A DNA stretch of 64,000 bases from positions 1 through 64,000 of the forward strand of contig CAJBBX010000012.1 in NCBI GenBank assembly GCA_903951425.1, written 5' to 3'. Positions 1 through 64,000 of the stretch are shown here, one piece after another (position 1 is the stretch's first letter; the number at the start of each line of letters is the position of its first letter). A program made the translations under genes and the position numbers. This DNA is from an uncultured Chthonomonas sp. (lineage in GTDB: Bacteria; Armatimonadota; Chthonomonadetes; Chthonomonadales; CAJBBX01). The notes under the pieces are model-generated. The model had not been told where the DNA came from. It was given only the letters and a program-made list of their open reading frames with translations, and made no database searches.

Positions 1-1
1 C

Positions 2-1219
2 CCGAATGCACGCAGTTTCCCGAAGCTCGGGTGCGCGGAGCGTATCGTGCTGGCGCGCATCACCGAGGTGTGGGTCGGCATAGAAGATCCAGATCCCACC
101 GTCGATCGAAAGGGCATCAAGCACCTGCAGGACAATGGGATCGATGTCCACATGTTCGATCGCGACCTGCAGGAGATGATCTCAGATGAGAACACGGCCT
201 TTATGGCCCAGGCCATGGCGCGGGCCTCTGCTGACGATGGGCAGCGCGAGGTCACGCTGTCGCCGCTCGAGGAAGCGGCTGGATCGGTCGATCTGAGCGA
301 CCTGTCGGACGAAGCGCTCCAGGCATTCTGCACACGCGCGGACATCGCTCATGCGGTCGGCTCTTCGGAGTTCGTGAGGCGCCTTGCCCATATGGGCCTG
401 CTGACGCAGGATCGGGGGACGTACCGACCCACCGGTTTCGGCGTCGTCCTGTTCGGCCGTGAGCCACGCGTCACGATGCCCCAGACGGGTCTGCTCGCTA
501 CCATACGCTACGATGATGGTACCGAGGAGCCCATGGCATTCGAGGGGCCGCAGGTACTGGCGCCGGAGGCGATCCTTGGGTGGCTGCGCGCGAAGCTCCC
601 AAACCCGACCGTTCGCTCGGAAGCGCGGCGGCGCGAATCGAACGCCGCCGTGTTCGAGATACTGCGCGAGGCGGTAGTGAATGCGCTGGTCCATCGCGAT
701 TACGGCATACTCGGGGCGAAGTGCCAGTTGACGATCACACCCAACGAGTTTGTGGTCCGCAGCCCAGGCTCGCCGGTTCCGCCGATCACGCTTCAGCAAA
801 TGCAGGCATTTGGAGCTCCGATGCTTTCGCGAAATCCCGTGCTCCACTACGTGTTCGCGCAGATGGACCTTGCCGAGGAGCGGGGGTTAGGGCTCCGCTC
901 CATCGCCAAGTGCGCCGAGCAGGCGGGTCTGCCACGCCCGAGATATGAGTTCGACGCCCCGTATCTCGTCCTGACGGTCTTTCGCTCCCGCGCAGCGGCT
1001 ACTGCGTCGCTTCCCGATGATGCACAGGCGGCGCTCTCTGAGTCCATGCGTCCGGGTTGGGAATGGCTGTCAAGCAACGTGCGGGCGACATCGACACAGT
1101 ACGCCGAGGCGATGGGCGTCGACCAGCGCACCGCGCGCCGCCACCTCGAGGCGCTGATGGCGCTGGGTCTGGTTACCAAAGTCGGCAAGACGCGCGGTGC
1201 ACGGTACGAGGTCAGGTGA
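2..1219 (+). CDS. RibD-like deaminase / GHKL ATPase fusion, 5' end outside the window
   Basis: The frame is open to the left edge, so the true start lies outside the window; the first in-frame GTG is at 47. Numbering from base 2, residues 1-70 resemble the tail of RibD/CMP-deaminase domains: a Cys at residue 11 (GCAERIV) sits where the second zinc Cys falls, followed by VWVGIEDPDP and GIKHLQDNGIDV. Residues ~150-335 match the RecG-C-terminal-like GHKL ATPase family (HATPase_c_4): EAVVNALVHRDY at 223-234 is the N-box with Asn227, and RGLGL is a glycine loop. The last ~60 residues form a winged helix (RTARRHLEALMALGLV). It probably couples nucleotide or base sensing to ATP binding and DNA binding; that is inferred. 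The next gene is a DNA methyltransferase 273 bp downstream on the same strand, so a defence or regulatory role is plausible. Confidence 0.7.
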   Translation, partial: PNARSFPKLGCAERIVLARITEVWVGIEDPDPTVDRKGIKHLQDNGIDVHMFDRDLQEMISDENTAFMAQAMARASADDGQREVTLSPLEEAAGSVDLSDLSDEALQAFCTRADIAHAVGSSEFVRRLAHMGLLTQDRGTYRPTGFGVVLFGREPRVTMPQTGLLATIRYDDGTEEPMAFEGPQVLAPEAILGWLRAKLPNPTVRSEARRRESNAAVFEILREAVVNALVHRDYGILGAKCQLTITPNEFVVRSPGSPVPPITLQQMQAFGAPMLSRNPVLHYVFAQMDLAEERGLGLRSIAKCAEQAGLPRPRYEFDAPYLVLTVFRSRAAATASLPDDAQAALSESMRPGWEWLSSNVRATSTQYAEAMGVDQRTARRHLEALMALGLVTKVGKTRGARYEVR

Positions 1220-1258
1220 TATGGCACTCACCGCGGCTTGCCCCGAATCCGGGTGCGA

Positions 1259-1380
1259 ATCCGGACATTGTGTCCGGATGCCACATCGCCAGCGCGCTCG
1301 AACCGAGAATCCGGACATTGTGCCGGACACTATGCCCGGATTCGGGTGCGCTGCCCGGGGCTCGACACGAATCCGGACAC
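1259..1380. repeat. Cluster of TCCGGA-centred inverted and direct repeats
   Basis: The 273-bp gap between the deaminase/ATPase gene and the methyltransferase gene holds no ORF of note. It carries a perfect 9-bp inverted repeat ATCCGGACA-TTG-TGTCCGGAT at 1259-1279. The same GAATCCGGACA word recurs at 1307 and 1369, and an inverted arm CCGGATTC lies at 1336-1343. TCCGGA occurs four times in about 120 bp. It may be an operator for the winged-helix protein upstream, a methylation-sensitive control site, or a repeat scar. No -10/-35 pair is convincing. Confidence 0.5.
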
Positions 1381-1492
1381 TGCGGCGCGAGGGTGATACG
1401 CCTCAGGGACGCCTCAGATGACCCAAGCCGCGGCTCGTCCAACGTGGTCAGTCGATGCGACCCATCCTGTTCATCCTGTCTAGGAAAGCGAT

Positions 1493-4303
1493 ATGGCAAA
1501 GACACCGAGCAGCAAGACCGTTGAGGTGCTGAAGCATACCGAGGCTTCGCGGCGGAACATCCCTACCGCTGAGTACCAGACCGTGCTGAACAAGGAGGAC
1601 GAGGCGTCGGTTCGCGTCGCTTACGAGCGGCGCAACCGCGACCTGGACCCGCAGCTCGTCTGGCGCGGCAAGGATGAGCAGGACTGGAGCGACCTCGTCG
1701 TCCACGCGCCGCCGCTCTACATCCAGGAGAAGGTGCACCCCAAGGTCCTCGTCGACGACCTGCTGCGGCAGACGCGCGAAGGCAAGCCCACCGACCCTCA
1801 ACTCAACCTGTTCGACGACTTCAACGGCATGCCGGAGGGCGCCGACCGGACCGACTTCTACCACCACGACCAGAACTGGACCAACCGCATGATCCTGGGC
1901 GACAGCCTGCAGGTCATGGCCAGTCTGGCGGAGCGCGAGGGCCTGCGCGGGAAGGTGCAGTGCATCTACATCGACCCGCCCTACGGCATCAAGTTCAACA
2001 GCAACTTCCAGTGGAGCACCACCAGCCGCGACGTCAAGGACGGTAACGCCGACCACATCACTCGGGAGCCCGAGCAGGTGAGAGCCTTCCGGGACACGTG
2101 GCGCGACGGCGTCCACAGCTACCTAACGTACCTGCGTGACCGGCTGACGGTCGCCCGAGACCTGCTCACCGAATCTGGGTCGCTGATCGTTCAGATTGGG
2201 CAGGACAACTGCCACTTGATTAGGGCGCTCCTCGACGAGGTGTTTGGCTCCGGCAACTTCATCGCACAAGTGGTGTTCTCGAAGACCGCAAGTGCTACGT
2301 CGGAGTATCTCGCAGGAACGTATGACCTCCTACTGCTATACGCGCGCTCTCGGGCGCACCTGAAGTACCGTCAGCCTCTGAACCGAAAGGAGATCGGCGG
2401 CGCAGGGGGCGGCGCGTACAAGCGGCTCCGGCTTCCGCACCTCTCGGAGCGACCACTTACGCCCGACGAGCTTAGTGGGCAGCAGAGGATACCCAGCGAC
2501 TGCCGGGTGTTCCGGATCGACAACCTGACGAGCCAGAGCGTTGGGCGCGACAAGGGCGAGGGTGCTGCCTCATGGTTTCCTGTCGCCTACGAGGGACAGG
2601 TGTTCCGGCCATCGGAGAAAGTCCGTTGGAAGACCAATGAGCAAGGCATGGCCCGCCTCGGGAAGGCGTCTCGCCTGAGTGCGACCAGCCAAGGCCTGTA
2701 CTACGTGCGCTACTTCGCCGACTTCGCCGCGTTCGAGGAAGACAACGTCTGGTCGGATACGGGTATCGCGGGCTTCGCGTCGGAGAAACGGTACGTGGTC
2801 GAGACCGCGGAGAAGGTAGTCCAACGCTGCATCCTGATGACCACAGACCCCGGCGACCTCGTCCTTGACCCCACGTGTGGCTCCGGTACCACCGCGTACG
2901 TGGCGGAGCAGTGGGGCCGACGCTGGATCACCATCGACACATCGCGCGTTGCGCTGGCCCTAGCCCGCGCCCGCGTGATGGGGGCGCGATACTCCTACTA
3001 CCTGCTAGCCGACTCCCGCGATGGCCAGCTCAAAGAGGCGGCAGTGACGCACGCCTCACCTACGTCACAGCCCGTTACCGGGAGCATCCGCCAGGGCTTC
3101 GTCTACGAGCGGGTGCTACACATAATGCTGAAAGACATCGCTGGCAACGCCGAGATCGACGTGATCTGGGAGAAGTGGCAAGAGACGCTGGAGCCGCTCC
3201 GCGAGCGGTTGGGCCGGGCCGTCGAACATGCTCCTCTTGAGGAGTGGCAGATACCTCGCGAGGCCGATGCCACATGGCCGGATGCCGCAAAGAAGCTCCA
3301 CGCTGACTGGTGGGCCGCGCGCATCGCCCGGCAGACGGAGATCGACGCGTCGATCGCGGCCAGGGCCGGGTTCGAGTACCTATACGACAAGCCCTACGAC
3401 GACAAGCGCAAAGTGCGCGTGGCCGGGCCGTTCACCGTCGAGAGTCTATCCCCTCACCGGGTTCTGGGCGTCGACGAGAACGACGAACTGATCGACCTCG
3501 TGGCGGAGAAGGGCGCCGAGTATGGCGCGGGGCAGACCTTCGTCGAGATGATCCTCGAGAACCTGAAGACCGCCGGCGTCCAGCAAGCCGACAAGCGGGA
3601 CCGAATCACGTTCACTTCGCTAGCCCCCTGGCCCGGCACGTTCATCTGCGCGGTGGGGCAATACATGGAGGGCGTCGCCGAGAAGCGCGCCGCCATCTTC
3701 ATCGGACCGGAGTTTGGCACCGTCTCTCGCCCGGACCTGGTCGAAGCAGCGCGTGAGGCGGCGGACGCGGGATTCGACGTGCTCATCTCCTGTGCGTTCA
3801 ACTACGAGGCGCACACGACGGAGTTCAACAAGCTCGGCCGCGTTCCGGTCCTCAAGGCGCGGATGAACGCCGAGCTGCACATGGCCGAGGACCTGAAGAA
3901 CACGGGCAAGGGCAACCTGTTCGTCATCTTCGGCGAGCCGGACATCGACCTGCTGCACGAGCCCGACGGCCGCGTTCGAGTGAAGGTGAACGGCGTCGAC
4001 GTCTTCCACCCCAGCACCGGCGAGGTCCGCAGCGACGGCCCGGACGGCATCGCCTGCTGGTTCATCGACACCGACTACAACGAAGAGAGCTTCTTCGTCC
4101 GCCACGCCTACTTCCTGGGCGCCAACGATCCCTACGACTCCCTGAGGCGAACGCTGAAGGCCGAGGTCAACGAAGAAGCCTGGGCCACCCTCCACAGCGA
4201 CACCTCCCGCCCCTTCGACAAACCGAAGTCCGGCCGAATCGCCGTGAAGGTCATCAACCACCTGGGGGATGAGGTGATGAAGGTGTTTAGGGTGGCAGGC
4301 TGA
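1493..4303 (+). CDS. Site-specific DNA methyltransferase, Mod-like (beta class)
   Basis: A 936-residue DNA methyltransferase, predicted to transfer a methyl group from S-adenosylmethionine to adenine N6 (or cytosine N4). The catalytic motif DPPYG is at residues 161-165. The SAM-binding motif DPTCGSGTT is at 459-467. This order (catalytic motif first) is the beta class used by type III Mod subunits. The protein is longer than classical Mod (~600-650 residues): after ~520 there is a ~400-residue extension of unknown role containing an acidic/aromatic region and TDYNEESFF near the end. ATG 1493 follows a weak AGGAAAG ribosome site. No type III Res helicase lies next to it; an OLD-type ATPase and a UvrD-like helicase follow on the same strand. 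It could modify self DNA for those effectors or be a restriction remnant. Confidence 0.85.
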   Translation: MAKTPSSKTVEVLKHTEASRRNIPTAEYQTVLNKEDEASVRVAYERRNRDLDPQLVWRGKDEQDWSDLVVHAPPLYIQEKVHPKVLVDDLLRQTREGKPTDPQLNLFDDFNGMPEGADRTDFYHHDQNWTNRMILGDSLQVMASLAEREGLRGKVQCIYIDPPYGIKFNSNFQWSTTSRDVKDGNADHITREPEQVRAFRDTWRDGVHSYLTYLRDRLTVARDLLTESGSLIVQIGQDNCHLIRALLDEVFGSGNFIAQVVFSKTASATSEYLAGTYDLLLLYARSRAHLKYRQPLNRKEIGGAGGGAYKRLRLPHLSERPLTPDELSGQQRIPSDCRVFRIDNLTSQSVGRDKGEGAASWFPVAYEGQVFRPSEKVRWKTNEQGMARLGKASRLSATSQGLYYVRYFADFAAFEEDNVWSDTGIAGFASEKRYVVETAEKVVQRCILMTTDPGDLVLDPTCGSGTTAYVAEQWGRRWITIDTSRVALALARARVMGARYSYYLLADSRDGQLKEAAVTHASPTSQPVTGSIRQGFVYERVLHIMLKDIAGNAEIDVIWEKWQETLEPLRERLGRAVEHAPLEEWQIPREADATWPDAAKKLHADWWAARIARQTEIDASIAARAGFEYLYDKPYDDKRKVRVAGPFTVESLSPHRVLGVDENDELIDLVAEKGAEYGAGQTFVEMILENLKTAGVQQADKRDRITFTSLAPWPGTFICAVGQYMEGVAEKRAAIFIGPEFGTVSRPDLVEAAREAADAGFDVLISCAFNYEAHTTEFNKLGRVPVLKARMNAELHMAEDLKNTGKGNLFVIFGEPDIDLLHEPDGRVRVKVNGVDVFHPSTGEVRSDGPDGIACWFIDTDYNEESFFVRHAYFLGANDPYDSLRRTLKAEVNEEAWATLHSDTSRPFDKPKSGRIAVKVINHLGDEVMKVFRVAG

Positions 4304-4365
4304 CCGAGCTGGAGCCCTGGGGCGTCGGCCAATTGCCGGGAATATTACAAGAGAGTGGCGTAACT

Positions 4366-6153
4366 ATGATATCACGCCTTAGTCTATCAAATTTTAAGAG
4401 CGTCGGGCACCAGGTTTACGATCTGGGTGATTTCGACCTGCTCGTGGGCGGCAATAACAGCGGCAAGAGTACGGTGCTGCAGGCATTGGCTATCTGGCAG
4501 TACTGCCTCGACGAGTTCCGCAGATCCTCGCGCAGGGGACGCACGGGCATCCAGATCGTGCTCCCGAACTTCACGGCACTGCCCGTTCCCGAGTTCAATC
4601 TCCTGTGGAAGGAGAAGACCGATCGTCACTGGCCCAACGTAGACGGACAGAAGAAGCAGGAGTATATCCTGATCCACATAGGTCTCGACTGGCGCACACA
4701 GGATGGCAAGACTGATGGGTTTGGAGTTGACCTGCGATATCACTCACCCCAGAGCATCTACGCCATTCCATCGTCGGGATGGGCCGATTTCCGGGTCAAA
4801 GAGCAGGGCGGTACGTTACCCCTTATCGCCTACGTGCCGCCGTTCTCGGGCCTAGAGCCGGCAGAGAAGTGGCTTGATCAGTCGCCGATCAGGCAACAGG
4901 TTGGCAAAGGGCAGCCCGGTAGCGTGCTTCGAAATCTCTTGCTTCGAGTTTGGCCCTCCGATTCGCACGAGTCTGATGGGCGGCCAGCCAAGCCAGGGCC
5001 CCCGCCAGACGACTGGCGCGAACTGGCCGACGCGGTTATGCGGTGGTTCTCCGTGGAGATCAAGAGGCCCCAGTATGACTCCGCCAAAGACGTGAACATC
5101 ACGGTCGAATACCAGCAAGGCGGGAAGGCGTACGACATCATTGCGGGCGGAAGTGGATTCCACCAGACCCTGACGCTCCTTGCGTTCCTATATGGTTACA
5201 GGCCAACCACAATACTCCTTGACGAGCCCGACGCACACCTGCACGTGAAATTGCAGCGCCAGATACTGGACTACTTCCAACTGCAGGCACGGAAACGCAA
5301 CACTCAGTTTGTGATCGCGACGCATGCCGAGGAACTGGTCCGCGGTGTAGCACCATCACAGATCGTGTCGCTGCTTCGCCAAGAGCCCAGTCGGGTGCAG
5401 TACACACCTGACGTTCTCCGTGCGATGTCGGACGTCTCCAACGAGGAGGTGACCCATCTGTCGACCGATCCATACATCATGTACGTTGAGGGCGAGTCCG
5501 ATGAGCGGATACTCCGGGCCTGGGCACCGAAGGTCCATGCAGAGGCAGCCATCGGTCGTGTTCGGTTCCACCGCATGCATGGCGGAAGCAAGAGCTCAAT
5601 GAAGGCAGCGGCCGACGCCCATTTCCGTGCGATATGTCAGATAGTGCCAACAGCCAAGCGGCTAATGCTGTTCGACTATGACTCCAGCGAGACGGCCTTC
5701 CACCCTGAGGCCGACAACACCGCTTTGGCTGAGTGGCGGCGCAAGAATATCGAGAACTACATGCTCGTACCTGACGCGTGGAGACGGGCGTCGCTGCGAG
5801 CCCTCCATTCGACTCCGGCTGATCTGCTCGCAACCCCTGTCCTAAACTCGATCGATAGCTGGTTCCAATCAGAGAACTTAACACTGCCTGTCGGACGGTC
5901 GTGGCAAGACGTGTCGGCCAACGTGTTCCGCGTCGTCGACGGCAAGCAAATGCTGTTTGAGAATGACGACTCTCTCTTCCACCAACTGCGGCGACACGAC
6001 CCAGCCGTAGTGCTTCCACGTGAGGACGTTGCTAGGTCCATGGAGACATCCGAGCTCCACGCGGACGTGTTGGCCGTTATGGCGAAGCTGGTTGCGCTCG
6101 TCGGCGGCCCAACTACCCGCTCGGACGAGGAAGAGCCGGGGGACACCGGGTAG
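4366..6153 (+). CDS. OLD-family ATPase with C-terminal TOPRIM nuclease domain (GajA-like)
   Basis: A 595-residue protein of the overcoming-lysogenization-defect family. ATP-binding signs: Walker A GGNNSGKST at 28-36, Walker B ILLDEP with Asp286-Glu287, and H-loop ATHAEEL with His320. The C-terminal TOPRIM domain shows VEGESDE (Glu375, Asp379) and FDYDS (Asp437, Asp439), the metal-binding acidic set of OLD nucleases. ATG 4366 is chosen because MISRLSLSNFKSV is the usual start of these proteins; an in-frame TTG at 4333 is a weaker alternative. Length and domain order fit class 1 OLD and Gabija GajA. A UvrD-like helicase starts 6 bp after the stop, the Gabija arrangement. Nucleolytic defence activity is inferred from family knowledge. 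Confidence 0.85.
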   Translation: MISRLSLSNFKSVGHQVYDLGDFDLLVGGNNSGKSTVLQALAIWQYCLDEFRRSSRRGRTGIQIVLPNFTALPVPEFNLLWKEKTDRHWPNVDGQKKQEYILIHIGLDWRTQDGKTDGFGVDLRYHSPQSIYAIPSSGWADFRVKEQGGTLPLIAYVPPFSGLEPAEKWLDQSPIRQQVGKGQPGSVLRNLLLRVWPSDSHESDGRPAKPGPPPDDWRELADAVMRWFSVEIKRPQYDSAKDVNITVEYQQGGKAYDIIAGGSGFHQTLTLLAFLYGYRPTTILLDEPDAHLHVKLQRQILDYFQLQARKRNTQFVIATHAEELVRGVAPSQIVSLLRQEPSRVQYTPDVLRAMSDVSNEEVTHLSTDPYIMYVEGESDERILRAWAPKVHAEAAIGRVRFHRMHGGSKSSMKAAADAHFRAICQIVPTAKRLMLFDYDSSETAFHPEADNTALAEWRRKNIENYMLVPDAWRRASLRALHSTPADLLATPVLNSIDSWFQSENLTLPVGRSWQDVSANVFRVVDGKQMLFENDDSLFHQLRRHDPAVVLPREDVARSMETSELHADVLAVMAKLVALVGGPTTRSDEEEPGDTG

Positions 6154-6159
6154 GCACAT

Positions 6160-8232
6160 ATGCTCCTCGCCATCTCCGACACCTTCACGGACAGCCTCGC
6201 CAAGCTCACGGGCGACGAGCAGAGGGCCGCCAAGACGACGGCCTTTGACCTGCAGGTAGACCCGTCCGGCACGAGCATGAGCTTCCACAAGCTCGACAAG
6301 GCGCGCGACAAGCGCTTCTGGTCCGTGCGGGTAAGCAGCGACCTGCGGCTGATCGTGCACCGCTCCGACACCAGCCTGCTGCTCTGCTACGTCGACCATC
6401 ACGACGACGCGTACAAGTGGGCCGAACGGCGCAAGCTGGAGAGCCACCCCACGACGGGCGCCGCCCAGTTCGTGGAGGTCTGTGAGCGAACCGAAGAGGT
6501 GTTTGTTCCCGTCTACATCGACGTGGAGCAGCCTGCTCCGCCCAAACCTCGGTTGTTCGCCCATCTCGCCGATGCCGTGATCCTGGACTACGGCGTGCCG
6601 CCGGAGTGGCTGGAGCGCATCCGGTCAGTAACTGAGGAGACTATCCTCGACACGGTGGCTCACCTGCCGTCAGAGGCGGCAGAGGCCCTGCTGCAGCTTG
6701 CCACCGGCTCCGCGCCAACGCGGACCCCGCAACCCGTGGCGGCGCCGTCCGACCCGTTCGACCACCCGGACGCACGCCGCCGATTCCGCGTCGTGAACAA
6801 CGTGGAGGAACTGGCGGCTGCGCTTGACTACCCGTGGGAGAAGTGGACGGTGTTCCTCCATCCCGCGCAGCGGGACAGTGTTGAGCGGACGTACGGCGGC
6901 CCGGCTCGCGTCTCGGGCTCCGCCGGTACCGGCAAGACGATCGTGGCGCTGCACCGTGCCGCGTTCCTGGCTCGGTCGTCGCCGGATGCCCGCATCCTGC
7001 TAACGACGTTCTCCGATGCCCTGGCCAATGCCTTGAGCAACAAGCTGCACACGCTGCTTGCCTCAGAGCCCCGCGTCGCTGAGAGGATCGAGGTGCGCTC
7101 CCTTGATGCAGTCGCTGACCGGCTCCATCGACTGATACTCGGCAAGGCCCAGCACACCGCCCCCGACACCCTCGCCGACGTCGTGCAGGCGGCTGCCGCA
7201 GCCACACCGGCCTGCACGTTCGGCGCCAACTTTGTGGTGTCGGAGTGGACCGAAGTCGTGGACGCCTGGCAACTGAGCACCTGGGACGCCTACCGCACGA
7301 TTCCCCGCCTGGGCCGCCGATCCCGGCTGACGGAGAGGCACCGAGAGGCCCTCTGGGCGGTCTTCGAGAAGGTGCGGGCCGAGCTTGCCTCTCGCGGTCT
7401 TGTCACCCGGTCGGGCATCTACGGCACCCTCGCGGCGCACTTCGCCTCCAAGCCGCCGCCGTACGATGCCGTCGTGGTAGACGAGGCTCAGGATGTGGGA
7501 GTGGCCCAACTGCGATTTCTGGCCGCCCTGGCAGCTGGACGGCCCAACGCGCTCTTCCTCGCCGGCGATCTGGGCCAGCGCATCTTCCAGAAGCCATTCT
7601 CCTGGAAGGCGCTGGGTGTCGATGTCAGAGGTCGCTCCCGCACTCTCCGGGTCAACTATCGGACCTCGCATCAGATTCGATCCCAGGCGGATCGGCTGCT
7701 GGGACCGGAGATCAGCGATATGGACGGCAACTGCGAGGAGAGGCGCGGCACCGTCTCGGTCTTCAATGGGCCTCCACCGACGGTGCAAGTGGTAGGGAGT
7801 CCCGACGACGAGACTAACGTGGTCGCCGTCTGGCTGTCGGAGCTCTGCAACGCCGGCGTCAAGCCCGATGAGGTGGGCGTGTTCGTCCGCTCCACAACCG
7901 AGCTTCCGCGCGCCAAGGCTGCAGTGGAGTTGGCCGGGTTGCCCTACACGATCCTGGACGACGACATGGAGCCCGCGCCCGGCTCGGCGACGCTCAGCAC
8001 GATGCACCTGGCGAAGGGGCTGGAGTTCAAAGCCGTGGTAGTGATGGCGTGCGACGACGACGTCCTCCCGCTTCAGTCACGCATCGCCGACGCGGCGGAC
8101 GACTCAGACCTCGAAGAGGTCTACAACACCGAGCGGCAACTCCTCTACGTCGCCTGCACCCGCGCCCGTGACCACCTGCTGGTTATCGGGGTTGCGCCCA
8201 TCTCCGAGTTCGTCGAGGACATGCGGCTCTAG
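6160..8232 (+). CDS. UvrD-like superfamily 1 helicase with RelE-like N-terminal domain (GajB-like)
   Basis: A 690-residue SF1A helicase. Motif I is GSAGTGKT at 253-260, motif II is DEAQD at 441-445, motif V lies in TMHLAKGLEFKAVVV and motif VI in YVACTRARDH near the C-terminus. Residues 1-~90 read like a RelE/ParE-fold toxin or mRNA-interferase domain (LDKARDKRFWSVRVSSDLR, then LIVHRSD and CYVDHHDDAYKWAERR), a known fusion in RelE-UvrD proteins. It begins 6 bp after the OLD gene, so the two are probably co-transcribed and translationally linked. GajB of classical Gabija is shorter (about 500 residues) and lacks the RelE-like part. It may sense nucleic-acid ends or nucleotides for the OLD nuclease; that is inferred. 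Confidence 0.85.
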   Translation: MLLAISDTFTDSLAKLTGDEQRAAKTTAFDLQVDPSGTSMSFHKLDKARDKRFWSVRVSSDLRLIVHRSDTSLLLCYVDHHDDAYKWAERRKLESHPTTGAAQFVEVCERTEEVFVPVYIDVEQPAPPKPRLFAHLADAVILDYGVPPEWLERIRSVTEETILDTVAHLPSEAAEALLQLATGSAPTRTPQPVAAPSDPFDHPDARRRFRVVNNVEELAAALDYPWEKWTVFLHPAQRDSVERTYGGPARVSGSAGTGKTIVALHRAAFLARSSPDARILLTTFSDALANALSNKLHTLLASEPRVAERIEVRSLDAVADRLHRLILGKAQHTAPDTLADVVQAAAAATPACTFGANFVVSEWTEVVDAWQLSTWDAYRTIPRLGRRSRLTERHREALWAVFEKVRAELASRGLVTRSGIYGTLAAHFASKPPPYDAVVVDEAQDVGVAQLRFLAALAAGRPNALFLAGDLGQRIFQKPFSWKALGVDVRGRSRTLRVNYRTSHQIRSQADRLLGPEISDMDGNCEERRGTVSVFNGPPPTVQVVGSPDDETNVVAVWLSELCNAGVKPDEVGVFVRSTTELPRAKAAVELAGLPYTILDDDMEPAPGSATLSTMHLAKGLEFKAVVVMACDDDVLPLQSRIADAADDSDLEEVYNTERQLLYVACTRARDHLLVIGVAPISEFVEDMRL

Positions 8233-8245
8233 CCGGCGGCGCTCG

Positions 8246-8437
8246 ATGCTGCCCGCTGGACCTGTGGTGCCGCCCACCTCGCCTCCGAGTTATGCGGAGT
8301 TTAGCAAGTCTATCGCCGCGCTGTCGGCCGGGGTTGGCGTGATCTGGAGCCCCAACCACGGCGACACGGCGTTCACTGTGCCGCTCTTCGACGAGTTCAT
8401 GCACCGGGCCATGCCGGGCGACGGGTGGCGAACGTGA
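8246..8437 (+). pseudogene. Short ORF, possible C-terminal remnant of a lost gene
   Basis: A 63-residue reading frame from ATG 8246, 13 bp after the helicase stop. It has a proline-rich start and ends PLFDEFMHRAMPGDGW-RT. The composition (AALSAGVGVIWSPNHGD) looks protein-like rather than random, and it reads like the tail of a larger enzyme. I do not recognise the family. No clear ribosome site precedes it. It may be a real small protein, or the scar left when a further defence gene was deleted between the helicase and the terminator. Confidence 0.25.
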
Positions 8438-8457
8438 CTTGAGGGCTGCGGACCACC

Positions 8458-8492
8458 CGGCGGGGAGCCCATGCGATGCGACCTCCCCGCCG
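8458..8492. terminator. Bidirectional GC-rich hairpin between convergent genes
   Basis: Perfect 10-bp arms CGGCGGGGAG (8458-8467) and CTCCCCGCCG (8483-8492) around a 15-nt loop. It lies between the + strand defence cassette and the stop of the - strand giant surface protein at 8507. There is no T-tract, so the call rests on hairpin strength and convergent position. Confidence 0.45.
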
Positions 8493-8506
8493 TATGGGAC
8501 CGGGCC

Positions 8507-9375
8507 TTACGGGCCGACCACGTTGAACGTTGTGGATGCGCTCTGCGTGTTGTACCAGCCGTCACCTGCAAAGGCGGCCGTCGCGGTGTGCGCGGCGATG
8601 GGCTCGGCGGCCGGGATGCTCCAGGTGACCGAGGCCCAGCCGTCGGCGCCCACGTTCGCGGAGCCGATGTCGGTTCCGTTTACCCGGTACGTGATGGCCT
8701 TGCCAGGCTGGATCACGTAGTCCGGCAGGCTGCGGACGTAGGCCCTCAGCGGGTGGGCTGTCCCACGCGCTCCACTGCGCACGTAGGGCCAGATGTAGAG
8801 GTCTCCCTTAGTGACGGTCAGCTTCCCTGTGTTGGCGGAGGCGTTGTGCCCCGCGTCGCCCGCGAACTCGCCGCGGATCACACGGGTACCCGAACCAGCC
8901 CCTTCGGCGACCGTGTAGCCGAACTGCACATATCCGGATGGGTTCGTGGTGGCCGAACCCAGGACCACGCCGTCCAGCTTAACGGTCATCGGCTTGCCCG
9001 GAACCACCGAGTTGCTGAGGAGGTAGAGGTAGGCCTTAAGCACCGTGTACGACTTCACCTTGGCGGTCCGGTCGACGACGTAGACCTTGGTGGCCACGGT
9101 CTGGGCCGTCAGCTTCGCGGTGCCGAACGACGCCGTGTAGGCCACATCGCCGGCGAACTCAGCCTTGATGCCCCGGAGCGCGGGACCGGCGCTGATAGTC
9201 CAGGTGAGCGCGGCCATGCCGTCGGTATCGGTTGAGGCGCTCCCGACCTCGACGCCGTCGATCAGAAACCGGACCGCTCGGCCTACCACCCAGGAGTTGT
9301 CGGTGAGGCGCTTGAGGTAGCCCTTCAGCGAAACGGGCGTGGTGATGATGCCTGCCCGATCGACCGTGTAGAGCG
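8507..9375 (-). repeat. Left copy of the shared C-terminal Ig-like module (inverted pair)
   Basis: The last ~290 residues of the BNR/Ig-like giant match the last ~290 residues of the metalloprotease at 25978-26849 on the other strand. Shared words include TVATKVYVVDRT, LYIWPYVRSG and YVRSLPDYVIQPGK, and the DNA encoding the last two is also clearly similar. The two copies therefore form a diverged inverted repeat with ~16.6 kb between them. Confidence 0.75.
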
Positions 9376-12300
9376 ATGTTCCGCCCTGCGTGATGGTCAG
9401 CGTGCCGGTACCGGCTCCGGGTTTGAGGGTGCTGTCTCCGGCGAAGGCGCCGCGTAGCTCATGCCCCCCCGCGCCGTAGGCCTCGAGGGCCATCCAGCTC
9501 TGCGCCAGGCTGCCCTCGGCGTCACTGGTCGCCTGCCCGATGCCGGTGCCGTCGAGGGTGAAGACGACGACCTTGCCCGCGAGCCGCAGGTCGTCCGAGG
9601 CCCGGCTGATCCGACCGACGATGGTGAAGAAGCTGCCGATCGGCGCCGTGACCGGGTCGATCTCGATGACCACGTCGGCCTTCGCGACCGTCAGCGACGC
9701 GATCTGGCTGTGCCCGACGTAGCAGGGCTCGCCGGCATAGGCCACCGTGTAGGTCTTCCCTCCCCAGCCCAGCGATTCAGGAATGGTGTAGGCGACGGTC
9801 GCGCGTCCGTTGCCGTCCGTGTTGTCGCGGCCTACCTCGACGCCGGCGACGCTGAACGTGATCTCCCGCTGTTGCAGAGGCATGCTGTCGCTGTGGCGCG
9901 AGAGGTCGGCCTTGAACGTGACGCTCTCGCCGAACTGCCCCGAGACGGCAAGCGGGTTCAGCGTGGTATCGCAGCGCAACACGCGGAGGACGCCCGCGCC
10001 CTCGGATGCGGCGTAGCTTGCATCGCCCTCGAACAGAGCCTTCAGCGGGTAGTCGCCGGGAGCCAACTCGCCGAGCTTGGTCTGGATGCTTACGGAGCCA
10101 TTCTCGTTGCTGACCCCGCCTCCGATCATGTCACCGTTGAGCCAGATCGATACGGCGCGGCCGACGATGGCCGCCGAGTCGGGCTGGCGCGTCAGGCCGG
10201 CGCTCAGGGTCACCAGTTGCGTGGCCGCCGCGGTGGCGCCAGACATACGGGCCACGGAGACGCCTTGCTCAATGTTGAGGCTGTCGATGTCCTCTTTCGG
10301 TGCGTACGATGTATCGCCGGCGAACTCGGCGTACAGGGCGTGAGCGGTGACTGCCGTGGTCTCGGGTATCCGATAGACCAAGTAGGCGTCGCCCGCGGCA
10401 TTGGTGACCGCCGTGCCGATCGCGTCATGCGCGTCCCGGCTGAACGTGATCGTTTTCCCTGAGACGGCGGCGCCCGTGTACCAGTTTGTCATCCGCGCGT
10501 GGAGGGTCACCTGGTAGCCGATCTTCCCGGTGGCGCCGTCGAGAGTGAGACGCACCCTTGTCTGCGCTATCGTGAAGGGTGCGCTGTAGTCAAGGGTAGC
10601 CGGTGCGGACTCGCTGCTCACCTGCACGGCATACCCGACATTGGGCGTAATGTCGGACGGGAGCGTCCAGGAGTAGGAGCCGGCGCCACCCGTGCCGACG
10701 GAGACGCCGGAGGCGATGGTCCGGACATAGGAGCCCAACCGATAGAGCCTCAGGCGCACCGTCGTCCCGACGGCTCCCGAGTACTGCCACTCGATGGTCT
10801 GGGTGGTCAGGAGCGGCCAACTCGCGCCGGCGCCCGGCTCGATAACCTTGATGGCGGTCTGCGCGACGACGCTGAACTCCGCACCGGTGTCGGTGCGCGA
10901 GGTCTTAGACTCGTCGGTGACCTTCACCTGATAGTGGGTACTGGGGCTTAGCGTCGGTGGCACGACCCAGGCGTAGCTGCCGGCGCCGGCGGACCCAACT
11001 GAAACCCCTGTGGCGATCGTCCTGAGGGTGTTGCCGTTGTGCAGGAGTTCGAGCTTAACCTTGGAGCCCGGCGTGCCCTTGTAGGTCCACGCGATCGTCT
11101 TGGACGAGCCCTGCTCCCAAGCATCGCCGGCGCCTGGCTCGGTCAGCGTGAAGATCGGAGATGGGGTGATGGTGAAGTCGGCATCCGTGACGTCCTCGTA
11201 GCCCCCGATGGTCGTGCCGACCCAGATGCGGTTGGTCGTGCCCGTTGGGATATCGGCTGCGATGGTCCAATCGAATGTGCCCACACCGCCTGCCGGAGCT
11301 GCTACATTGTCGCCGATCTGCCGGTACTTGGTCCCGTTGCGCATGAGCCAGATGTCCACCAGACCCGCCGAACCCGCGAGCTTCCAACTGACCGTGACGG
11401 TGTCGCCGCGCTCGTACGCGCCGAAGCCGTTCGGCGCCGTTGCCAGCAGGCCGGAACTGCGAAGGGGCATCCGCCAGATACCGCGGCCCATGGTGCCGGC
11501 GTAGAGCATCCTTGTGTTCTTGCCGACCTGCAGGTCGGAGATCATCGTGTTGGGCAGGCCCAGCGGCCCACCGGCGTTCGACCAGTTGGCCCCTCCGTCC
11601 AGCGTCGCGAAGACGCCGACGTCGCCGGCCACGTAGTAGGAGCTCGCGGGATCGAACGGATCAAACACCACGGACACGTAGGCAATCCCGGGAAGGGCTG
11701 TCGCGCCCGAACCGTCGAGGCATGTGAAGGCCGGGGCTACGCCCCTGGTATCGTCGCATCGATACACATGCCCAGGGTCAACTCCGCCCACCGTGAGCAG
11801 TATGCGGTAAGGGTCGGTGGGGTCCACAGCGATATCTGTGATGGAGCGGCTCGGCACGCCGTCTCCAGCGCGGTCCAGCCTGGTCCAGGTCGCGCCGGCG
11901 GAGCCGCTGACCCAGATCGCGCCGCTGCCGGAGCCGACGTAGATCACCGCCGAGTTGGTCGGAGCCACCGCCAGAGCGCTGATGGAGCCGCTAGGCGCCA
12001 GTTCGACGCTGCCAAGGCGCGCGTTCCAAGCGCCCGTCGTGCGGTCATAGCGCCACAGGTAGTTGGTGCCCATGTAGAGGTAGTTCGCGTTGTTGGGGTC
12101 CGTGGCGATGGGCGTGACCATGGCGAGCCTGTCGGCCGCCAGGGGAGGGCTGATGTAGCTCCACCTGTCCCACGGAGCAGCCACCGACATGTCGATCGGG
12201 CCAAAGAAACCTCCGGCGTAACGGATGTCGCCATTCGCTTCCGAGATGGCGGGCATGCCCGTGTCGCCGCCCTGACGCGTGTACCAGCCTGCCGGGTTAC

Positions 12301-13933
12301 CCGACCGGACCACGGTGCCGTTGTCCTGTGAGCCGGCCATGGCGGTATCCGGGTCATCGGGATGCACGGCTATCCGATAGAACTGGCCGATCCCCAGGCC
12401 GGCGTTCAGGGAAGCGAAGGTGCAGGCGCCCGTGTCGGGGTCATAGACGCCACGATAGACGCCGCCATCATTGGTGACGAGCATCTCAAAGGGGTTGTTG
12501 GGGTCACGGTCCACGTTGTGGTAATCGACGTGGACGGGTCCGCCCGGACCGTATGACACCTCGCCCCACTGATCGTCGCCGTTCCGGCTGACGAAGAGGT
12601 CCACCAACCCGATGAAGACCACGTCGCGTCGGGCGGCGCCGCTGCCTCGGCTCATGACGCCGATGGCCATATCGCCGCCGTACTGATGCCACGCACCCTC
12701 GTACGTCGTGCCCAGCGCCCCGGTGATATCGACCCAGGCTCCGTCATCCCCTCCCGCGTCGTTGCGCCAGACCTTCGTGTCGCGGCCACAGAAGAGGTAG
12801 ACCGTATCCGTTCCCACCGGTGAGCAGGCAAGCTGCAGGCCATTCTGGTAGTCCCAATCGGCGCCGGACTTGCTGCTGAGCGGCGGCGAGAGCTGCTGCC
12901 ACGTCGCGCCTTCGTCATCGGACCGGTAGAGGACCCCATCGTACTGCTCGCCGATGGCGTAGTACCGCCGATGCCCGTTGGCTCGCACAGGTGAGTAGAC
13001 GATGCTCTGGTAGCGGCCGGTGTTCGGTAGAAGCTCGGTCCAACTGGTTCCGGCATCGGCAGAGCGATAGATGCTGCCGGGCGCCTCGCCACCACCCGTC
13101 CCGACCAACACGATGTCCGGGTTCTCCGGATCGATGACGATCTTGCGGACGCCCTCGTCAGGGAAGCCGGGCGGGCTCTTGTCGGACCAGGTGTTGCCGC
13201 CGTCCAGGGACCGCATGATGCGGCACGGCGTCGCGTAGCCGACCCGCCACGAACCGGTGCCGGCGTAGACGATGTGCGGCCGTGCCGGGTCCACGGCCAC
13301 GCATGGCACGGCGAGCGTGGACCACTGGTCGCTCAGGGCACGCCAGGTGACGCCGTAGTCGGCCGTCTTCCAGACGCCGCCCTCAGCCGCGCCGATGTAG
13401 TAGGTGCCGGGGTTGCTGCGGTCATACGCCGCACTGAGAACGCACCCGGCCGTGGGACCAACGCCCATGTAGCCTGTCGAGTTCGTCTGCCAGTTGGTCG
13501 GGCCGAGATACTGCCACCCGGAACCCAAGGCCTGGGTACGGACGCCGCCGTCGGCTCCCGGCCGAGGCATCCGAGGCATCGTAGATCGGTGCTTGATCGC
13601 CCTGGGATGGGCGCTCGGGTCGAGCCGCCCGTTCTCATCAACGCGCGGCTCAAAGAAGGCCTGTAGCCCCTCCCAGTACCCGAGGCCCTTGGACGGCGCC
13701 CCGGAAGCCTTCCTCTTGCGCGCCTCGGCCAGAAAGCTCCGAAGGGCCGGCAACGAGTAGGCATCCCTCGGCCGCGGCGGCGCGGGAGGCCTCACAGGTA
13801 GCGCCCTGAGGGCACGGTGCAGCCCCACGAGGGCGGCCGCAGATTGCTGCGCATCTGACCTGGGGCCAGGCACGACAAGAGTGGAGAGGGCAATGGCGAC
13901 TGCGCCATACGAGACGGCTCGACGTTGTAGCAT
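8507..13933 (-). CDS. Giant secreted protein: BNR propeller, Kre9-like repeats and Ig-like repeats
   Basis: An 1808-residue protein with an N-terminal signal peptide (hydrophobic stretch at ~10-22, probable cleavage after SDAQ). Residues ~140-830 form a BNR/sortilin-type beta-propeller with repeated blades of the kind IYRSADAGTSWTEL and VDPTDPYRILLTVGG. Three copies of a Ser-Thr-rich/Kre9-like beta domain follow (~830-1120), each with TISW/TIAWTYKG-type and V..GAGSYAW cores. About seven bacterial Ig-like domains (FAGD.AY...SFG pattern) fill 1120-1808. The last ~290 residues are shared with the metalloprotease gene ending at 26849 and may be a surface-sorting or attachment module. ATG 13931-13933 follows CGGAGTTCAGG. 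It probably binds or processes extracellular polysaccharide or adheres to surfaces; no catalytic residues can be assigned. Confidence 0.8.
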   Translation of the reverse strand: MLQRRAVSYGAVAIALSTLVVPGPRSDAQQSAAALVGLHRALRALPVRPPAPPRPRDAYSLPALRSFLAEARKRKASGAPSKGLGYWEGLQAFFEPRVDENGRLDPSAHPRAIKHRSTMPRMPRPGADGGVRTQALGSGWQYLGPTNWQTNSTGYMGVGPTAGCVLSAAYDRSNPGTYYIGAAEGGVWKTADYGVTWRALSDQWSTLAVPCVAVDPARPHIVYAGTGSWRVGYATPCRIMRSLDGGNTWSDKSPPGFPDEGVRKIVIDPENPDIVLVGTGGGEAPGSIYRSADAGTSWTELLPNTGRYQSIVYSPVRANGHRRYYAIGEQYDGVLYRSDDEGATWQQLSPPLSSKSGADWDYQNGLQLACSPVGTDTVYLFCGRDTKVWRNDAGGDDGAWVDITGALGTTYEGAWHQYGGDMAIGVMSRGSGAARRDVVFIGLVDLFVSRNGDDQWGEVSYGPGGPVHVDYHNVDRDPNNPFEMLVTNDGGVYRGVYDPDTGACTFASLNAGLGIGQFYRIAVHPDDPDTAMAGSQDNGTVVRSGNPAGWYTRQGGDTGMPAISEANGDIRYAGGFFGPIDMSVAAPWDRWSYISPPLAADRLAMVTPIATDPNNANYLYMGTNYLWRYDRTTGAWNARLGSVELAPSGSISALAVAPTNSAVIYVGSGSGAIWVSGSAGATWTRLDRAGDGVPSRSITDIAVDPTDPYRILLTVGGVDPGHVYRCDDTRGVAPAFTCLDGSGATALPGIAYVSVVFDPFDPASSYYVAGDVGVFATLDGGANWSNAGGPLGLPNTMISDLQVGKNTRMLYAGTMGRGIWRMPLRSSGLLATAPNGFGAYERGDTVTVSWKLAGSAGLVDIWLMRNGTKYRQIGDNVAAPAGGVGTFDWTIAADIPTGTTNRIWVGTTIGGYEDVTDADFTITPSPIFTLTEPGAGDAWEQGSSKTIAWTYKGTPGSKVKLELLHNGNTLRTIATGVSVGSAGAGSYAWVVPPTLSPSTHYQVKVTDESKTSRTDTGAEFSVVAQTAIKVIEPGAGASWPLLTTQTIEWQYSGAVGTTVRLRLYRLGSYVRTIASGVSVGTGGAGSYSWTLPSDITPNVGYAVQVSSESAPATLDYSAPFTIAQTRVRLTLDGATGKIGYQVTLHARMTNWYTGAAVSGKTITFSRDAHDAIGTAVTNAAGDAYLVYRIPETTAVTAHALYAEFAGDTSYAPKEDIDSLNIEQGVSVARMSGATAAATQLVTLSAGLTRQPDSAAIVGRAVSIWLNGDMIGGGVSNENGSVSIQTKLGELAPGDYPLKALFEGDASYAASEGAGVLRVLRCDTTLNPLAVSGQFGESVTFKADLSRHSDSMPLQQREITFSVAGVEVGRDNTDGNGRATVAYTIPESLGWGGKTYTVAYAGEPCYVGHSQIASLTVAKADVVIEIDPVTAPIGSFFTIVGRISRASDDLRLAGKVVVFTLDGTGIGQATSDAEGSLAQSWMALEAYGAGGHELRGAFAGDSTLKPGAGTGTLTITQGGTSLYTVDRAGIITTPVSLKGYLKRLTDNSWVVGRAVRFLIDGVEVGSASTDTDGMAALTWTISAGPALRGIKAEFAGDVAYTASFGTAKLTAQTVATKVYVVDRTAKVKSYTVLKAYLYLLSNSVVPGKPMTVKLDGVVLGSATTNPSGYVQFGYTVAEGAGSGTRVIRGEFAGDAGHNASANTGKLTVTKGDLYIWPYVRSGARGTAHPLRAYVRSLPDYVIQPGKAITYRVNGTDIGSANVGADGWASVTWSIPAAEPIAAHTATAAFAGDGWYNTQSASTTFNVVGP

Positions 13934-14142
13934 CCTGAACTCCGTGGCCGGTGTGTCTGCGGTGTCGCTGCGAAGCTACCAGTAGCCACCAGTGGCCGGG
14001 AGACCGTTCCACTCCCAACGTCGCGACTCCTGCCTGGATGAGTGGACCCAAGTGCGCTCGGCGTGCAGCGAGGGGCGCGGTAGCGCCCTGTGGACCTGAG
14101 CCGCCGGAGGAGCCGCTAGATACAGGAGTACTGCGACGGCGC

Positions 14143-16569
14143 CTACCTCGTGAGCTTCTCGAGTAGCTCGATCGCCTCAATCCGCACGTTGTCTGCCGCG
14201 GCGCGGTCCTTGGCGTCCTTCCAGAGGATGCTGCGGCAGTCCCGGGCCTCCACCACGGCGCGGACGCCATCGCTGAGGAGGGCGCGGGCCCGGGCAACGA
14301 GGGCTGGATGACGCCCGCCGCGCTCGGACTTGTCGGCGGCTTCGCGCAGCTGGGTCAGGGTCTGGTAGTCGTAGAGGCCCTCGCGGATCGCCTCCATGTG
14401 CTTGGACGTGGTGCAGCCCTCGGCATCCAGGAACTGCGGGCTGTAGCCTGTGCCGGACGCGGCGGGCTCGCTCCATGAGGAGCCACCGCCGGCATCGGCG
14501 AAGGACCAGTACCCTATGTGGACCGCGCCGTAGCGAAAGGCATCCCAGGCCTGCAGGCGATGGTAGCTGTAGGGGTCCAGCGACCGGACCGGGCCGGAGC
14601 AGCTGTAGAACGCCAGCCGCTTCCCGGCCTTCTGCTGGGGAAGGTAGACCCGCTCGAAGGCTACGCGGTTGGTGATCCACTCCGTGCGGTTGGGGCAGAG
14701 GATGTCCGAGACGGCAAGCATCTCGGCGCCGGCCTGGGCGGGCGTGGGCGGGATCGGGTCTTCGAAGAGGACCACGCCGGGCTGCGCGTCCTTGATGACG
14801 CGTCCGTACCCCGCCACGTTGGCGTAGTCGGCCGCGTTGCGCGGCTCGTCGGTGATGAGCAGCCCCAGGCGGCCCGGCTGGATGCCTCGAGAGGCCAGGT
14901 GACGGACCCAGAACGTGATCCACTCGGCAATCCGCTGCTTCTCCGCCGCCGTCTGCGGGGCCGGCGGCGGCAGGTTGGCGAAGACGAAGTAGAACTGCGC
15001 ATCGGGCCAACGCGCGAGCCAGCCGTCCATCAGCGCCGTGCTCGGCGGAGCAACCATGCGGCCCAGCGCATCGTGGCGCCCGAAGCCCATCACATCCGGG
15101 CCTGCCCACGGGGCGTCAACGTGATACCGCCGCAGGAACTGCACCACGCCCGGCAGGCTCTCCTTGGTGATCCCGAGCGAAGGGCTATGCGTGTAGTCCC
15201 AGCCTCCCAGCGAGACCGTCGGCCGCTCCATCACCACACTTGATACCGACAGCGCCAGGGGCACGCGGGCCAGGCGTTTGCCGGAGGCTTCCAGCCGGAT
15301 GGAGCCCTTCCACCTCCCCGGAGGCAGCATGTAGCTGTCGGCGCATAACCAGACCTGGCGCGTCATGCCGCTGGGCACGTCGACGGTCCAGCCGTCGCGG
15401 GACCGGCCGGCGCCGGGCAGGGCAGAGGCCACTGGCGGCCCGGCGTTAGTGGCGGTCCACGCGACCCCGGAGACGGTGAGCCAGTCCGGCGTGGCGCCTC
15501 CGGGCATGCCGGACACCGTGATGCGGAGGCCGAGGTCCTGCTCGTCCGCGTTGGTGACGTTCAGCACGGCGCCGCGCTGTTCACCGCGCAGCATCTGCAG
15601 AGCTAGCGCGGGCTTCCGGGCCCGCTTCGGCGGGGTATCGCCGGGGGCCAGGAGATCCCACGGGCCGGTCTGCCAGACCGTGGGCTTCATGCCGTGCGCT
15701 CGCCACACGGCGGCCCGCGCACGCATGACGCGGCGGTGCGCTTCCGAGAAGGGCAGCGTCAGCCGTGCGCCGGGCGCGGGGGCTCCGCTTCCGGCCATGC
15801 GGACGGCGGCATCGAGATCGCGCTTGGCGGCGTCTACCCATGCAGGTGCGCACCGTATGGCGGCCAGTTGCGCCCGAGCGGCGTCTGCGTCGGCCTGAAT
15901 GGCCCGGAGCACATAGTTGGCCACCCGGCCATTGCGGAAGTCAGCCACGGCGTCGGTGACGGCCGCGCCCTTCCGGGGCAGACCCAGCAGGGACGCATCA
16001 CCGCGGAGCACCTGGACTTCGTCGCAGAAGATGAAGGGGCCCGGACTCGACACAAGGAACGTCGCGTAGCGCCCGCGGCAGCGCAGCGCGTCGGTCTGGT
16101 ACCGATGGGTGGCGTACTCCTGCGTCGGCGGTCTGGCGGCCGCGAGACTGAGGTCCACCAAGTCGCCGCAAGGCCACCAAGCCGCGCCGTCGTCGGAGAC
16201 GTAGAGGGCGATGCGGTCCGGCCACTCCACGCCGCCCCGGCCGGCGGCGGTGCCGTACGTGGCCCCGGCGATGGGCTGCACGCTGCCCAGGTCCACCGTG
16301 ATGCGAACGGGCCTTGCGTTCTGCCACCCGACCGTGGAGAGCTGGGTCCAGAAGTAGTCCTTCGTGAAGAGGCCGTCGGTGAGCTGTGCGGCATCACCCT
16401 CATCGGTGCAGAGCGGGTAGTTGGGCGCGGGAGCCACCACCGCAGGCCGGTTCAGGGCCAGGTTCACGCGCGCCTGCACAGCGGCGCCCTGCTGCAAGTG
16501 GCCGGACGCGAAGCAGGCGACCAGTGCCGCCGCAGAACAGACCTTGAGGACCACCGCCCACCTCCCCAT
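14143..16569 (-). CDS. Secreted glycoside-hydrolase-like protein (F5/8-type lectin domain plus DUF4091-like)
   Basis: An 808-residue exported protein. I start it at ATG 16569, which gives a compact signal peptide (VVLKVCSAAALVACFASGH); frames further upstream add 48 arginine-rich residues that do not look real. Residues ~45-170 form a discoidin-like (F5/8 type C) sugar-binding domain: ALNRPAV, LTDGLF and ITVDLGSVQPIAGA. The C-terminal half has a TIM-barrel glycosidase look (LGLLITDEP with an acidic pair, then YWSFADAGG). It ends with AIREGLYDYQTLTQL, a hallmark of DUF4091 proteins. It lies divergent to an SDR operon across a 142-bp gap. The substrate is unknown; extracellular polysaccharide is the best guess. 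Confidence 0.7.
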   Translation of the reverse strand: MGRWAVVLKVCSAAALVACFASGHLQQGAAVQARVNLALNRPAVVAPAPNYPLCTDEGDAAQLTDGLFTKDYFWTQLSTVGWQNARPVRITVDLGSVQPIAGATYGTAAGRGGVEWPDRIALYVSDDGAAWWPCGDLVDLSLAAARPPTQEYATHRYQTDALRCRGRYATFLVSSPGPFIFCDEVQVLRGDASLLGLPRKGAAVTDAVADFRNGRVANYVLRAIQADADAARAQLAAIRCAPAWVDAAKRDLDAAVRMAGSGAPAPGARLTLPFSEAHRRVMRARAAVWRAHGMKPTVWQTGPWDLLAPGDTPPKRARKPALALQMLRGEQRGAVLNVTNADEQDLGLRITVSGMPGGATPDWLTVSGVAWTATNAGPPVASALPGAGRSRDGWTVDVPSGMTRQVWLCADSYMLPPGRWKGSIRLEASGKRLARVPLALSVSSVVMERPTVSLGGWDYTHSPSLGITKESLPGVVQFLRRYHVDAPWAGPDVMGFGRHDALGRMVAPPSTALMDGWLARWPDAQFYFVFANLPPPAPQTAAEKQRIAEWITFWVRHLASRGIQPGRLGLLITDEPRNAADYANVAGYGRVIKDAQPGVVLFEDPIPPTPAQAGAEMLAVSDILCPNRTEWITNRVAFERVYLPQQKAGKRLAFYSCSGPVRSLDPYSYHRLQAWDAFRYGAVHIGYWSFADAGGGSSWSEPAASGTGYSPQFLDAEGCTTSKHMEAIREGLYDYQTLTQLREAADKSERGGRHPALVARARALLSDGVRAVVEARDCRSILWKDAKDRAAADNVRIEAIELLEKLTR

Positions 16570-16711
16570 CCGTCGCCGAACTTCCCGGCATGCGCCGAGG
16601 CTATCTAGTTTACGCCTATCGGGTCGTCGCCGTTCGGTGCGACGTCTCGCTGGAAGGTAGAGTGAACAGGCGTGGATGCGTCCGCGTTCAGCGCTAGCAG
16701 GGAGGTTGAGC

Positions 16712-17467
16712 ATGGACCGTCGTGTGGTGATCGTGACCGGAGGGGCGCAGGGGATCGGGTTCGGGATCGCGAAGTGCTTCGCGGAGACCGGGGCGGCGCT
16801 GGTGCTGGCCGACCTGAGCGCCCCGCGAGCCGAGGAGGCCGCCGCGCGCCTGCGCGCCGACTACGGGGTCGAAGCCCTGGCCGTGGGATGCGACGTCGCG
16901 GTTCGCGCCGACGTCGAGGCCATGGCATCAGCCGCCTCGGAGGCGTTTGGCAGGATCGACGTGCTGATCAACAACGCCGGCATCTGCCCGTTCGTCCACG
17001 TAATGGACATGCCGCCCGAGATGTGGCAGCGAACGCTGGACGTGAACCTCACCGGCCCGTTCCACTGCACCCAGGTGGTGGCACGCCGGATGATCGAGCA
17101 GGGGCGCGGCGGCCGCATCGTCACGATCACGTCGCTGGCGGAGAACGTCACTGCACCGACGCAGGTCGACTACGGAGCCTCCAAGGGCGGCGTCCGCATG
17201 ATGGTTGTGGGCTTCGCCACCGCGCTGGGGCCGCACGGGATCACCTGCAATGCCGTGGCGCCGGGCATGATCCTGACGCCCATGACCGCCTCCCACTGGG
17301 AGCAGCCGGGGCCGGCGGAGTTCATCAAAACGCGGGTGCCCGTGGGCCGGATCGGCACGCCCGTCGACGTGGGCCGCGCCTGTGTCTTTCTGGCCTCCGC
17401 CGAGGCCGAGTACATTAACGGTGTGACGCTGCGTGTGGACGGCGGCCACCAGGCCGTCTGCGCGTAA
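16712..17467 (+). CDS. SDR-family NAD(P)-dependent oxidoreductase
   Basis: A 251-residue classical short-chain dehydrogenase. The cofactor loop TGGAQGIG is at 9-16, NNAG is present, and the catalytic Ser141-Tyr154-xxx-Lys158 set is complete (TSLAEN then YGASK). The C-terminal FLASAEAEYINGVTLRVDGG is typical of the gluconate/3-oxoacyl reductase branch. ATG 16712 follows GGGAGG at a good distance. The next gene, another SDR, starts 11 bp after its stop behind AAGGAGGAG, so the pair form an operon. The divergent secreted glycosidase-like gene suggests a role in sugar or sugar-acid oxidation, but the substrate cannot be read from sequence. Confidence 0.88.
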   Translation: MDRRVVIVTGGAQGIGFGIAKCFAETGAALVLADLSAPRAEEAAARLRADYGVEALAVGCDVAVRADVEAMASAASEAFGRIDVLINNAGICPFVHVMDMPPEMWQRTLDVNLTGPFHCTQVVARRMIEQGRGGRIVTITSLAENVTAPTQVDYGASKGGVRMMVVGFATALGPHGITCNAVAPGMILTPMTASHWEQPGPAEFIKTRVPVGRIGTPVDVGRACVFLASAEAEYINGVTLRVDGGHQAVCA

Positions 17468-17478
17468 GGAGGAGCGGC

Positions 17479-18243
17479 ATGATCGGCATCGACCTGAGCG
17501 GCAAGTTAGCAGTGGTCACGGGCGGTAGCGGCGAACTGGGCCGCGTCATGGTGCGGACGCTGGCCCGGGCCGGGGCCGGCGTGGTCGTCGGCTATCTGGG
17601 CAACCTCGCCAAGGCGCAAGAGCTGGCCGACGAGGTGGCGGCGCTGGGAGTGCGGGCCTCGGCGGAGCAGGTCGACGTCACGGATCTGGCCTCCGTCATG
17701 GCCCTGCGCGAGCGCGTGTGCGCGGCGCTGGGTGACGCGGACATCATCGTTAACAACGCCGTCATCCAGTACAACTGGGTCAGCGTGCTGGACCAGGGCG
17801 TCGAGGACTACGAAAGCCAGTTCCGGTCCTGCGTACTCCACAACGTCCACATGGCCAAAGCGTTCGTGCCCGCCATGCGCGGGAAGGGCTGGGGGCGCGT
17901 CATCGGCATCAACACCGAGTGCGCCATGCAGTGCGTCGGCGGGCAGTCGGCCTATGCGTCGGCCAAGCGCGGCATGGACGGCGTCCTGCGCGTGCTGGCC
18001 CGCGAGGTGGGCGAGAGCGGCATCACGGTGAACCAGGTGGCGCCCGGCTGGACCCTCAGCGAGAACCGCGGCGCGGGTTCCAGCGAGGGTGAGATGGAGT
18101 ACGTGCGGCGCATCCCGCTGCGCCGGCGCGGAACCGACCAGGAGATCGCCAACGTGGTGGTCTTCCTGGCGTCCGACCTTGCGAGCTACATCACCGGGGC
18201 CTACGTCCCGGTCTCCGGCGGCAACGTGATGCCCACCATCTAG
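17479..18243 (+). CDS. SDR-family oxidoreductase, atypical catalytic Ser site
   Basis: A 254-residue short-chain dehydrogenase and second gene of the SDR operon. The cofactor loop reads TGGSGELG instead of the usual GxG-Ile-Gly, and NNAG is changed to NNAV. Tyr159 and Lys163 (YASAK) are present. The position 13 residues before Tyr159, normally Ser, is Thr146 (INTEC). It ends VFLASDLASYITGAYVPVSGG, as usual for the family. Thr can replace Ser in some SDRs, so activity remains possible. It is likely to work with the upstream SDR on consecutive oxidation or reduction of one sugar-derived substrate. Confidence 0.85.
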   Translation: MIGIDLSGKLAVVTGGSGELGRVMVRTLARAGAGVVVGYLGNLAKAQELADEVAALGVRASAEQVDVTDLASVMALRERVCAALGDADIIVNNAVIQYNWVSVLDQGVEDYESQFRSCVLHNVHMAKAFVPAMRGKGWGRVIGINTECAMQCVGGQSAYASAKRGMDGVLRVLAREVGESGITVNQVAPGWTLSENRGAGSSEGEMEYVRRIPLRRRGTDQEIANVVVFLASDLASYITGAYVPVSGGNVMPTI

Positions 18244-18279
18244 CCGCCGCCACCCGGCCGGCGACGAGGCAACGTACCC

Positions 18280-19158
18280 ATGAACGTGGGCCTAAATGAC
18301 CTGCATCCTGCCGTGGGCGACGTCCTGAAGGCGCGCGTCTGGCAGATGAGCATGGACCACCAGAGCAAGCCGGAGGACGCCGCATCTCGACGCCTGCTCG
18401 CCAAGCGATCGAAGAAGGTCGGCTGGCGCATCGCCGCCGCCTTGCCCATCAGTGCCCTGCTGGGCGCCGGCATCGGGCTGCTCTGCGGCGGGCACGGCGA
18501 AGAGATCGGGATCGCCTCGGGCGTGACCGCCTACTTCGGCACGCTGGCCACGGTGATCGGCTCGGTGACCGCGGCGAAGGGTAGCCGCAACAAGTCGGTG
18601 GCGGCGGAGGAGCTCCGCTGCCTCTCGCAGGGCGTCGAACTGGGATGGTCGGAGAAGGTCTACCTCGACACGGTCTGCGCCCTCATGGAGGCCGGCGGGC
18701 AGGTCGCCGACGATGTCGGGCTGAGCATCCTGCGGGCGGCAGGCGACCTGCTGGAGCAGGCACGGTACGTGGGCGTCCGTCTGGAGCGCCTCCGCGCCGC
18801 GGCAAGCGCCTCCTCGGTGGCCGATCTCGAGGTTGAGCGCGATCGGTTGGCTGAGCGGGCCGCCCAGGCCGTCGATCCGCAGGCCCGCTCCGACCTGTCC
18901 CAGAGCCTGAGCATGTGCGAGGAGCGGCTACGGAACGCGCGCACGCTGGAGCCGCTGATCGAGCGTCTGGACGCCCAGCGCGAAGTGATCCACCAGACGC
19001 TGCTCTCGGTGCAGTCGTCGGTCTCCCGCCTGCAGGTCGCCCCGGCGGCGCTGGCCGCCCCCGACGTGGAGGAGGTCCAGCGCGTGCTCGACCAGGTGAC
19101 GGCGCAGACCAAAGCGGTGGAGGATGCCGTGCAGGAGGTCATGTCCCTGCGTGCGTAG
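18280..19158 (+). CDS. Membrane protein with coiled-coil tail, unknown function
   Basis: A 292-residue protein I do not recognise. Residues ~48-68 and ~73-95 form two hydrophobic helices (ALPISALLGAGIGLLCGG, then GVTAYFGTLATVIGSVTAA) with a short charged loop between. The remaining ~190 residues are rich in Leu, Glu, Arg and Ala with heptad-like spacing, so they are probably coiled coil facing the cytoplasm. ATG 18280 lies 36 bp after the SDR stop on the same strand, so co-transcription is possible. Nothing in it suggests an enzyme. Confidence 0.6.
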   Translation: MNVGLNDLHPAVGDVLKARVWQMSMDHQSKPEDAASRRLLAKRSKKVGWRIAAALPISALLGAGIGLLCGGHGEEIGIASGVTAYFGTLATVIGSVTAAKGSRNKSVAAEELRCLSQGVELGWSEKVYLDTVCALMEAGGQVADDVGLSILRAAGDLLEQARYVGVRLERLRAAASASSVADLEVERDRLAERAAQAVDPQARSDLSQSLSMCEERLRNARTLEPLIERLDAQREVIHQTLLSVQSSVSRLQVAPAALAAPDVEEVQRVLDQVTAQTKAVEDAVQEVMSLRA

Positions 19159-19265
19159 GCGCTGCGGCCCGCCGTCGCGCCGCAGCGGGTACCATGGCCA
19201 TAATGCTCGTCGGGCTCGGTCCACGTCGGCCGAGGCGCCTCCGCGGGCGATAGGAGCCCGACGCG

Positions 19266-21485
19266 ATGATACTGGCCGCCGCCGCACTGCCCCTCCTCCT
19301 CCTCGCGGGTCCACTCTCGCCGTCGCGCGCGTGCATCACCACGATCCAGGCCGCCACCGATGCCGCGCACTTGGTTCGGGGGAACGCATCAAAGTTGCAG
19401 CGGCGCACCGGCCGCGTCGGGCTGCGCGACCTGAGGATCGCCGTGCGCGCCATCCCCCCGGCGTCGCCGCGCCGACCCAATCTCTGCTTCAACCGCGAGC
19501 GCACGGGCTTCCCACAGGCGGTATGCAACTCCAATGAGCCGGGATACGGCGATTGCGTCTGGTCCGGCGTCGACGGCGTGCCCTGGGAAGGTGACTTCGA
19601 GTGGAGCAGCGACTACCGCAACCCGGAGGTCCCCTTCTACCAGGTCCACTTCGGCCGACCGATGACCGTGGGCGAGGTGCGCCTCTGGCTCCGACGCGTC
19701 TACACGCTGGCCGACTTCGAGCTGCGCGTACTGCCCGAGCAGGGCGACTGGGTGACCGTGCAGACCGTGAAGGGCAACACCGAGACGCTCCGCACCTTCA
19801 CCTTCGCTTCGCGCCGCCTCCGCGCCGTGGGCGTCTTCTGCACCACCGGGCCGGCGATCCAGCCCACCATCCGGCGCATCCTGGAGCTCGAGGCGTTCGC
19901 ACCGGCGCCGTCGAAGCCGAAGCGGCCTGCGAGCTTCGGCTACCGCCTGGCGCTACCCGCCGGGCGAGATCGCTGGATCGAGGTTCGAGAGGCCTACGGC
20001 GAGGGTGAGGCCCTGCGCGAAGTGGACTACGAGGTGCGTCTCGACGGCCGCCGTATCCACCGCAGGCAGTACCGATGCGACGGCGCCGGGGCGGTAGCCT
20101 ACGCTGTGCAGGCGCCGGCGGGTCCTGCCCGCGCCGCCACGCTGCAGTTTGTCGACACCAGTGGCCAGGGGCTGGCCATCACCCGCGTGCGGACCTACAA
20201 CGACCCGGTGGAGCTGGCCGGTTCGCGTGGCCTGCTGAAGCCCATGTTGGTGGCGCCGCGCATCGAGATTCGACCACCCTACACCCAGCCGGAGCCCGCC
20301 GCAGCCCTGCAAGCCTGGGCCGATGCCGCCCGTAGCGCCTCGAGCTTCGTACGGCCGGGACTGCTGGCCATCGTGGGCTACGCCAATCCCGACGCCGACG
20401 CCGTGGCAGCGAGGATTCGCGCTTACGCCGCCCTGGCCGCGCGGACGCAAACGCCCTGGGTGCTGCAGCTCTCCAGCTGGTGGGCAGATACGCCGCTGCG
20501 TGCGCCCGACGGCCTGGGCGGGTACTTCGGCGACATCCAGTACCAGCAGATCGCCTATAGCCGCCACGACACGTACGATGACCCGGGCCTCCGCGAGTTC
20601 ATGGAGGCCGAGGCTCCGGGCTCCTACCGCCCGCAGTACGGCCTCACCACGCCCAACCTCTGGTCCAACACGCCCTGGCTCACCATGAACAACGACCGCC
20701 TCAATGCCTTCAAGGTGCGTTGCCTGAAGGCGGCGGTGGCCGTGGTGAACCAGGTCCGCGCCGAGCCGGGCGGCGACCTGCTGCAGGCAATCGTCACCGA
20801 TGACGAGCCCATCTACTGGCCGCGCATCACGGACTGGATGGAGAGAGGTTACGCCTCGGTGAATGGCGGTGTGGCGCGTAGCGACCTGATGCTCGACTTC
20901 AACCCCGCCGCGGTCCGTGCTGCCGCTCGCGACGGAGTGAAGCTGGACCCCGCCGACGGCCTGAGCCAGACCGAGCGCCAGTGGCTGCATACGAACAACG
21001 CCCGCTACGCCGCCCTCATATGCGGCGCCATCCACGACACGCTGGATGCGCCCACCGCCGGCCGGCCGGACCTGCGCAACCGGATATACAACTACATCCT
21101 GGCCCAGCCGCTCTACCCGCTCTGCGACTTCGGGCATCCGGGCTGGGAGCTGGGCATCGTCCCCGGCGCGGCCGTGGGCTTGGAAGCGTTCGACGAGCGC
21201 TACTTCGCCCGCGCCAGGGAGCTGGGCCCGCTGGCCAACTCCGACCTGGAGTGCGCCAACCCTTCGCCGGAGGGCGCCCTCTCCTTCGAGCCCAACGTGC
21301 GCGCCTGGCATGATACCGGCTGCAGCTTCGTGCAGCTCTGCAACCCCGGCCCGGCGGGCAACTGGGGCAAGCTGTTCCAGGCCGCATCGGGCTGGAATGC
21401 TCGTGAGAGGCTGGCGCAGCGGGCGATCAGCGCGCTGCTGCAGGAGGAAGCCGCCAAAGAGTGGCGGAGTGCGGTATACCGCTGA
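19266..21485 (+). CDS. Secreted glycosidase-like protein of unknown family
   Basis: A 739-residue exported protein. The signal peptide is MILAAAALPLLLLAGPLSPS. Residues ~100-215 resemble a discoidin-type beta sandwich (VPFYQVHFGRPMTVGEVRLW, FELRVLP). The C-terminal 400 residues have a barrel-like pattern of conserved aromatic and acidic stretches, including VTDDEPIYWPRITDW and a late WHDTGCSFVQLCNP; Asp/Glu in DDEP are candidate catalytic acids. The architecture parallels the secreted protein at 14143-16569, and the two flank the SDR operon. ATG 19266 follows AGGAG at about 11 nt. The exact family and substrate are not recognisable. Confidence 0.6.
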   Translation: MILAAAALPLLLLAGPLSPSRACITTIQAATDAAHLVRGNASKLQRRTGRVGLRDLRIAVRAIPPASPRRPNLCFNRERTGFPQAVCNSNEPGYGDCVWSGVDGVPWEGDFEWSSDYRNPEVPFYQVHFGRPMTVGEVRLWLRRVYTLADFELRVLPEQGDWVTVQTVKGNTETLRTFTFASRRLRAVGVFCTTGPAIQPTIRRILELEAFAPAPSKPKRPASFGYRLALPAGRDRWIEVREAYGEGEALREVDYEVRLDGRRIHRRQYRCDGAGAVAYAVQAPAGPARAATLQFVDTSGQGLAITRVRTYNDPVELAGSRGLLKPMLVAPRIEIRPPYTQPEPAAALQAWADAARSASSFVRPGLLAIVGYANPDADAVAARIRAYAALAARTQTPWVLQLSSWWADTPLRAPDGLGGYFGDIQYQQIAYSRHDTYDDPGLREFMEAEAPGSYRPQYGLTTPNLWSNTPWLTMNNDRLNAFKVRCLKAAVAVVNQVRAEPGGDLLQAIVTDDEPIYWPRITDWMERGYASVNGGVARSDLMLDFNPAAVRAAARDGVKLDPADGLSQTERQWLHTNNARYAALICGAIHDTLDAPTAGRPDLRNRIYNYILAQPLYPLCDFGHPGWELGIVPGAAVGLEAFDERYFARARELGPLANSDLECANPSPEGALSFEPNVRAWHDTGCSFVQLCNPGPAGNWGKLFQAASGWNARERLAQRAISALLQEEAAKEWRSAVYR

Positions 21486-21527
21486 AGTGAGCCGCGGTTC
21501 GCGGCTCGGAAAGATCGGAGGAGCGTG

Positions 21528-22097
21528 ATGGCAATCAAAGACCCGACCCTGTCGCCCGTGGCCGTAACGGCCATTCTCTGCCTGGTGATCGGCGGCGCCG
21601 GCGGCTACTATGGTCGGTACATGGCCGAAACGGCGCCCGGCGCCAAGAACCTCGATATCACGGCCGCTGGACAGAAAGGCGCCGGCGGCGCGCGCACGGC
21701 CGGCCCCATGGATTCCGCCATGGCGATGCCCAGCAACGCCGATGCCGGCGCCCCGGTGCCTGCCGGACCGCCACCCACGCCCGGCGCAGCGCTTGCCAAG
21801 CTGGTACGCAGCATCAACGCCATCGAGAAGCTGCAGGGCCAAGGCCTTAGTCCCGAGCAGAAGAAGGCCATGCTTCCGATCCTGACCGAGGTCCAGAACG
21901 CCGGTAGCCTGGAGGGCTCGGCCGGCACCGAGAAGCTCATCGCCTTGCAGAAGACGCTCAGTCCGGCCCAGCGCGAAGCGCTGATGGGCATGAACCCCCA
22001 GCGCGGCGGTCAGGACGAAGGCGATGCAGCGAGGCCGTTCGCGTCAGGGCGCAACCAGAAGGCGCTCACCGACCTGTTGGGCGCTGTGTCGAAGTAG
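21528..22097 (+). CDS. Small membrane-anchored periplasmic helical protein
   Basis: A 189-residue protein. An N-terminal anchor helix (VAVTAILCLVIGGAGGYYG) is followed by a Pro/Ala/Gly-rich linker and a helical region with LSPEQKKAMLPILTEVQ and LSPAQREALMGM. The spaced L(S/T)PxQ words recall Spy/LTXXQ-type periplasmic helical proteins, but the match is loose. ATG 21528 follows GGAGGAG; a GTG at 21525 is the alternative. It lies 42 bp before the metalloprotease and 42 bp after the glycosidase-like gene, so all three may be co-transcribed. Confidence 0.6.
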   Translation: MAIKDPTLSPVAVTAILCLVIGGAGGYYGRYMAETAPGAKNLDITAAGQKGAGGARTAGPMDSAMAMPSNADAGAPVPAGPPPTPGAALAKLVRSINAIEKLQGQGLSPEQKKAMLPILTEVQNAGSLEGSAGTEKLIALQKTLSPAQREALMGMNPQRGGQDEGDAARPFASGRNQKALTDLLGAVSK

Positions 22098-22139
22098 GCA
22101 GCGGGGCTCGCTCACGGCGCCCCGAGGAGGTACCCCCCG

Positions 22140-25100
22140 ATGTTGAACCAGACTCGCGGAGTTCATGGTACTGGGAGCAAGTGGCTCGGTAGCGCGCCTG
22201 GACTGGCGGCGGCTCTGATGGTCCTGTCGTATCCGGGCCTGGCCCAGAAGGCAGGGCCACCGACACCCGACGGAGGGGCCAGAGTGCAGCCCACGAACAC
22301 CAAGCAGGCGCCGTTCACGCTTCCGGAGCCGGGCGTGGTGGCCGGCGCGACGGTGCAGCGCGACCGCGACACGGGTCAGATCCGACGCATTCGCGGCAGC
22401 GTCGCGCCGCTGGCCACGCAGAGCGCACCCGCGGCCGCGCGGGCGTTCCTGTACGCCAACCGGAAGGCCCTCCGCCTAAGCGACGGGATCACCGAGCTTG
22501 CTCTGGATCGCCAGGTCGAGAGCCTCGGCGGCTTCCATGTCACCTACAAGCAGTTGCTGGCCGGCCTGCCGGTCTTCGGTGGTAGCCTCTCGGTCCACAT
22601 GGACCGAGGCCTGCGCATCACGTCAGCCAATCTCGATCTCGTGCCGGTCGCCGAGGCGCGGCGGTTCGGCCCTGCAGGTAACCCTGACCGGGCGATCGCC
22701 ACCGCCGTGGCCGCCGTGGCCGCGCAGTCGCCGCCTCGGCAGGCTCCCGTAGCACAGGAGGGCATCTGGGTCCAGAAGGGGCGCGCCGAGCAGGTGTTCC
22801 GCGTCACGTTCGGCACCATCACTCCTGCAGGCGCTTGGGAGATCATGGTACGCGCGTCTGACCTGGCGATCCTGTCGCGCAGGAACATCGCGCGCTTTGC
22901 CGACGGCACGGGCATGGTGTATCTGCCCAATCCCGTCGTCGTCACCGGCGACGCCACGCTGACCGACATCGCGAATGCCGATAGCCCCCCGCTCACGGCG
23001 GCGCGCTCGTCCGTGACCTTACGCGGCCTTGACGGATCGGGCAACCTGACGGGCACGTACTGCACCACGGCCCCGTCGGCAACCATCACACGTGCGTTTT
23101 CGGCTGGCCTCACGTTCAACTACACGCGCTCGCAGTCCGGCTTCGACGAGACGATGGCCTACTACCACATCGATCGCGTGGCCCGGTACGCACAGAGCCT
23201 GGGCTTCACCAATATCCAGAACCGGCAGACCGGCGTCGACGTGAACGGCACCACCGAGGACAACGCCTGGTATGACCCGTCAACCGGCGACCTCACGTTC
23301 GGCTCCGGCGGAGTAAACGACGCACAGGACGCCCATGTGATCTGGCACGAGTGCGGCCATGCTGTCCAGGACAACCAGGTCCCCGGCTTCGGCAGTTCGG
23401 CCGAGGGCGGCGCCGTCGGCGAAGGGTTCGGCGACTACTGGGCTGTGACGCAGTTCGCGGGCCTGGGGCCCATGGGCGCGGCGTGGGACATCTACGTGGC
23501 GGAATGGGATGCCGCGTCGTACAGCTCCAGCATCCCGCCCTACCTGCGACGGCTTGACAGCACGAAGCACTACCCCGAAGACTGGGTCGGTGAAGTGCAT
23601 GACGACGGCGAGATCTGGTCGGCTTGCCTGTGGCAGATCAGGGGCCTGATCGGGGCCACTCGCGCCGACACGATCATCCTGGAGAGCCACTTCAGCCTCT
23701 CGCCCCTTTGTACGTTCGCAGACGCGGCTGAGGCCATCATTGCCGCGAACCAGGCGCTCTACGCCGATGCGGACCGCCGGGCCATCCGCATCGTCTTCAT
23801 CGACCGTGGGATACTCCAAGCCGAGACTGCGTCCAGCATGGCCGTTGTACCGATCGCGGCACACCCGGGCGATGGCGTCACGCTCAGCGCCACCCTGACG
23901 CAGGCCTCCTCACACGCTCCTGTCGCCGACGTAGACGTCGAGCTTCGGCTGAACGGCGCCCTGATTGGCGTCGACACGACAGACGCCGACGGCGCCGCCG
24001 CCCTCGACTTCCTGCTCCCCAACACGTACTCGCTCGGAACCCGAACCATCTCGGCTCGATTTGCGGGTAACTACGACATCGCGCCGTCAATGGGATCGGC
24101 CGACCTGACCGTGGTGGGCTTCCGCATCGCCGGCCACGTAACCGAGGGCGGCGATCCGCTGGCGGGCGCCACGGTACGCGCCGTCGGTCCGGGTATGGTC
24201 ACCGCGGCGTACAGCGTCTCGCCCGGCCTGTCAATCCCGGATGACAACGTAGCGGGCATCGCCTCAACCATCGTCATCCCGAGCGGCGGCGAGATTGCCT
24301 CGCTACGCGTCGGCGTGGACATCACCCACTCCTACCGGGGCGACCTGCGCGTATCCCTGAGCCACCCGGACGGAACCACCGTGGTGCTGCACGACCAGGC
24401 CGGCGGAAGCCTCGACGACCTGGTCACGAGCTACCCGGACCTCACCGCGCCGGTGGAGAGCCTGGATCTGCTCCGCGACAAGCCGGCTGCGGGGACGTGG
24501 ACCCTGAAGGTTAGCGACCTCGGCGCCATCGATACCGGAACCCTGAACAGCTGGTCGATCACCGTTGAAGCGCGCAGCAGCTCCGCTGAGACCAATGCCA
24601 CCTCCGACGCCACCGGCGCATTCGAACTGAGTGTGATGCCGGGTACTTTCACGGTCTCTGCGCTTCTCACCGGGTTCTCGCTCTCGCCGGCAAGCCGCAG
24701 CGCGACGGTTCCGCCCGATCAAGACGGTGTTGACTTCGCGGCTCTGGGGACGCCCACCGAGCTGAGCCTCGGCAGCGTCACAGGGAACTCAGGCGACGCG
24801 GTTAACCTCCGCGCCCTCCTCGGCATTCGGTCGAGCCATGCGGCGCTGGCCGGGATGCCGATCGCATTCACTGTGAATGGCGCAGGCGCAGGCGCCGCGA
24901 CCACAGGCGCCGACGGCGTGGCCCAGACGCCCTACACATTGCCGGCCGGCCTCCTCGTTGGCGCCTATCCCGTCACGGCCCGATTTGCCGGCTCGGCCCC
25001 GCACAACCCGAGCGAGGCGACGGCGGCGCTGACCGTCCCCGGCTTCAGCATCTCCGGCAGCATCATGCAAGTGGGCGGGCCCGTCGCCGGAGCCACCGTG

Positions 25101-26849
25101 ACGGCAAGCAGCCCTCAGCCGACCGAGAGTACGTACCGATCGTCGCCCGGCACCCCCATTCCCGATGCCGACACGACCGGGATCGAGGCGCCGATCGTCG
25201 TACCTGACTCAGGCGCCGTCGCTGGGCTCAAGGTGGGCGTCGATATCACGCATACATGGATCGGCGACCTGACGGTCACGCTGAGGCATCCCGACGGTAC
25301 TGACGTGATCCTCCACAACCGTACCGGCGGAAGCCTGGACAATATCATCACCAGCTACCCCGACCTGACGGTCCCGGCCCAGAGCCTCGGCGCCCTGTTT
25401 GGGAAACCCATGGCCGGCACCTGGAAGCTGATCGTCAAGGACACCGTTTCCGGCGACCTCGGCACCCTCAATGCCTGGGGCCTGACGATCACGCATGACG
25501 TTCTTCAGCCTGTGGCATCGGCAGTCTCCAGTTCCGCCGGAACGTACCAGATCGGCAGTCTGAACGCCGGCACATATACACTGACGGCAGCCAAACCGGG
25601 ATACGCGCTGACACCGGCGACACTGGGCGTAACCCTGGGCCCCAGCGCCACGGGCGCCGACTTCCGTTCATCCCTGATCTCGACGACCCTCACCATGCCG
25701 AGCAAGTCAGGCTTCGTCGGGGGTGCTGTGTCGCTGTCTGCCACGCTGACCCAGACGACGCCCGGCGCCGCGCTGGCAGGTAAGAACATCGCCTTCTCGG
25801 TGGACGGCGCCTCCGCCGGCACTGCCACGACCGATGCGGCAGGCGTGGCCACGCTCGCCTACACCATCCCTGCCGACGCGGTGCCCGGGACCTGGCCCAT
25901 CGCAGCATCGTTCGCCGGCGACGGAACACTGGCTCCGGTCGAAGCGGCGGCTACTCTCACCGTAGCGAAGGCGGCATCAGCGCTCTATATGCCTGATCGC
26001 ACCGGGGTCATCACCACTGCCATAGCCCTGAAGGCCTATCTTCGCCGGACTTCCGACAGCGCAAAGCTGTCTGGCCGCACGGTGGCCTTCTCCGTAGCAG
26101 GTACAGCAGTAGGCTCCGCCGTCACCAGCGTCGACGGCGAGGCCACGCTCCTCTGGACGGTCACGGCCGGGTCTGCCGGCCGCCCATTGGGCGGTTCCTT
26201 TGCCGGCGACACGGTGTATCTGCCCTGCACCGGTAGCGCCGTCCTCACGTCGACCACCGTGGCCACCAAGGTCTACGTGGTCGATCGGACCAACGTGAAG
26301 ATCAAGACCTACACGGTCCTGAAGGCCTACCTCTACACCACGGCCAACGTCATCCTGCCCGGCAAGACGCTCACGATGACGGTCGACGGCGCCTCGCTGG
26401 GCTCACAGGCCACTAACTCCAGCGGCTACGTCTCGTTCGGCTACACCGTCCCCGAAGCAGTGGGTGCGGGCAACCGCGTGGTCGGCGCAAGCTGGGCCGG
26501 CAACGCGGGCTACCCGGCCTCGTCCAACACCGGCAAGCTGGGCGTCGTCCAGGGCAACCTCTACATCTGGCCCTACGTCCGCTCAGGCAAGCGGGGCACG
26601 GTCCACCCGCTGAAGGCCTACGTGCGAAGCCTGCCGGACTACGTGATCCAGCCCGGCAAGTCGATCACGTTCAAGGTGGGCGGCTCCACCATCGGCTCGG
26701 CCAACGTCGCGGCCGACGGCTGGGCCACGGTCAACTGGTCCATCCCGGCGGGCGAGGCCACGGGCGCCCACACAGCCAACGCCGCCTTCGCCGGCGACGC
26801 ATGGTACGCAGCCACATCGGCCAACACGACCTTCAACGTAGTGCCGTAG
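22140..26849 (+). CDS. Secreted M4/M36-like zinc metalloprotease with P domains and Ig-like repeats
   Basis: A 1569-residue exported protease. A signal peptide (LAAALMVLSYPGLAQ) is followed by an FTP-like propeptide (~95-185; GGFHVTYKQLLAGLPVFGG). The gluzincin catalytic site is HECGH at 403-407 with the third ligand Glu428 in GEGFGDYW, as in thermolysin/fungalysin families. Two proprotein-convertase-type P domains lie at ~697-810 and ~1006-1118 (SLRVGVDITHSYRGDL, then the twin with HTWIGDL), each ending in LNSW or LNAW. Carboxypeptidase-regulatory-like and Ig-like domains sit between and after them. The last ~290 residues repeat the end of the giant at 8507-13933. ATG 22140 follows GAGGAGG. 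It probably degrades or matures extracellular proteins while held at the cell surface. Confidence 0.88.
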   Translation: MLNQTRGVHGTGSKWLGSAPGLAAALMVLSYPGLAQKAGPPTPDGGARVQPTNTKQAPFTLPEPGVVAGATVQRDRDTGQIRRIRGSVAPLATQSAPAAARAFLYANRKALRLSDGITELALDRQVESLGGFHVTYKQLLAGLPVFGGSLSVHMDRGLRITSANLDLVPVAEARRFGPAGNPDRAIATAVAAVAAQSPPRQAPVAQEGIWVQKGRAEQVFRVTFGTITPAGAWEIMVRASDLAILSRRNIARFADGTGMVYLPNPVVVTGDATLTDIANADSPPLTAARSSVTLRGLDGSGNLTGTYCTTAPSATITRAFSAGLTFNYTRSQSGFDETMAYYHIDRVARYAQSLGFTNIQNRQTGVDVNGTTEDNAWYDPSTGDLTFGSGGVNDAQDAHVIWHECGHAVQDNQVPGFGSSAEGGAVGEGFGDYWAVTQFAGLGPMGAAWDIYVAEWDAASYSSSIPPYLRRLDSTKHYPEDWVGEVHDDGEIWSACLWQIRGLIGATRADTIILESHFSLSPLCTFADAAEAIIAANQALYADADRRAIRIVFIDRGILQAETASSMAVVPIAAHPGDGVTLSATLTQASSHAPVADVDVELRLNGALIGVDTTDADGAAALDFLLPNTYSLGTRTISARFAGNYDIAPSMGSADLTVVGFRIAGHVTEGGDPLAGATVRAVGPGMVTAAYSVSPGLSIPDDNVAGIASTIVIPSGGEIASLRVGVDITHSYRGDLRVSLSHPDGTTVVLHDQAGGSLDDLVTSYPDLTAPVESLDLLRDKPAAGTWTLKVSDLGAIDTGTLNSWSITVEARSSSAETNATSDATGAFELSVMPGTFTVSALLTGFSLSPASRSATVPPDQDGVDFAALGTPTELSLGSVTGNSGDAVNLRALLGIRSSHAALAGMPIAFTVNGAGAGAATTGADGVAQTPYTLPAGLLVGAYPVTARFAGSAPHNPSEATAALTVPGFSISGSIMQVGGPVAGATVTASSPQPTESTYRSSPGTPIPDADTTGIEAPIVVPDSGAVAGLKVGVDITHTWIGDLTVTLRHPDGTDVILHNRTGGSLDNIITSYPDLTVPAQSLGALFGKPMAGTWKLIVKDTVSGDLGTLNAWGLTITHDVLQPVASAVSSSAGTYQIGSLNAGTYTLTAAKPGYALTPATLGVTLGPSATGADFRSSLISTTLTMPSKSGFVGGAVSLSATLTQTTPGAALAGKNIAFSVDGASAGTATTDAAGVATLAYTIPADAVPGTWPIAASFAGDGTLAPVEAAATLTVAKAASALYMPDRTGVITTAIALKAYLRRTSDSAKLSGRTVAFSVAGTAVGSAVTSVDGEATLLWTVTAGSAGRPLGGSFAGDTVYLPCTGSAVLTSTTVATKVYVVDRTNVKIKTYTVLKAYLYTTANVILPGKTLTMTVDGASLGSQATNSSGYVSFGYTVPEAVGAGNRVVGASWAGNAGYPASSNTGKLGVVQGNLYIWPYVRSGKRGTVHPLKAYVRSLPDYVIQPGKSITFKVGGSTIGSANVAADGWATVNWSIPAGEATGAHTANAAFAGDAWYAATSANTTFNVVP
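25978..26849 (+). repeat. Right copy of the shared C-terminal Ig-like module (inverted pair)
   Basis: Three Ig-like units starting near LYMPDRTGVITT and ending FNVVP match those at 8507-9375 in the opposite orientation, with shared stretches TVATKVYVVDRT and SLPDYVIQPGKSIT. In both proteins the module is at the extreme C-terminus, as expected for a sorting or attachment domain. Confidence 0.75.
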
Positions 26850-26873
26850 AGACTGCCGGCTGACGCGAAAAAT

Positions 26874-26903
26874 CGGCCCCGGGGCAACGCCGCTCCGGGG
26901 CCG
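26874..26903. terminator. Hairpin terminator after the metalloprotease
   Basis: Perfect 9-bp arms CGGCCCCGG (26874-26882) and CCGGGGCCG (26895-26903) with a 12-nt loop, preceded by an A-run (GCGAAAAAT). It lies 25 bp after the protease stop and before the convergent gene ending at 27014. The A-run upstream becomes a U-run when read from the other strand, so it may stop transcription both ways. Confidence 0.65.
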
Positions 26904-27013
26904 TAGTCGTCGGTGGAGTGCCGGTTCGTCGCCCAGCCCAGGCCGTCGGACGAGTGCCGGGCCGCTTGCGGACAGGCGTATTGAGCCCCACGGCCGCGCC
27001 CACCTGCCCGCCG

Positions 27014-27808
27014 TCAGTGCTCGATGACGCCCAGGTCGCCGCCTACCCAGCGCATGAAGAGCCAGGCGCCTACGAGGACGCCGGCCAGGACGATGGGGCC
27101 CGCTATGATGGCCGGGAGCGTCAGCATGAGGTAGATGGCCAGCAGCAGGCTCAGGTTGCCGATCACCATGCTGCGGATGACCAGCTTCGGCCCGCCTTCG
27201 CGGTAGATCCGCTGCACCATGCCCTCGCGCGCGCCGAACATGGCTCCGCACTGGCTGCACATGGTGGCGCCGGGCGCGTTCTCGGCGTGGCACATGTGGC
27301 AAATCACCCAGCCGGCGCCTGCGGGGTTGGCCAGCTCGCGGCGCCAGCTGTCGAGCTGCGCCTTGTGGTGCAGGGCGAGCCGGGGGTACTGCTGCACCAC
27401 CCACTCCATCTGCTGCACGGCCCCGGCCAGGTCGCCGCGCTTGGCCAGCACCTCGGCCATGGCGATGCGCGGCACCGGGTCCGTGGGGTCGCGCTCCAGG
27501 GCGGCCATGTAGGCATCGACCTTGCTGGTCTCCATGCCCTTCAGCGCCGAGGCGTCCGAGAGGCGGGAGAAGAGGGGGATGCCGACTGCGGAGACGGCCA
27601 GCGCCAGGAAGACGACCAGCTTAACCGGGGTGGGGCCCGATACGACCGCCACCAGCATCGTCATGTAGACGACGATGGCCAGCACTGCCACGATGGCATC
27701 GACCTGCCCGTCGACCCACCAGGTGATGAGGCGGATGACCGGTATGGCGGCCAGAAGCAGGGCGCCTACCAGGAGCGAGCCCGTCATGATCGCGCCGCCG
27801 AAGTCCAC
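27014..27808 (-). CDS. Membrane protein with TPR-like segment and zinc ribbon
   Basis: A 264-residue protein of unknown function. Three hydrophobic helices fill the first ~95 residues (SLLVGALLLAAIPVIRLIT and two more). A TPR-like helical pair follows (DPTDPVPRIAMAEVLAKRGD). Then comes a zinc-ribbon knuckle CHMC...CSQC, and finally two C-terminal membrane helices. The start is GTG 27808, behind GGAGGG at ~7 nt; ATG 27787 has no such site. It lies 18 bp after smpB on the same strand and is probably co-transcribed with it. The mix of TPR, ribbon and membrane helices suggests a scaffold or sensor. Confidence 0.7.
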   Translation of the reverse strand: MDFGGAIMTGSLLVGALLLAAIPVIRLITWWVDGQVDAIVAVLAIVVYMTMLVAVVSGPTPVKLVVFLALAVSAVGIPLFSRLSDASALKGMETSKVDAYMAALERDPTDPVPRIAMAEVLAKRGDLAGAVQQMEWVVQQYPRLALHHKAQLDSWRRELANPAGAGWVICHMCHAENAPGATMCSQCGAMFGAREGMVQRIYREGGPKLVIRSMVIGNLSLLLAIYLMLTLPAIIAGPIVLAGVLVGAWLFMRWVGGDLGVIEH

Positions 27809-27826
27809 TGGCGTCCCTCCTCGGGC

Positions 27827-28324
27827 CTACTCGCGCTGTGCCAGCTCCCGATCGCGCTCGCGGTCGGCGTCGCGCTGGGCGATGCTGTCGCGCTTGTCGT
27901 ATTCGCGCTTGCCGAGGCCCACGCCCAGCTCCACCTTGGCGTAGCCGCGCTGGAAGTAGATGGAGAGCGGGATGAGCGCGTAGCCCTTGCGGTCCACCGA
28001 GGCGGCCAGCCGGGTTATCTCGCTGCGGTGGAGCAGGAGCTTGCGCTTGCGGCGTGGCTCGGCGTTCCAGCGCGTCCCGTGGTCGTATGGGGTCACGTGC
28101 ATGTTGTAGAGCCAGACCTCGCGGCCCTCAACCTTGGCGAAGGCGTCGACGAGGTTGGCCTGCCGGCCGCGAATCGACTTCACCTCTGTTCCCATAAGCG
28201 CCAGGCCGGCGTCATAGGTCTCTACGATGGTGTAGTCGTGCCGCGCCTTGCGGTTCTGGATGGCCAGGTGCTTGGCGTTGGGGTCTCGGACCTCGGGTTG
28301 TGCGGGCTGCTTTGGCTTCTTCAT
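27827..28324 (-). CDS. smpB: SsrA-binding protein SmpB
   Basis: SmpB binds tmRNA and brings it to stalled ribosomes for trans-translation in the cytoplasm. The 165-residue protein carries the family core in order: NRKARHDYTIVETYDAGL, GTEVKSIRGRQANLVDAF, WLYNMHVTPYDHGTRWN and RKRKLLLHRSEI. It ends with a basic/acidic tail (KREYDKRDSIAQRDADRE), as usual. ATG 28324 (MKKPKQPAQP) is chosen; upstream codons give an implausible extension. A consensus extended -10 element precedes it at 28371-28379. The tmRNA gene itself is not seen in the window. Confidence 0.97.
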   Translation of the reverse strand: MKKPKQPAQPEVRDPNAKHLAIQNRKARHDYTIVETYDAGLALMGTEVKSIRGRQANLVDAFAKVEGREVWLYNMHVTPYDHGTRWNAEPRRKRKLLLHRSEITRLAASVDRKGYALIPLSIYFQRGYAKVELGVGLGKREYDKRDSIAQRDADRERDRELAQRE

Positions 28325-28370
28325 GGGATGGGCGCTCCGTGACGCCGGCGGCAAGGGGCCGTAGAGGGTG

Positions 28371-28379
28371 ATTATATCA
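28371..28379 (-). promoter_or_regulatory. Extended -10 promoter element for smpB
   Basis: The minus strand reads TGATATAAT, an exact extended -10 (TGn-TATAAT), ~47 bp upstream of the smpB ATG. It stands out in very GC-rich surroundings. No -35 is visible at 17 bp, which extended -10 promoters can lack. Transcription should start near 28364. Confidence 0.6.
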
Positions 28380-28504
28380 CGCATGCGGCCGAGCGGGGCC
28401 ATGCTCAGGCCCAAGGCTACTACGCGGGGAACCGCAACCGCGTTGCAGTGCGTCTAGTCAAGCGTGGCGCGACGGTGGGCGCCATAGAAAGGTTGAGTTC
28501 ACCC

Positions 28505-29263
28505 ATGGCGTACCGGCGGCGTGCATTCACGCTCATCGAGCTACTCGTTGTGATCGCGATTATTGCCATACTGGCGGCGATCCTCTTCCCGGTCTTCGCG
28601 CAGGCGCGCGAGCGCGCGCGGCAGATCGCCTGCCTCTCCAACGCCAAGCAGCTCGGCCTCGGCAACGCCATGTACATCCAGGACTACGACGAGACGGTCC
28701 TGCCCTCGACAAACTACGGCGTGCCCACTTCGGACCCGCTACGCGTCTGGCCGCCTGTGGTGCAACCCTACGTCAAGAACACGGGCGTCTTCCTTTGCCC
28801 CGGCGCCGCGGGCTCCAGGTACACCGACGGCTGGGCCAACCGCGGCCTCTCGCCGATCGGCTACAACATGCTGACGGGGTATGACCCGCTGGGCGTCGAG
28901 GCCCCCACCAGCGTGGCGAGCCTGGCCGGCATCGACGAGCCGTCGCGCACCGTGCTGCTGGGCGACACAGCCAACGGACCCACGGCAAGCAAATACCGCG
29001 GCTACGTCTTCGACCCGATGAACGGCAAGGTGAACGCCTCCGATGTGCGCCTCTCCACGCCGCTGGTGTCCGACACCGACCTCGTGGCCGGCAGCCCTCT
29101 GGCTCCGGCGCAGCTCAAGCCGCTCTACTGCCGCCACTTCCGCGACGGCCAGAACCACGGCGCCGCCAGCCTCATCTTCGCCGACGGCCACGCCAAGAGC
29201 TACACGGCCGCGGCGATCCTGGCGCAGGACGGCGGCGCGAACCTGATCTGGCGCTTCCGGTAA
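28505..29263 (+). CDS. Type-IV-pilin-like secreted protein (DUF1559-like)
   Basis: A 252-residue pseudopilin-like protein. A short basic leader (MAYRRRA) is followed by the prepilin methylation/cleavage segment FTLIELLVV with Glu5 and a long hydrophobic helix, then [14 protein letters not shown]. The rest has DUF1559 hallmarks: [21 protein letters not shown], a middle cysteine pair, and [10 protein letters not shown] near the end. The residue before the cleavage site is Ala rather than Gly, as in the two paralogues here. It would be processed by a prepilin peptidase and displayed outside the cell. ATG 28505 gives the normal leader length. Two paralogues lie at 38313 and 40384. Confidence 0.88.
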
Positions 29264-29381
29264 GTTCGGCTACCTGACCCCGGCGCGCCGCCGAGGCAGG
29301 ATTCCGAGGGCTCCATGGCTGACCTAAGGGCGTGAACGCGCCCGGGCGTATGGTCACGCCCGGCCACCCAAGGAGAGACAT

Positions 29382-30530
29382 ATGAGCGACCAGAAGGTGC
29401 GGTTCGGCGTCATCGGCACAGGCGGCATGGGGTCGGGACACTGCAACCACATGAACCAGGTGCCCGGCGCCGAACTGACCGCGGTCTGCGACATCGACCC
29501 GGATACGCTGGCCGCCGTCTCGGCCAAGCACGAGGTACCGGCCTTCGCGCAGCCCGAACTGCTGCTGGACAGCGGCCTGGTGGATGCCGTCGTCATCGCC
29601 ACGCCCCACTACTTCCATCCGCCCATCGCCGTCGAGGCGTTCAGCCGCGGCATCCACGTCCTCTCGGAGAAGCCCATCGGGGTGACCGTTTCGGCGGCCG
29701 ACCAGATGATCGCCGCAGCTGAGGCCTCGCGATGCAAGTTCGGCGTCATGTACCAGATGCGCTCATTGGGCAGCACGAAGCTGGCCAAGCAGCTCATCGA
29801 CGACGGACGGCTGGGCGAGCTGTACCGCACCTCCATGGTGCTGGGCTGGTACCGGAGCCAGGCCTACTACAACTCCGGCGGCTGGCGCGCGACGTGGACC
29901 GGCGAGGGCGGCGGCGTGCTCATCAACCAGGCGCCGCACTTCCTGGACCTCTTCGCCTACCTCGGCGGCATGCCCGTGAAGATGACGGGCTCGACGCGCA
30001 CGCGCATCCACGACATCGAGGTGGAGGACGAGGCCTACGCCATGCTGGAGTACGCCTCCGGGGCCCACGGCTACCTCTACGCTACCACGACAGAGTCGCC
30101 CAGCTACGAGCAGTTCGAGTTCTGCGGCAACAAGGGGAAGATCCAGATCCAGAATGGCGCCATCCGCTTCTGGGAGACCAAGGGCGGCATCCGGGAGCAC
30201 TCGGCTGCGGCAGCGCAGATGTGGGAGGTTCCCGAGTCGCCGGAGGTGACCCTGGAGGTTCCGACGGGGCAGGGGCGCCACATCGAGATAACCGAGAACT
30301 TCGTGCGGGCCATCCTGTACGGCGAGGAGTTGCTCTCGCCGGGCCGCGACGGGCTCATGGCCGTGGAGCTGATCGACGGACTGATCATGGCGGGGCAGAC
30401 GGGCGAGCCCGTGACGCTGCCGGTGGACCGGGCGCGTTACGACGCCGTCATCGCGGAGCTTCAGTCAAGCTCCAAGGCTAAGGCCGAGGTGAACGCCCAG
30501 CGTGTGACGGACCCGCACTACACGACCTGA
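29382..30530 (+). CDS. Gfo/Idh/MocA-family oxidoreductase
   Basis: A 382-residue NAD(P)-dependent dehydrogenase of the glucose-fructose/inositol dehydrogenase fold, predicted cytoplasmic (no signal peptide). The Rossmann motif GVIGTGGMGSGH lies at the N-terminus. SEKPIGV is the EKP motif with the active-site Lys. GGGVLINQAPHFLDLF contains the H..D pair typical of inositol-dehydrogenase-like members. ATG 29382 follows AAGGAGAG. It is a single gene with a strong hairpin after its stop. The substrate, probably a cyclitol or sugar, is not determinable. Confidence 0.9.
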   Translation: MSDQKVRFGVIGTGGMGSGHCNHMNQVPGAELTAVCDIDPDTLAAVSAKHEVPAFAQPELLLDSGLVDAVVIATPHYFHPPIAVEAFSRGIHVLSEKPIGVTVSAADQMIAAAEASRCKFGVMYQMRSLGSTKLAKQLIDDGRLGELYRTSMVLGWYRSQAYYNSGGWRATWTGEGGGVLINQAPHFLDLFAYLGGMPVKMTGSTRTRIHDIEVEDEAYAMLEYASGAHGYLYATTTESPSYEQFEFCGNKGKIQIQNGAIRFWETKGGIREHSAAAAQMWEVPESPEVTLEVPTGQGRHIEITENFVRAILYGEELLSPGRDGLMAVELIDGLIMAGQTGEPVTLPVDRARYDAVIAELQSSSKAKAEVNAQRVTDPHYTT

Positions 30531-30551
30531 CAGATCTCGGCAACATGAACA

Positions 30552-30587
30552 GCGGCCCCGCCTCCCATTGCGGAGAGGCGGGGCCGC
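30552..30587. terminator. Strong bidirectional hairpin terminator
   Basis: Perfect 13-bp arms GCGGCCCCGCCTC (30552-30564) and GAGGCGGGGCCGC (30575-30587) with a 10-nt loop, followed by CGTTGCTTTT. It sits between the stop of the dehydrogenase at 30530 and the stop of the convergent barrel gene at 30639. Confidence 0.8.
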
Positions 30588-30638
30588 CGTTGCTTTTGGG
30601 CTATCCGGGGGCGATCCGCCCGGCAGCGTGGAGCTATC

Positions 30639-31193
30639 TTAGAAGGCGTAGCCCAGTGCGCCGCGAAGCATGGACGGCGTGCCCTGGTCGTTGCCCTTGG
30701 CCAGCATGTCGTACCGTAGCTCAGCGGACAGCTTGCTGTTCAGCTTGGCGCCGAAGATGAGGCCGATGCCGAAGCGGGTTACCCACGGCTGGCCCTGGCC
30801 CATGACATCGCTCTTGTAGGTGCCGGCGATCAGGCTGAAGCCGGCGTACGGGGTGAGGGCGCCGTCCTCCTCGAAGGTGTAGATCTGATCGAGGGAGAAG
30901 GGGATGTACTGGAACGACTTGTCCATGTTGGCGCCGTGGTACACGAAGTCCGCGGTCACGTTGGTGCTCCAGCTCTCGCCGTTGAACAGGCTCGGGACGC
31001 CGGGCAACGCATACTGGAGGCCGAGGGACGGGCCGCCGTCGTTGGCGAGCTTGTGGGCGTCGCCGGTAGTGGACAGGTACGCACCGACCCGGAGCGTAAG
31101 CGGACCGGCGTTGGCTGTGGCCGAAGCGCCGATGACCAGTACGGCGGCGATCAGCGCCACTGCGCCCTTCATAAGGAACGAATTCTTCTTCAT
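30639..31193 (-). CDS. Small outer-membrane beta-barrel-like protein
   Basis: A 184-residue exported protein. The signal peptide is MKKNSFLMKGAVALIAAVLV plus ASATANA, with AxA cleavage. The mature part alternates short polar and hydrophobic strands (LRVGAYLSTTGD, SWSTNVTADFVYHG, LTPYAGFSLIAGTYKS). It ends GALGYAF, the terminal Phe typical of outer-membrane proteins inserted by BamA. That implies a diderm envelope. ATG 31193 follows AAAGGAG. The ~150-residue mature size fits an 8-strand barrel. Function is unknown. Confidence 0.7.
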   Translation of the reverse strand: MKKNSFLMKGAVALIAAVLVIGASATANAGPLTLRVGAYLSTTGDAHKLANDGGPSLGLQYALPGVPSLFNGESWSTNVTADFVYHGANMDKSFQYIPFSLDQIYTFEEDGALTPYAGFSLIAGTYKSDVMGQGQPWVTRFGIGLIFGAKLNSKLSAELRYDMLAKGNDQGTPSMLRGALGYAF

Positions 31194-31314
31194 GCGACAA
31201 GCTCCTTTCCCATTGTGTGGGAAGCTATGCTGCGAGAGCCGAACCCTGATGCGTACACAAGCGCGCCGGGCCAAAGCTCCCGTCGGACGGGCCGATCGCC
31301 GGCCACTCTCTGTT

Positions 31315-31325
31315 ATTCTATCATA
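31315..31325 (-). promoter_or_regulatory. Candidate -10 region in the divergent spacer
   Basis: The 206-bp spacer between the barrel gene and the divergent hydrolase contains one AT-rich island, TATTCTATCATA. The minus strand reads TATGATAGAAT, offering TATGAT or TAGAAT as -10 for the barrel gene. No good -35 was found, so this is weak. Confidence 0.3.
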
Positions 31326-31399
31326 CGGACGACCGGACGGACCTCCGGTTCCGGTCATTTGCCTCAGGATGCCGTACTACAGCGAAGGAGTCGCGCCAA

Positions 31400-32221
31400 A
31401 TGGAACCCCTGATCACCGGTCGAGCCCTGGTCTCCGACATCGACTCATACGATCCGCCGACCGGGTCGGTAGCCTTCTGGTGGCTCGGACAGAACGGATT
31501 CGTGCTCAAGGGTGCGGGATGCGTGCTGTACATCGACGCCTACCTGGCGCCGGACCAGAGCCGCCGGACGCCGCCTCTGGTGCATCCGAGCCGGGTGACC
31601 CATGCCGATGCGTTCCTGGGTACGCACGACCACTCGGACCACGTGGATCGCGTCTCGCTGCCGGGCCTGATGCAAGCCTCGGCGCAGGCGAAGCTGGTCG
31701 TCTCCAAAGTGACGGCCGGTGCGCTGGTCCGCGACGGATATGATGCGGCGCGCGTCGTCGGCATCAGCGAGGGCGACTGGGTCCAGGTGGGCGCCGCGCG
31801 CATCGGCGCCATACGGGCCGCCCATGAGTTCCTCGACATGAGCGCGGATCTGGGCTACCCGCACCTGGGCTTTGTCATCCAGCTGAACGGCGCGACGATC
31901 TACCACGCCGGTGACGGGGTGCCCTGGGAGGGCCTCCGGGCGGCCGTGGCCGCATGCCGGCCGGATGCCGTCTTCGTGCCCATCAACGGCCGCGACGCCG
32001 CCAGGTACCGGTCGGGCTGCATCGGCAACTTCACCTTTCAGGAGGCGGTGGACCTGGTCGGCGAGGTCCGCCCGCGCCTGGCTGTCCCCATGCACTACGA
32101 CATGTTCGCCGGCAACAGCGAGCAGGTCGACCGGTTCACGGACTACCTGGACGCCAAGTACCCCGGCATCCCCTGGTGGGTCGGTAGCCCCGGCGAGCGC
32201 GGTCTGGTGCAGTCGGCGTAG
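31400..32221 (+). CDS. Metallo-beta-lactamase-fold hydrolase, UlaG-like
   Basis: A 273-residue MBL-fold metal-dependent hydrolase of the COG2220/UlaG-like group. The metal-binding motif THDHSDH gives His76, His78, Asp80 and His81; further likely ligands are His near AAHEF and Asp in HAGDG, and a late MHYDMFAGN. UlaG itself is an L-ascorbate-6-phosphate lactonase, but members act on varied substrates, so this call stays at family level. No signal peptide. ATG 31400 follows GAAGGAG. It is convergent with the next gene, only 3 bp separating the stops. Confidence 0.82.
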   Translation: MEPLITGRALVSDIDSYDPPTGSVAFWWLGQNGFVLKGAGCVLYIDAYLAPDQSRRTPPLVHPSRVTHADAFLGTHDHSDHVDRVSLPGLMQASAQAKLVVSKVTAGALVRDGYDAARVVGISEGDWVQVGAARIGAIRAAHEFLDMSADLGYPHLGFVIQLNGATIYHAGDGVPWEGLRAAVAACRPDAVFVPINGRDAARYRSGCIGNFTFQEAVDLVGEVRPRLAVPMHYDMFAGNSEQVDRFTDYLDAKYPGIPWWVGSPGERGLVQSA

Positions 32222-32224
32222 GGG

Positions 32225-32899
32225 CTACGGGACGGGGCCGCCGGGTCGCGTGCGCACGCGGAGTATCAGCTCCTTGCCCTGCACAGTCGCCGCGACCACC
32301 GTCAGGCCGTTCTTGGCGGCGCGGGCGCCCAGCGCGTCGGTCACCTCATCGGCCAGGCGCTGGGCTATCGATGCCGGAATGCTCAGCCGACCGAGGGAGA
32401 GGCCCGAGATATCGAACCGTACCCCTCCGTCGGCGGCGACGCGAGGCTTCAGGTCGACCGCGAGCGTGACGGCGAGGGCGCCCACAGCACGCTTGGCCGA
32501 GGCCGTCATCTTGCCGCCGGCGATGCGGACTGCGGGGTCGGAGAGGCCGTGCGCGGCCAGGCCCGAGGTGGCGTTGCCCTTCTCGATCAACATCAAGTTG
32601 ATGGCGTCCTCGTTCAGGACCACCTCGCCCTCACGCCTCTGGCCCGCCTTGGACGCCTCCTGCAACTCCTGGGTGTTGCGCTCTGCCTGATCGAGGTTGC
32701 GCCGCGCGGCCGTCTTCTGGGTATCGGTGAGGGTAGCCGGGTCGACGCCAGGCGCGAAGATGAGCGCCACAGTCAGCATGATGGCGAACACGGCGACGCC
32801 GATGGCGACGAAGCACCCGCCCCGGAGGTTCTCCTTGGAGGAGCGTTGTCGGCGGCTACGCCTGGGGCCCCGGAAGTCGGGGAGAACAGATTCGGGCAT
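32225..32899 (-). CDS. Membrane-anchored protein of unknown function
   Basis: A 224-residue protein with a basic, arginine-rich cytoplasmic start, one membrane helix at ~29-48 (CFVAIGVAVFAIMLTVALIF), a charged helical stalk (~55-90) and a C-terminal extracytoplasmic domain. The VVLNEDAINLMLIEK segment and layout recall YpmS/DUF2140-type proteins, but the match is by eye and weak. It is the last gene of a minus-strand run; Ppx lies 31 bp upstream. Confidence 0.55.
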   Translation of the reverse strand: MPESVLPDFRGPRRSRRQRSSKENLRGGCFVAIGVAVFAIMLTVALIFAPGVDPATLTDTQKTAARRNLDQAERNTQELQEASKAGQRREGEVVLNEDAINLMLIEKGNATSGLAAHGLSDPAVRIAGGKMTASAKRAVGALAVTLAVDLKPRVAADGGVRFDISGLSLGRLSIPASIAQRLADEVTDALGARAAKNGLTVVAATVQGKELILRVRTRPGGPVP

Positions 32900-32930
32900 G
32901 ATGCAACTCTCCTGGGTCGGGTTCGCCGCC

Positions 32931-33845
32931 CTACGCTCCGAAGCGGTCGAACAGCAGGCCCCAGCGGAGGCCCCTGCAGCTGATCTCGACGCTCTGGGCC
33001 CCGGCCAGCGCGATGGCCTGGCTCATGATGATGGCGCCGCCCAGGATCACGTCGGCGCGGGCGGGGTCGAGCCCGGCGATGGCGCGCCGCTGTTCTACGG
33101 TTGCGCCGGAGTAGAGGCGGATCTGGCCCGCCACGGCTGTGGCGCTGAGATGCAGTCCGTGGAGGTCGGCAAGGCTCCCGCCGACAGCCGACAGCTCCAC
33201 CGAACCCATGTTAGTAGCGGTTCCGCCCACGGCCACGAGCCGAACGCCGGCGCCCGGCGCCGGGAACGCCTGCAGCGTCTCCGCGGCGGCGGACGTGGCC
33301 TCCTGCAGCTGCGCTATGGTGGGAGGGTCCCCGCGCAGGTGGGCCTCGGTAAGCCGCACCGCGCCCAGGCGCAGGCTCTGACGAGCATCGATGGAGCCTT
33401 CGGCGTGACCCACGATCAGCTCGGTGCTGCCGCCGCCGATATCCATGACCATGAGCGGCGCGGCGTGGCGCCATCGGGCGTCGGAACGGACGGCCAGGTA
33501 GGAGAGCCTTGCCTCCTCGGTGCCGTCGATGGCCTCGACCTGGAGGCCCAGCTCGGCCGCACGGGCGATGAACTCGTTGCGGTTGGCGGCGTCGCGCAGG
33601 GCAGAAGTGCCGACGCACGCGGCCCGCATGATCTCGTGTTGCGCACAGAGGCCCGCCACCTCCGCCAGCGCCTCCAGTGTGCGGCGCATGGCGACCTCGC
33701 GAAGGCGGCCCGCATGGATGCCCTCACCCAGGCGCGCGGCCCAGGCGCGCTCCTCCAGCAGACGCGGGGCGCACCCGCCGCCACGCTCCACAAGGAGGGC
33801 CTTGACCGTGTTCGAGCCGATATCGACCGCGGCTACACGCTCCAT
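32931..33845 (-). CDS. Ppx/GppA-family phosphatase
   Basis: A 304-residue member of the exopolyphosphatase/guanosine-pentaphosphate phosphatase family, an ASKHA-fold enzyme that removes phosphate from polyphosphate or pppGpp in the cytoplasm. The phosphate-1 loop is AVDIGSNTVKALLVE at the N-terminus and the phosphate-2 motif is MVMDIGGGSTELIVG. GTSALRDAANR and AVGGTATNM are further family marks. At ~300 residues it is the short form lacking the C-terminal HD-type extension of E. coli Ppx. ATG 33845 (MERVAAVDIG) is chosen; the 55 residues upstream overlap the zinc-ribbon gene and look spurious. Whether it uses polyphosphate or pppGpp cannot be told. Confidence 0.9.
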   Translation of the reverse strand: MERVAAVDIGSNTVKALLVERGGGCAPRLLEERAWAARLGEGIHAGRLREVAMRRTLEALAEVAGLCAQHEIMRAACVGTSALRDAANRNEFIARAAELGLQVEAIDGTEEARLSYLAVRSDARWRHAAPLMVMDIGGGSTELIVGHAEGSIDARQSLRLGAVRLTEAHLRGDPPTIAQLQEATSAAAETLQAFPAPGAGVRLVAVGGTATNMGSVELSAVGGSLADLHGLHLSATAVAGQIRLYSGATVEQRRAIAGLDPARADVILGGAIIMSQAIALAGAQSVEISCRGLRWGLLFDRFGA

Positions 33846-33859
33846 GCCGGCCTGGCCGG

Positions 33860-34102
33860 TCAGCCCTGCAGCCCGCAACAGCCGCCGCAGCCCCCATTGC
33901 GGGAGTTGATGCCGCACCCCGCGGCATCGGACGATGGCGTGCCGCAGGGCGTCAGGTTCCTGCCCACCGCGAAGGCCGAGATCATGCGGCCTACATCGGC
34001 GCCGCCGCACTCGGGGCAGGCCGGGGCAGGCGCAGCTGCGCTACGCTGGAGGCTCTCAAAGATATGGCTGCAGGCGGAGCAGCGGTACTCAAAGATCGGC
34101 AT
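33860..34102 (-). CDS. FmdB-family zinc ribbon protein
   Basis: An 80-residue protein starting MPIFEYRCSACSHIFE, the standard opening of the FmdB/CxxC_CxxC_SSSS family, with a second knuckle CPEC at ~30. The tail is Gly/Cys-rich (GCGINSRNGGCGGCCG), more cysteines than usual. ATG 34102 follows GGGAGAG; a GTG at 34111 is less likely. It ends 14 bp before ppx and starts 30 bp after the uroD-like gene, so it belongs to the same transcript. FmdB was first named in a formamidase operon; the molecular role is still unclear. Confidence 0.8.
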   Translation of the reverse strand: MPIFEYRCSACSHIFESLQRSAAAPAPACPECGGADVGRMISAFAVGRNLTPCGTPSSDAAGCGINSRNGGCGGCCGLQG

Positions 34103-34132
34103 ATGCGGCACTCTCCCAGCGCGGCCCCGGCA

Positions 34133-35248
34133 TCAGCCGAAAGTCGCGCGCATCTTCTCGCAATAGTAGCGGACCATGTCGAACTCGGCGTCCGGTGCGA
34201 TCCGGTGGTCGGGGCATGGGATGAACCCGCCCAGATCGATGATCGCCTTCAGGCGCTCCACTTCGGCGTCCACGGCGGCGCGGTCCAGGGCGAAGACGCG
34301 CTTGTCCATGCCGCCTACTCCGCGCATGTCGCGGCCGTACTTCTCGCGCCAGGGCGTCAGGCTCGCCTGCCAGGTGCCGACCTCGATGGGGAACATGGTG
34401 TTGACCCCGTTCTCCAGCCAGATGGGCGCCAGGGCGTCGATCTTTCCGTCACAGTCCAGTGATACGATGTCGAGGCCGTGCTTGTTAACCAGTTCGGTGA
34501 TCCGGCGGTAGTGGGGCCCGATCTTCTGCCGGAAGATGCGCGGCGCGATCAGCGGTCCGTTCTTGAAGCAGATATCCTCCCAGAAGTGGGCGAAGTCGCA
34601 CCTGGCCCCGGCGGCCAGGGCGGCCTCGACGCAACGGTAACAGAGGTCTCCCACTGTGTCGACGATCTCGGTGAAGAGGTCGGGATCGTCGGAGTAGAGG
34701 TAGGCCGATCCCTCGACGCCGATCCAGTTGCGGATCTGGCCGTAGAGGCTGCCGCAATGGAGCCCGATGGGTGCGTCGCGCTCGGAGGGGTCGGGCATGG
34801 CCGCGCAGGCCTCGGCGGGGACGCGGTCGGCGTGCCACTGCAGGCGCGGCACGTAGTGCTCTTCCCAGGCGGCGCGATCCTTGAGCAGGTGGTCGATCTC
34901 GGCAGGGATGGAGCCGGTATCGGGCTTCTGGAGGATGATCATCCCGTCGCCGTTGAGGACCGCGCGGGAGCCGTCCGCGTACTCCTCGACCACACGGGCC
35001 TCAAACGCAGGCCGCAGGCCGGTGTTCGGGTAGACCATGCACTGCCAGTTGAAGTCGAAACCGAGCTTGGCCGCCAGCGCGGCGTCCACCGCGTTGCCGT
35101 CGCCGTAGCCCGTGATCTCGTCGGTGGTCAGGTGGCCCTCGTCGCGCCACTTCTCCAGCGTCTCGCCCCAGTAGCCGAAGTGGACCAGTGGGAGGCGGTC
35201 GTAGGGCTGGTAACGCAGGATGGCCAGGGCTCGTTCGCGGTTCGTCAT
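34133..35248 (-). CDS. Uroporphyrinogen-decarboxylase-family protein
   Basis: A 371-residue TIM-barrel protein of the URO-D/MtaA superfamily. Typical segments are MTNRERALAILRYQPYDRLP at the start, a middle FAHFWEDICFKNGPLIAPRIF, and the C-terminal GGFIPCPDHRIAPD with Cys and His that may bind metal or a methylated cofactor. True heme-pathway HemE has a different N-terminal arginine motif. This branch is more like corrinoid/methyltransferase relatives often found near carbohydrate genes. ATG 35248 follows GAGGTGA. It lies between a propeller gene (60 bp upstream) and the FmdB gene. The substrate is unknown. Confidence 0.82.
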   Translation of the reverse strand: MTNRERALAILRYQPYDRLPLVHFGYWGETLEKWRDEGHLTTDEITGYGDGNAVDAALAAKLGFDFNWQCMVYPNTGLRPAFEARVVEEYADGSRAVLNGDGMIILQKPDTGSIPAEIDHLLKDRAAWEEHYVPRLQWHADRVPAEACAAMPDPSERDAPIGLHCGSLYGQIRNWIGVEGSAYLYSDDPDLFTEIVDTVGDLCYRCVEAALAAGARCDFAHFWEDICFKNGPLIAPRIFRQKIGPHYRRITELVNKHGLDIVSLDCDGKIDALAPIWLENGVNTMFPIEVGTWQASLTPWREKYGRDMRGVGGMDKRVFALDRAAVDAEVERLKAIIDLGGFIPCPDHRIAPDAEFDMVRYYCEKMRATFG

Positions 35249-35307
35249 GGTCTGGATCACCTCGGGCTATGCAGGTCGGGGATGCCCCGCCGGTTCATCG
35301 TACCCCG

Positions 35308-36627
35308 CTAGCGGCTGTCGACGGTAGGGCCTCCCTGCGGGACGCGGCGCAGGGCAGGCGGCTCGTCGCGCGTCAGGTCGCCCACAGGCACGGTGCAGAG
35401 GGAGCGCACCCCGCTGAAGGCCGCGTCGAAGCAGAGCGTCGAGCCCGGGCGGTCCCAGCGCGGGTGCAGGTCGGCCACCCAGTGGTGGCGGATGTCGGTC
35501 CCCACGAACTGCCTCGGGTGCCGCACTCGCAGGATATCGTGGCGCGTGCCGGTCTCCATGTCGAGCAGGATGAGCGTCTGGAGTCGCCGCCGATCCGGGT
35601 ACGTGTCGGTGACCATCCAGCGGCCGCTGTGGGCGAACGAGGGGTGGCCGTCGCTGGTGAGCAGCTCGGGACCCACGGGCTCAGGCGCGCCACCGCCGTC
35701 GGTGAACTGGTAGTAGTGGTCGCGAGCGCCGCCGGCCGAGGCGTAGGCGACCAGCCGGCCGGGATCGCGCCAGCCCACATGCGAGACCATGTCGACGGCC
35801 GGGAAGCGATAGAGCCCCGAGCCGTCGATGCCGCAGGCGTACATGCGGGTCCAACGGCGGCCGTCCGGCGTAGTCCAGCGGTGGAAGAACTTGAACCTTT
35901 CGCCGGATGGCGCGAACTGGCAGTGCGTTACCCAGTGGACCGCGCCCTGCATGGTCGGCTCCGGTTCCATGGCGGCCAGGTCGGCGACCGAGTAGAGCAG
36001 GTCGCAGCGGCCGTCGGAGGTGCGCATGGCCCAGACGCCGTGGCTCGCCGGCGCGGCGCTGGCGGCTTCGGGGTCGGTGCCGTTGGCGTATCCGTAGCCC
36101 GACATGGCGCGGTTGGAGCGGACGAAGTCATGCGAGACGGCCCACGCGCCATCGGGCGAGACGGCTGCGATGGGCCGAGGAAGGCGGGCGACCTCGTTGC
36201 CTCCGGGGTCCAGCGCGCGCGCCACGTGGCCGGAGCCGTCGAAGTCGTTGAAGATCACGTTGCCGGTTCTGCCCAACCACTGGAGCATGGCGCCCTGGTG
36301 CCAGTTCCAGGCCCGCGTCGAGCCGATGCGCCGGTACTCCATCCACCCCTCGCCGCAGAAAAGGCCGATCTCCGCCTCGTCATCCGGTCGCGGCATCCGG
36401 CGTTGGATGGTCTCCTTGTGCGCCGCCAGGAGGCTGTTGTCGGGCGAGAAGGGGGTCTTGTCGTGGAAGCCGAAGAAGCATCCCTCTCGGACGGAGATGG
36501 GCGCGGCGCTGGTCTGGGCCGGGGTTGGCGCCAGGTCCATGAGCAGCAGGTAGAGGTCGCGCACCTTGCGCTTGAGGCGGTAGTTCCGCTTGATGCGTTC
36601 GTAGATGAGCCGCTCCAGGGCGTTCAC
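35308..36627 (-). CDS. Cytoplasmic beta-propeller-like protein
   Basis: A 439-residue protein without signal peptide. It starts with a basic helix (LERLIYERIKRNYRLKRKVRD), then repeated beta-strand units such as AAVSPDGAWAVSHD, CQFAPSGERFKFFHRW and HPSFAHSGRWMVTDTYPD, as in WD40/TolB-type propellers. FFGFHDKTPFSPD and WNWHQGAMLQWLG are its most distinctive stretches. The GTG start at 36627 overlaps the TGA of the glycosyltransferase (GTGA), so the two are translationally coupled. The partner suggests a role in surface polysaccharide assembly. I cannot name the family. Confidence 0.65.
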   Translation of the reverse strand: MNALERLIYERIKRNYRLKRKVRDLYLLLMDLAPTPAQTSAAPISVREGCFFGFHDKTPFSPDNSLLAAHKETIQRRMPRPDDEAEIGLFCGEGWMEYRRIGSTRAWNWHQGAMLQWLGRTGNVIFNDFDGSGHVARALDPGGNEVARLPRPIAAVSPDGAWAVSHDFVRSNRAMSGYGYANGTDPEAASAAPASHGVWAMRTSDGRCDLLYSVADLAAMEPEPTMQGAVHWVTHCQFAPSGERFKFFHRWTTPDGRRWTRMYACGIDGSGLYRFPAVDMVSHVGWRDPGRLVAYASAGGARDHYYQFTDGGGAPEPVGPELLTSDGHPSFAHSGRWMVTDTYPDRRRLQTLILLDMETGTRHDILRVRHPRQFVGTDIRHHWVADLHPRWDRPGSTLCFDAAFSGVRSLCTVPVGDLTRDEPPALRRVPQGGPTVDSR

Positions 36628-37586
36628 GAGGCGCCTCGGCCGCTTCGGCCCATCATCCGGTTCATCCAGACGCGGATGCCGAAGGCGCGCTCCCGCAGGC
36701 CGACCATCAGGAGGCAGCGTGCCAGCGTCTTCAGGGCGTCGGTGACCAGGTAGGGCGCCAGTTCCACCTTAGGGCAGCAGAGCCAGGCGTAGTTCAGGCG
36801 GTGCTTGATGCCGTTGGGCGACCGGATGTCCCAGAGCGAACGCACGAAGTCGACCAGACTTGCCTGCGTCGAGTAGGCGTTGAAGCCGCCCGTGGTGGCC
36901 ACGGAGTGGAACACGCGCACGTCGCGGGCGATCAGCACCGGGTAGCCTGCCCGCCGGGCGCGGTAGGTGTACTCGAAATCGCTGTGGTAGTGGGGAAGCG
37001 CCTTGTGGGCGATGTTGCCGATCCGCTGGGCCACGGAAACCGGCACGAAGGTAGCAAGGGCGCGGAGGCCGTCTACGGGCGTAAACTCCGACATTCGGGC
37101 GCCGTCGCGGGCCAGGCTCCAGCCCTCATAGGGCCGGTAGTTCAGCGACAGCGCCCAGGACTTGATCGTGATGCCGGACTTGCAGATCCGATCGCGGTCG
37201 CAGTCGTCCAGCACCAGCGCCCCGAAGAGTGCGGTCGGCTGCGCGGCGGCGACCCGCGAGGCGTGGCTCAGGAAGTCCGGCTCCAAGGTGATATCGTCGT
37301 TCATCATCACCAGCACGTCCGCGTCGCCGGCCGTCTTGAGCGCCTCCTCGATGCCCATGTGGACAGCGCCGCCCCAGAAGAGCGAGCCGTCGCCGGTGAG
37401 GACGCGCAGGTCCAGCCGGTCGCCGAACGTGGCGCGGGCCTGCTCGGCGGTGCCGTCGGTGGAGCCGTCGTCCACCAGCCAGACGGTGAAGCCGCGCTCG
37501 GTCTGGCCGGCAAGGCTGCCCAGCACACGGAGCGTTGTCTGCACCCGGTTGTGGACCGGTATCACGATGTGGAAGTGCGTCGGCAT
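36624..37586 (-). CDS. Glycosyltransferase family 2
   Basis: A 320-residue GT-A-fold glycosyltransferase. MPTHFHIVIPVHNR opens the nucleotide-binding fold, followed by VWLVDDGSTDGT and the metal-binding LVMMNDDI. The later FEYTYRARRAGYPVLIARDV matches rhamnosyl- or galactosyl-type GT2 enzymes that build surface polysaccharide at the inner membrane. ATG 37586 places the IPVHNR strand at the N-terminus; upstream codons lack any domain. It is the first gene of the minus-strand run to 32225. Sugar donor and acceptor are unknown. Confidence 0.88.
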   Translation of the reverse strand: MPTHFHIVIPVHNRVQTTLRVLGSLAGQTERGFTVWLVDDGSTDGTAEQARATFGDRLDLRVLTGDGSLFWGGAVHMGIEEALKTAGDADVLVMMNDDITLEPDFLSHASRVAAAQPTALFGALVLDDCDRDRICKSGITIKSWALSLNYRPYEGWSLARDGARMSEFTPVDGLRALATFVPVSVAQRIGNIAHKALPHYHSDFEYTYRARRAGYPVLIARDVRVFHSVATTGGFNAYSTQASLVDFVRSLWDIRSPNGIKHRLNYAWLCCPKVELAPYLVTDALKTLARCLLMVGLRERAFGIRVWMNRMMGRSGRGAS

Positions 37587-37777
37587 GGCATCCCCGGAGG
37601 CTGGATCGGGCTGGAACCGCCCGACCAGAGCGGCTTGAGTATGGCATATCGGCCCGATCCGAACCGGCCCGCCGAATGTCGGCGTTTGCCCGACAGACCC
37701 CGGACCGCGACGGACCCACAATGGAGTCAGGTGCCGTTCGGCCCAGCAATCAGATGCCTACCAGAACAGACGCAGGG

Positions 37778-38233
37778 ATGAGGACTCAATACCGGAGCGC
37801 TGCAGCGGTCGTAGCCGCCTGCATTGCGCTGGTGTCCGCCTGCCGGTGTTCCATGGCCCAGTCCGTCTGCGCGGAGCTACCCCCCGCCGGCGCATCCTTG
37901 GGCGTGGCCATCGGCGCGGCCGCCGTCTCCATCCCCGCGCCGAGCCGACCGCGGCACGAAGACTACTGCCGGTGCGAGAACTGCCCCGGCGAGGCCACGT
38001 GCTGCTGTGCGGCGCCGGCGCCGCTGCGTCCGCTGGCTGCGCTGATCTGCTCGGGACGCAACGGCGACTCGACGGTGGTGTCCGTGCTGGGCGCGGACTC
38101 CGACTTCCCGATCGCCCACGCGCCCGCCGTCCTTCCATTCGCCCCTGCACCACGCGTCCATCCCCGGTGCGGCAATGAAGCGCCACATTTGCGCGATTTG
38201 CGGCGCCCGGACCCTCCTCCTCGATCGAGCTAG
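37778..38233 (+). CDS. Small exported cysteine-cluster protein
   Basis: A 151-residue protein I do not recognise. It opens with a signal-like stretch ([17 protein letters not shown]) and then carries a dense cysteine cluster: [14 protein letters not shown] within 14 residues. The remainder is Ala/Pro-rich with no domain visible. The start could be ATG 37754 or 37778; the latter has AGGG just before it. The cluster could bind metal. It lies 79 bp before a pseudopilin gene on the same strand. Codon and composition pattern past the cluster is weak, so the C-terminal part is less certain. Confidence 0.45.
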
Positions 38234-38312
38234 CCGGTCAGCACCCGCAGTCATCACCCATTCGCGAGTCATCGGCTCTCGGACTACACGGTTACAACCG
38301 GAGGTCTCCACC

Positions 38313-39047
38313 GTGAAGCGCGCCGCGTTTACGCTCACCGAGTTACTGGTCGTCATCGCGATCATCGCGATCCTTGCGGCCATGATGTTTCATGTGTTCG
38401 CACAGGCGCGGGAGAAGGCCCGCAGCACCTCGTGCCTCTCCAACTGCAAGCAGATGGGCACGGCCCTCTTCATGTACTCACAGGACTGGGATGAGGGCAT
38501 GCCCAGTGTGATAATGGCCTGGCCCGGCATGCCGTTGCCGCCGAGCTGGCTCGATACCATCCAGCCGTACGTGAAGTCGCGCCTGCTCCAACGGTGCCCG
38601 TCGGACCTGAGCTCCGCCTGGACGGCAACGCCGGCCAGACCCACGTCGTACGGCTTCAACGCCTACTTCGACCCGATGCACCCGCCGTACGGTGCGCCGG
38701 CCAATCCCCGGGCGTTCACACTGGCGGGGATTATGAACAGCTCGCAGTGTCTCTTCGCAACCGAGCTCGCCGAATACCGGTCGGGCACGACCACGGCGAT
38801 CACGGGCGACCATTTCATGCCCATGTACTGGGGAAGCCCGGCCCGCGAGGCTGACGCCATGCACATGGGGCTGCAGTGGGACGCAATCAAGGCCGAGCCC
38901 AAGACGGTCGCCATTCGGCGGCACCAGGGCACCTGCAACTATGTGTTCACAGACGGCCACGCCAAGCTCATGCGTTTCAGCCAAACCTGGCGCCAGACGC
39001 CGGGCTCGGCGCCGGACGTGGACTACTTCGACCCGATGCACCAGTAG
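38313..39047 (+). CDS. Type-IV-pilin-like secreted protein (DUF1559-like), GTG start
   Basis: A 244-residue pseudopilin-like protein. The leader is only M(V)KRAA, then FTLTELLVV with Glu5 and a Thr in place of the usual Ile, then the hydrophobic helix and [11 protein letters not shown]. Downstream are [21 protein letters not shown] and [11 protein letters not shown], as in the family. GTG 38313 is preceded by CGGAGG; the frame upstream is open but encodes no leader. The helix ends [10 protein letters not shown], a variant of ILFPVFAQ in the paralogues. A terminator-like hairpin follows the stop. Confidence 0.85.
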
Positions 39048-39059
39048 CGGGTCCATCCT

Positions 39060-39097
39060 GAGCCGCCCCGCGCCCGTCCCGGCGCGGGGCGCGGCTC
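39060..39097. terminator. GC-rich hairpin after the pseudopilin gene
   Basis: GAGCCGCCCCGCGCC (39060-39074) pairs with GGCGCGGGGCGCGGCTC (39081-39097) apart from a two-base bulge. It is 13 bp after the stop and 34 bp before the next ATG. There is no T-tract. Confidence 0.5.
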
Positions 39098-39130
39098 CGG
39101 GCGGTAATCTATGGCCCGGAGAACCTGACC

Positions 39131-40267
39131 ATGACGTCGCCTGACGCACCCCGCGCCATATCGCTCGCCAAGCCCGTGACCATCGCCCTCGTCGGCGGCT
39201 TCCTGGGGGCAGGCAAGACCACCGCCATCGGAGCCCTGGCCGCGGAGCTTATCCAGCGCGGCAAGCGCGTGGCCGTGCTCACCAACGACCAGGCCGCCGG
39301 GCTGGTTGACACCGTGCTGGCCGAGCGGCTCGGCGTACCGGTGGAGGAGGTCTCAGGCGGTTGCTTCTGCTGCCGCTTCGAGGACATGCTGGACGCCGTG
39401 GTGCGCATCCTGCCCTCGGAACCGGACATCCTGCTCTGCGAACCCGTGGGAAGCTGCACCGACATGGCGGCCACGGTGCTGAACCCGCTGAAGCTCTTCT
39501 ACCCGGACGCGTTCCGGCTTGCGCCATTCACCGTGCTGGCCGATCCCCGGCGCGTGCGCGAGTCCGTGGTGGGCGAAGAGCCCGAGCCGTTCGGTCCCGA
39601 GGTGGGCTACGTCTTCCGCAAGCAACTCGAGGAGGCCGACGCCCTGATGCTCAGCAAGCTGGACACCCTCGATGTCGCCGAGGCCGACCGCCTGTCTCTG
39701 CAGCTTGAAGCGCGGTATGCCCGGCCGGTCATGCGCTGCTCCGCGGTCACCGACGAGGGGATCGAGGCCTGGGCCGCCTACTTGCTCTCCGGCACTCCCG
39801 CAGGCGGCCATGTGCTGGCCGACATCGACTACGACACCTACGCCACCGGGGAGGCGCTGCTCGGCTGGCTCAACGCCACCGTGCGCGTGACCTCGGATCA
39901 CGGGATCGACGGCGCACGGTTGCTCGCCAGCTTGCTGGAGGCGATGCGCGCCGCGTGCGCGGCCGACGGCGCTGAGATCGCCCACCTGAAAGCCGCGCTG
40001 GACGCACCGGGAGCCTTCTCTCGGGCGCACCTCACCTCCACGTCCGGCGCGCTGTCGCTGTCGGCCTGCGATGTGCAGCCCCGCGAGGCGCAGCTTATCC
40101 TGAACGCCCGCATCGGTATGGAGCCTGAGCGGCTGCGGCGGGCTGCCGAGGAGGCCCTGCGCGCGGCAACCGATGCCGCAGGCGCCCACGCCGATATCGA
40201 GACGCTACGTTCCTTCAGCCCCGGCTACCCGACGCCCCCGTACCGGATGCCGGGCGCCGCGGGCTGA
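39131..40267 (+). CDS. CobW-like G3E-family GTPase
   Basis: A 378-residue P-loop GTPase of the COG0523 group (CobW/UreG/HypB relatives), which insert or deliver metals to client proteins in the cytoplasm. The P-loop GGFLGAGKTT is at 22-31 (Lys29), the metal-binding CFCC motif at 78-81 within GGCFCC, and a base-recognition SKLD follows later. The C-terminal half lacks a His-rich metal tail and diverges from standard CobW_C. The metal and client are unknown. No metalloenzyme gene sits beside it; its neighbours are pseudopilins. ATG 39131 follows GGAGAACC. Confidence 0.85.
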   Translation: MTSPDAPRAISLAKPVTIALVGGFLGAGKTTAIGALAAELIQRGKRVAVLTNDQAAGLVDTVLAERLGVPVEEVSGGCFCCRFEDMLDAVVRILPSEPDILLCEPVGSCTDMAATVLNPLKLFYPDAFRLAPFTVLADPRRVRESVVGEEPEPFGPEVGYVFRKQLEEADALMLSKLDTLDVAEADRLSLQLEARYARPVMRCSAVTDEGIEAWAAYLLSGTPAGGHVLADIDYDTYATGEALLGWLNATVRVTSDHGIDGARLLASLLEAMRAACAADGAEIAHLKAALDAPGAFSRAHLTSTSGALSLSACDVQPREAQLILNARIGMEPERLRRAAEEALRAATDAAGAHADIETLRSFSPGYPTPPYRMPGAAG

Positions 40268-40300
40268 CGGACCGGCTCAGGCCCGCCCCCGGCGCGGATG

Positions 40301-40306
40301 TATACT
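40301..40306 (+). promoter_or_regulatory. Candidate -10 element before the third pseudopilin
   Basis: TATACT at 40301-40306 is an isolated AT-rich hexamer in the 116-bp gap upstream of ATG 40384. No convincing -35 lies 17 bp upstream, so this is tentative. Confidence 0.3.
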
Positions 40307-40383
40307 GTGTGGCGTACTGCCGATTGCTTCTGCAACTCCCCTCACCGCGGCCGTAGCCAATCCCATCCTAAGGAACCCCACCC

Positions 40384-41106
40384 ATGACACACACACGCCG
40401 ACACAGCGCATTCACGCTCATCGAGCTCCTGGTAGTCATCGCTATCATCGCGATCCTGGCCGCCATCCTCTTCCCCGTCTTCGCGCAGGCGCGGGAGAAG
40501 GCCCGCCAGGCCTCATGCATCTCCAACACCAAGCAGTACTCGCTGGCCACGAGCATGTACGTGCAGGACTACGACGAGACGATGCCCATGGGCTCGTATC
40601 CGGTGAACGGCAATCCGCCCACTGGCTGCATCGGCACCTACTACTGGGCCGTGACGCCCTACGTGAAGAACAGCCAGATCACCCAGTGCCCAACGGAGCC
40701 CCGCGCCCTGAACCTGGCCGAGGTGGTGGGCTTCCCCTGCGCGGGCTCGCCGCCCTACAACAGCTACGCGGTGAACAGCGCGGTCTTCGCCAACGCCTAC
40801 TACCCGACCTTCAGCCCTGTCAGCCTGGCCGCGATCCCCAAGCCGGCCGACACCATCGGCGCCTATGACGGCAACGTGGGCATGGGACCGATGAATAGCC
40901 AGACGCAGGTGGTTCAGGCCCGCCACAGCGAGACCTTCAGCGCCAACTTCGTCGACGGCCACACCAAGGCCATCAAGGCCACGCAGTATGGCACGACCCA
41001 GCAGTTTACGATCATGGGCCCCGGCAAGTCGCTGACCACGTGGAAGGTGGGCGCAGGCGGCGGCTTCTATGCAGGCGGCATCGAGTGCGTGGGCATTCCG
41101 CAGTAG
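40384..41106 (+). CDS. Type-IV-pilin-like secreted protein (DUF1559-like)
   Basis: A 240-residue pseudopilin-like protein. The leader MTHTRRHSA is followed by FTLIELLVV, a long hydrophobic helix and [15 protein letters not shown]. Then come [21 protein letters not shown], a cysteine pair around the [11 protein letters not shown] segment, and [10 protein letters not shown]. It is the most consensus-like of the three in this window and probably forms or decorates a secreted fibre. ATG 40384 follows AAGGAACCC. A sulfatase gene starts 30 bp after its stop. Confidence 0.9.
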
Positions 41107-41136
41107 AAGCCTGAGCGTGCGATCCCGGAGGTGAGC

Positions 41137-42582
41137 ATGACCGAGCGGCCCAACATTCTGCTCATCATGGCGGACCAGATGCGGGCGGACTGCCTGGGCT
41201 GCGCCGGCGCCGGCGAGGCCCATACGCCCAGCCTGGACGCGCTGGCCCGGCAGGGCGTCTGCTTCAGTAGCGCCTATAGCTCGACGCCCTCTTGCACCCC
41301 GGCGCGTGCGGGGCTCCTCACCGGATGGTCGCCCTGGCGGCACGGCATGCTGGGCTACGGTCAGGTGGCCGATCGCTACGCCAACGAGATGCCCCGCATG
41401 CTCGCCGACGCGGGCTACTCCACCACGGCCATCGGCAAACTCCACTACTTCCCGCAGCGGCACACGCATGGCTACGAGACGGCCCTGCTGGACGAGTCAG
41501 GCCGGGTAGAGACGCCGGGCTTCGTCAGCGACTACCGCCAGTGGTTCAAGCGCGAAGCGGCGGACCTCAACCCCGACGCCACCGGCCTGGGATGGAACGA
41601 CTTCGACGCCCGCCCCTACGCCCTGCCCGAGCGCCTCCATCCGACGCAGTGGACCGGCGACCGCGCCGTGGAGCGCCTCTCCGAGATCGACGAGAGCCGC
41701 CCTTTCTTCCTCAAGGTCTCCTTCGCACGCCCGCACTCGCCCTACGACCCGCCGGAGCGCCTCGCGCGCCGGTTCGACGAAGCCGCCGTGCCCGCCGCGG
41801 CCGTGGGCGCCTGGGCCGAGAAGTTCGCGCACAGGGGCGAGAAGCCCCGCAGCGATGCCTGGTGCGGCGACCTGGGGGCGGAGCAGGTACGCAAGTCGCG
41901 CCGGGCGTACTATGCAAGCGTGGCCTTCATCGACGAGCAGGTCGGCCGCATCATTGAGACGCTGCGGAGCCGCAAGCTGCTGGAGCGGACGCTCATCGTG
42001 TTTACGGCCGACCACGGCGACATGCTGGGCGACCACAACCTCTGGCGCAAGACCTACCCGTACGAGGGCTCGGCCCGTATCCCCATGATCCTGCGGTGGC
42101 CGGAGGGGATGGTGCGCGCACGGCGCGGGCTGAAGAGCGCCAAGCCAGTGGAACTGCGCGACGTGCTGCCCACCTTCATCGACGCGGCAGGGCTACGCGC
42201 CGGGCCGCAGACCTTCGACGGACAAACGCTGCTGGACCTGGTGCGCCGCCGCGATGCGCCCTGGCGCGAGGCGCTGGACCTGGAGCATTGCCAGTGCTAC
42301 GTCCGTGAGAACGATTGGAACGCCCTGACGGATGGCCGCATGAAGTATGTCTGGTGGGCCTACACCGGGCAAGAGCAGCTCTTCGACCTTCGCGCCGACC
42401 CGCACGAGCTACGCGACCTGGCCCTCGAACCGGCCCGTGCATCCGATGTCGCCGAGTGGCGCGGCCGCATGGGTCGGCACCTTATGCCGCGGGGCGACCG
42501 CTTTGCCAAAGACGGCCGCCCCGTCGTGCGCACGAAGTCCGTGCTCTACAGCCCCAACTACCCGGCAGGCGGGAAAGCGTAG
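41137..42582 (+). CDS. Sulfatase (formylglycine-type, Cys subfamily)
   Basis: A 481-residue arylsulfatase-family hydrolase that removes sulfate esters, probably from sugars. The active-site signature is CTPAR at Cys53-Arg57, where Cys is oxidised to formylglycine by FGE or an anaerobic maturase. NILLIMADQMRAD supplies the metal Asp near the N-terminus, and VFTADHGDMLGDH supplies the C-terminal metal ligands. There is no signal peptide, so it appears cytoplasmic, unusual for the sulfated-polysaccharide sulfatases. ATG 41137 is preferred to GTG 41131 because GGAG is 6 nt before it. The only SUMF1/FGE-like gene in the window is broken (60242-60890). Confidence 0.9.
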   Translation: MTERPNILLIMADQMRADCLGCAGAGEAHTPSLDALARQGVCFSSAYSSTPSCTPARAGLLTGWSPWRHGMLGYGQVADRYANEMPRMLADAGYSTTAIGKLHYFPQRHTHGYETALLDESGRVETPGFVSDYRQWFKREAADLNPDATGLGWNDFDARPYALPERLHPTQWTGDRAVERLSEIDESRPFFLKVSFARPHSPYDPPERLARRFDEAAVPAAAVGAWAEKFAHRGEKPRSDAWCGDLGAEQVRKSRRAYYASVAFIDEQVGRIIETLRSRKLLERTLIVFTADHGDMLGDHNLWRKTYPYEGSARIPMILRWPEGMVRARRGLKSAKPVELRDVLPTFIDAAGLRAGPQTFDGQTLLDLVRRRDAPWREALDLEHCQCYVRENDWNALTDGRMKYVWWAYTGQEQLFDLRADPHELRDLALEPARASDVAEWRGRMGRHLMPRGDRFAKDGRPVVRTKSVLYSPNYPAGGKA

Positions 42583-42592
42583 CGGGAGGCGG

Positions 42593-44185
42593 CTACTGGC
42601 CCAGGTAGCCTCGCATCCTCGGGGCGATGGCGCCGGCTTCCAGTTCCCAATGCGACGTGCGCCGCACGATGCCGTCGTTACCCCGCTTCGGCTTGTTGCG
42701 CTCGTAGTAGGCGATGGCATCCAGGGCGCCCGCGGCCGCTGTTCGGCATCGGGCCAGGTCCCCCTTGCGGTGCAGCGCATCGGCCAGCGCGGCCAGCGCC
42801 GGGAACCGCAGCAGGTCGGGCGACTGGTCCACCCAGCGGCCGGCCATCCTCTCGGCCCGCGGCACGTCGCCGGCGTCCAACGCCGACTGGGTCAGGTACT
42901 TCAGGGCCTCCATGCGGTATGCCTCGGGCACAGGCATCCGCAGCAGCTGTTGGTAGGCCGCTCCGGCCTCCTCGCCGCGTCCGGCATCGGCCAGGATGCG
43001 GGCCGACTGCTGCTGCGCATAGGCCGCGTAGACCGACTTCGGGAAGCGATCCAGCACGATCCGCATGGCCTTCAGCTTGTCATCGGGCTCCTTGCCGCTG
43101 CGTACCTCCAGCCGAGCGTAGAGGTCCGCCACGCTGGCCGCCCAGGGGCCCTTGTCACCCGAGTCAAGCACGGCCTTTAGGGCGCGCCGATGCTGCGCCG
43201 TGTCGCCAAGCAGGTCGGCCTCGCCCTCCAGGTTGGCGCGCCATGAGTTGGGGATGTCGCCCACCAGCGCCCGGAAGGTAGGTCCGAAGAGGGCGGTGAT
43301 GGGGATCGGGCCATAGGGCGAGAAGTGGCGACGAAGCCAGGCGGCGTCGGATGGCTGCAGGCGTCCGCGTTGGGTGTAGGCGTAGCCCACCTTGAATAGC
43401 GCACCGGAGCCGATGTAGACCACCACGACGCTTGCCGCGAACGCCGCCGCACGCCGCCGTACGCGGACCGTGATGGGCGATCCCAGGGTGAAGATGAGCC
43501 GCGAGTGCGAGGCGTAGAGCGCGACGGCTCCCAGCAGCAGGACGATCTTCGCCACATACCAGTGCTGGGCGAACACCAGTTCGGCGAAGTCCACCATGGG
43601 CAGCGAAAGCGAGTAGGTCCGCAGGCTCAGGAAGGGCATGAGCTGCGCGCCGGGCGGCAGGTCCAGGGCCCAGTAGAGCGCTGCCACGCCGAAGCCCGCC
43701 AGCGGGTGCCGGAAGAGCGTGGCGAAGGTGAGGGCCAGCATGGCGAGCCAGAGGGTAGTGGGAACGATGGCGAGGAACGCCGGCGCCCAGGGGTAGGGCT
43801 CCATGCCGTAGTAGAACGCCGCCAGCGAGAGGCCCGCCAGCGCCCATACCAGGGCCATGACGACGCCAAGGCGTAGCGCCACGATCTTCTTCAGGTCCAC
43901 CGGCTTGGAGGCCAGGATGGCGCCAACGCCGGATCGGTACTCGGCCGTGAGTACATGCGCGGCCAGGAACGCGGCCAGCAACGGTGAGGTGAACTCCACG
44001 CACTGCGCGGGCAACCAGGGCTGGAAGCGTTGCGTGATGAGGCTCCAGAAGACGGCGAACTGCGAGGCCGCTAGCGGGAAGACCAGCAGCCACCAGTTGT
44101 TGTAGATCATCACGCGGAAGTTGTAGCGGAGCAATCCTCCGCGGGCGGGCGGGCGCTCTGAAGCGTTGGTCTGCCTGCGTTTCAT
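42593..44185 (-). CDS. ABC-type permease fused to TPR-like domain
   Basis: A 530-residue protein and last gene of the ABC/propeller operon. Residues ~25-300 hold several hydrophobic helices (WWLLVFPLAASQFAVFWSLI, LVWALAGLSLAAFYYG, IVPTTLWLAMLALTFATLF, and others) like an ABC-2 type permease. Residues ~310-530 are soluble, helical and repeat-like (AYAQQQSARILADAGRGEEA, YRMEALKYLTQSALDAGDV), in keeping with TPR/sel1 repeats. ATG 44185 overlaps the stop of the preceding permease gene by 4 bp (ATGA). The fusion probably docks other proteins to the transporter. Confidence 0.75.
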   Translation of the reverse strand: MKRRQTNASERPPARGGLLRYNFRVMIYNNWWLLVFPLAASQFAVFWSLITQRFQPWLPAQCVEFTSPLLAAFLAAHVLTAEYRSGVGAILASKPVDLKKIVALRLGVVMALVWALAGLSLAAFYYGMEPYPWAPAFLAIVPTTLWLAMLALTFATLFRHPLAGFGVAALYWALDLPPGAQLMPFLSLRTYSLSLPMVDFAELVFAQHWYVAKIVLLLGAVALYASHSRLIFTLGSPITVRVRRRAAAFAASVVVVYIGSGALFKVGYAYTQRGRLQPSDAAWLRRHFSPYGPIPITALFGPTFRALVGDIPNSWRANLEGEADLLGDTAQHRRALKAVLDSGDKGPWAASVADLYARLEVRSGKEPDDKLKAMRIVLDRFPKSVYAAYAQQQSARILADAGRGEEAGAAYQQLLRMPVPEAYRMEALKYLTQSALDAGDVPRAERMAGRWVDQSPDLLRFPALAALADALHRKGDLARCRTAAAGALDAIAYYERNKPKRGNDGIVRRTSHWELEAGAIAPRMRGYLGQ

Positions 44186-45468
44186 CGCGGCTCCTCCTGC
44201 AGGCGGGCCTCAACGCTGCGGCTCAGGCGATCGGGGTCCAGCGCCTCGGTGCCGCGGAGCACCTCACGGGCCCTGCGCCGCCGGTCCGTCACGACGATAG
44301 TGGGGAAGTCCGTCAGCTCGTGGGCTGCCGCGACGGGCGACATGTCGGCGGGCTTGGAGGCGAAGTGCGCTCCCCAGTCGCTGACGATCGGGTAGGCCGT
44401 CCCGTGCCCCACGGCGAAGGTCGATGCGGCGCCCTGGTCCTCGGAGATGCAGACGGCCACGGGCTGCACGCCCTGCGCGCCGAAGCGGGCCTGCATGTCG
44501 GCCAGACGGGTCAGCACCAGTCCTGCATCTGGGCTCGCGGGCGACCAGAGCGCCACGAGCAGCACCTTGCCGGGGTAGTCCGACAGGGAGACCGGCGCGC
44601 CTCCTTGGCCGGGCAGGGTGAAGCCGGGAGACCGCTCGCGGAGGCTCAGTGTCTGGCGCTGCATGGTGTCCAGTATCTGGCTGGTGTGCACCATGGGATC
44701 ATGCTCGGTGAGCAGCGAGTGGCGCAGCGAGAGCCCGAAGCCGAGCAGCAGTAACGGCAGGCCCACGGAGGCCCAGGTGGCGGCCGGGGCCGCGCCGCGC
44801 CGCCGACGCTGGTGGAAGAGGGCCGTGAGGCAGACGAGCGCGCCCGCCAGCAGCAGGTAGGTCACCGCGTTCTGGGTGTAGGCCGGGAAGTAGACCTTGG
44901 CCAGGTAGTCGCGCCCTGCCAGGGTCAGCACCCAGTAGAGCGCGGCCAGCGCGCCGGCGATGGCGCTGTTCGCCAGCATGCCCAGCGCATAGGCCAGCGC
45001 GCCGGCGAACACCAGCACCCAGGCCGCACGCAGGTACTGGATCCCGAAGGCCCCGAACCCGGCAAGGCTACCCGCGGCGCGCAAGTGCGACGCGGCCGCC
45101 CCGATGAAGAGCGCCAGCAGCACCAGCAACGCAAGTCCCAGCGTGCCGGTGAAGCGCGCAACGACGATACGCTCGGTGGGTTGCGGCTTGGACCAGAAGA
45201 TGGCGGTAGTGCGGGCCGCGTGGTCGCGCACGGCCGTCAGCGAGAACCAGAGGATGGTGACGAGGCCGAGCCACTGCCAGGCGGCCTCGCCGGCGGCATA
45301 GGCCGATGCGCCCGAGCCGCGCCCGGCGCCGCCGCCCACAGACCAGCCCATCAGGGCCGCGCCGGCCGCAAGCAGCCGCACACCGGGGGCGCGAACGCCC
45401 ATGCGGAGTTCGGCGGCGATTAGGCCCAGCACCGGCAGGCGGGCGCCGAGCGTCTGGGTGTCAGGCAT
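44182..45468 (-). CDS. ABC-2-type permease fused to a cysteine-less thioredoxin-like domain
   Basis: A 428-residue protein. Residues ~15-245 contain about six membrane helices of ABC-2 permease type (ILWFSLTAVRDHAARTTAIF, LALLVLLALFIGAAASHL, and others). Residues ~275-428 read as a TlpA/AhpC-type thioredoxin fold: SPGFTLPGQGGAPVSLSDY, YPGKVLLVALWSPASPD, then FPTIVVTDRRR. The redox CxxC normally after W is replaced by SPAS (about 309-312), so it cannot do thiol exchange. It overlaps the ABC ATPase stop by 8 bp and the next permease by 4 bp. The domain probably works as a binding module. Confidence 0.8.
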   Translation of the reverse strand: MPDTQTLGARLPVLGLIAAELRMGVRAPGVRLLAAGAALMGWSVGGGAGRGSGASAYAAGEAAWQWLGLVTILWFSLTAVRDHAARTTAIFWSKPQPTERIVVARFTGTLGLALLVLLALFIGAAASHLRAAGSLAGFGAFGIQYLRAAWVLVFAGALAYALGMLANSAIAGALAALYWVLTLAGRDYLAKVYFPAYTQNAVTYLLLAGALVCLTALFHQRRRRGAAPAATWASVGLPLLLLGFGLSLRHSLLTEHDPMVHTSQILDTMQRQTLSLRERSPGFTLPGQGGAPVSLSDYPGKVLLVALWSPASPDAGLVLTRLADMQARFGAQGVQPVAVCISEDQGAASTFAVGHGTAYPIVSDWGAHFASKPADMSPVAAAHELTDFPTIVVTDRRRRAREVLRGTEALDPDRLSRSVEARLQEEPR

Positions 45469-46342
45469 CGTCCTGGTCCCCGCGCATCAGCCAGATGTAG
45501 GCGTCGTCCAACGTGGGCTCGGCGGGCCGGGCGTTCGGCAGGTCGCAGTTCTCGGCAGCCACGCGCAGGAGCGCCTTGGATCCGATCCGCTGCAGGCCCG
45601 TCTCCACCCAGCCCTTGCGGGCCTCGCGCAGGGCCGTGGGCTCCATCTCGGCTTCCCAGACCTTGCCGCGCACGGCGTCGCGCATCTCGTCGCCTGTGCC
45701 CACGAACCGGATGCGCCCCTTGTAGAGCACGGCGATCCGGTCGGCCACCGCCGCCACATCCTCGATCAGATGGGTGGAGAGGAGGATCACCCGCTCGCCG
45801 CCCAACTCCGCCAGCAGCGACCGAACGCGGATGCGCTCCTCGGGGTCGAGGCCAGCCGTGGGCTCGTCGACGATGATGAGCTTGGGCGAGTTGATCAGAG
45901 CCTGAGCCAGGCCCACCCGCTGCTTCATGCCGCCGGAGAGTTGGCCCACAGGCTTGGATGCCTCGGCGGTGAGGTTGACCTGGCTGATCACCTCCTCAAT
46001 GCGCCGCCGCCGTTCCGCGGGGTCACGCATGTTGTAGAGGAGCCCGATGTAGTCCAGCGTCTCGAAGACCGTGAGCGACGGGTAAAGCCCGAAGTCCTGC
46101 GGCAGGTAGCCGAGGATGGAACGCACCTGCTCCTTCTGGGTCCGCACGTCGAAGCCGCCCACGGTGGCCGTGCCGCGCGTTGGATCCAGCAGCGTGGCGA
46201 GGATCGACATGAGGGTGCTCTTGCCGGCGCCGTTCGGCCCCAGCAGGGCGAAGATGCCGTCGCTGATCTCAAGGTCGACACCGTGGAGGCCCACGACGCC
46301 GCCCTCGTACTCCTTGCGGAGGCCGGCTACTCTGACATCCAC
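45461..46342 (-). CDS. ABC transporter ATP-binding protein
   Basis: A 293-residue ABC ATPase of the ABC-2/CcmA type. Walker A GPNGAGKST is at 35-43, the Q-loop is in YLPQDFG (~79-85), the signature LSGGM at 135-139, and Walker B IIVDEP at 156-161, then STHLIED. The ~70-residue C-terminal extension is common in drug- or polysaccharide-export ATPases. The start is GTG 46342 behind GGAGGGG at ~9 nt; it overlaps the NHL gene by 16 bp. With the two downstream permeases it should form one transporter in the inner membrane. Confidence 0.95.
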   Translation of the reverse strand: MDVRVAGLRKEYEGGVVGLHGVDLEISDGIFALLGPNGAGKSTLMSILATLLDPTRGTATVGGFDVRTQKEQVRSILGYLPQDFGLYPSLTVFETLDYIGLLYNMRDPAERRRRIEEVISQVNLTAEASKPVGQLSGGMKQRVGLAQALINSPKLIIVDEPTAGLDPEERIRVRSLLAELGGERVILLSTHLIEDVAAVADRIAVLYKGRIRFVGTGDEMRDAVRGKVWEAEMEPTALREARKGWVETGLQRIGSKALLRVAAENCDLPNARPAEPTLDDAYIWLMRGDQDDA

Positions 46343-47472
46343 TGGTCGAAACCCCTCCTCTCGCGCTCCCCGCGCCTGATCTCGACCTCGGCCGAGCCAG
46401 GAATGATGGTGATGCGCCGAATGGCGTTGTTGTGCGTGTCGGCCACCAGTATCCTGCCCTTGGCGTCGACGGCCAAGCCGCCGATGCCGGCGAAGAGGCT
46501 CTTGGCGCCGTCGGAGTCGCGGTAGCCTCGGTGGTCGTTCAACTGCCCGACCGAGCCGGCCACCACGTCGGCCAGGCCATCGTGGATGTGCAGCACCGCG
46601 CCCTGCGTGGCGTCGGCGGCGTACCAGCCGCCCGGGGCCGCGCAGAGGGCCGTGAGCCGCTTGGGCCGGAGCGCCGACGGGTTGCTTCGGGAGCCGTCCG
46701 CGTTCTCGGCGACGGCGGGAGAGCCCTGCGGGCCTGCCATTCCCACCAGCGCGGCGGACTGGGTTGCGGCGGCCACGCGCCCGGCCGAGTCGGCCACAGA
46801 AGTGGGCCGGTCCGCGGCTGCCCAGCCACCGGATATGACGCCTGTCAGCGACATGTGCCGCACACGCCTGCCGCCGACCTCCGCCACGAGCAGCGAGGGC
46901 TGGCCGCCGCCGCGGTAGGCGATGCCACAGGGCTTATCGAACCCGCCGGCCAGCGTGCTCACCACCCTATCGCGGACCCGCCGAACCCGGTTGTTTCCGG
47001 CATCGGCCACATAGATGGCGCCATCGGGTCCCACGGTCACGCCGCAAGGCGCCGAGAAGCGCGCCTGGGCCACGGGCCCGTCGGCGAAACCCTCGGCTCC
47101 TCCGGCCACCGTGGTTACCTCGCCGTCGGCGGTCAGGCGGCGGATGCGGTGGTTCTGCGTGTCGGCGATGAGCAGCGAGCCGTCCGGGCAGGCTGCGATG
47201 CCGGTGGGCGCATCAAAGCGAGCCACGGACTGCGGCCCGTCGGCGAAGCCGGGGTCGCCGCCGCCTGCCAGCGTCTCCACGTGCGCGTCGGGCCGGCCGG
47301 TGACGATCACCTCGCCGACGCCCATGGGCGCCCCGCCGCCAAAGCCGCCGGGCGGTCCCTTGGGCCGGTAGACCAGGAAGCGCCACCAGACGGCCTGGAC
47401 CAGGATGATGACGACGAGGATGGCTACCGCGGCCGACTTGGCGCTGACTTGCTTGCGCAGGCCCTTGTTCAT
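46327..47472 (-). CDS. Membrane-anchored NHL-repeat beta-propeller protein
   Basis: A 381-residue protein with one N-terminal membrane helix (VAILVVIILVQAVWWRFLVY) and an extracytoplasmic propeller. NHL repeats are clear: FDAPTGIAACPDGSLLIADT then HRIRRLTADGEVTTVAGG, FSAPCGVTVGPDGAIYVAD, and a late GLAVDAKGRILVADTHNNAI. Such propellers bind proteins or ligands rather than catalyse by default. ATG 47472 follows GGAGG and overlaps the preceding gene by 4 bp (ATGA). It is followed directly by the ABC ATPase, so it is likely a partner of that transporter. Confidence 0.88.
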   Translation of the reverse strand: MNKGLRKQVSAKSAAVAILVVIILVQAVWWRFLVYRPKGPPGGFGGGAPMGVGEVIVTGRPDAHVETLAGGGDPGFADGPQSVARFDAPTGIAACPDGSLLIADTQNHRIRRLTADGEVTTVAGGAEGFADGPVAQARFSAPCGVTVGPDGAIYVADAGNNRVRRVRDRVVSTLAGGFDKPCGIAYRGGGQPSLLVAEVGGRRVRHMSLTGVISGGWAAADRPTSVADSAGRVAAATQSAALVGMAGPQGSPAVAENADGSRSNPSALRPKRLTALCAAPGGWYAADATQGAVLHIHDGLADVVAGSVGQLNDHRGYRDSDGAKSLFAGIGGLAVDAKGRILVADTHNNAIRRITIIPGSAEVEIRRGERERRGFDQWMSE

Positions 47473-48503
47473 GGCAGAGCCTCCTCGTACAGCCGGACCC
47501 CGCCCCGGACCGGCTCCAGCTTGCGCAGGAGCATCTTGCCCGACCCGACTGCCACCCCGGTGAAGCGCGGCGGCGTCGGTACCACCTGGGCCGCACCGTG
47601 CCGGTCCGCGGAGGCCCAGACGCCGTACTCGGTCCCGTCGGTGGTGAAGTAGACGCGCCCACCCCACTCGTGTGGCTGGGAGGCAGAAGGCAGCCACTCG
47701 GCCAGGTTCTGCGTGGAGCCGTCCTTCGCCAGCCTGCGGAGCCGCCAGGCGCTGGCACCGATGCCCGCCTCGTCGCTGGGAGCCGTCCAGTGGAGGCCAG
47801 AACCCGGCATCACGATGCCGCGGGCGTGCCCCACCTGCCCGGCAAGGCGGCGCGTCGGGCGGCCGTCCAGCGGAACCGCGTAGAAGATCGTGCTGCCGGG
47901 ATTACCTGTGCGCAACGCGGTTACCACGGCCTCGCCGCCCATTTCGCCCACTACCTCGCCGGCGACGGTCTCGGGCAGGCCGGCCAGCCGGGCCACGGGT
48001 CCACCGGACCTGGGAGCCGCCAGTACCTGCACGCTCGGGCCAAGCGGCACGAAGGGCGTCTCCTCGGCCAGGTAGCCGGGCCGCGAGGAGAGCCAGACCA
48101 CGCGGTCACCCAGAACGCGAACGCCCTTCGGCTCTTCTTTCGGCGCGGTGAGCCTAACCCTTGCCGATCCGTCGGCATCGGCGGCCCAGACGGCCCAACC
48201 CTCGCCCTCGCGCGCGGTCCAAGCGACGGCGCCGTTTCCGGCGGCATACGAGCCGATGGCCGGAGCCTCGACATTCCTGCGGGTCTGGCCGCCCGAGCAG
48301 GCGACCAGCGCGGCCGCCCGGCCCCGAGGCCGCTCGATCCAATACCAAGCATCGCCGCCGCGAGTGGCCTGCTCGGGCATGGCTCCGGCGGTGCAGAGGG
48401 CCTTAGGCGCGGACGCCAGCCGCGAAGAGACGGCGATGCCGCCGGCGGTAACCACGACGACGCCCCATGCGGCCCAGGGCGCCCAGCGGGCCGCGCCGCT
48501 CAT
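47469..48503 (-). CDS. Membrane-anchored propeller-like protein
   Basis: A 344-residue protein with an N-terminal anchor (WAAWGVVVVTAGGIAVSSRL). The rest is beta-rich, with repeats of the form GNGAVAWTAREGEGWAVWAA, LGDRVVWLSSRPGYLAEETP and WGGRVYFTTDGTEYGVWAS, like TolB/YncE-type propeller blades. It is the second propeller in the operon and differs in sequence from the NHL and PQQ ones. ATG 48503 overlaps the PQQ gene stop by 4 bp. Function is unknown; an assembly or sensor role with the ABC transporter is inferred. Confidence 0.7.
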   Translation of the reverse strand: MSGAARWAPWAAWGVVVVTAGGIAVSSRLASAPKALCTAGAMPEQATRGGDAWYWIERPRGRAAALVACSGGQTRRNVEAPAIGSYAAGNGAVAWTAREGEGWAVWAADADGSARVRLTAPKEEPKGVRVLGDRVVWLSSRPGYLAEETPFVPLGPSVQVLAAPRSGGPVARLAGLPETVAGEVVGEMGGEAVVTALRTGNPGSTIFYAVPLDGRPTRRLAGQVGHARGIVMPGSGLHWTAPSDEAGIGASAWRLRRLAKDGSTQNLAEWLPSASQPHEWGGRVYFTTDGTEYGVWASADRHGAAQVVPTPPRFTGVAVGSGKMLLRKLEPVRGGVRLYEEALP

Positions 48504-49759
48504 CGGGCGCCCTTCACGGAGTAGCACCAGAGGCGCTCGAGGTCGCGGATGTAGAGCTTGCCGTTGGCGATGGCGGGATAGGACCATGCCTGGGTCCGGC
48601 GCCGCTCAGGCTGGTCCGGCGGCGTGAGGCGACCCTTCTCGCGGTAGCCCTCGGGGCTGGGCTCGATCAGCGCCACATCGCCCTTCTCGCCATGCAGATA
48701 GAGCATGCCGTCGGCCAGCAGCAGCGAGCCGGGCCCCACCGAGCGGTCGCGCCAGCGGACCTGGCCGGTAAGCCATTCGATGCAGAAGAGGCCCATGTTG
48801 CCGGCGCCGTAGAGGCAGTCGTCGATCAGGATGAACCCGCCCATGCCGTTGGGCAGGGCGCGGTCGAAGTAGCTCTGTTGCGCGTCGTACGCCCCGTCGC
48901 CCCTGGGGGCCAGCGTGGCCTGGCCGCCGCCCGCCATGCCCGAGCCCGCATAGACGCGGCCTCCGGAGACCAGCGGGTCGGATGCGTTGCCCTGGCTAGC
49001 CGGCCGGGCGAAGCGCCAGAGGAACGCCCCCGTGGCGGCGTCGACGCCCACCGCTCCGCCGGCCAGGAACTGGACGTACTGCCTCTTGCCGTTGACCATG
49101 GCTGTACAAGTGGACGCGTAGCCCGCCGCGTCGCCGCCGGGCACGGCGCACTTCCAGATGAGGGCGCCGGTGCGCTTGTCGAGCGCGACCATCGTGGCGT
49201 CGGCGCCGCCCGGAGCGCAGATGAGTTTGTCACCGTCGATCAGCGGCGATTCTGCGTAGGCCCAGACGCCGGGCTTGCCGCCGAAGTCGACCCGGAGGCT
49301 CTTGCGCCAGCGCATCTTGCCCTCGGCGGTCTCCAGGCATACCAGGTCGCCGTCGGAGCCCAGCGCGTAGATCAGCTTGCCGTCGACGATGGGTGTGGAG
49401 CGCGCGCCGGGGTAGTTGGGCATCTGATTGGGGTTGCCCACCTTACCGATGGGCGCCTGCCAGAGCGGTTTCCCGGTTGCCGCATCCAGCGCCTGAACGT
49501 ACTCGGTCTCCGTGCCCTTGCTGCTGATGAGGTAGGCGCGCTGGCCCACGACTGCCGGGGAGCCGAAGCCGTAGCCCACATCCTTCGCCTGCCATAGGAG
49601 GCGCGGGCCGCCCTGCGGCCACTGGCGAAGGAGGCCCTTCTCGCGCGCGACCCCGTTCCGGCTGGGGCCTCGCCATCCGGGGAAGTCGGCTGCGGTGGCC
49701 CAGGAGGCCGCCACAGGCACGAGCGCCGCCATAGCCGCCAGTCTGCTCGCGATACGCAT
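48500..49759 (-). CDS. Exported PQQ-type beta-propeller protein
   Basis: A 419-residue secreted protein with signal peptide MRIASRLAAMAALVPVAASW ending ATAAD. The mature part starts FPGWRGPSRNGV, the usual opening of outer-membrane-assembly/quinoprotein-like propellers in Planctomycetes and Armatimonadota. It has blades with the AAxGKxxW core (ALDAATGKPLWQAPIG, CLETAEGKMRWRKS, ALDKRTGALIWKC). No PQQ-binding cysteine pair or catalytic Asp stands out, so it is probably a binding scaffold. ATG 49759 gives the clean signal peptide. It is the second gene of the operon. Confidence 0.88.
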   Translation of the reverse strand: MRIASRLAAMAALVPVAASWATAADFPGWRGPSRNGVAREKGLLRQWPQGGPRLLWQAKDVGYGFGSPAVVGQRAYLISSKGTETEYVQALDAATGKPLWQAPIGKVGNPNQMPNYPGARSTPIVDGKLIYALGSDGDLVCLETAEGKMRWRKSLRVDFGGKPGVWAYAESPLIDGDKLICAPGGADATMVALDKRTGALIWKCAVPGGDAAGYASTCTAMVNGKRQYVQFLAGGAVGVDAATGAFLWRFARPASQGNASDPLVSGGRVYAGSGMAGGGQATLAPRGDGAYDAQQSYFDRALPNGMGGFILIDDCLYGAGNMGLFCIEWLTGQVRWRDRSVGPGSLLLADGMLYLHGEKGDVALIEPSPEGYREKGRLTPPDQPERRRTQAWSYPAIANGKLYIRDLERLWCYSVKGAR

Positions 49760-49796
49760 TCGGTTGGCCCTCTCTCTATGGAGTGGTGGATGTGAT

Positions 49797-50753
49797 CTAT
49801 GTTCGCCGCCCGACCGTCCGGCTCCTCCGCAGCTCATGGACGGCGATGGCCGACGCCAGGCGGCGCGAGTACTCCAAAGCGGAAGGCGCCAGAAGGTGCG
49901 AACCATCGGCCGAGGCGAGATCGGAGCCCTTGACCTCCAGCCATGTGCAGCCCGCCTCCTCCAGCCGCGACCGGACCGATTCGAACGCGAAGCCGCTGGC
50001 GGCATCCTCCGCGGCGGCGGCTCGGGGCGGCAGCGGCAGGCGCGCGGCATAGACGCAGATGCCCTGCCGTGACCAGCCTGCGACGGCGGCTACCAGGCGG
50101 TCGACCAGGCGGTAGCTCGGCAACTCCTCCGAATAGAGGTCTTCGATGGCGGGGATCGCGGCCAGCGGATCGGCCGGCTCACGGGTCAGTGCGCCCCAGC
50201 CGTCGGCATAGTACTCCACGCTGAAGCGCCACTTGCCCGCCCCTGGCCGGTGCGCGCTCAGGTCGTACGGGTCCAGCAGCCCGCCGAAGCTCCGGTCCCA
50301 GAGCCGCACCAGGCCGTTGCGCGCGGCCAGCACGTTGAACTGGTTTGTGGCGGCCCTGCCGGCGAGGAAGTTGTGCGGCGCGATGCTGACCACGATGGTT
50401 CGCCGGCGCGATGCGGGATCCAGCAGGGGAGTGATGCTCTGGAGGTAGGCGTCGCTGTAGGCCTGGTTGCTGAACCCGTAGTTAAGAACCCGGCTCACGC
50501 CGAGGATCGGGGCCATGGCAGCAGGGGCAAGGCCGCAGTAGACCCGCGAGCAACCCGCCAGCACCACGTCGCTGTCTCCCTTGTGGGCGACCTTTGCTGC
50601 CCAGAAGCGTGGCTCCGGCAGGCCCCGATCATCGCCGTGCGGCCGCGCCGCAACGAACCCGGCGCTGAACAGGGCCGTCATTACGAGGAGCAGCAGGTGA
50701 CGATACCTGCATGACGACTGATGGCCGCTCTGGGCGCTAGACCTCGATGGCAC
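49797..50753 (-). CDS. SGNH-hydrolase-like membrane-anchored protein
   Basis: A 318-residue protein with an N-terminal membrane helix (LLLLVMTALFSAGFVAA). DVVLAGCSRVYCGLAP carries a Ser in a GxS-type position as in SGNH/GDSL-like proteins of polysaccharide O-acetylation clusters, and the late ADGSHLLAPSALEYSRRLA supplies a D-x-x-H pair. Identity to a named family is uncertain. The start may be GTG 50753, which has no ribosome site, or ATG 50681. It is 37 bp upstream of the PQQ-propeller gene and probably the first gene of the operon. A role in modifying an exported polysaccharide is plausible. Confidence 0.6.
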   Translation of the reverse strand: MPSRSSAQSGHQSSCRYRHLLLLVMTALFSAGFVAARPHGDDRGLPEPRFWAAKVAHKGDSDVVLAGCSRVYCGLAPAAMAPILGVSRVLNYGFSNQAYSDAYLQSITPLLDPASRRRTIVVSIAPHNFLAGRAATNQFNVLAARNGLVRLWDRSFGGLLDPYDLSAHRPGAGKWRFSVEYYADGWGALTREPADPLAAIPAIEDLYSEELPSYRLVDRLVAAVAGWSRQGICVYAARLPLPPRAAAAEDAASGFAFESVRSRLEEAGCTWLEVKGSDLASADGSHLLAPSALEYSRRLASAIAVHELRRSRTVGRRT

Positions 50754-50833
50754 GGCGGACTCGCTGGGTGAAGTGACACCTCACCATACCCTATCGGCGA
50801 AACCAGACCTGGAAGGGCGCCTACCACCCACTC

Positions 50834-50847
50834 GTGAGTCCACTCAC
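50834..50847. promoter_or_regulatory. 14-bp palindrome in the divergent spacer
   Basis: GTGAGT-CC-ACTCAC is a perfect dyad at 50834-50847, followed by another CTCAC. It lies in the 187-bp gap between the divergent ABC/propeller operon and the Gfo/Idh/MocA pair and is a candidate operator. TAAACT at 50863-50868 could be a -10 for the + strand, without a good -35. Confidence 0.3.
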
Positions 50848-50940
50848 TCACCTCTCAACAGGTAAACTGTCCAAAGTCGCCAACGGAGGTGCGGTTCAGG
50901 CCGGTCCGGGATGGCGCTCTGCAAGAAGACGGAAGGGAAC

Positions 50941-52206
50941 ATGACCGAACTCGAGAACGTGAACCGCCGTGACTTCCTTCGTGGGGTTACCCTCACCTCC
51001 CTTGGCATGGCCGTGGCCGCCGAGGAGATCCTGATTAGCGAGGCCTCAGCGCAGGATGCGCCGGCCGGGGCTCCCGTCACCTGCGCCGTGATCGGCTTGG
51101 GGCCGCGCGGCCGCGAGATACTGGCCTCGCTGGCCAAGGTGCCCGGCGCACCGGTTGCGGCCATCTGCGACACGTACACGTCGCCGGCCTACATCAAGCG
51201 CTCGACTGACATTGTTGCGAGCGCAGCCGTCCAGACCGACTACCGCAAGGTGCTCGAGTCCAAGGACATCCAGGCCGTCTTCGTGGCGACGCCGTCGCAC
51301 CTGCACAAGCAGATTGTGCTGGACGCCCTCGCGGCCGGCAAGCACGTCTACTGCGAGGCGCCCCTGGCGAGCAGCATCGAGGACGCCAAAGCCATCGCCA
51401 CTGCGGCCGGCGGGGCCAAGACCATCTTCCAGACGGGCCTGCAGTACCGCGCCAACAAGATGCACAACCACGTGCGCAACTTCCTCGGTGACATGGGCAA
51501 GCCCACCGCCGGTCGCGCCCAATGGCGCAGGAAGACCACGTGGAAGGCAGCCGCTCCCACGCCCGAGCGCGAGCGCGAGCAGAGCTGGCGCCTCTTCAAG
51601 GCGAGCTCGCTGGGGCTACCCGGCGAAGTGGGCATCCACCAGTTCGACATGTTCTGCTGGTACCTGAAGGCTCTCCCTGTGGCTGTCACAGCCATGGGCG
51701 GCGTCATGGCCCGCGGCGGCGACGGTATGGAAGTGCCGGACACCATGCAGGCCGTTCTGGAGTTCCCCGGCGGCCTTCGCGTGGCGTATGACGCGACCAT
51801 CACCAACTCGTTCGACGGCGCCTTCGAGACGCTCCTCGGGCCGAACTTCGCCATGCTGATCCGCGACCAGCGAGGCTGGATGTTCAAGGAGACCGACTCG
51901 CCGCTGCTTGGCTGGGAGGTCTACGCCCGCAAGGACAAGCTGGGCGACGAGACCGGGATCGCGCTGGTCGCCGACGCCACCAAGCTGATCAGCCAGGGCA
52001 AGGAGCCGGGCAAGGTGGGCGCCGACCTGACCAAGACGGCGCTCTACCAGTCCGTGGATGCCTTCCTGGGCTCCGTGCGCACCAACAAGAAGCCGGCAGC
52101 CGACGCCCTGGTCGGGTACCAGGCCAACGTGCTGGCCGCCAAAGTGCAGGAAGCCGCGCTGGCCGGCGGCCGCGTTGAGCTACCCGCCGACGTTTTCAAC
52201 CTGTAA
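50941..52206 (+). CDS. Tat-exported Gfo/Idh/MocA-family protein, EKP motif altered
   Basis: A 421-residue oxidoreductase-fold protein with a Tat-type signal (NRRDFLRGVTLTSLGMAVAA). The Rossmann region VTCAVIGLGPRGREIL and the VFVATPSHLHKQ strand are normal. The EKP motif reads YCEAP, so the active-site Lys is missing, and the second-domain GEVGIHQFDMFCWYL retains the usual H..D pair. It may bind a sugar without normal catalysis. ATG 50941 follows GGAAGGGA. A second Tat-type family member follows 62 bp downstream, so they are probably one transcription unit. Confidence 0.85.
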   Translation: MTELENVNRRDFLRGVTLTSLGMAVAAEEILISEASAQDAPAGAPVTCAVIGLGPRGREILASLAKVPGAPVAAICDTYTSPAYIKRSTDIVASAAVQTDYRKVLESKDIQAVFVATPSHLHKQIVLDALAAGKHVYCEAPLASSIEDAKAIATAAGGAKTIFQTGLQYRANKMHNHVRNFLGDMGKPTAGRAQWRRKTTWKAAAPTPEREREQSWRLFKASSLGLPGEVGIHQFDMFCWYLKALPVAVTAMGGVMARGGDGMEVPDTMQAVLEFPGGLRVAYDATITNSFDGAFETLLGPNFAMLIRDQRGWMFKETDSPLLGWEVYARKDKLGDETGIALVADATKLISQGKEPGKVGADLTKTALYQSVDAFLGSVRTNKKPAADALVGYQANVLAAKVQEAALAGGRVELPADVFNL

Positions 52207-52268
52207 GACCAACAGCGGCCGTCCAGGACGACCGGCAAGACCATTCGCAACAAGGAGCGAAGCGTTCA

Positions 52269-53606
52269 ATGAGTGTCGATAAGAGCGGCGCCGGCGAGAC
52301 CCGGCGTGAGTTCCTGCGAAACGCCGCAGTGACCACCGCGGTGACGGCCGGCGCGGCCGGCGCCGCCAAGAGCTCGGTCTATTCGCTGTCTCCGGCATCG
52401 GCGCTGGGCGCCAACGACCGGATCCGCGTCGGCCACGTCGGCGTCGGCGGCCAGGGCATGACCCACGTCCGCCTGCTGAACGAGAACAAGGCCGACCTCA
52501 ACATCGAGTCCGTGGCCATGTGCGACGTCTACCGCCGCCGCATCAAGTCGGCCCTGGCGTCCGTCGAGCTGCCCGAGACCGCCGGCTACGAGGACTACCG
52601 CAAGCTCCTTGAGAACAAGGACGTCGACGTAGTCTGGATCGCCACATCGGACAACTGGCATGCCCCTGTGGGCGTCGAGGCCATGCTGGCCGGCAAGCAC
52701 GTCTACATCGAGAAGCCCATGTGCCGCACGATCGAGGAGGCCTACAAGCTGTGGGACACCTCCAAGAAGACCGGCAAGCTGGTCCAGGTGGGCTCCCAGG
52801 GCTGCTCCGACCAGAAGTGGCACGTGGCGGGCAAGATCGTAAAGGAAGGCCGCATCGGCCATTTGATCCAGGCCCAGGGCAGCTACTGCCGCAACGGCCG
52901 CGACGGCGAGTGGAACTACTACGGCATCGATAAGGACGCCGGCCCCGGCGCCACGGGCGACGCCTACATCAACTGGGAAATGTTCCGCAAGGGCCTCGGG
53001 CCCAAGGCTTGGGATCCGGATCGCTTCTTCCGATGGCGCAAGTACTGGGCCTACGGTAACGGGATCATGGGCGACCTCTTCCCGCACCGCCTCCACCCGC
53101 TCACCATCGCCATGAACCTGCCGCAGACCGGCATGGCCGGCTTCCCGACGCGGGCTTCGTCCATGGGCGGCATCTACGTGCAGAAGATCAACCCGGTCAC
53201 CAAGGCCGTCGACCGCGAGGTGCCGGACTTCACAACCATCCAGGTGGACTTCGCCGAGGAGTGCACCCTGATGCTACTGGGCACGACCATCAACGAGCAG
53301 GGCTGGCAGGACATGATCCGCGGCAACAAGGCCTCCCTCTACTTCGGCGGCTCCGGCGTCGACATCAAGCCCGAGCGCGTCTACGCCGAAGAGGTCGAAG
53401 AGGCCACCGAGCCCGTTCCGGGTGACGGCGAGCGGATCGAGACCCACCAGAAGAACCTGCTGGACTGCATCCGAGGCGGCGGCGTGCCCAACTGCAACAT
53501 CGACCTGGCGCTCCGAGTGCAGGTGATGATCTCGCTGGGCGAGATGGCCTACCGCCGCGGCAAGACCATGCACTTCGACCCGAAGACCCGCAAGTACTGG
53601 GGTTAG
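52269..53606 (+). CDS. Tat-exported Gfo/Idh/MocA-family oxidoreductase
   Basis: A 445-residue protein with a Tat signal (TRREFLRNAAVTTAVTAGAA). VGHVGVGGQGMTH is the cofactor loop, and the catalytic motif EKP is intact (YIEKPMCRTIEEA). The second domain has KYWAYGNGIMGDLFPHRLHP. Such secreted Gfo-type enzymes are frequent in Planctomycetes, Verrucomicrobia and Armatimonadota and presumably act on sugars in the periplasm with tightly bound NADP. The substrate is not known. ATG 52269 follows AAGGAG; a hairpin terminator follows the stop. Confidence 0.9.
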   Translation: MSVDKSGAGETRREFLRNAAVTTAVTAGAAGAAKSSVYSLSPASALGANDRIRVGHVGVGGQGMTHVRLLNENKADLNIESVAMCDVYRRRIKSALASVELPETAGYEDYRKLLENKDVDVVWIATSDNWHAPVGVEAMLAGKHVYIEKPMCRTIEEAYKLWDTSKKTGKLVQVGSQGCSDQKWHVAGKIVKEGRIGHLIQAQGSYCRNGRDGEWNYYGIDKDAGPGATGDAYINWEMFRKGLGPKAWDPDRFFRWRKYWAYGNGIMGDLFPHRLHPLTIAMNLPQTGMAGFPTRASSMGGIYVQKINPVTKAVDREVPDFTTIQVDFAEECTLMLLGTTINEQGWQDMIRGNKASLYFGGSGVDIKPERVYAEEVEEATEPVPGDGERIETHQKNLLDCIRGGGVPNCNIDLALRVQVMISLGEMAYRRGKTMHFDPKTRKYWG

Positions 53607-53631
53607 GACCGGGGTTCGACCGAGCCGGCAA

Positions 53632-53663
53632 GGAGGGCGGGGGCCATCGGGCGCCCGCCCTCC
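53632..53663. terminator. Hairpin terminator after the dehydrogenase pair
   Basis: Perfect 10-bp arms GGAGGGCGGG (53632-53641) and CCCGCCCTCC (53654-53663) with a 12-nt loop, 26 bp after the stop of the second dehydrogenase. No T-tract. Confidence 0.55.
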
Positions 53664-53709
53664 CGGCATAGATGGGGCCGCGGTGGGCCGCAAAAGGGGG
53701 GACGAGACA

Positions 53710-54045
53710 ATGCTCTTCGGGAAGCGTAAGCCGAGTTTCGATCAGATCGACGTCAGTGCCGCGCAGGCCGGCCAGGCCGCCGGCGTCGCCGCGCTGGTCG
53801 ATGTTCGCGAGGATGACGAGTGGGCCGCGGGGCACGCGCCCAACGCCATCCACGTTCCGCTGGGGCAGGTGCCGGCACGGGCCTCCGAACTGCCTTCCGG
53901 GCCGCTCTACATCATCTGCCATGCCGGCGGGCGGAGCGCCCAGGCCTGCGGCTACCTTGCGGGCCAGGGCCGCGAGGACGTGAGCAACGTAACGGGCGGC
54001 ATGATGGCCTGGGCCCAGTCCGGCCTGCCTGTGGTCAAAGGCTGA
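53710..54045 (+). CDS. Rhodanese-like domain protein
   Basis: A 111-residue single-domain rhodanese (sulfurtransferase fold). ALVDVREDDEWAAGHAPNAI is the standard opening. The active-site loop CHAGGRSA places the catalytic Cys at residue 70, and GGMMAWAQSGLPVV ends the domain. It could pass sulfur as a persulfide, but single-domain members have many acceptors. ATG 53710 (MLFGKRKPSF) follows GGGGGG; an in-frame GTG at 53683 is less likely. It is the first of two small + strand genes. Confidence 0.9.
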   Translation: MLFGKRKPSFDQIDVSAAQAGQAAGVAALVDVREDDEWAAGHAPNAIHVPLGQVPARASELPSGPLYIICHAGGRSAQACGYLAGQGREDVSNVTGGMMAWAQSGLPVVKG

Positions 54046-54131
54046 CGCCCGGCGCGACCGACGGGCCGCCTGCCTGCGTATATGCAGGGAGCCCGGCCGA
54101 TGGTGGCCGAGGTCCCTCAGGAGGAGTGAGC

Positions 54132-54461
54132 ATGAATTGCCCGGTATGCAGCGGCGTGGCGCTGATGATGACGGAGCGGCAAGGCGTTGAGATCGACTAC
54201 TGCCCCCAGTGCCGGGGCATCTGGCTCGACCGGGGCGAACTCGACAAGCTAATCGAGCGCTCAGCCGCCGCGCCGGGGCGCACGCCTCCGGTGGCCGATC
54301 CGCGCCTGGCCCCGCCGCCAGTCGACCCGAGGCTCGACCCGAGGCTCGATCCGAGGCTTCGCCCGGGTTACCGGCGCGACGACGACGACGACGACGATGA
54401 CGAGCGCTACGGCCACCGCCGCCGCAAGAAGAACTTCCTGGGCGAGCTGTTCGACTTCTAG
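54132..54461 (+). CDS. zf-TFIIB-like zinc ribbon protein with DPRL repeats
   Basis: A 109-residue protein. The N-terminal MNCPVCSGVALMMTERQGV plus YCPQCRGIWLDRGEL is a TFIIB-type zinc ribbon (two CxxC pairs) typical of bacterial zf-TFIIB domain proteins. The tail is low-complexity: repeated DPRL units (residues ~56-76), then eight Asp in a row, then RRRKKNFLGELFDF. The acidic run with the basic end suggests a flexible binding tail. ATG 54132 follows GAGGAG. The role is unknown; a nucleic-acid or ribosome-linked role is possible. Confidence 0.85.
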   Translation: MNCPVCSGVALMMTERQGVEIDYCPQCRGIWLDRGELDKLIERSAAAPGRTPPVADPRLAPPPVDPRLDPRLDPRLRPGYRRDDDDDDDDERYGHRRRKKNFLGELFDF

Positions 54462-54513
54462 CCGGTCGGGGGCGGAGCCGTGCAACCGCGGGTCCGCCCC
54501 TCGGCTCGCGCTT

Positions 54514-54876
54514 CTAGCCTTGCATGTTGTGCAGGCCCACCCGATTGCCCTCGGTGTCCTGCACGACGGCGATGAAGCCGTGCGGACCGACGCTCGTCAA
54601 GGGCGTGAGGACCGTGCCGCCGGCGGCCTCGACCTTCGTCAGCGCGTCGGCCACGCCGCCGGGCACGTCGAAGTAGACCAGTACGCCCGCGGCGCCTGGC
54701 AGGCTGAATGGGCCGGAGCAGATCTCGCCGCCGATGCCGTCGGTATGCGAGAAGACGGCCTGGCATGGGTCGTCGGGGTTCCGCTCTATGCTGAGGCCGA
54801 CCACGGTCTCATAGAAGGCGACGGCTCGGTTCACGTCGGTGGCGGGAACTTCGAACCAGGTAAGGGTTCTGGACAT
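54514..54876 (-). CDS. VOC-family protein (glyoxalase/bleomycin-resistance fold)
   Basis: A 120-residue VOC protein. WFEVPATDVNRAVAFYETVVG is the typical strand-helix opening, FDVPGGVADALTKVEAAGGT the middle and FIAVVQDTEGNRVGLHNMQG the end with the usual metal-site Glu. VOC proteins include glyoxalases, dioxygenases and binders; at this length it acts as a dimer and its substrate is unknown. ATG 54876 is chosen. It stands alone on the - strand between + strand genes. Confidence 0.9.
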   Translation of the reverse strand: MSRTLTWFEVPATDVNRAVAFYETVVGLSIERNPDDPCQAVFSHTDGIGGEICSGPFSLPGAAGVLVYFDVPGGVADALTKVEAAGGTVLTPLTSVGPHGFIAVVQDTEGNRVGLHNMQG

Positions 54877-54989
54877 ATGCTTGCTCTCCTGATCTCCAGT
54901 GCGGCATGGGCGCCGCACAAGGTGCATTACGGCAGTGCGACGGAGGGTCGTTCGCCGACGCCCGGCGAACCCCGGAGGTCAGCTCCGCC

Positions 54990-55463
54990 ATGACCCAGCA
55001 GTACACGCACGAGGAAGCGGAGCAGATCCTGCAGATCGCGGTTCGACAGGAGCTTGAGCAGCCCGACGGCCTCGGCGCCGGCGGCGTTTCGGAGGAGGCG
55101 CTCATGCGCATGGCCTCCGAACTGGGCCTCTCGCCTGAGGCCGTCGCGGCGGCAGCCGCCCGGTACCGTACCGAGCGCTCCGACGTAGAAGAGCGCCGTC
55201 TGTTCAACAAGCACCGGCGCGGCGAGTGGCTGAGCCACCTGATCTCCTACGTTGCCGCCAACGGATGCATGATGGCGCTCGATCTCTGGCTGGCCCATCG
55301 CCTGACCTGGTCGGTCTGGCCCCTGTTCGGATGGGGAATCGGCATGATGATCCACACCGGCCAGACCTTCGTGCACACTGACGAGACCGAGGCCGAGTTC
55401 GAGAAGTGGCAGGATCGGCGGTTGCGGCGCCTCAAGAAGAGGGCTAGGCAGGATCGCGAGTAG
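54990..55463 (+). CDS. 2TM-domain membrane protein
   Basis: A 157-residue protein. The first ~60 residues are a short helical domain (TQQYTHEEAEQILQIAVRQE, SEEALMRMASELGLSPEAV) of the kind that precedes bacterial 2TM domains. Two membrane helices follow (~83-100, WLSHLISYVAANGCMMAL; ~105-122, WSVWPLFGWGIGMMIHTG). The tail is basic. This matches the 2TM family, often beside transcriptional regulators. Function unknown. ATG 54990 follows CGGAGG. Confidence 0.8.
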   Translation: MTQQYTHEEAEQILQIAVRQELEQPDGLGAGGVSEEALMRMASELGLSPEAVAAAAARYRTERSDVEERRLFNKHRRGEWLSHLISYVAANGCMMALDLWLAHRLTWSVWPLFGWGIGMMIHTGQTFVHTDETEAEFEKWQDRRLRRLKKRARQDRE

Positions 55464-55490
55464 GACCGGCGGCCGGATGGGGAGTGGGCC

Positions 55491-56000
55491 TTGGGAACTG
55501 ACGATCAGGTACCGGACTGCCGCCGCGGCCGCGTCGCGGGAACGCCCGATGACGGGCGGGTTGTGGCCGCCGAACCCATCCGCCGGGGTGAGGTGATCCT
55601 TCGCCTGACCGGAGTGGTCAGGTCGGAAGCGACGCGTCACACGGTACAGATCGGCGACAGACGGCACCTGGACCCCGACGGCGATCCGCTCGAGCCGCAG
55701 CCCTGGCGCTACCTGAACCACAGCTGCCGGCCCAACGCCAGGCTTGCCGGCCTGGACCTCGTCGCCGTCTGCGACATCGCTGCCGGCGAGCAGGTGACGT
55801 TCAACTACAACACGACCGAGGTTGAGACGGCCTCGCCGTTCGCCTGCCGGTGCGGCGCCGCCGACTGCGCCGGGACCATCCTGGGCTTCCGACATCTCAG
55901 CCGACCCGAACAGGAGCGCCTCCGGCCGCTACTGCCGGACCACCTGCTGGAGCTTCTGCCTCGGCGGGGGGCTTCCAGCGCCGACTGCGCGGGCGGCTGA
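55491..56000 (+). CDS. SET-domain protein (putative lysine methyltransferase)
   Basis: A 169-residue protein with SET-domain signatures: RYLNHSCRPNA, then FNYNTTE, and a post-SET cysteine set CRCGAADCAG. SET enzymes move a methyl group from S-adenosylmethionine to lysine on proteins. The start is TTG 55491 behind GGGGAG at ~6 nt; no ATG in frame gives the SET fold. The stop TGA overlaps the ATG of the Pls-like synthetase (TGATG at 55998-56002), so the two are translationally coupled. That pairing hints that it may methylate the synthetase, its lysine-like product or another partner; this is inference only. Confidence 0.85.
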   Translation: MGTDDQVPDCRRGRVAGTPDDGRVVAAEPIRRGEVILRLTGVVRSEATRHTVQIGDRRHLDPDGDPLEPQPWRYLNHSCRPNARLAGLDLVAVCDIAAGEQVTFNYNTTEVETASPFACRCGAADCAGTILGFRHLSRPEQERLRPLLPDHLLELLPRRGASSADCAGG

Positions 56001-59000
56001 TGGCCGCGCATCCGCCTCCCGAGTTCCTGCACGGGTTCCTCGACCGCGCGACGGAAGCGCACCGCGACCGCGTCGCCATCGACGTGCCGCCTGGACCCGA
56101 TCGGCCCGTGCGCGCCACACTGACCTACGGCGAGCTATCCCGACGGTCCGACGCCATTGCCGGCGCCCTCGCGTCTCATGTTGCCGGCGAGGCGGTGGTG
56201 GCCATCCTGCTCCCACGCTCCAACCCGGACCTCTACGCTGCCCAGATCGGAGCCATGAAGGCGGGCGCGGCCTACACCTGCCTCGACGCTGCAAGCCCGG
56301 ACGCCCGGATGGCCGAGGTCCTGGCGGATGCGGCGCCGGTGGCAATAGTGACCGACACCGAAGGGCGCGAACGCCTCCGGGCCGTACCGCACAGCACCGT
56401 GCCGACGCTCGATGCAGCGGAGGCGACCGAGTGCGCCGAGCCGCGCCCTGCGCTGCCCTGGCTGAAGCCCGGGTCGCTTGCCTACATAATCTACACGTCC
56501 GGCACCACCGGCAAGCCCAAGGGCGTCATGCTGGAGCACGCGGGCCCGGCGAACCTGGTGGCCTCCGACCTGCCGGAGTTCGGGCTGGGTCCGGGCGACC
56601 GAGTGGCGCAGGGATCATCGGCCGCCTACGACTCGTCGGTCGAGGAGATCTGGCTCGCGCTGGCAACCGGCGCGACGCTGGTGGTGATGGACGCCGCCGC
56701 CGCCCGGCTGGGGCCGGACCTGACGGCATGGCTCCGCAGCGAGCGCATCACGGTCCTCTGCCCGCCTCCCACCCAGTTGCGCTCCATGGCGTGCGACGAT
56801 CCCGCCGCCGAACTGCCGGACCTGCGCCTGCTCTACGTGGGCGGCGAGGCGCTCCCGGCCGACGTCGCCTCGGCCTGGAGCGGGGGCTGCCGGCTGGTGA
56901 ACGGGTACGGCCCCACCGAGTGCTCCGTGACGGCCGTGCGGGGCGATATCACGCCCGGCGACGCCGTGCACATCGGCCGCCCTGTGCCCGGCCTGTCGGC
57001 CTGGGTGCTGGATGACCAACTGCGGCCGGTCCCTCCCGGCGAGGCCGGCGAGCTCTGCCTCGGCGGCGTGGGCCTTGCCCGAGGCTACCGCAACGACCCG
57101 GACCTCACCGCTCGTCGCTTCCCGATCCACCCCGACTACGGGCGCATCTACCGGACCGGCGACCTGGTGCGGATGGGGGCGGACGGCAACCTGACGTGCC
57201 ACGGCCGCATCGACGCACAGGTCAAGATACGCGGCCACCGCATCGAGCTGGAGGAGGTAGAAGCCGCCCTCACCGCCTGCGCCGGCGTTCGCGAAGCCGC
57301 GTGCCGCGTGCAAGAGGAGGCAGGCGGTGCGGTGCTGGCCGCCTACCTGGTGTCCGCCGACCCCGCCGCGCCGCCCGACTTCGCCGCCGTCCGCGCGGAG
57401 ATCGCCCGGCGCCTGCCCGGCCCCATGGCGCCGTCGCGCATGGCGCTGATCTCGTCCCTGCCCAGGTCCCTCTCCGGCAAGCTCAACCGCGCCGCGTTGC
57501 CCGAGATCGCGCCTCCCGCGGCCCAATGCGCGTCCGGTGACGAGGAAGCCGCGTCGGAGATGGAGGCACGCATCGCCGCCGAGATGGCCGCTTGCCTGGG
57601 CCTTGCCTCCGCGCCGGGACGGCACATGGACTTCTTCCGGGACCTGGGCGGCGACTCGCTCCGCTCCGCGCTACTGGTGTCGGCCCTGCGCCGGCACCCC
57701 TCGACCGCGTCGCTGGCGGTGCGTGATGTCTACGAGGCGCCGACGCCCGCCCGGCTGGCCCTTCGCGCGGCGCAGGCGGCCGCTCCGGAGACGCGCTCCG
57801 CCGCCGCCATGGCCGATGCCGGTGGTTTGCCCCCCGTCTCCGCCGCCCAGGTGCGGCTCGTCACCCTGGCGCAGGGGCTCGTCCTGCTGGCGGGCGTCGC
57901 TGTGGCGACGTGGAGCTCCGTTTGGCTTGCCGCATGGGTGCTACCGGCGCTCTACCGGCACATCGGGCTCGTGCCGCTTGCGGCCGTAGCGCCTCTGCTG
58001 GCGGGACTGGCGGGTGCGGCCTATACGCCGATCTCCGTGCTGGCCGCGGTGGCTGCCAAGCGTCTGCTTATCGGACGGTACCGGCCCATGCGCGCGCCCA
58101 TCTGGAGCGGCTTCTACCTTCGCCACTGGATCGTGATGGAGTTCGCGCAGATGGTCCCGTGGCGCCTGCTGGAGGGGACCGAGGCGCAGGTCTGGGTCCT
58201 GCGCGCGCTCGGCGCCAGGATCGGCCGGCGCGTCCACATCCACCGGGGCGTGGACCTGACCCACGGCGGCTGGGACCTGCTGGAGATCGGCGACGACGCC
58301 ACGCTCAGCCAGGAGTGCTCCCTGCGGCTGGTGGACCTGGATGACGGACGGCTCGTCATCGCACCGATCCGCATCAGCGACGGCGCCACACTGGAAACGC
58401 GTTCCGGGGTCGCCGGCGGCGGCACCGTAGAGGCGGGCGGGGTCCTGGCCGCGCTGTCGCACCTGCCTCCGGGCGGCGTCATCGGCACAGGCGAGAGGTG
58501 GGACGGTGTGCCGGCGCGCCGCGGGGGCATGGCGCTCGACTGTGCGCCGCTCCCCGACGGTGCGTACGAGATCTCTCCCGCCGCCTACGGCGTGCGCCTC
58601 CTGGCGGCCCGCGCACTGCTGATGCTGTTCCTGAGCCTACCGCTGGACGCGCTGGGAGTCGCCCTGGCCATCCTCTCGGGCGGCACGGCCAACGGGCTGG
58701 CGGCGGCGCTGGCCCATCCCGGTTGGCCGCTCGCACTGTGGATTGCCGGCGCGGCTCTGGGCGCTCCCGTCACCGTCGCGCTCCAGGCGCTGGCGTGCCG
58801 CGCCATGGGCCCGGTCCGCGACGGCGCCCTGCCGCGATGGAGTTCCGGCTACATCCGCATCTGGCTGAAGGCCGGGCTGGTGCGGTCCGCCGGGAACTGG
58901 CTGAGCGGGGGCCTCTACTGGCCTGTCTGGCTCCGGGCCGCGGGCATGCGTGTGGGGCCGGGCTGCGAGATCAGCACCATCATCGACGTCGTTCCCGAGC

Positions 59001-59992
59001 TTGTGGAGATCGGGCGCGACACCTTCTTCGCCGACGGCATCTATCTGGCCGCTCCCCGCATCCACCAGGGAGTGGTCGAGGCGAGGATGACCGGGCTGGG
59101 GGCCGACACGTTCCTTGGGAACCACGCAGTGATCCCCTCCGGCGTGGTGCTGCCCGGCAACATCCTCCTGGGCGTCTGCACGGTGGCCGACTCGGTAGCG
59201 GTGACCGAGGGCTCGAACTGGTTCGGCCATCCGCCCTTCCGCCTGCCCCGGCCGCGGCAGACGGAGGTCGACCGGACGCTGACCCACGCTCCGCCCCCGA
59301 TCCGCTACTGGAACCGCGTGGGTTGGGAGCTCCTCCGGTTCGCGTTGCCCGTGGTCTACGCCGGTCTGGCGGCCGCCGCCGGCGCGCTCTGGCTACTCTG
59401 CGAGTCGCGGCTCGGGATCGCCGCCACACTGCTATGGAGCCCCGTAGCGGCGGTCGCCGGCGGCTTCATCCTCTGCCTCCTGGTGCTGGCCCTGAAGTGG
59501 CTCCTCCTCGGCCGCGTCAAGCCGGGGGTCCATCCGCTCTGGTCATGCTGGTGCAGCCGGTGGGACTTCCACTACGTGGCATGGGGGTACCTGGCCCGGC
59601 CGATCCTGGCGAGGCTGGCGGGCACGCTCCTGCTGGTCGGCTATGTGCGGGCCATGGGCGCCCGCGTGGGCGCATCGGCCGTGCTGGGTCCGGGCTTCGC
59701 CCAGGTGGTGGACCCGGACATGCTCACCATCGGCGACGGCGCCACGGTGGAGTGCCTCTTCCAAGCCCACACCTTCGAGGACCGGGTGCTGAAGATCGAC
59801 CACGTCCGGATCGGCAACCGCGCCACGGTGGCCCATGCCTCAGTGATGCTCTACGGCGCCGAGGTGGGCGAGGGCGGATCCGTCACCCCCCACAGCGTGG
59901 TCATGAAGGGCGAGCGGCTGGACCCGGGCCTGGTGTACCAAGGCGTACCCACGAGGCCGGCTCAAGCCGCCATCAGGCCCCGGTCGGGCTGA
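56000..59992 (+). CDS. Pls/PosA-like non-ribosomal peptide synthetase
   Basis: A 1330-residue membrane synthetase with the layout of epsilon-poly-L-lysine synthetase Pls: adenylation, carrier, membrane helices, and three tandem C-terminal domains, with no condensation or thioesterase domain. A-domain marks: YIIYTSGTTGKPKG at 162-175, YGPTE at 303-307, YRTGDLVRMG and SGKLNRAAL. The specificity loop YDSSVEE places Asp211 and Glu215, where basic-residue-activating domains often have an acidic residue. The carrier phosphopantetheine site is Ser553 (GGDSL). Hydrophobic helices alternate with left-handed-beta-helix-like segments at ~730-850, ~975-1080 and ~1215-1320. Likely product: a homopolymer of a basic amino acid. 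ATG 56000 overlaps the SET gene stop. Confidence 0.88.
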   Translation: MAAHPPPEFLHGFLDRATEAHRDRVAIDVPPGPDRPVRATLTYGELSRRSDAIAGALASHVAGEAVVAILLPRSNPDLYAAQIGAMKAGAAYTCLDAASPDARMAEVLADAAPVAIVTDTEGRERLRAVPHSTVPTLDAAEATECAEPRPALPWLKPGSLAYIIYTSGTTGKPKGVMLEHAGPANLVASDLPEFGLGPGDRVAQGSSAAYDSSVEEIWLALATGATLVVMDAAAARLGPDLTAWLRSERITVLCPPPTQLRSMACDDPAAELPDLRLLYVGGEALPADVASAWSGGCRLVNGYGPTECSVTAVRGDITPGDAVHIGRPVPGLSAWVLDDQLRPVPPGEAGELCLGGVGLARGYRNDPDLTARRFPIHPDYGRIYRTGDLVRMGADGNLTCHGRIDAQVKIRGHRIELEEVEAALTACAGVREAACRVQEEAGGAVLAAYLVSADPAAPPDFAAVRAEIARRLPGPMAPSRMALISSLPRSLSGKLNRAALPEIAPPAAQCASGDEEAASEMEARIAAEMAACLGLASAPGRHMDFFRDLGGDSLRSALLVSALRRHPSTASLAVRDVYEAPTPARLALRAAQAAAPETRSAAAMADAGGLPPVSAAQVRLVTLAQGLVLLAGVAVATWSSVWLAAWVLPALYRHIGLVPLAAVAPLLAGLAGAAYTPISVLAAVAAKRLLIGRYRPMRAPIWSGFYLRHWIVMEFAQMVPWRLLEGTEAQVWVLRALGARIGRRVHIHRGVDLTHGGWDLLEIGDDATLSQECSLRLVDLDDGRLVIAPIRISDGATLETRSGVAGGGTVEAGGVLAALSHLPPGGVIGTGERWDGVPARRGGMALDCAPLPDGAYEISPAAYGVRLLAARALLMLFLSLPLDALGVALAILSGGTANGLAAALAHPGWPLALWIAGAALGAPVTVALQALACRAMGPVRDGALPRWSSGYIRIWLKAGLVRSAGNWLSGGLYWPVWLRAAGMRVGPGCEISTIIDVVPELVEIGRDTFFADGIYLAAPRIHQGVVEARMTGLGADTFLGNHAVIPSGVVLPGNILLGVCTVADSVAVTEGSNWFGHPPFRLPRPRQTEVDRTLTHAPPPIRYWNRVGWELLRFALPVVYAGLAAAAGALWLLCESRLGIAATLLWSPVAAVAGGFILCLLVLALKWLLLGRVKPGVHPLWSCWCSRWDFHYVAWGYLARPILARLAGTLLLVGYVRAMGARVGASAVLGPGFAQVVDPDMLTIGDGATVECLFQAHTFEDRVLKIDHVRIGNRATVAHASVMLYGAEVGEGGSVTPHSVVMKGERLDPGLVYQGVPTRPAQAAIRPRSG

Positions 59993-60052
59993 TCCCATGG
60001 GTGGCTGGGGTGGGGTTAATGCCGTTTTGTCGTACTTCATCGATTCTAATAC

Positions 60053-60170
60053 CCTTACGTCAACCCCCATCCCGGCCTTCCCCCTCCGCGGGTTGGCCGC
60101 GCAAGGGGAAGGAGCAAGGCGACCGAACACCCAGCGGATTCGGGGCGCTTCGCGCCCTCCTTACGTCAAC
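60053..60170. repeat. Direct repeat and hairpin in the gap after the synthetase
   Basis: The 249-bp gap (59993-60241) has no gene. CCTTACGTCAAC occurs at 60053-60064 and again at 60159-60170. Between them CCTTCCCC (60076-60083) and GGGGAAGG (60105-60112) can form a hairpin that may end transcription from both sides. The spacing resembles a small mobile or REP-like unit flanked by short repeats. Confidence 0.4.
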
Positions 60171-60241
60171 GTGAACACCAAACGGCGCGCCGCGCGTAGC
60201 GCGGCTTGTAAGTGGTAAAGCAGTAAAGCCGCAAGCCGAAA

Positions 60242-60890
60242 TCACAAAGTCCTGGCGCCACGGAAACCGCAGTAGTTGAGGCAGCAGTCCGGGTAGTCGC
60301 CCTCGCCGCGGGCACACCGGAAGCGGTCCGGGTCGTCGCTGTCCCACGACCCGCCGCGCAGCACACGGAAATCCCCTTGCGTAGGGCCTGTGGGGTCGAG
60401 GTCAGGCGCGGTGATATAGGCGCTCTCCGCATACCAGTCAGCACACCACTCCCAGACAATTCCCGCCATGTCCAGGCAACCGTAAGGGCTCGCGCCGGAT
60501 GGAATGCTCCCGACAGTTGCGGTGGAGGTCGCCGAGGCCGGACTAACGGAACAGACGCATCGGGCGGCGTCCCACGCGTTACCCCAGGGGTACTCTCGAC
60601 CGTAGCCGCTAAGCGTAACCTTGCGCGCAGGCCTTTCATCGGCCCCACCAGTAGTCGAGCCCATGGTGAACTCGCCCGCCGGCCACCCAGACCAGCACAG
60701 CACCGTCCTTGGGGTTCACCGCCGTATCGCCAATACTCGTGCCGGGCGCCGGGCGCCATGCAGTTTTAGCCTGCGTGCCGCCAGGTGGCGCCGGTGGCGG
60801 CGCATCCTTCTGTTCCGGTTGGCGACAGCCGACAAGAGGGTCGGCCAGCAAGAGCGCTCCAATCAACCGCCAAGTACCCCGCAGGTTCAT
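60242..60890 (-). pseudogene. Broken SUMF1/FGE-like lipoprotein gene (frameshift plus internal gap)
   Basis: On the - strand a lipoprotein signal (MNLRGTWRLIGALLLADPLVGC) from ATG 60890 leads into NPKDGAVLVWV, the normal lead-in of SUMF1-domain proteins. The frame then breaks at about 60681-60685: one extra base, apparently a G, shifts PAGEFTMGSTTGG into the next frame. After ARKVTLSGY the sequence jumps to GREYPWGN, so ~80-100 residues of the usual core are missing. The end is intact (RVLRGGSWDSD, then YCGFRGARTL). It may once have matured sulfatases or worked as a FGE-like binding protein. A sequencing error could explain the frameshift but not the missing middle. Confidence 0.75.
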
Positions 60891-61210
60891 GCACCACCCC
60901 CATGACCTGGAATTGCAGACACCGACTGATCCGAACGGGAACTGACTCTGCATTCGCGACCCGCTGGGCAGATTCCTCTACATCCGACTGGTAGTTGCAT
61001 CCCAGTGAGCGCGCCGCCGTAGCTGACGGGCGGCTGGTCCGGTCGCTTGGCTCCCGCCCGGGCGCAGGCATCGACCGGCGACGACTGCGCTCCCCCGAGA
61101 CGATCCTCGAGATGCCGCATCGACGCATCAACGCCTGGCTGCGGCGACGCGAGCGGCAGGTTTGGGACAACCGATGCACGCCGGAACCTTGACTCGCTGG
61201 GCTCGCCAGA
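60891..61210. other. 320-bp stretch without a supported gene
   Basis: I see no gene, hairpin or clear promoter here. Short overlapping frames on both strands have arginine-rich, shadow-like translations. It holds the upstream region of the broken lipoprotein gene and the 3' flank of the NodB-like gene. Confidence 0.5.
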
Positions 61211-62944
61211 TTACGGGCTGACACCTGCCACGCTGCGCCACGCCAGAACACACGCGCCGCGTACCTCCGGCAGCCGCACCACCGCGTGCGGCACTCCGAA
61301 CACCTCACGTGTGCCCACGTCTGACGGCACACCATCCCACTCGAACCGTCCACCCGATGCGCCCGGCACTATGAGCGACACGGACGCTGCGCCGTCCGGA
61401 ACCGTTACGCGGCGGGTCCAGCCGGCCTTTGTGGGCGTGGCCGGGCCGACTTCCACCTTCTGCCGCGTCTCCCAGAACTCGGCATAGCCCTCGAGGCTCA
61501 TGCGGGGGACGGCTAGGCGCTGGGCTTCGGCGAGTACGCGCTCCCAGAGGCCGCGGCTGTAGCCGGCGAACGAGACGGGATGCGTGTTCACACAGAGGAG
61601 GCTGTGGTAGCGCTCGGCGTTGGCCCGCAGCAGACCGATGACCGACTCGACCGCCTCGTCCTCCTGCAGGCCCAGCGAGAACTCGTAGCCGCTGGCCGCC
61701 AGTGTCGTCTCGTCGCTGAACTGGGCCGGGAGCTGCAGGATGGGGATCACTTCGCCGGTGACATCGACGAAGGGCAGAGGCAGCGCGCCGCCCGTCATGT
61801 AGTGCCAGGTGCGGGGTGGGCAGGTGAAGTAGTTGGCGTCCCACATGAAGCCCAGCGCCGCGTTGATCCGCGCGCCGGTCACGTACCCCACCCACGGTAT
61901 GGCGTGGTTGCGGACGCTGGGCCCGGCCTCAACGCCGAAGCGCTCGCGGAACTCGGCGCGATGCCTCGCGATGCTCGGCTCCCACGTTCGCGCCAGGGGC
62001 TCCTCCAGGACCGGGTGGATCGAGAAGGTATGCCCTTCGCCGCGCCAGGCGTCGAAGCGCTCGGGCGTGATGCAGGTCTCCGGCACGAGGTACCAGGTGA
62101 TCCGGGCGTCGTAGCGGCCCAGCGCGTCGTGCAGCGCTTCGAACTGCTCCGGGGTGGACCAATCCTCGTCGCTGCTCAGCAGCAGCACCGTCGGAGCATC
62201 GTCGGGGAAGGGCCAGAGCCACGGCACGCCGCCGTCCTCGGGTCCATCGACGTGCATCGGCGGCGAACAGATCGCATGGCGCAGGAGATGGCACTGGAGG
62301 TCGGCCTGAGGCGTCGCCGCGCATTCGGGCGCGAGGAAGCCCGCGAACATGTCGGCGGGCCGCCAGCCGGGCGCCACATGGTTGCCGTGGAGGCCGGACC
62401 GGCGCGGGTCGCCTTGCCGGGTCCATGCGATACTGCGGGGCAGATCGTACAGAAAGAACCAGGCCTCGCCGAGGCCCAACGGTAGCCGCACGATCGCCGG
62501 CTCGCCGGTGGGTGTGTGCGACGCGTCGCCGGTACAGACCTGGGCAACGACCCGTCCGTTGGCCGGTATGACCATGTGCCGGAGGGCCGCGTGGAACTGC
62601 ATGGGTTCCGGCGGCAGCCCCGGCCAGGTCATGCGCAGGAAGCCCTCCACACTGGTGCGGTAGGTGGGCGCGAAGCCGAACTCCTCGGCTCCGTGCGGAT
62701 GCGGCGCCAGGAAGACCAGCCGCCCGCCCGCCTCGGCATGGCGGTGCAGCAGGTCCGCCTCGGGCCGGGTGAGGGGCAGGTCGGACGCCAGGACAACCAC
62801 ACCGGGCAGGAGGGCGGGCAACCCGTCGCCGAGGCCGCGCACCGTAACGGCCACGCCCTCCATGCGGAGCAGTTCGGAGGTGTAGAGGCCGAAGTCCTCG
62901 CGGCCGTCGCTTGCCACGATCAGTGTGACATCGGCGCCGCCCAC
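61211..62944 (-). CDS. GATase-like/NodB-like protein, unknown function
   Basis: A 577-residue protein. The first ~200 residues resemble a class-I glutamine-amidotransferase-like or ThuA-type fold (TLIVASDGREDFGLYTSELL, GVVVLASDLPLTRPEADLL). Residues ~235-480 resemble a polysaccharide-deacetylase barrel: LLLSSDEDWSTPEQFEALHD in place of the usual TFDDG metal motif, then GHTFSIHP. A C-terminal beta-sandwich follows (~500-577). No signal peptide. The GTG start at 62944 lies 2 nt after the dehydrogenase stop, with GGAG 8 nt before it, so translation is coupled. A role in processing a sugar made or used by that dehydrogenase is inferred. Confidence 0.65.
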   Translation of the reverse strand: MGGADVTLIVASDGREDFGLYTSELLRMEGVAVTVRGLGDGLPALLPGVVVLASDLPLTRPEADLLHRHAEAGGRLVFLAPHPHGAEEFGFAPTYRTSVEGFLRMTWPGLPPEPMQFHAALRHMVIPANGRVVAQVCTGDASHTPTGEPAIVRLPLGLGEAWFFLYDLPRSIAWTRQGDPRRSGLHGNHVAPGWRPADMFAGFLAPECAATPQADLQCHLLRHAICSPPMHVDGPEDGGVPWLWPFPDDAPTVLLLSSDEDWSTPEQFEALHDALGRYDARITWYLVPETCITPERFDAWRGEGHTFSIHPVLEEPLARTWEPSIARHRAEFRERFGVEAGPSVRNHAIPWVGYVTGARINAALGFMWDANYFTCPPRTWHYMTGGALPLPFVDVTGEVIPILQLPAQFSDETTLAASGYEFSLGLQEDEAVESVIGLLRANAERYHSLLCVNTHPVSFAGYSRGLWERVLAEAQRLAVPRMSLEGYAEFWETRQKVEVGPATPTKAGWTRRVTVPDGAASVSLIVPGASGGRFEWDGVPSDVGTREVFGVPHAVVRLPEVRGACVLAWRSVAGVSP

Positions 62945-62946
62945 GG

Positions 62947-64000
62947 TCAGTACTCCGGCACCGCGACCGGTTGCCCGGTCCGGATCGACTCGAACGCGCA
63001 GACCGCGGGAGCGATGGACCGAGCGGCCTCGCGGGCGTCGATGGCCGGTGGCCGGTCGTCGCGGATGGCGTCTAGGAAGTCCGTCATCATGAAGAGCTCG
63101 CTGGTGCCGTGCCCGCCCTCCAACTCGACGCCGGGGTGGTTCCAGTAGGGCACACCCAGCGGCTTGAGCGCCGCAGGTCCCTCCTCGGCGCGGGTCTGGT
63201 AGAAGACCTGCTCCTGGTCCGTGCGGCCTCCCTCGAAGCTCCCCTGGGAGCCGTAGAGCGAGAAGTAGAGGCAGTAGGGGCGGTGCATGGCGTAGGAGAC
63301 CGTGACCTTGTAAGCGGCGCCGCTCTCGCCGGTGAGCAGCGCCACAGCGGTGGCGGGCTCCGCGTGGCCCTCCACGTAGGCGCCTGAGCCGGTGGCGTAG
63401 ACCCGCGTGAACCGCTTCTCCCCGGCCAGCCAGCGGAGGGTGTCGAAGGCGTGCGGTCCGCCGCCCAGAAAGGTGGTCTGCGGCCGGGCGGGATCGAAGC
63501 GCCAGTGGACCGACCCGTCCTCCTCCACGCCCTTCCAGCCCTCCTCGCGCAGGTTGTGCAGATACTCGGCCTCGCCGTAGAAGACGTCGCCCCAGCACCC
63601 CTCGCCGGCCTTGCGCTTCAGGGCCTCCAGCGCCGGAAGCCAGCGCACCTCGTTGCCCATCATGTACTTCAGCCCGGTCCGCTCCGAGAGCGCAACGATC
63701 CGGTCGATCTCGGCCAGGGAGGTGGCCATGGGTATTTCGGACAGCACATGCTTCCCGGCCTCGAGGGCCAGAATGGCCTGCTCGGCGTGCTGGTGGTCGG
63801 GAGTGGCGATGAGCACGGCATCGACGTCGTCGCGCTTGAGCATGGCGGCATAGTCTTCGCCATGCCACGACGCGCCGCACTGCTCCGCCAGAGCCCGCGC
63901 GCGGTCCGTCCTGATATCGCAGACCGCCGTGATCGTCGTCCTGTGGGGCATGTACCGCGCCACCGGGACGGCGAATCTGCCGCGCCCGGCGCCGACGATC
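62947..64000 (-). CDS. Gfo/Idh/MocA-family protein, N-terminus beyond the right edge, EKP motif altered
   Basis: The frame runs off the right edge; the visible end reads IVGAGRGRFAVPVARYMPH, containing the GxGxxG cofactor loop, so only a few residues are missing. At least 351 residues are present. The motif that is normally EKP reads LSEIPMATS, so the active-site Lys is replaced by Ile. The second domain has GGGPHAFDTLRWL with the H..D pair. No signal peptide is visible. Its stop is 2 nt before the GTG of the NodB-like gene, so the two form an operon. It may be a non-catalytic or altered-specificity dehydrogenase. Confidence 0.85.
   Translation of the reverse strand, partial: IVGAGRGRFAVPVARYMPHRTTITAVCDIRTDRARALAEQCGASWHGEDYAAMLKRDDVDAVLIATPDHQHAEQAILALEAGKHVLSEIPMATSLAEIDRIVALSERTGLKYMMGNEVRWLPALEALKRKAGEGCWGDVFYGEAEYLHNLREEGWKGVEEDGSVHWRFDPARPQTTFLGGGPHAFDTLRWLAGEKRFTRVYATGSGAYVEGHAEPATAVALLTGESGAAYKVTVSYAMHRPYCLYFSLYGSQGSFEGGRTDQEQVFYQTRAEEGPAALKPLGVPYWNHPGVELEGGHGTSELFMMTDFLDAIRDDRPPAIDAREAARSIAPAVCAFESIRTGQPVAVPEY

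Follow-up and report, generated by a model that had tools for sequence, protein, structure and literature searches.

Type III restriction-modification systems comprise a Res subunit with helicase and PD-ExK nuclease motifs and a beta-class Mod methyltransferase with a variable middle part, encoded in a single operon; the locus described here shares all of these features. Type III enzymes also depend on ATP and on two unmethylated sites for cutting, and they methylate one strand. Restriction-modification loci that harbour a second-line defence gene have a precedent in the type IC locus ecoprrI, which contains PrrC, as described in the accessible part of that source (PMC12707154). In Gabija (GajA-GajB), an OLD-type protein stands beside a UvrD-type helicase, as it does here. 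We compared with these systems a locus at the left edge of a 64,000-nucleotide stretch of DNA (the window), whose genes are quite probably best accounted for, judging from their sequences, as a type III restriction-modification operon with a Res-Mod-RelE-UvrD core and two cargo slots.

The initial annotation described four same-strand genes, which the open reading frames at 2-1219, 1493-4303, 4333-6153 and 6160-8232 bear out, and reported that a Res subunit was lacking. The latter was an artefact of the contig edge: the window comprises bases 1-64000 of contig C12, so that its left edge is the contig end, and a full-length Res gene lies outside it on the adjoining contig C103 (344-3400, minus strand of C103). 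The end of C103, which bears Res and where the deaminase gene begins, overlaps positions 1-81 of the window with 80 of 81 bases identical and with the reading frames in agreement. A weakness of this join is that it depends on 81 overlapping bases, one of them mismatched. Across the join, Res and the window genes would form one operon in the order Res, deaminase-GHKL-wHTH, Mod, OLD and RelE-UvrD, in which the Res stop overlaps the start of the deaminase gene. A Res-free Mod system was rejected on the grounds of the Res gene on C103.

The Res protein (1018 aa) belongs to the BPTD_3080 family (NCBIfam NF046055, 1363 bits against a cut-off of 800). Its GAGKT, DEAH, PDF and ExKG motifs (x varies), present in 27-30 of 30 sequences at each position, correspond to a helicase motor and a PD-ExK nuclease; a PDB search with Res gave no match at E 0.01. 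Mod (936 aa; 1493-4303, plus strand) is assigned to the beta-class type III methyltransferases by Pfam (N6_N4_Mtase, 104 bits) and PADLOC (MTase_III PDLC03632, 1492 bits). Its DPPY motif is found in 40 of 40 sequences and the SAM-binding motif DPTCGSGTT in 38-40 of 40 at each position, and both Res and Mod retain their catalytic motifs. Residues 251-450 of Mod (2243-2842, plus strand) are hypervariable, with a conservation of 0.34-0.57 versus 0.68-0.97 elsewhere among 40 sequences, and are presumed to be the target-recognition region.

The third core gene, supported by its open reading frame, Pfam and the locus scan, encodes a 690-aa RelE-UvrD helicase (6160-8232, plus strand). Pfam assigns UvrD at 57 bits and gives a weak HigB/RelE-like signal of 16.5 bits, below the cut-off of 27, for the strongly conserved N-terminal part (residues 1-105; 6160-6474, plus strand). 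The RelE fold follows a strand-helix-helix-strands topology, and the order of secondary structure elements in this part fits it; by profile search, the RelE-like part has no credible counterpart in the PDB. No relative of UvrD was found in the phage collection at E 1e-30, and none in E. coli genomes searched by DNA with one UvrD relative at E 1e-5, a search that distant proteins would escape. A UvrD relative on an E. coli plasmid is 32% identical and sits behind a large DEAD/DEAH helicase.

To survey the locus, we used UvrD as bait and kept the best 80 of at least 546 relatives, at 59-64% identity. These 80 loci span at least 12 phylum-level groups, as taken from record titles. One metagenome-assembled genome titled Klebsiella pneumoniae (L192) looks mislabelled. 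Among the best 80, Mod lies upstream of UvrD in 66 (54 of the 60 in which 3 kb or more can be seen), and Res precedes Mod in 38 of the 41 with a visible mod start; Res and Mod in one operon, the mark of a type III system, is likewise what the C103-C12 overlap reveals. The association is conditional on UvrD, by which the loci were chosen, and Mods at 36-56% identity are mostly without UvrD among those examined. Fourteen of the 80 loci are without a visible Mod, and five of these 14 genomes are without a Mod at E <= 1e-60. A Mod-baited check of plasmids yielded seven records with a Mod of at least 60% identity, five of which have UvrD directly behind it, one across the record start. On these comparisons the constant part is Res-Mod-UvrD, and the order of this core is conserved across phyla. 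The recurrence in fixed order that the initial annotation had proposed to look for holds for Res-Mod-UvrD and does not extend to the OLD and deaminase genes, which are not fixed members.

Two positions in the operon are variable. Slot 1 (Res to Mod) is filled in 22 of 38 loci and slot 2 (Mod to UvrD) in 56 of 66, while both are empty in 4 of 38 (all among the best 80 of at least 546). The genes in both slots vary, and several match known defence systems, namely SIR2-HerA, Dsr1, IetAS, Lamassu, PD-lambda-5 and GmrSD; the Pfam scan covered 39 of the 164 slot ORFs.

Slot 1 of our locus holds the deaminase-GHKL-wHTH gene. Its ORF in the window (2-1219, plus strand) is only the 3' part, because the true start lies on C103, the frames agree, and the orthologue L007 matches both pieces (residues 1-115 on C103 and residues 92 onward in the window). 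Pfam detects HATPase_c_4 at 56 bits; the signals for wHTH and deaminase are weak. The initial annotation took this protein for a fixed sensor, which does not agree with its distribution: slot 1 is empty in the same-genus genome G028 (12-nt gap), and both orthologues found sit on contigs without matches to the other window proteins. A role as sensor or regulator is possible. Behind the gene lies a candidate operator array (1242-1384) of three 16-nt repeats, GAATCCGGACAYTGYG, with inverted copies. Within it, the dyad CGGACATTGTGTCCG (1262-1276) is shared with both orthologues and thus found 3' of three of three deaminase-GHKL genes, the pattern having been picked after the sequences had been seen. 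The dyad common to all three points to a regulator that binds DNA locally. The three operator regions align poorly as DNA, and only 4 of 12 slot GHKL genes have more repeats downstream than shuffled sequence does, or 2 of 10 once the window and G031 are removed; this test comprised 27 of 30 loci (L006, which is the window, was left out, as were L027 and L030, which have stops inside) and a flank control of 289 of 293 genes.

Alternatively, the deaminase-GHKL-wHTH protein could be an effector that deaminates nucleotides or DNA on infection. Deaminases act as defence effectors, as in RADAR and the dCTP deaminases, and the zinc-site motifs HAE and EPC...C, located on C103 with the true start, are intact there and in the orthologues. 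An effector role is nevertheless unlikely: the deaminase domain best matches RibD, an enzyme that acts on small molecules, similarly built slot-1 proteins elsewhere have AlbA_2 or DUF4062 in its place, and the dyad follows the gene in three of three relatives. When the deaminase alignment was compared with viral contigs, 30 pattern matches and no relatives were obtained.

A less probable alternative, to which we give a low chance, is that the type III locus is an ordinary one within a defence island: Res and Mod matter, and UvrD and the genes in the slots travel along because defence genes cluster. Such clustering is a general trend, slot content varies widely, and the defence-gene calls cover slot genes alone. 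Against this, the position of UvrD behind Mod and its strand are fixed, and its identity stays high, from phylum to phylum, and the core is found with both slots empty. Slot ORFs follow the operon sense in 144 cases versus 5 against (unweighted recount). They are also shared among loci much more often than flank ORFs are, with a homologue in another locus for 82 of 164 versus 23 of 293, slot ORFs having first been called with plus-strand weighting and a 60-aa minimum, and flank ORFs unweighted with a 100-aa minimum. Moreover, Res, Mod and UvrD show correlated identities when 29 rows (28 loci plus the window) are compared in pairs, each protein being matched over more than 88% of its length. 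The initial annotation had proposed a four-gene defence cassette and had named, as grounds for giving it up, a Res gene to the left of the window with chance neighbours. A Res gene is indeed present, adding to the four; the genes do make up a defence cassette, and the neighbours are not chance companions, given how widely the Res-Mod-UvrD order recurs.

How the cargo might be exchanged is suggested by the core gene ends. Extra uvrD 5' ends occur upstream in 8 of 80 loci versus 0 of 80 for a uvrD-middle control (best 80 of at least 546), in some loci as copies beside stacked cargo, which suggests exchange by recombination. Repeats of the mod 3' end (2 of 60) are no more frequent than those of the mod middle, which served as control (4 of 50). 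That extra uvrD ends are seen in just 10% of loci counts against exchange of this kind.

Slot 2 of our locus holds an OLD-type ATPase with TOPRIM-like motifs (4333-6153, plus strand), for which an ATG at 4366 is a likelier start than the listed TTG. Pfam returns AAA_15 (66 bits) and AAA_21 (65 bits), the TOPRIM-type motifs were read by eye from the alignment, and the AlphaFold model is unusable (pLDDT 42.5). Slot 2 can be seen in 66 loci (best 80 of at least 546); among these, a close OLD precedes UvrD in one, on which a dedicated two-gene OLD-UvrD unit was rejected, and in three when distant cluster members are counted. The first proposal for this locus, a Res-free four-gene system in which OLD and UvrD are Gabija-like effectors while Mod and a deaminase-ATPase decide between self and non-self, names the kinds of protein correctly and fits OLD adjoining UvrD in the window and in G028, but is very improbable given Res on C103, UvrD as the constant partner of Res and Mod, the scarcity of close OLD, its absence where the core is present, including loci with two empty slots, and weak GajA (at most 49 bits) and GajB (82 bits) matches over partial stretches. 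From their distribution, both OLD and the deaminase protein count as cargo in this operon, and a Gabija pair with a sensor is not supported.

We then propose a model for the type III operon with cargo slots. Mod would mark the host DNA, and Res-Mod would cut unmarked phage DNA, leaving cut or stalled DNA as a substrate for the RelE-UvrD protein. The cargo would supply further defence layers: OLD in slot 2 may act as an ATP-gated nuclease, and the slot-1 protein as a regulator that senses a ligand and controls mod-OLD-uvrD by binding to the dyad array 3' of its own gene. Cargo may be swapped by recombination via the conserved gene ends bordering the slots. It is tempting to speculate further, at somewhat less than even chances, that Res-Mod-RelE-UvrD is a dedicated defence carrier on a restriction-modification chassis, whose slots acquire complete defence systems and exchange them when the uvrD 5' end and the ends of adjacent genes recombine. 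The GHKL-wHTH proteins of slot 1 would then be regulators whose sensor part can be exchanged (AlbA_2, DUF4062 or a RibD-like deaminase); each would bind a repeat array particular to its locus, located behind its own gene, and so switch the defence genes further downstream. The deaminase would be a ligand sensor and not a metabolic enzyme.

If this holds, the three-gene frame would mark where to look for defence genes, and slot genes of no known kind that share slots with SIR2-HerA, Lamassu, Dsr1 or IetAS would be good candidates, such as a three-gene unit in L126, which is without a Pfam match and has relatives in L154. It would also show how a restriction-modification operon can swap entire defence systems in cassette form, and would offer an operator open to test for a class of GHKL-wHTH proteins.

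In our literature search, a Res-Mod-UvrD core that has cargo slots was not the subject of any paper listed; most subscription papers lay outside its coverage, and absence is not thereby shown. Compared with Gabija, UvrD is here tied to Res and Mod, OLD is optional cargo, and the profile matches are partial. PrrC in ecoprrI, in the accessible part of PMC12707154, is one gene in a type I locus, whereas here a type III locus has two slots and many alternative cargoes. ARMADA type II, as far as the accessible text of PMC12458937 describes it, pairs ArmD with BrxHII-like, PglX-like and YprA-like proteins (ArmA, ArmB and ArmC), whereas here the helicase accompanies Res and Mod. ArmA, ArmB and ArmC are not in the operon, where Res, Mod, OLD and deaminase-GHKL accompany the helicase. 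RelE-UvrD is likened to ArmD by the description in that same text, with the UvrD part found and the RelE-like signal below the cut-off. From ordinary type III restriction-modification the locus differs in its third constant gene, RelE-UvrD, in the order Res first and then Mod, and in two slots with other defence genes. The closest known counterparts of this Res-Mod-UvrD operon with variable cargo are type III restriction-modification and ArmD of ARMADA type II.

Four plus-strand ORFs lie at 2-8232, as proposed in the initial annotation, and profile searches back the assigned gene kinds, with weak signals for RelE, deaminase and winged helix-turn-helix (wHTH): a GHKL ORF with deaminase and wHTH signals (2-1219, open at the left edge; HATPase_c_4), the beta-class methyltransferase Mod (1493-4303), an OLD-type/AAA ATPase (4333-6153) and a UvrD helicase with a weakly RelE/HigB-like N-terminus (6160-8232). 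Because the next large ORF (8507-13933) runs on the minus strand, the unit is taken to end at 8232. The window covers bases 1-64000 of contig C12 in a genome of 6.08 Mb and 188 contigs. The end of contig C103 matches the window's first 81 bases with one mismatch, and the frame is kept from one contig to the other. In the direction of the window, C103 carries a gene for Res, a 1018-aa protein scoring 1363 bits against NF046055 ('BPTD_3080 family restriction endonuclease'; cut-off 800), which precedes the deaminase gene and whose stop is overlapped by the deaminase gene start. An orthologue of the deaminase-GHKL-wHTH protein (L007) matches C103 with residues 1-115 and the window with residues from 92 on. 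Judged by the contig overlap, the operon order is Res, deaminase-GHKL-wHTH, Mod, OLD, RelE-UvrD. The locus had been read as a Gabija-like system with no Res subunit; the C103 gene contradicts the missing subunit, and the locus is better described as one case of a widespread type III restriction-modification (R-M) chassis with cargo slots. We consider it likely that the window locus would be a type III R-M operon with a Res-Mod-RelE-UvrD core and two cargo slots, slot 1 from Res to Mod and slot 2 from Mod to UvrD, held here by the deaminase-GHKL-wHTH gene and the OLD gene, respectively.

The core proteins retain their motifs. DPPY is present in 40 of 40 Mod sequences, and each position of the Mod SAM motif in 38-40 of 40. 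GxGKT, DExH, PDF and ExKG are retained in Res, with PD at 29-30 of 30, and the Walker lysine and DE.QD of UvrD are present in 81/81. The UvrD model (pLDDT 70.7) matches UvrD/PcrA folds. Mod conservation is 0.34-0.57 at residues 251-450 versus 0.68-0.97 elsewhere, a variability that fits a putative target-recognition region. When loci are compared in pairs, the identities of the three core proteins Res, Mod and UvrD are correlated with one another (r 0.42-0.55; 0/2000 permutations; 29 rows), owing in part to shared descent.

Within the phylum, UvrD was found at E <= 1e-20 in 18 of 291 genomes, five of them with at least 55% identity (G000, G028, G029, G074 and G150). In G028, of the same genus, Res and the first part of Mod are adjacent on one contig, and the Mod end, OLD and UvrD follow in order on a second. 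In G150, Res and Mod are followed by two small genes and then UvrD; in G074, Res and the beginning of Mod are found where one contig ends, with UvrD on a separate contig; G029 keeps UvrD plus a 23-residue match to the Mod end. G031 carries an AlbA_2-GHKL gene in the interval from Res to Mod. A genome-collection scan with a UvrD alignment as bait gave at least 546 relatives, of which the best 80 (59-64% identity) were kept; judged by record title, these come from Chloroflexi, Proteobacteria (including Delta-), Acidobacteria, Nitrospirae, Nitrospinota, Firmicutes, Methylomirabilis, Planctomycetes, Verrucomicrobia, KSB1, Elusimicrobia, Latescibacterota and Aminicenantes. Among these best 80 of at least 546, Mod lies upstream of UvrD at 66 loci (54/60 where at least 3 kb upstream is visible), and Res precedes Mod at 38 of the 41 loci with the mod start visible. 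Nine of the 14 best-80 genomes without Mod at the locus match Mod elsewhere at E <= 1e-60, and in the other five no Mod was found anywhere at this threshold. The initial annotation had allowed that a Res gene to the left would make this an ordinary type III locus with chance neighbours; such a gene does exist on C103, but the recurring order Res-Mod-UvrD shows that the neighbours are not there by chance.

The same order is seen on plasmids and on contigs labelled viral. In a check that started from Mod instead of UvrD, among the plasmid matches listed, UvrD is directly behind Mod in five of seven plasmids with Mod at 60% or more, one spanning the record start; the listed UvrD matches are 40 of 44, and two Methylibium records among the seven are absent from them. 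On a plasmid of Gemmobacter fulvus, the annotated genes run Res, small gene, Mod, small gene, '3'-5' exonuclease'. UvrD at 55-61% occurs in 19 of 44 IMG/VR loci; these contigs, labelled viral (L200-L218), carry the core, with Mod upstream in 16 of the 19. A more distant relative (L107, G219:C11, 4508-14620) consists of Res, a 23S-rRNA-IVP-like gene, Mod, a Hsp70-like gene and a 397-aa UvrD-like gene, after which a copy of the mod end is found. The window genome also holds a second type III-like locus (L005, C102, 506-9505), with genes in one direction and again genes between Mod and Res; its Mod is two ORFs split by TAG (42-43% to the window Mod), its Res is at 33%, and it includes an HD-domain protein and an M78/IrrE-like peptidase.

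In the best 80 of at least 546 loci, slot 1 exceeds 300 nt in 22/38 and slot 2 in 56/66, and both are empty in 4/38. Of the ORFs in the slots that reach 100 aa, 144 run in operon sense and five against it. A homologue at another best-80 locus was found for 82/164 slot ORFs versus 23/293 flank ORFs (Fisher 5e-24); the unit therefore has borders. Cargo scans of the best 80 covered 39 of the 164 slot ORFs with Pfam, seven with NCBIfam and ten with PADLOC, and nine of the 39 had no Pfam match at E 0.001. PADLOC, with mostly full-protein matches, named SIR2 and HerA (L119; clusters with L122, L182), Dsr1 (L133; L151), IetA and IetS (L135; L181, L193), LmuB (L121; L136), whose neighbours match ABC-3C parts in Pfam, and PD-Lambda-5_A (L125; L138), with a D12 methyltransferase alongside. 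Pfam added GmrSD domains (L147, L145, L176), RhuM, a PIN-domain gene and KAP and SMC-like ATPases; sub-threshold NCBIfam matches were to antiviral reverse transcriptases (L144) and PglX (L127). A slot-2 unit of three small genes (L126, 761-2441) recurs in L154, and parts of it in L123, L183, L185, L186 and L187; in L126 its genes have no Pfam match and one weak PADLOC match, and the unit is a candidate unknown defence module.

In the 18 locus pairs sharing a cargo cluster, Mod identity is 0.710 versus 0.701 in general pairs, and UvrD identity 0.709 versus 0.686. The core is thus hardly more alike in these pairs, as would be expected if cargo moves independently. As a possible sign of cargo exchange, an extra uvrD 5' end of 65-253 nt lies upstream in 8 of the best 80 loci, beginning at the first base in six and at base 6-7 in two. 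The same test gave 0/80 for the uvrD middle (Fisher 0.007), 1/80 for the uvrD 3' end, 0/41 for the mod 5' end, 0/38 for the Res 3' end and 1/35 for the Res middle. In L129, a uvrD 5'-end fragment joins directly onto a mod 3'-end fragment, an arrangement suggestive of recombination between two mod-cargo-uvrD units. At locus L107 of G219, 73 bases of the mod end are repeated behind the cargo at 96% identity. Two results count against exchange: across the best 80, mod 3'-end repeats are not above the mod-middle control (2/60 vs 4/50), and the window has no extra uvrD or mod end.

It is tempting to propose a broader model, to which we give somewhat less than even weight: Res-Mod-RelE-UvrD may be a dedicated defence carrier whose slots trade systems by recombination, and slot-1 GHKL-wHTH proteins with interchangeable sensors may switch downstream genes. 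GHKL-type genes occupy 7/22 filled slot 1s versus 2/56 filled slot 2s (Fisher 0.0015; best 80 of at least 546), and their N-terminal domain is AlbA_2 in L138, L142 (two genes), L156 and G031, DUF4062 in L116, L132, L152 and L155, and deaminase in the window. The deaminase domain of this locus keeps its zinc-site motifs, which lie on C103, and resembles RibD, with 67 bits (NCBIfam cut-off 156; PDB RibD, 55 bits). The 273 bases from this gene to mod hold three 16-nt repeats and inverted copies; the exact 14-mer ATCCGGACATTGTG has two copies genome-wide, both in this gap, and the orthologues (L007/L036 and L008/L037) also have repeats directly 3' of the gene. A dyad, SGACANNNTGTCS, chosen post hoc, lies 43-212 bases behind 3/3 deaminase-GHKL genes, is absent elsewhere in the window, L036, L037 and the examined parts of C103 and C102, and has a background of 22 occurrences in 2.85 Mb of locus sequence; in L036 it is just ahead of a RadC-like ORF (named by eye). 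Downstream repeats exceed each of 40 shuffles for 10/27 HATPase_c_4 genes (8/25 minus the two orthologues), versus 12/289 flank genes (Fisher 1e-6) and 0/27 coding stretches. Within slots, the counts are 4/12 GHKL genes versus 3/138 other cargo; 2/10, which leaves out the window and G031, is the fairer count for the best 80 loci of at least 546. We infer that the deaminase-GHKL-wHTH protein is a predicted ligand-sensing DNA-binding regulator; that it is an effector instead appears unlikely, at about one chance in four. The densest downstream array observed is in L013 (G029:C117), where a unit of ~10 nt (ATGGCCGAAG and variants) occurs 13 times within the 200 bases that follow a HATPase_c_4/GHKL ORF. 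In L109 (G031:C19, 4938-5173), the AlbA_2-GHKL gene is directly followed by six or seven near-tandem CAAACTATCT units and then by direct repeats of the TTGAC type, similar to those of L142 and L156.

No description of a Res-Mod-UvrD core with cargo slots was found in the literature searched, where coverage of subscription journals is thin. The OLD protein recurs at 61-66% in slot 2 of G028 and L185, and in G053, broken and with no core genes nearby. More distant RelE-UvrD relatives are found at 39% with two UvrD-PDDEXK proteins (L102, G058:C16, 1086-9758) and at 51% with a RecB-like nuclease and a DUF4011 protein on a Qipengyuania plasmid (L196, 7787-19757); since these partners are not Res-Mod, the helicase has other partners. 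E. coli plasmid relatives of UvrD at 32% are among the matches listed, one behind a large DEAD/DEAH helicase. PMC12458937 describes ArmD, a component of ARMADA type II, as a RelE-UvrD fusion. Helicases of this type therefore seem to work in defence operons of more than one kind.

Follow-up and report, generated by a model that had tools for sequence, protein, structure and literature searches.

A conserved pair of SET-domain and Pls/PosA-like synthetase genes suggests a candidate class of bacterial polymers

The TIGR02353 family of cationic homopolyamino-acid synthetases includes PosA, which makes delta-poly-L-ornithine, and Pls, which makes epsilon-poly-L-lysine. Passages of PMC10522769 describe the PosA terminal domain as repeats of a helix pair and a beta-helix, and give a rule for the ten-residue code of the adenylation pocket: Asp and Glu at positions 1 and 3 mark cationic substrates, the Glu binding the side-chain amine. 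Code position 2 tracks chain length (Phe for Dap or Dab, Met for Orn, Ala for Lys), and a small residue there permits longer chains. The same passages report on Bdello_A, the adenylation domain of a Bdellovibrionales CHPA synthetase with the code DSECYGGVTK, which favoured none of Lys, Orn, Dab or Dap and activated only L-Arg, weakly or modestly; the authors surmised that its true substrate is a 'larger analog'. They also provide a precedent for a neighbouring enzyme that makes a modified monomer, the epsilon-poly-beta-lysine synthetase of Streptoalloteichus hindustanus, which differs from the system considered below in its modifier, a lysine 2,3-aminomutase, and in its code, DGESISVVNK.

SET enzymes that act on free amino acids have been described separately. 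BurB of Burkholderia thailandensis converts free methionine to S-methylmethionine (PMC12542666), and its product is converted further before an adenylation domain dedicated to zwitterionic starters loads it (PMC7496086). Rubisco LSMT, also a SET enzyme, methylates free lysine (Trievel 2003, as cited in a passage of PMC8085414). A full-text search of the main texts of open-licence papers found no described pairing of a SET gene with a poly-lysine synthetase. In the passages of PMC10522769 considered here, the main text mentions no SET domain or gene and its description of the Bdellovibrionales synthetase includes no partner genes.

Here we describe such a pair in an uncultured Chthonomonas sp. 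(Armatimonadota). The window is the whole stretch analysed, 64,000 nucleotides of contig CAJBBX010000012.1, and its features of interest are as follows.

55491..56000, + strand: SET-domain protein, 169 aa, TTG start (PF00856, 42 bits)
55998..56002, + strand: TGATG stop/start overlap, read from the sequence and also present in both congeners
56000..59992, + strand: Pls/PosA-like, NRPS-like synthetase, 1330 aa (profile matches, tree)
56042..57500, + strand: adenylation domain (PF00501/PF13193; code by alignment)
57569..57760, + strand: peptidyl carrier protein with conserved Ser, GGDSLR (PF00550)
57887..59950, + strand: predicted terminal polymerisation domain in which helix pair and beta-helix occur three times (TIGR02353 positions 10-694, model)

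Architecture of the pair and of its synthetase

The stop codon of the SET gene (TGA, 55998-56000) shares a base with the start codon of the synthetase (ATG, 56000-56002), an overlap from which translational coupling of the two genes is predicted. The congeners start their SET genes with ATG or GTG at the position matching the TTG of the window. By profile search, the whole genome holds a single SET gene and a single full-length TIGR02353-type gene, and both belong to this pair. A gene for a 2TM-domain membrane protein (54906-55463) stops 27 bp upstream of the SET gene, and in this genus the two possibly share one transcript.

The synthetase resembles PosA and Pls in its A-PCP-terminal layout at about 1330 aa, in its three helix-pair/beta-helix repeats, in having Asp first and Glu third in its code and in the invariant residues of the terminal domain. 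An adenylation domain (TIGR01733, 395 bits), a carrier protein whose Ser is present in 74 of 77 aligned rows and a terminal domain of about 700 residues lie on one chain. In the structure model of residues 601-1330 (pLDDT 91, pTM 0.91), a pair of long helices leads into a region rich in strands, a unit that occurs three times. The model thus predicts the six membrane helices, grouped as three pairs, and the three beta-helix segments that characterise Pls and PosA. Among solved structures, hexapeptide (beta-helix) acyltransferases and gamma-carbonic anhydrases come closest in fold. When the PDB was searched with a canonical terminal domain, the matches were weak and all to gamma-carbonic anhydrases. 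Residues invariant across canonical and SET-paired terminal domains are kept, including QxHxFED in the third repeat; the terminal domain of the window synthetase is 28-30% identical to canonical ones. A first-pass annotation of the window, made from the sequence alone, had pointed out the TGATG overlap, the tandem beta-helix-like domains and the Pls-like arrangement and length, and all of these hold.

That annotation also called the synthetase Pls-like. It is a relative of Pls, but not a canonical member of the family: it differs from PosA and Pls in a terminal-domain score of 352-354 bits, below the curated TIGR02353 cut-off of 423.1, and in its separate clade, its pocket code and its SET partner. 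Matches to TIGR02353 in Armatimonadota fall into two groups, a canonical one above the cut-off (13 matches, 440-649 bits, none with an adjoining SET gene) and a complete SET-paired type at about 312-400 bits. In the tree, ten canonical copies split from the remaining 59 rows with full support. Two genomes (G022 and G025) hold both kinds of synthetase, and the SET gene adjoins the SET-paired kind only.

The pocket code of the window synthetase, taken like the others from a full-length alignment, is DSECYGGVTK (residues 211, 212, 215, 254, 279, 281, 302, 310, 311 and 494). It is identical to that of Bdello_A and conforms to the cationic-substrate rule given in passages of PMC10522769. The same code occurs in 57 of the 58 readable SET-paired synthetases, the remaining one having DSESYGGVTK, despite a median identity of 47% among these proteins. 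Canonical copies without SET from the same phylum carry DAESIGTVIK or DGESLGTVGK. On the strength of this code and of a clade of its own, we reject the idea of a simple Pls orthologue that makes poly-lysine.

Two further observations concern codes. The synthetase at locus L156 has the variant DSEMYGGVTK, and there is an in-frame TGA in that genome. DGESLGTVGK belongs to a set of canonical Armatimonadota synthetases (L140, L141, L145-L149) and does not appear among those that the relevant passages of PMC10522769 name; this group may have a further orphan substrate.

Distribution of the pair across bacterial genomes

We scanned 84,980 species genomes with SET motifs and kept 80 SET loci. The motifs bias what is found, so the frequencies are valid for this SET clade only. 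Within it, a synthetase lies directly downstream at 58 of the 80 loci. In each of the 61 pairs measured, both genes share a strand; the median gap is -4 bp, 55 pairs lie within 100 bp, and in most pairs, whatever the phylum, the genes overlap slightly, usually by 4 bp. The window SET gene and its six close homologues in relatives are in every case followed by an adenylation domain of the same synthetase type; one further match there, at L013, was rejected as a spurious, chance hit. The closest named relatives are metagenome-assembled genomes of Armatimonadota. The adjacent pair was also found in Planctomycetota, Verrucomicrobiota, Actinomycetota, Acidobacteriota and Pseudomonadota, and Gemmatimonadota hold both genes unlinked. 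With about seven phyla represented, the system is not lineage-specific, contrary to what the first-pass annotation supposed.

Linkage is not the only sign of association. Among the 22 SET loci that lack an adjoining synthetase, 11 are in genomes with this synthetase type elsewhere, one of these synthetases having a second SET as its own partner. A synthetase (L201, 14941-18960) and a SET gene (29409-30008) of Streptomyces sp. NBC_00648 are about 10 kb from each other on a single linear plasmid. All 11 SET-bearing genomes among 291 Armatimonadota have the synthetase (Fisher 5e-17), as do eight of the nine with a close SET among 312 Planctomycetota (Fisher 6e-12). Distances among SET proteins track those among synthetases (r 0.79, a value reached in 0 of 2000 permutations), and shared species history contributes to this figure. 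Adjacency and co-occurrence support the earlier suggestion that the pair works as one unit. An accident, or lineage inheritance alone, could explain adjacency within one genus but is scarcely credible for an overlapping pair kept across phyla while all other neighbours change, and which co-occurs even unlinked.

Clustering of all ORFs around the SET loci yielded no third widely conserved neighbour, on which ground a larger gene cluster was rejected. As far as they were inspected, the remaining large clusters consist of shadow frames of this pair; the smaller ones are confined to subsets of the loci. The lack of another widely shared neighbour implies that the pair would need only primary metabolites.

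Several loci show less common arrangements. One Phycisphaerales genome (G302) has two SET genes, one paired and one unlinked (L105 and L154), and in two genomes SET and synthetase are on separate contigs (L138/L135 in G071, L139/L033 in G069). On the NBC_00648 plasmid the two genes are in opposite orientation, the SET gene adjoins a SulP transporter, and the synthetase is named in RefSeq only as 'amino acid adenylation domain-containing protein'.

Eight synthetases with DSECYGGVTK, three from Armatimonadota and five from Planctomycetota (L188-L192, L131, L132, L134), come from assemblies in which no SET gene was detected, and the upstream ORFs that were inspected by eye showed no replacement methyltransferase. 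Perhaps SET is not an absolute requirement, or perhaps it was missed in these draft genomes.

The SET protein and its likely substrate

The SET protein scores above the gathering cut-off of PF00856. It has the NHxC motif, the catalytic Tyr and the post-SET cysteines of SET methyltransferases, and no large SET insertion. Profile, Foldseek and VIA-align comparisons agree that the nearest solved relative is BurB (9l4t), also the best sequence match in the PDB. The model (pLDDT 89) matches BurB with Z 14.8, the next fold reaching 12.3; superposition covers 130 residues at an rmsd of 3.7 A, with about 33% identity over the fold. Protein (histone) lysine methyltransferases share the fold at lower Z. 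The protein is like BurB in size, in its Q, H and T-E positions and in the placement of its gene beside an assembly line (PMC7496086). The bur cluster differs in having decarboxylase, transaminase and dehydrogenase genes, which are not conserved neighbours of the pair described here. From these comparisons we predict a BurB-like small-substrate methyltransferase.

Invariant residues of the SET protein are Q53, H59, W72, N76-H77, F104, Y106 and E110. F104 stands two residues before the catalytic Tyr, at the F/Y-switch position of lysine SETs that sets the number of methyl groups, and an invariant Phe there suggests more than one (di- or trimethylation).

We propose that the pair is a two-gene cassette in which SET methylates a free amino acid and the synthetase activates it and joins it into a cationic polymer, a reading that we hold in even balance with doubt. 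The SET protein would use SAM to methylate its substrate, probably the free monomer, before assembly. Its product would most likely be lysine methylated at the side-chain amine (N6), which best fits the pocket and SET chemistry, with di- or trimethylation likelier than mono. The adenylation domain would then activate this larger cationic amino acid, its pocket opened by Tyr, Ser and Gly at pocket positions 299, 236 and 322, with the retained Glu at 239 binding the cation. The activated monomer would be loaded on the carrier protein, and the membrane-bound terminal domain with its three beta-helices would link the units into what is probably a short cationic polymer. That the pair travels together across phyla suggests that SET makes a methylated building block for the synthetase. 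In trimethylated lysine the side-chain nitrogen would be unavailable for the isopeptide bond that is usual in this family; linkage would have to run through the alpha amine, a departure for the family. BurB methylates sulfur, so the SET substrate may also not be lysine. That SET binds a free amino acid is predicted from BurB, whose Ser88 is replaced by Trp72 in the window protein.

The first-pass annotation had the polymer made first and methylated afterwards. Tailoring after assembly or on the carrier, in which SET would N-methylate a cationic homopolymer of an unmodified amino acid, would explain the conserved pair and its coupling equally well, and SET enzymes classically target lysine within a peptide chain. 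The eight genomes with the synthetase and no detected SET fit a dispensable later step and keep this a live rival, albeit an unlikely one. What tells against it is that the adenylation pocket departs from that of lysine-type canonical relatives in step with SET, that the same pocket did not favour the four diamino acids tried with Bdello_A (passages of PMC10522769), and that the SET protein is minimal and nearest to an enzyme of free amino acids. Methylation before activation is therefore likelier. Another part of the earlier proposal that stands is a cationic amino acid as the likely substrate class.

If SET were instead a true equivalent of BurB, S-methylmethionine would be made and then activated by the synthetase, its sulfonium cation pairing with Glu239. 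BurB is the best match by sequence and by fold, and Q53, H59, T109 and E110 are common to both proteins, T109 and E110 being unmatched in the NSD2 alignment. This identity is nevertheless improbable. Ser88 of BurB, which sits between substrate and SAM near the transferred methyl, and Leu92 correspond to Trp72 and Asn76, each without exception in the 61 paired sequences; Asn76-His77 belongs to the canonical NHxC motif. Moreover, by the rule in passages of PMC10522769, the small residue at position 2 of the code suits a chain as long as that of lysine; S-methylmethionine is shorter, and it lacks the second amine that the family's isopeptide linkage requires.

Lysine methylation in proteins is what many SET enzymes do, and in RefSeq such proteins carry the name 'SET domain-containing protein-lysine N-methyltransferase'. 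Methylation of the synthetase or another host protein, as regulation and not product chemistry, is highly improbable given that SET is tightly tied to a single type of synthetase in different phyla, that its neighbourhood has no conserved target protein and that its nearest characterised relative uses a free amino acid.

Implications for SET enzymes and bacterial polymers

A SET gene beside another kind of assembly line was seen on a plasmid of Eleftheria terrae (NZ_CP106953.1; L200, 6001-6360), where a BurB-like SET gene lies by a type I polyketide synthase. It also adjoins genes for a TauD dioxygenase, an aminotransferase and an aldehyde dehydrogenase, a set resembling the (DMSP-type) building-block genes of bur. 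The wider SET family thus recurs beside assembly lines, and BurB-type SET proteins are a recurrent assembly-line partner across many phyla.

Methylation before assembly would offer a specific answer to what the orphan DSECYGGVTK adenylation domain activates. The pairing suggests a hitherto undescribed class of bacterial polymers. That these are widespread polymers of N-methylated lysine, possibly trimethylated and permanently charged, with SET making the monomer for the synthetase, is a tentative and somewhat doubtful extension. Carriers of the pair include the culturable actinomycetes Lentzea, Amycolatopsis, Kibdelosporangium, Planosporangium and Gandjariella, so the products can be searched for directly. 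N-methylated cationic polyamino acids would, if real, represent a new natural material akin to epsilon-poly-L-lysine, a food preservative, and the SET family, known mainly for histone modification, would supply the monomer to a dedicated polyamino-acid synthetase.
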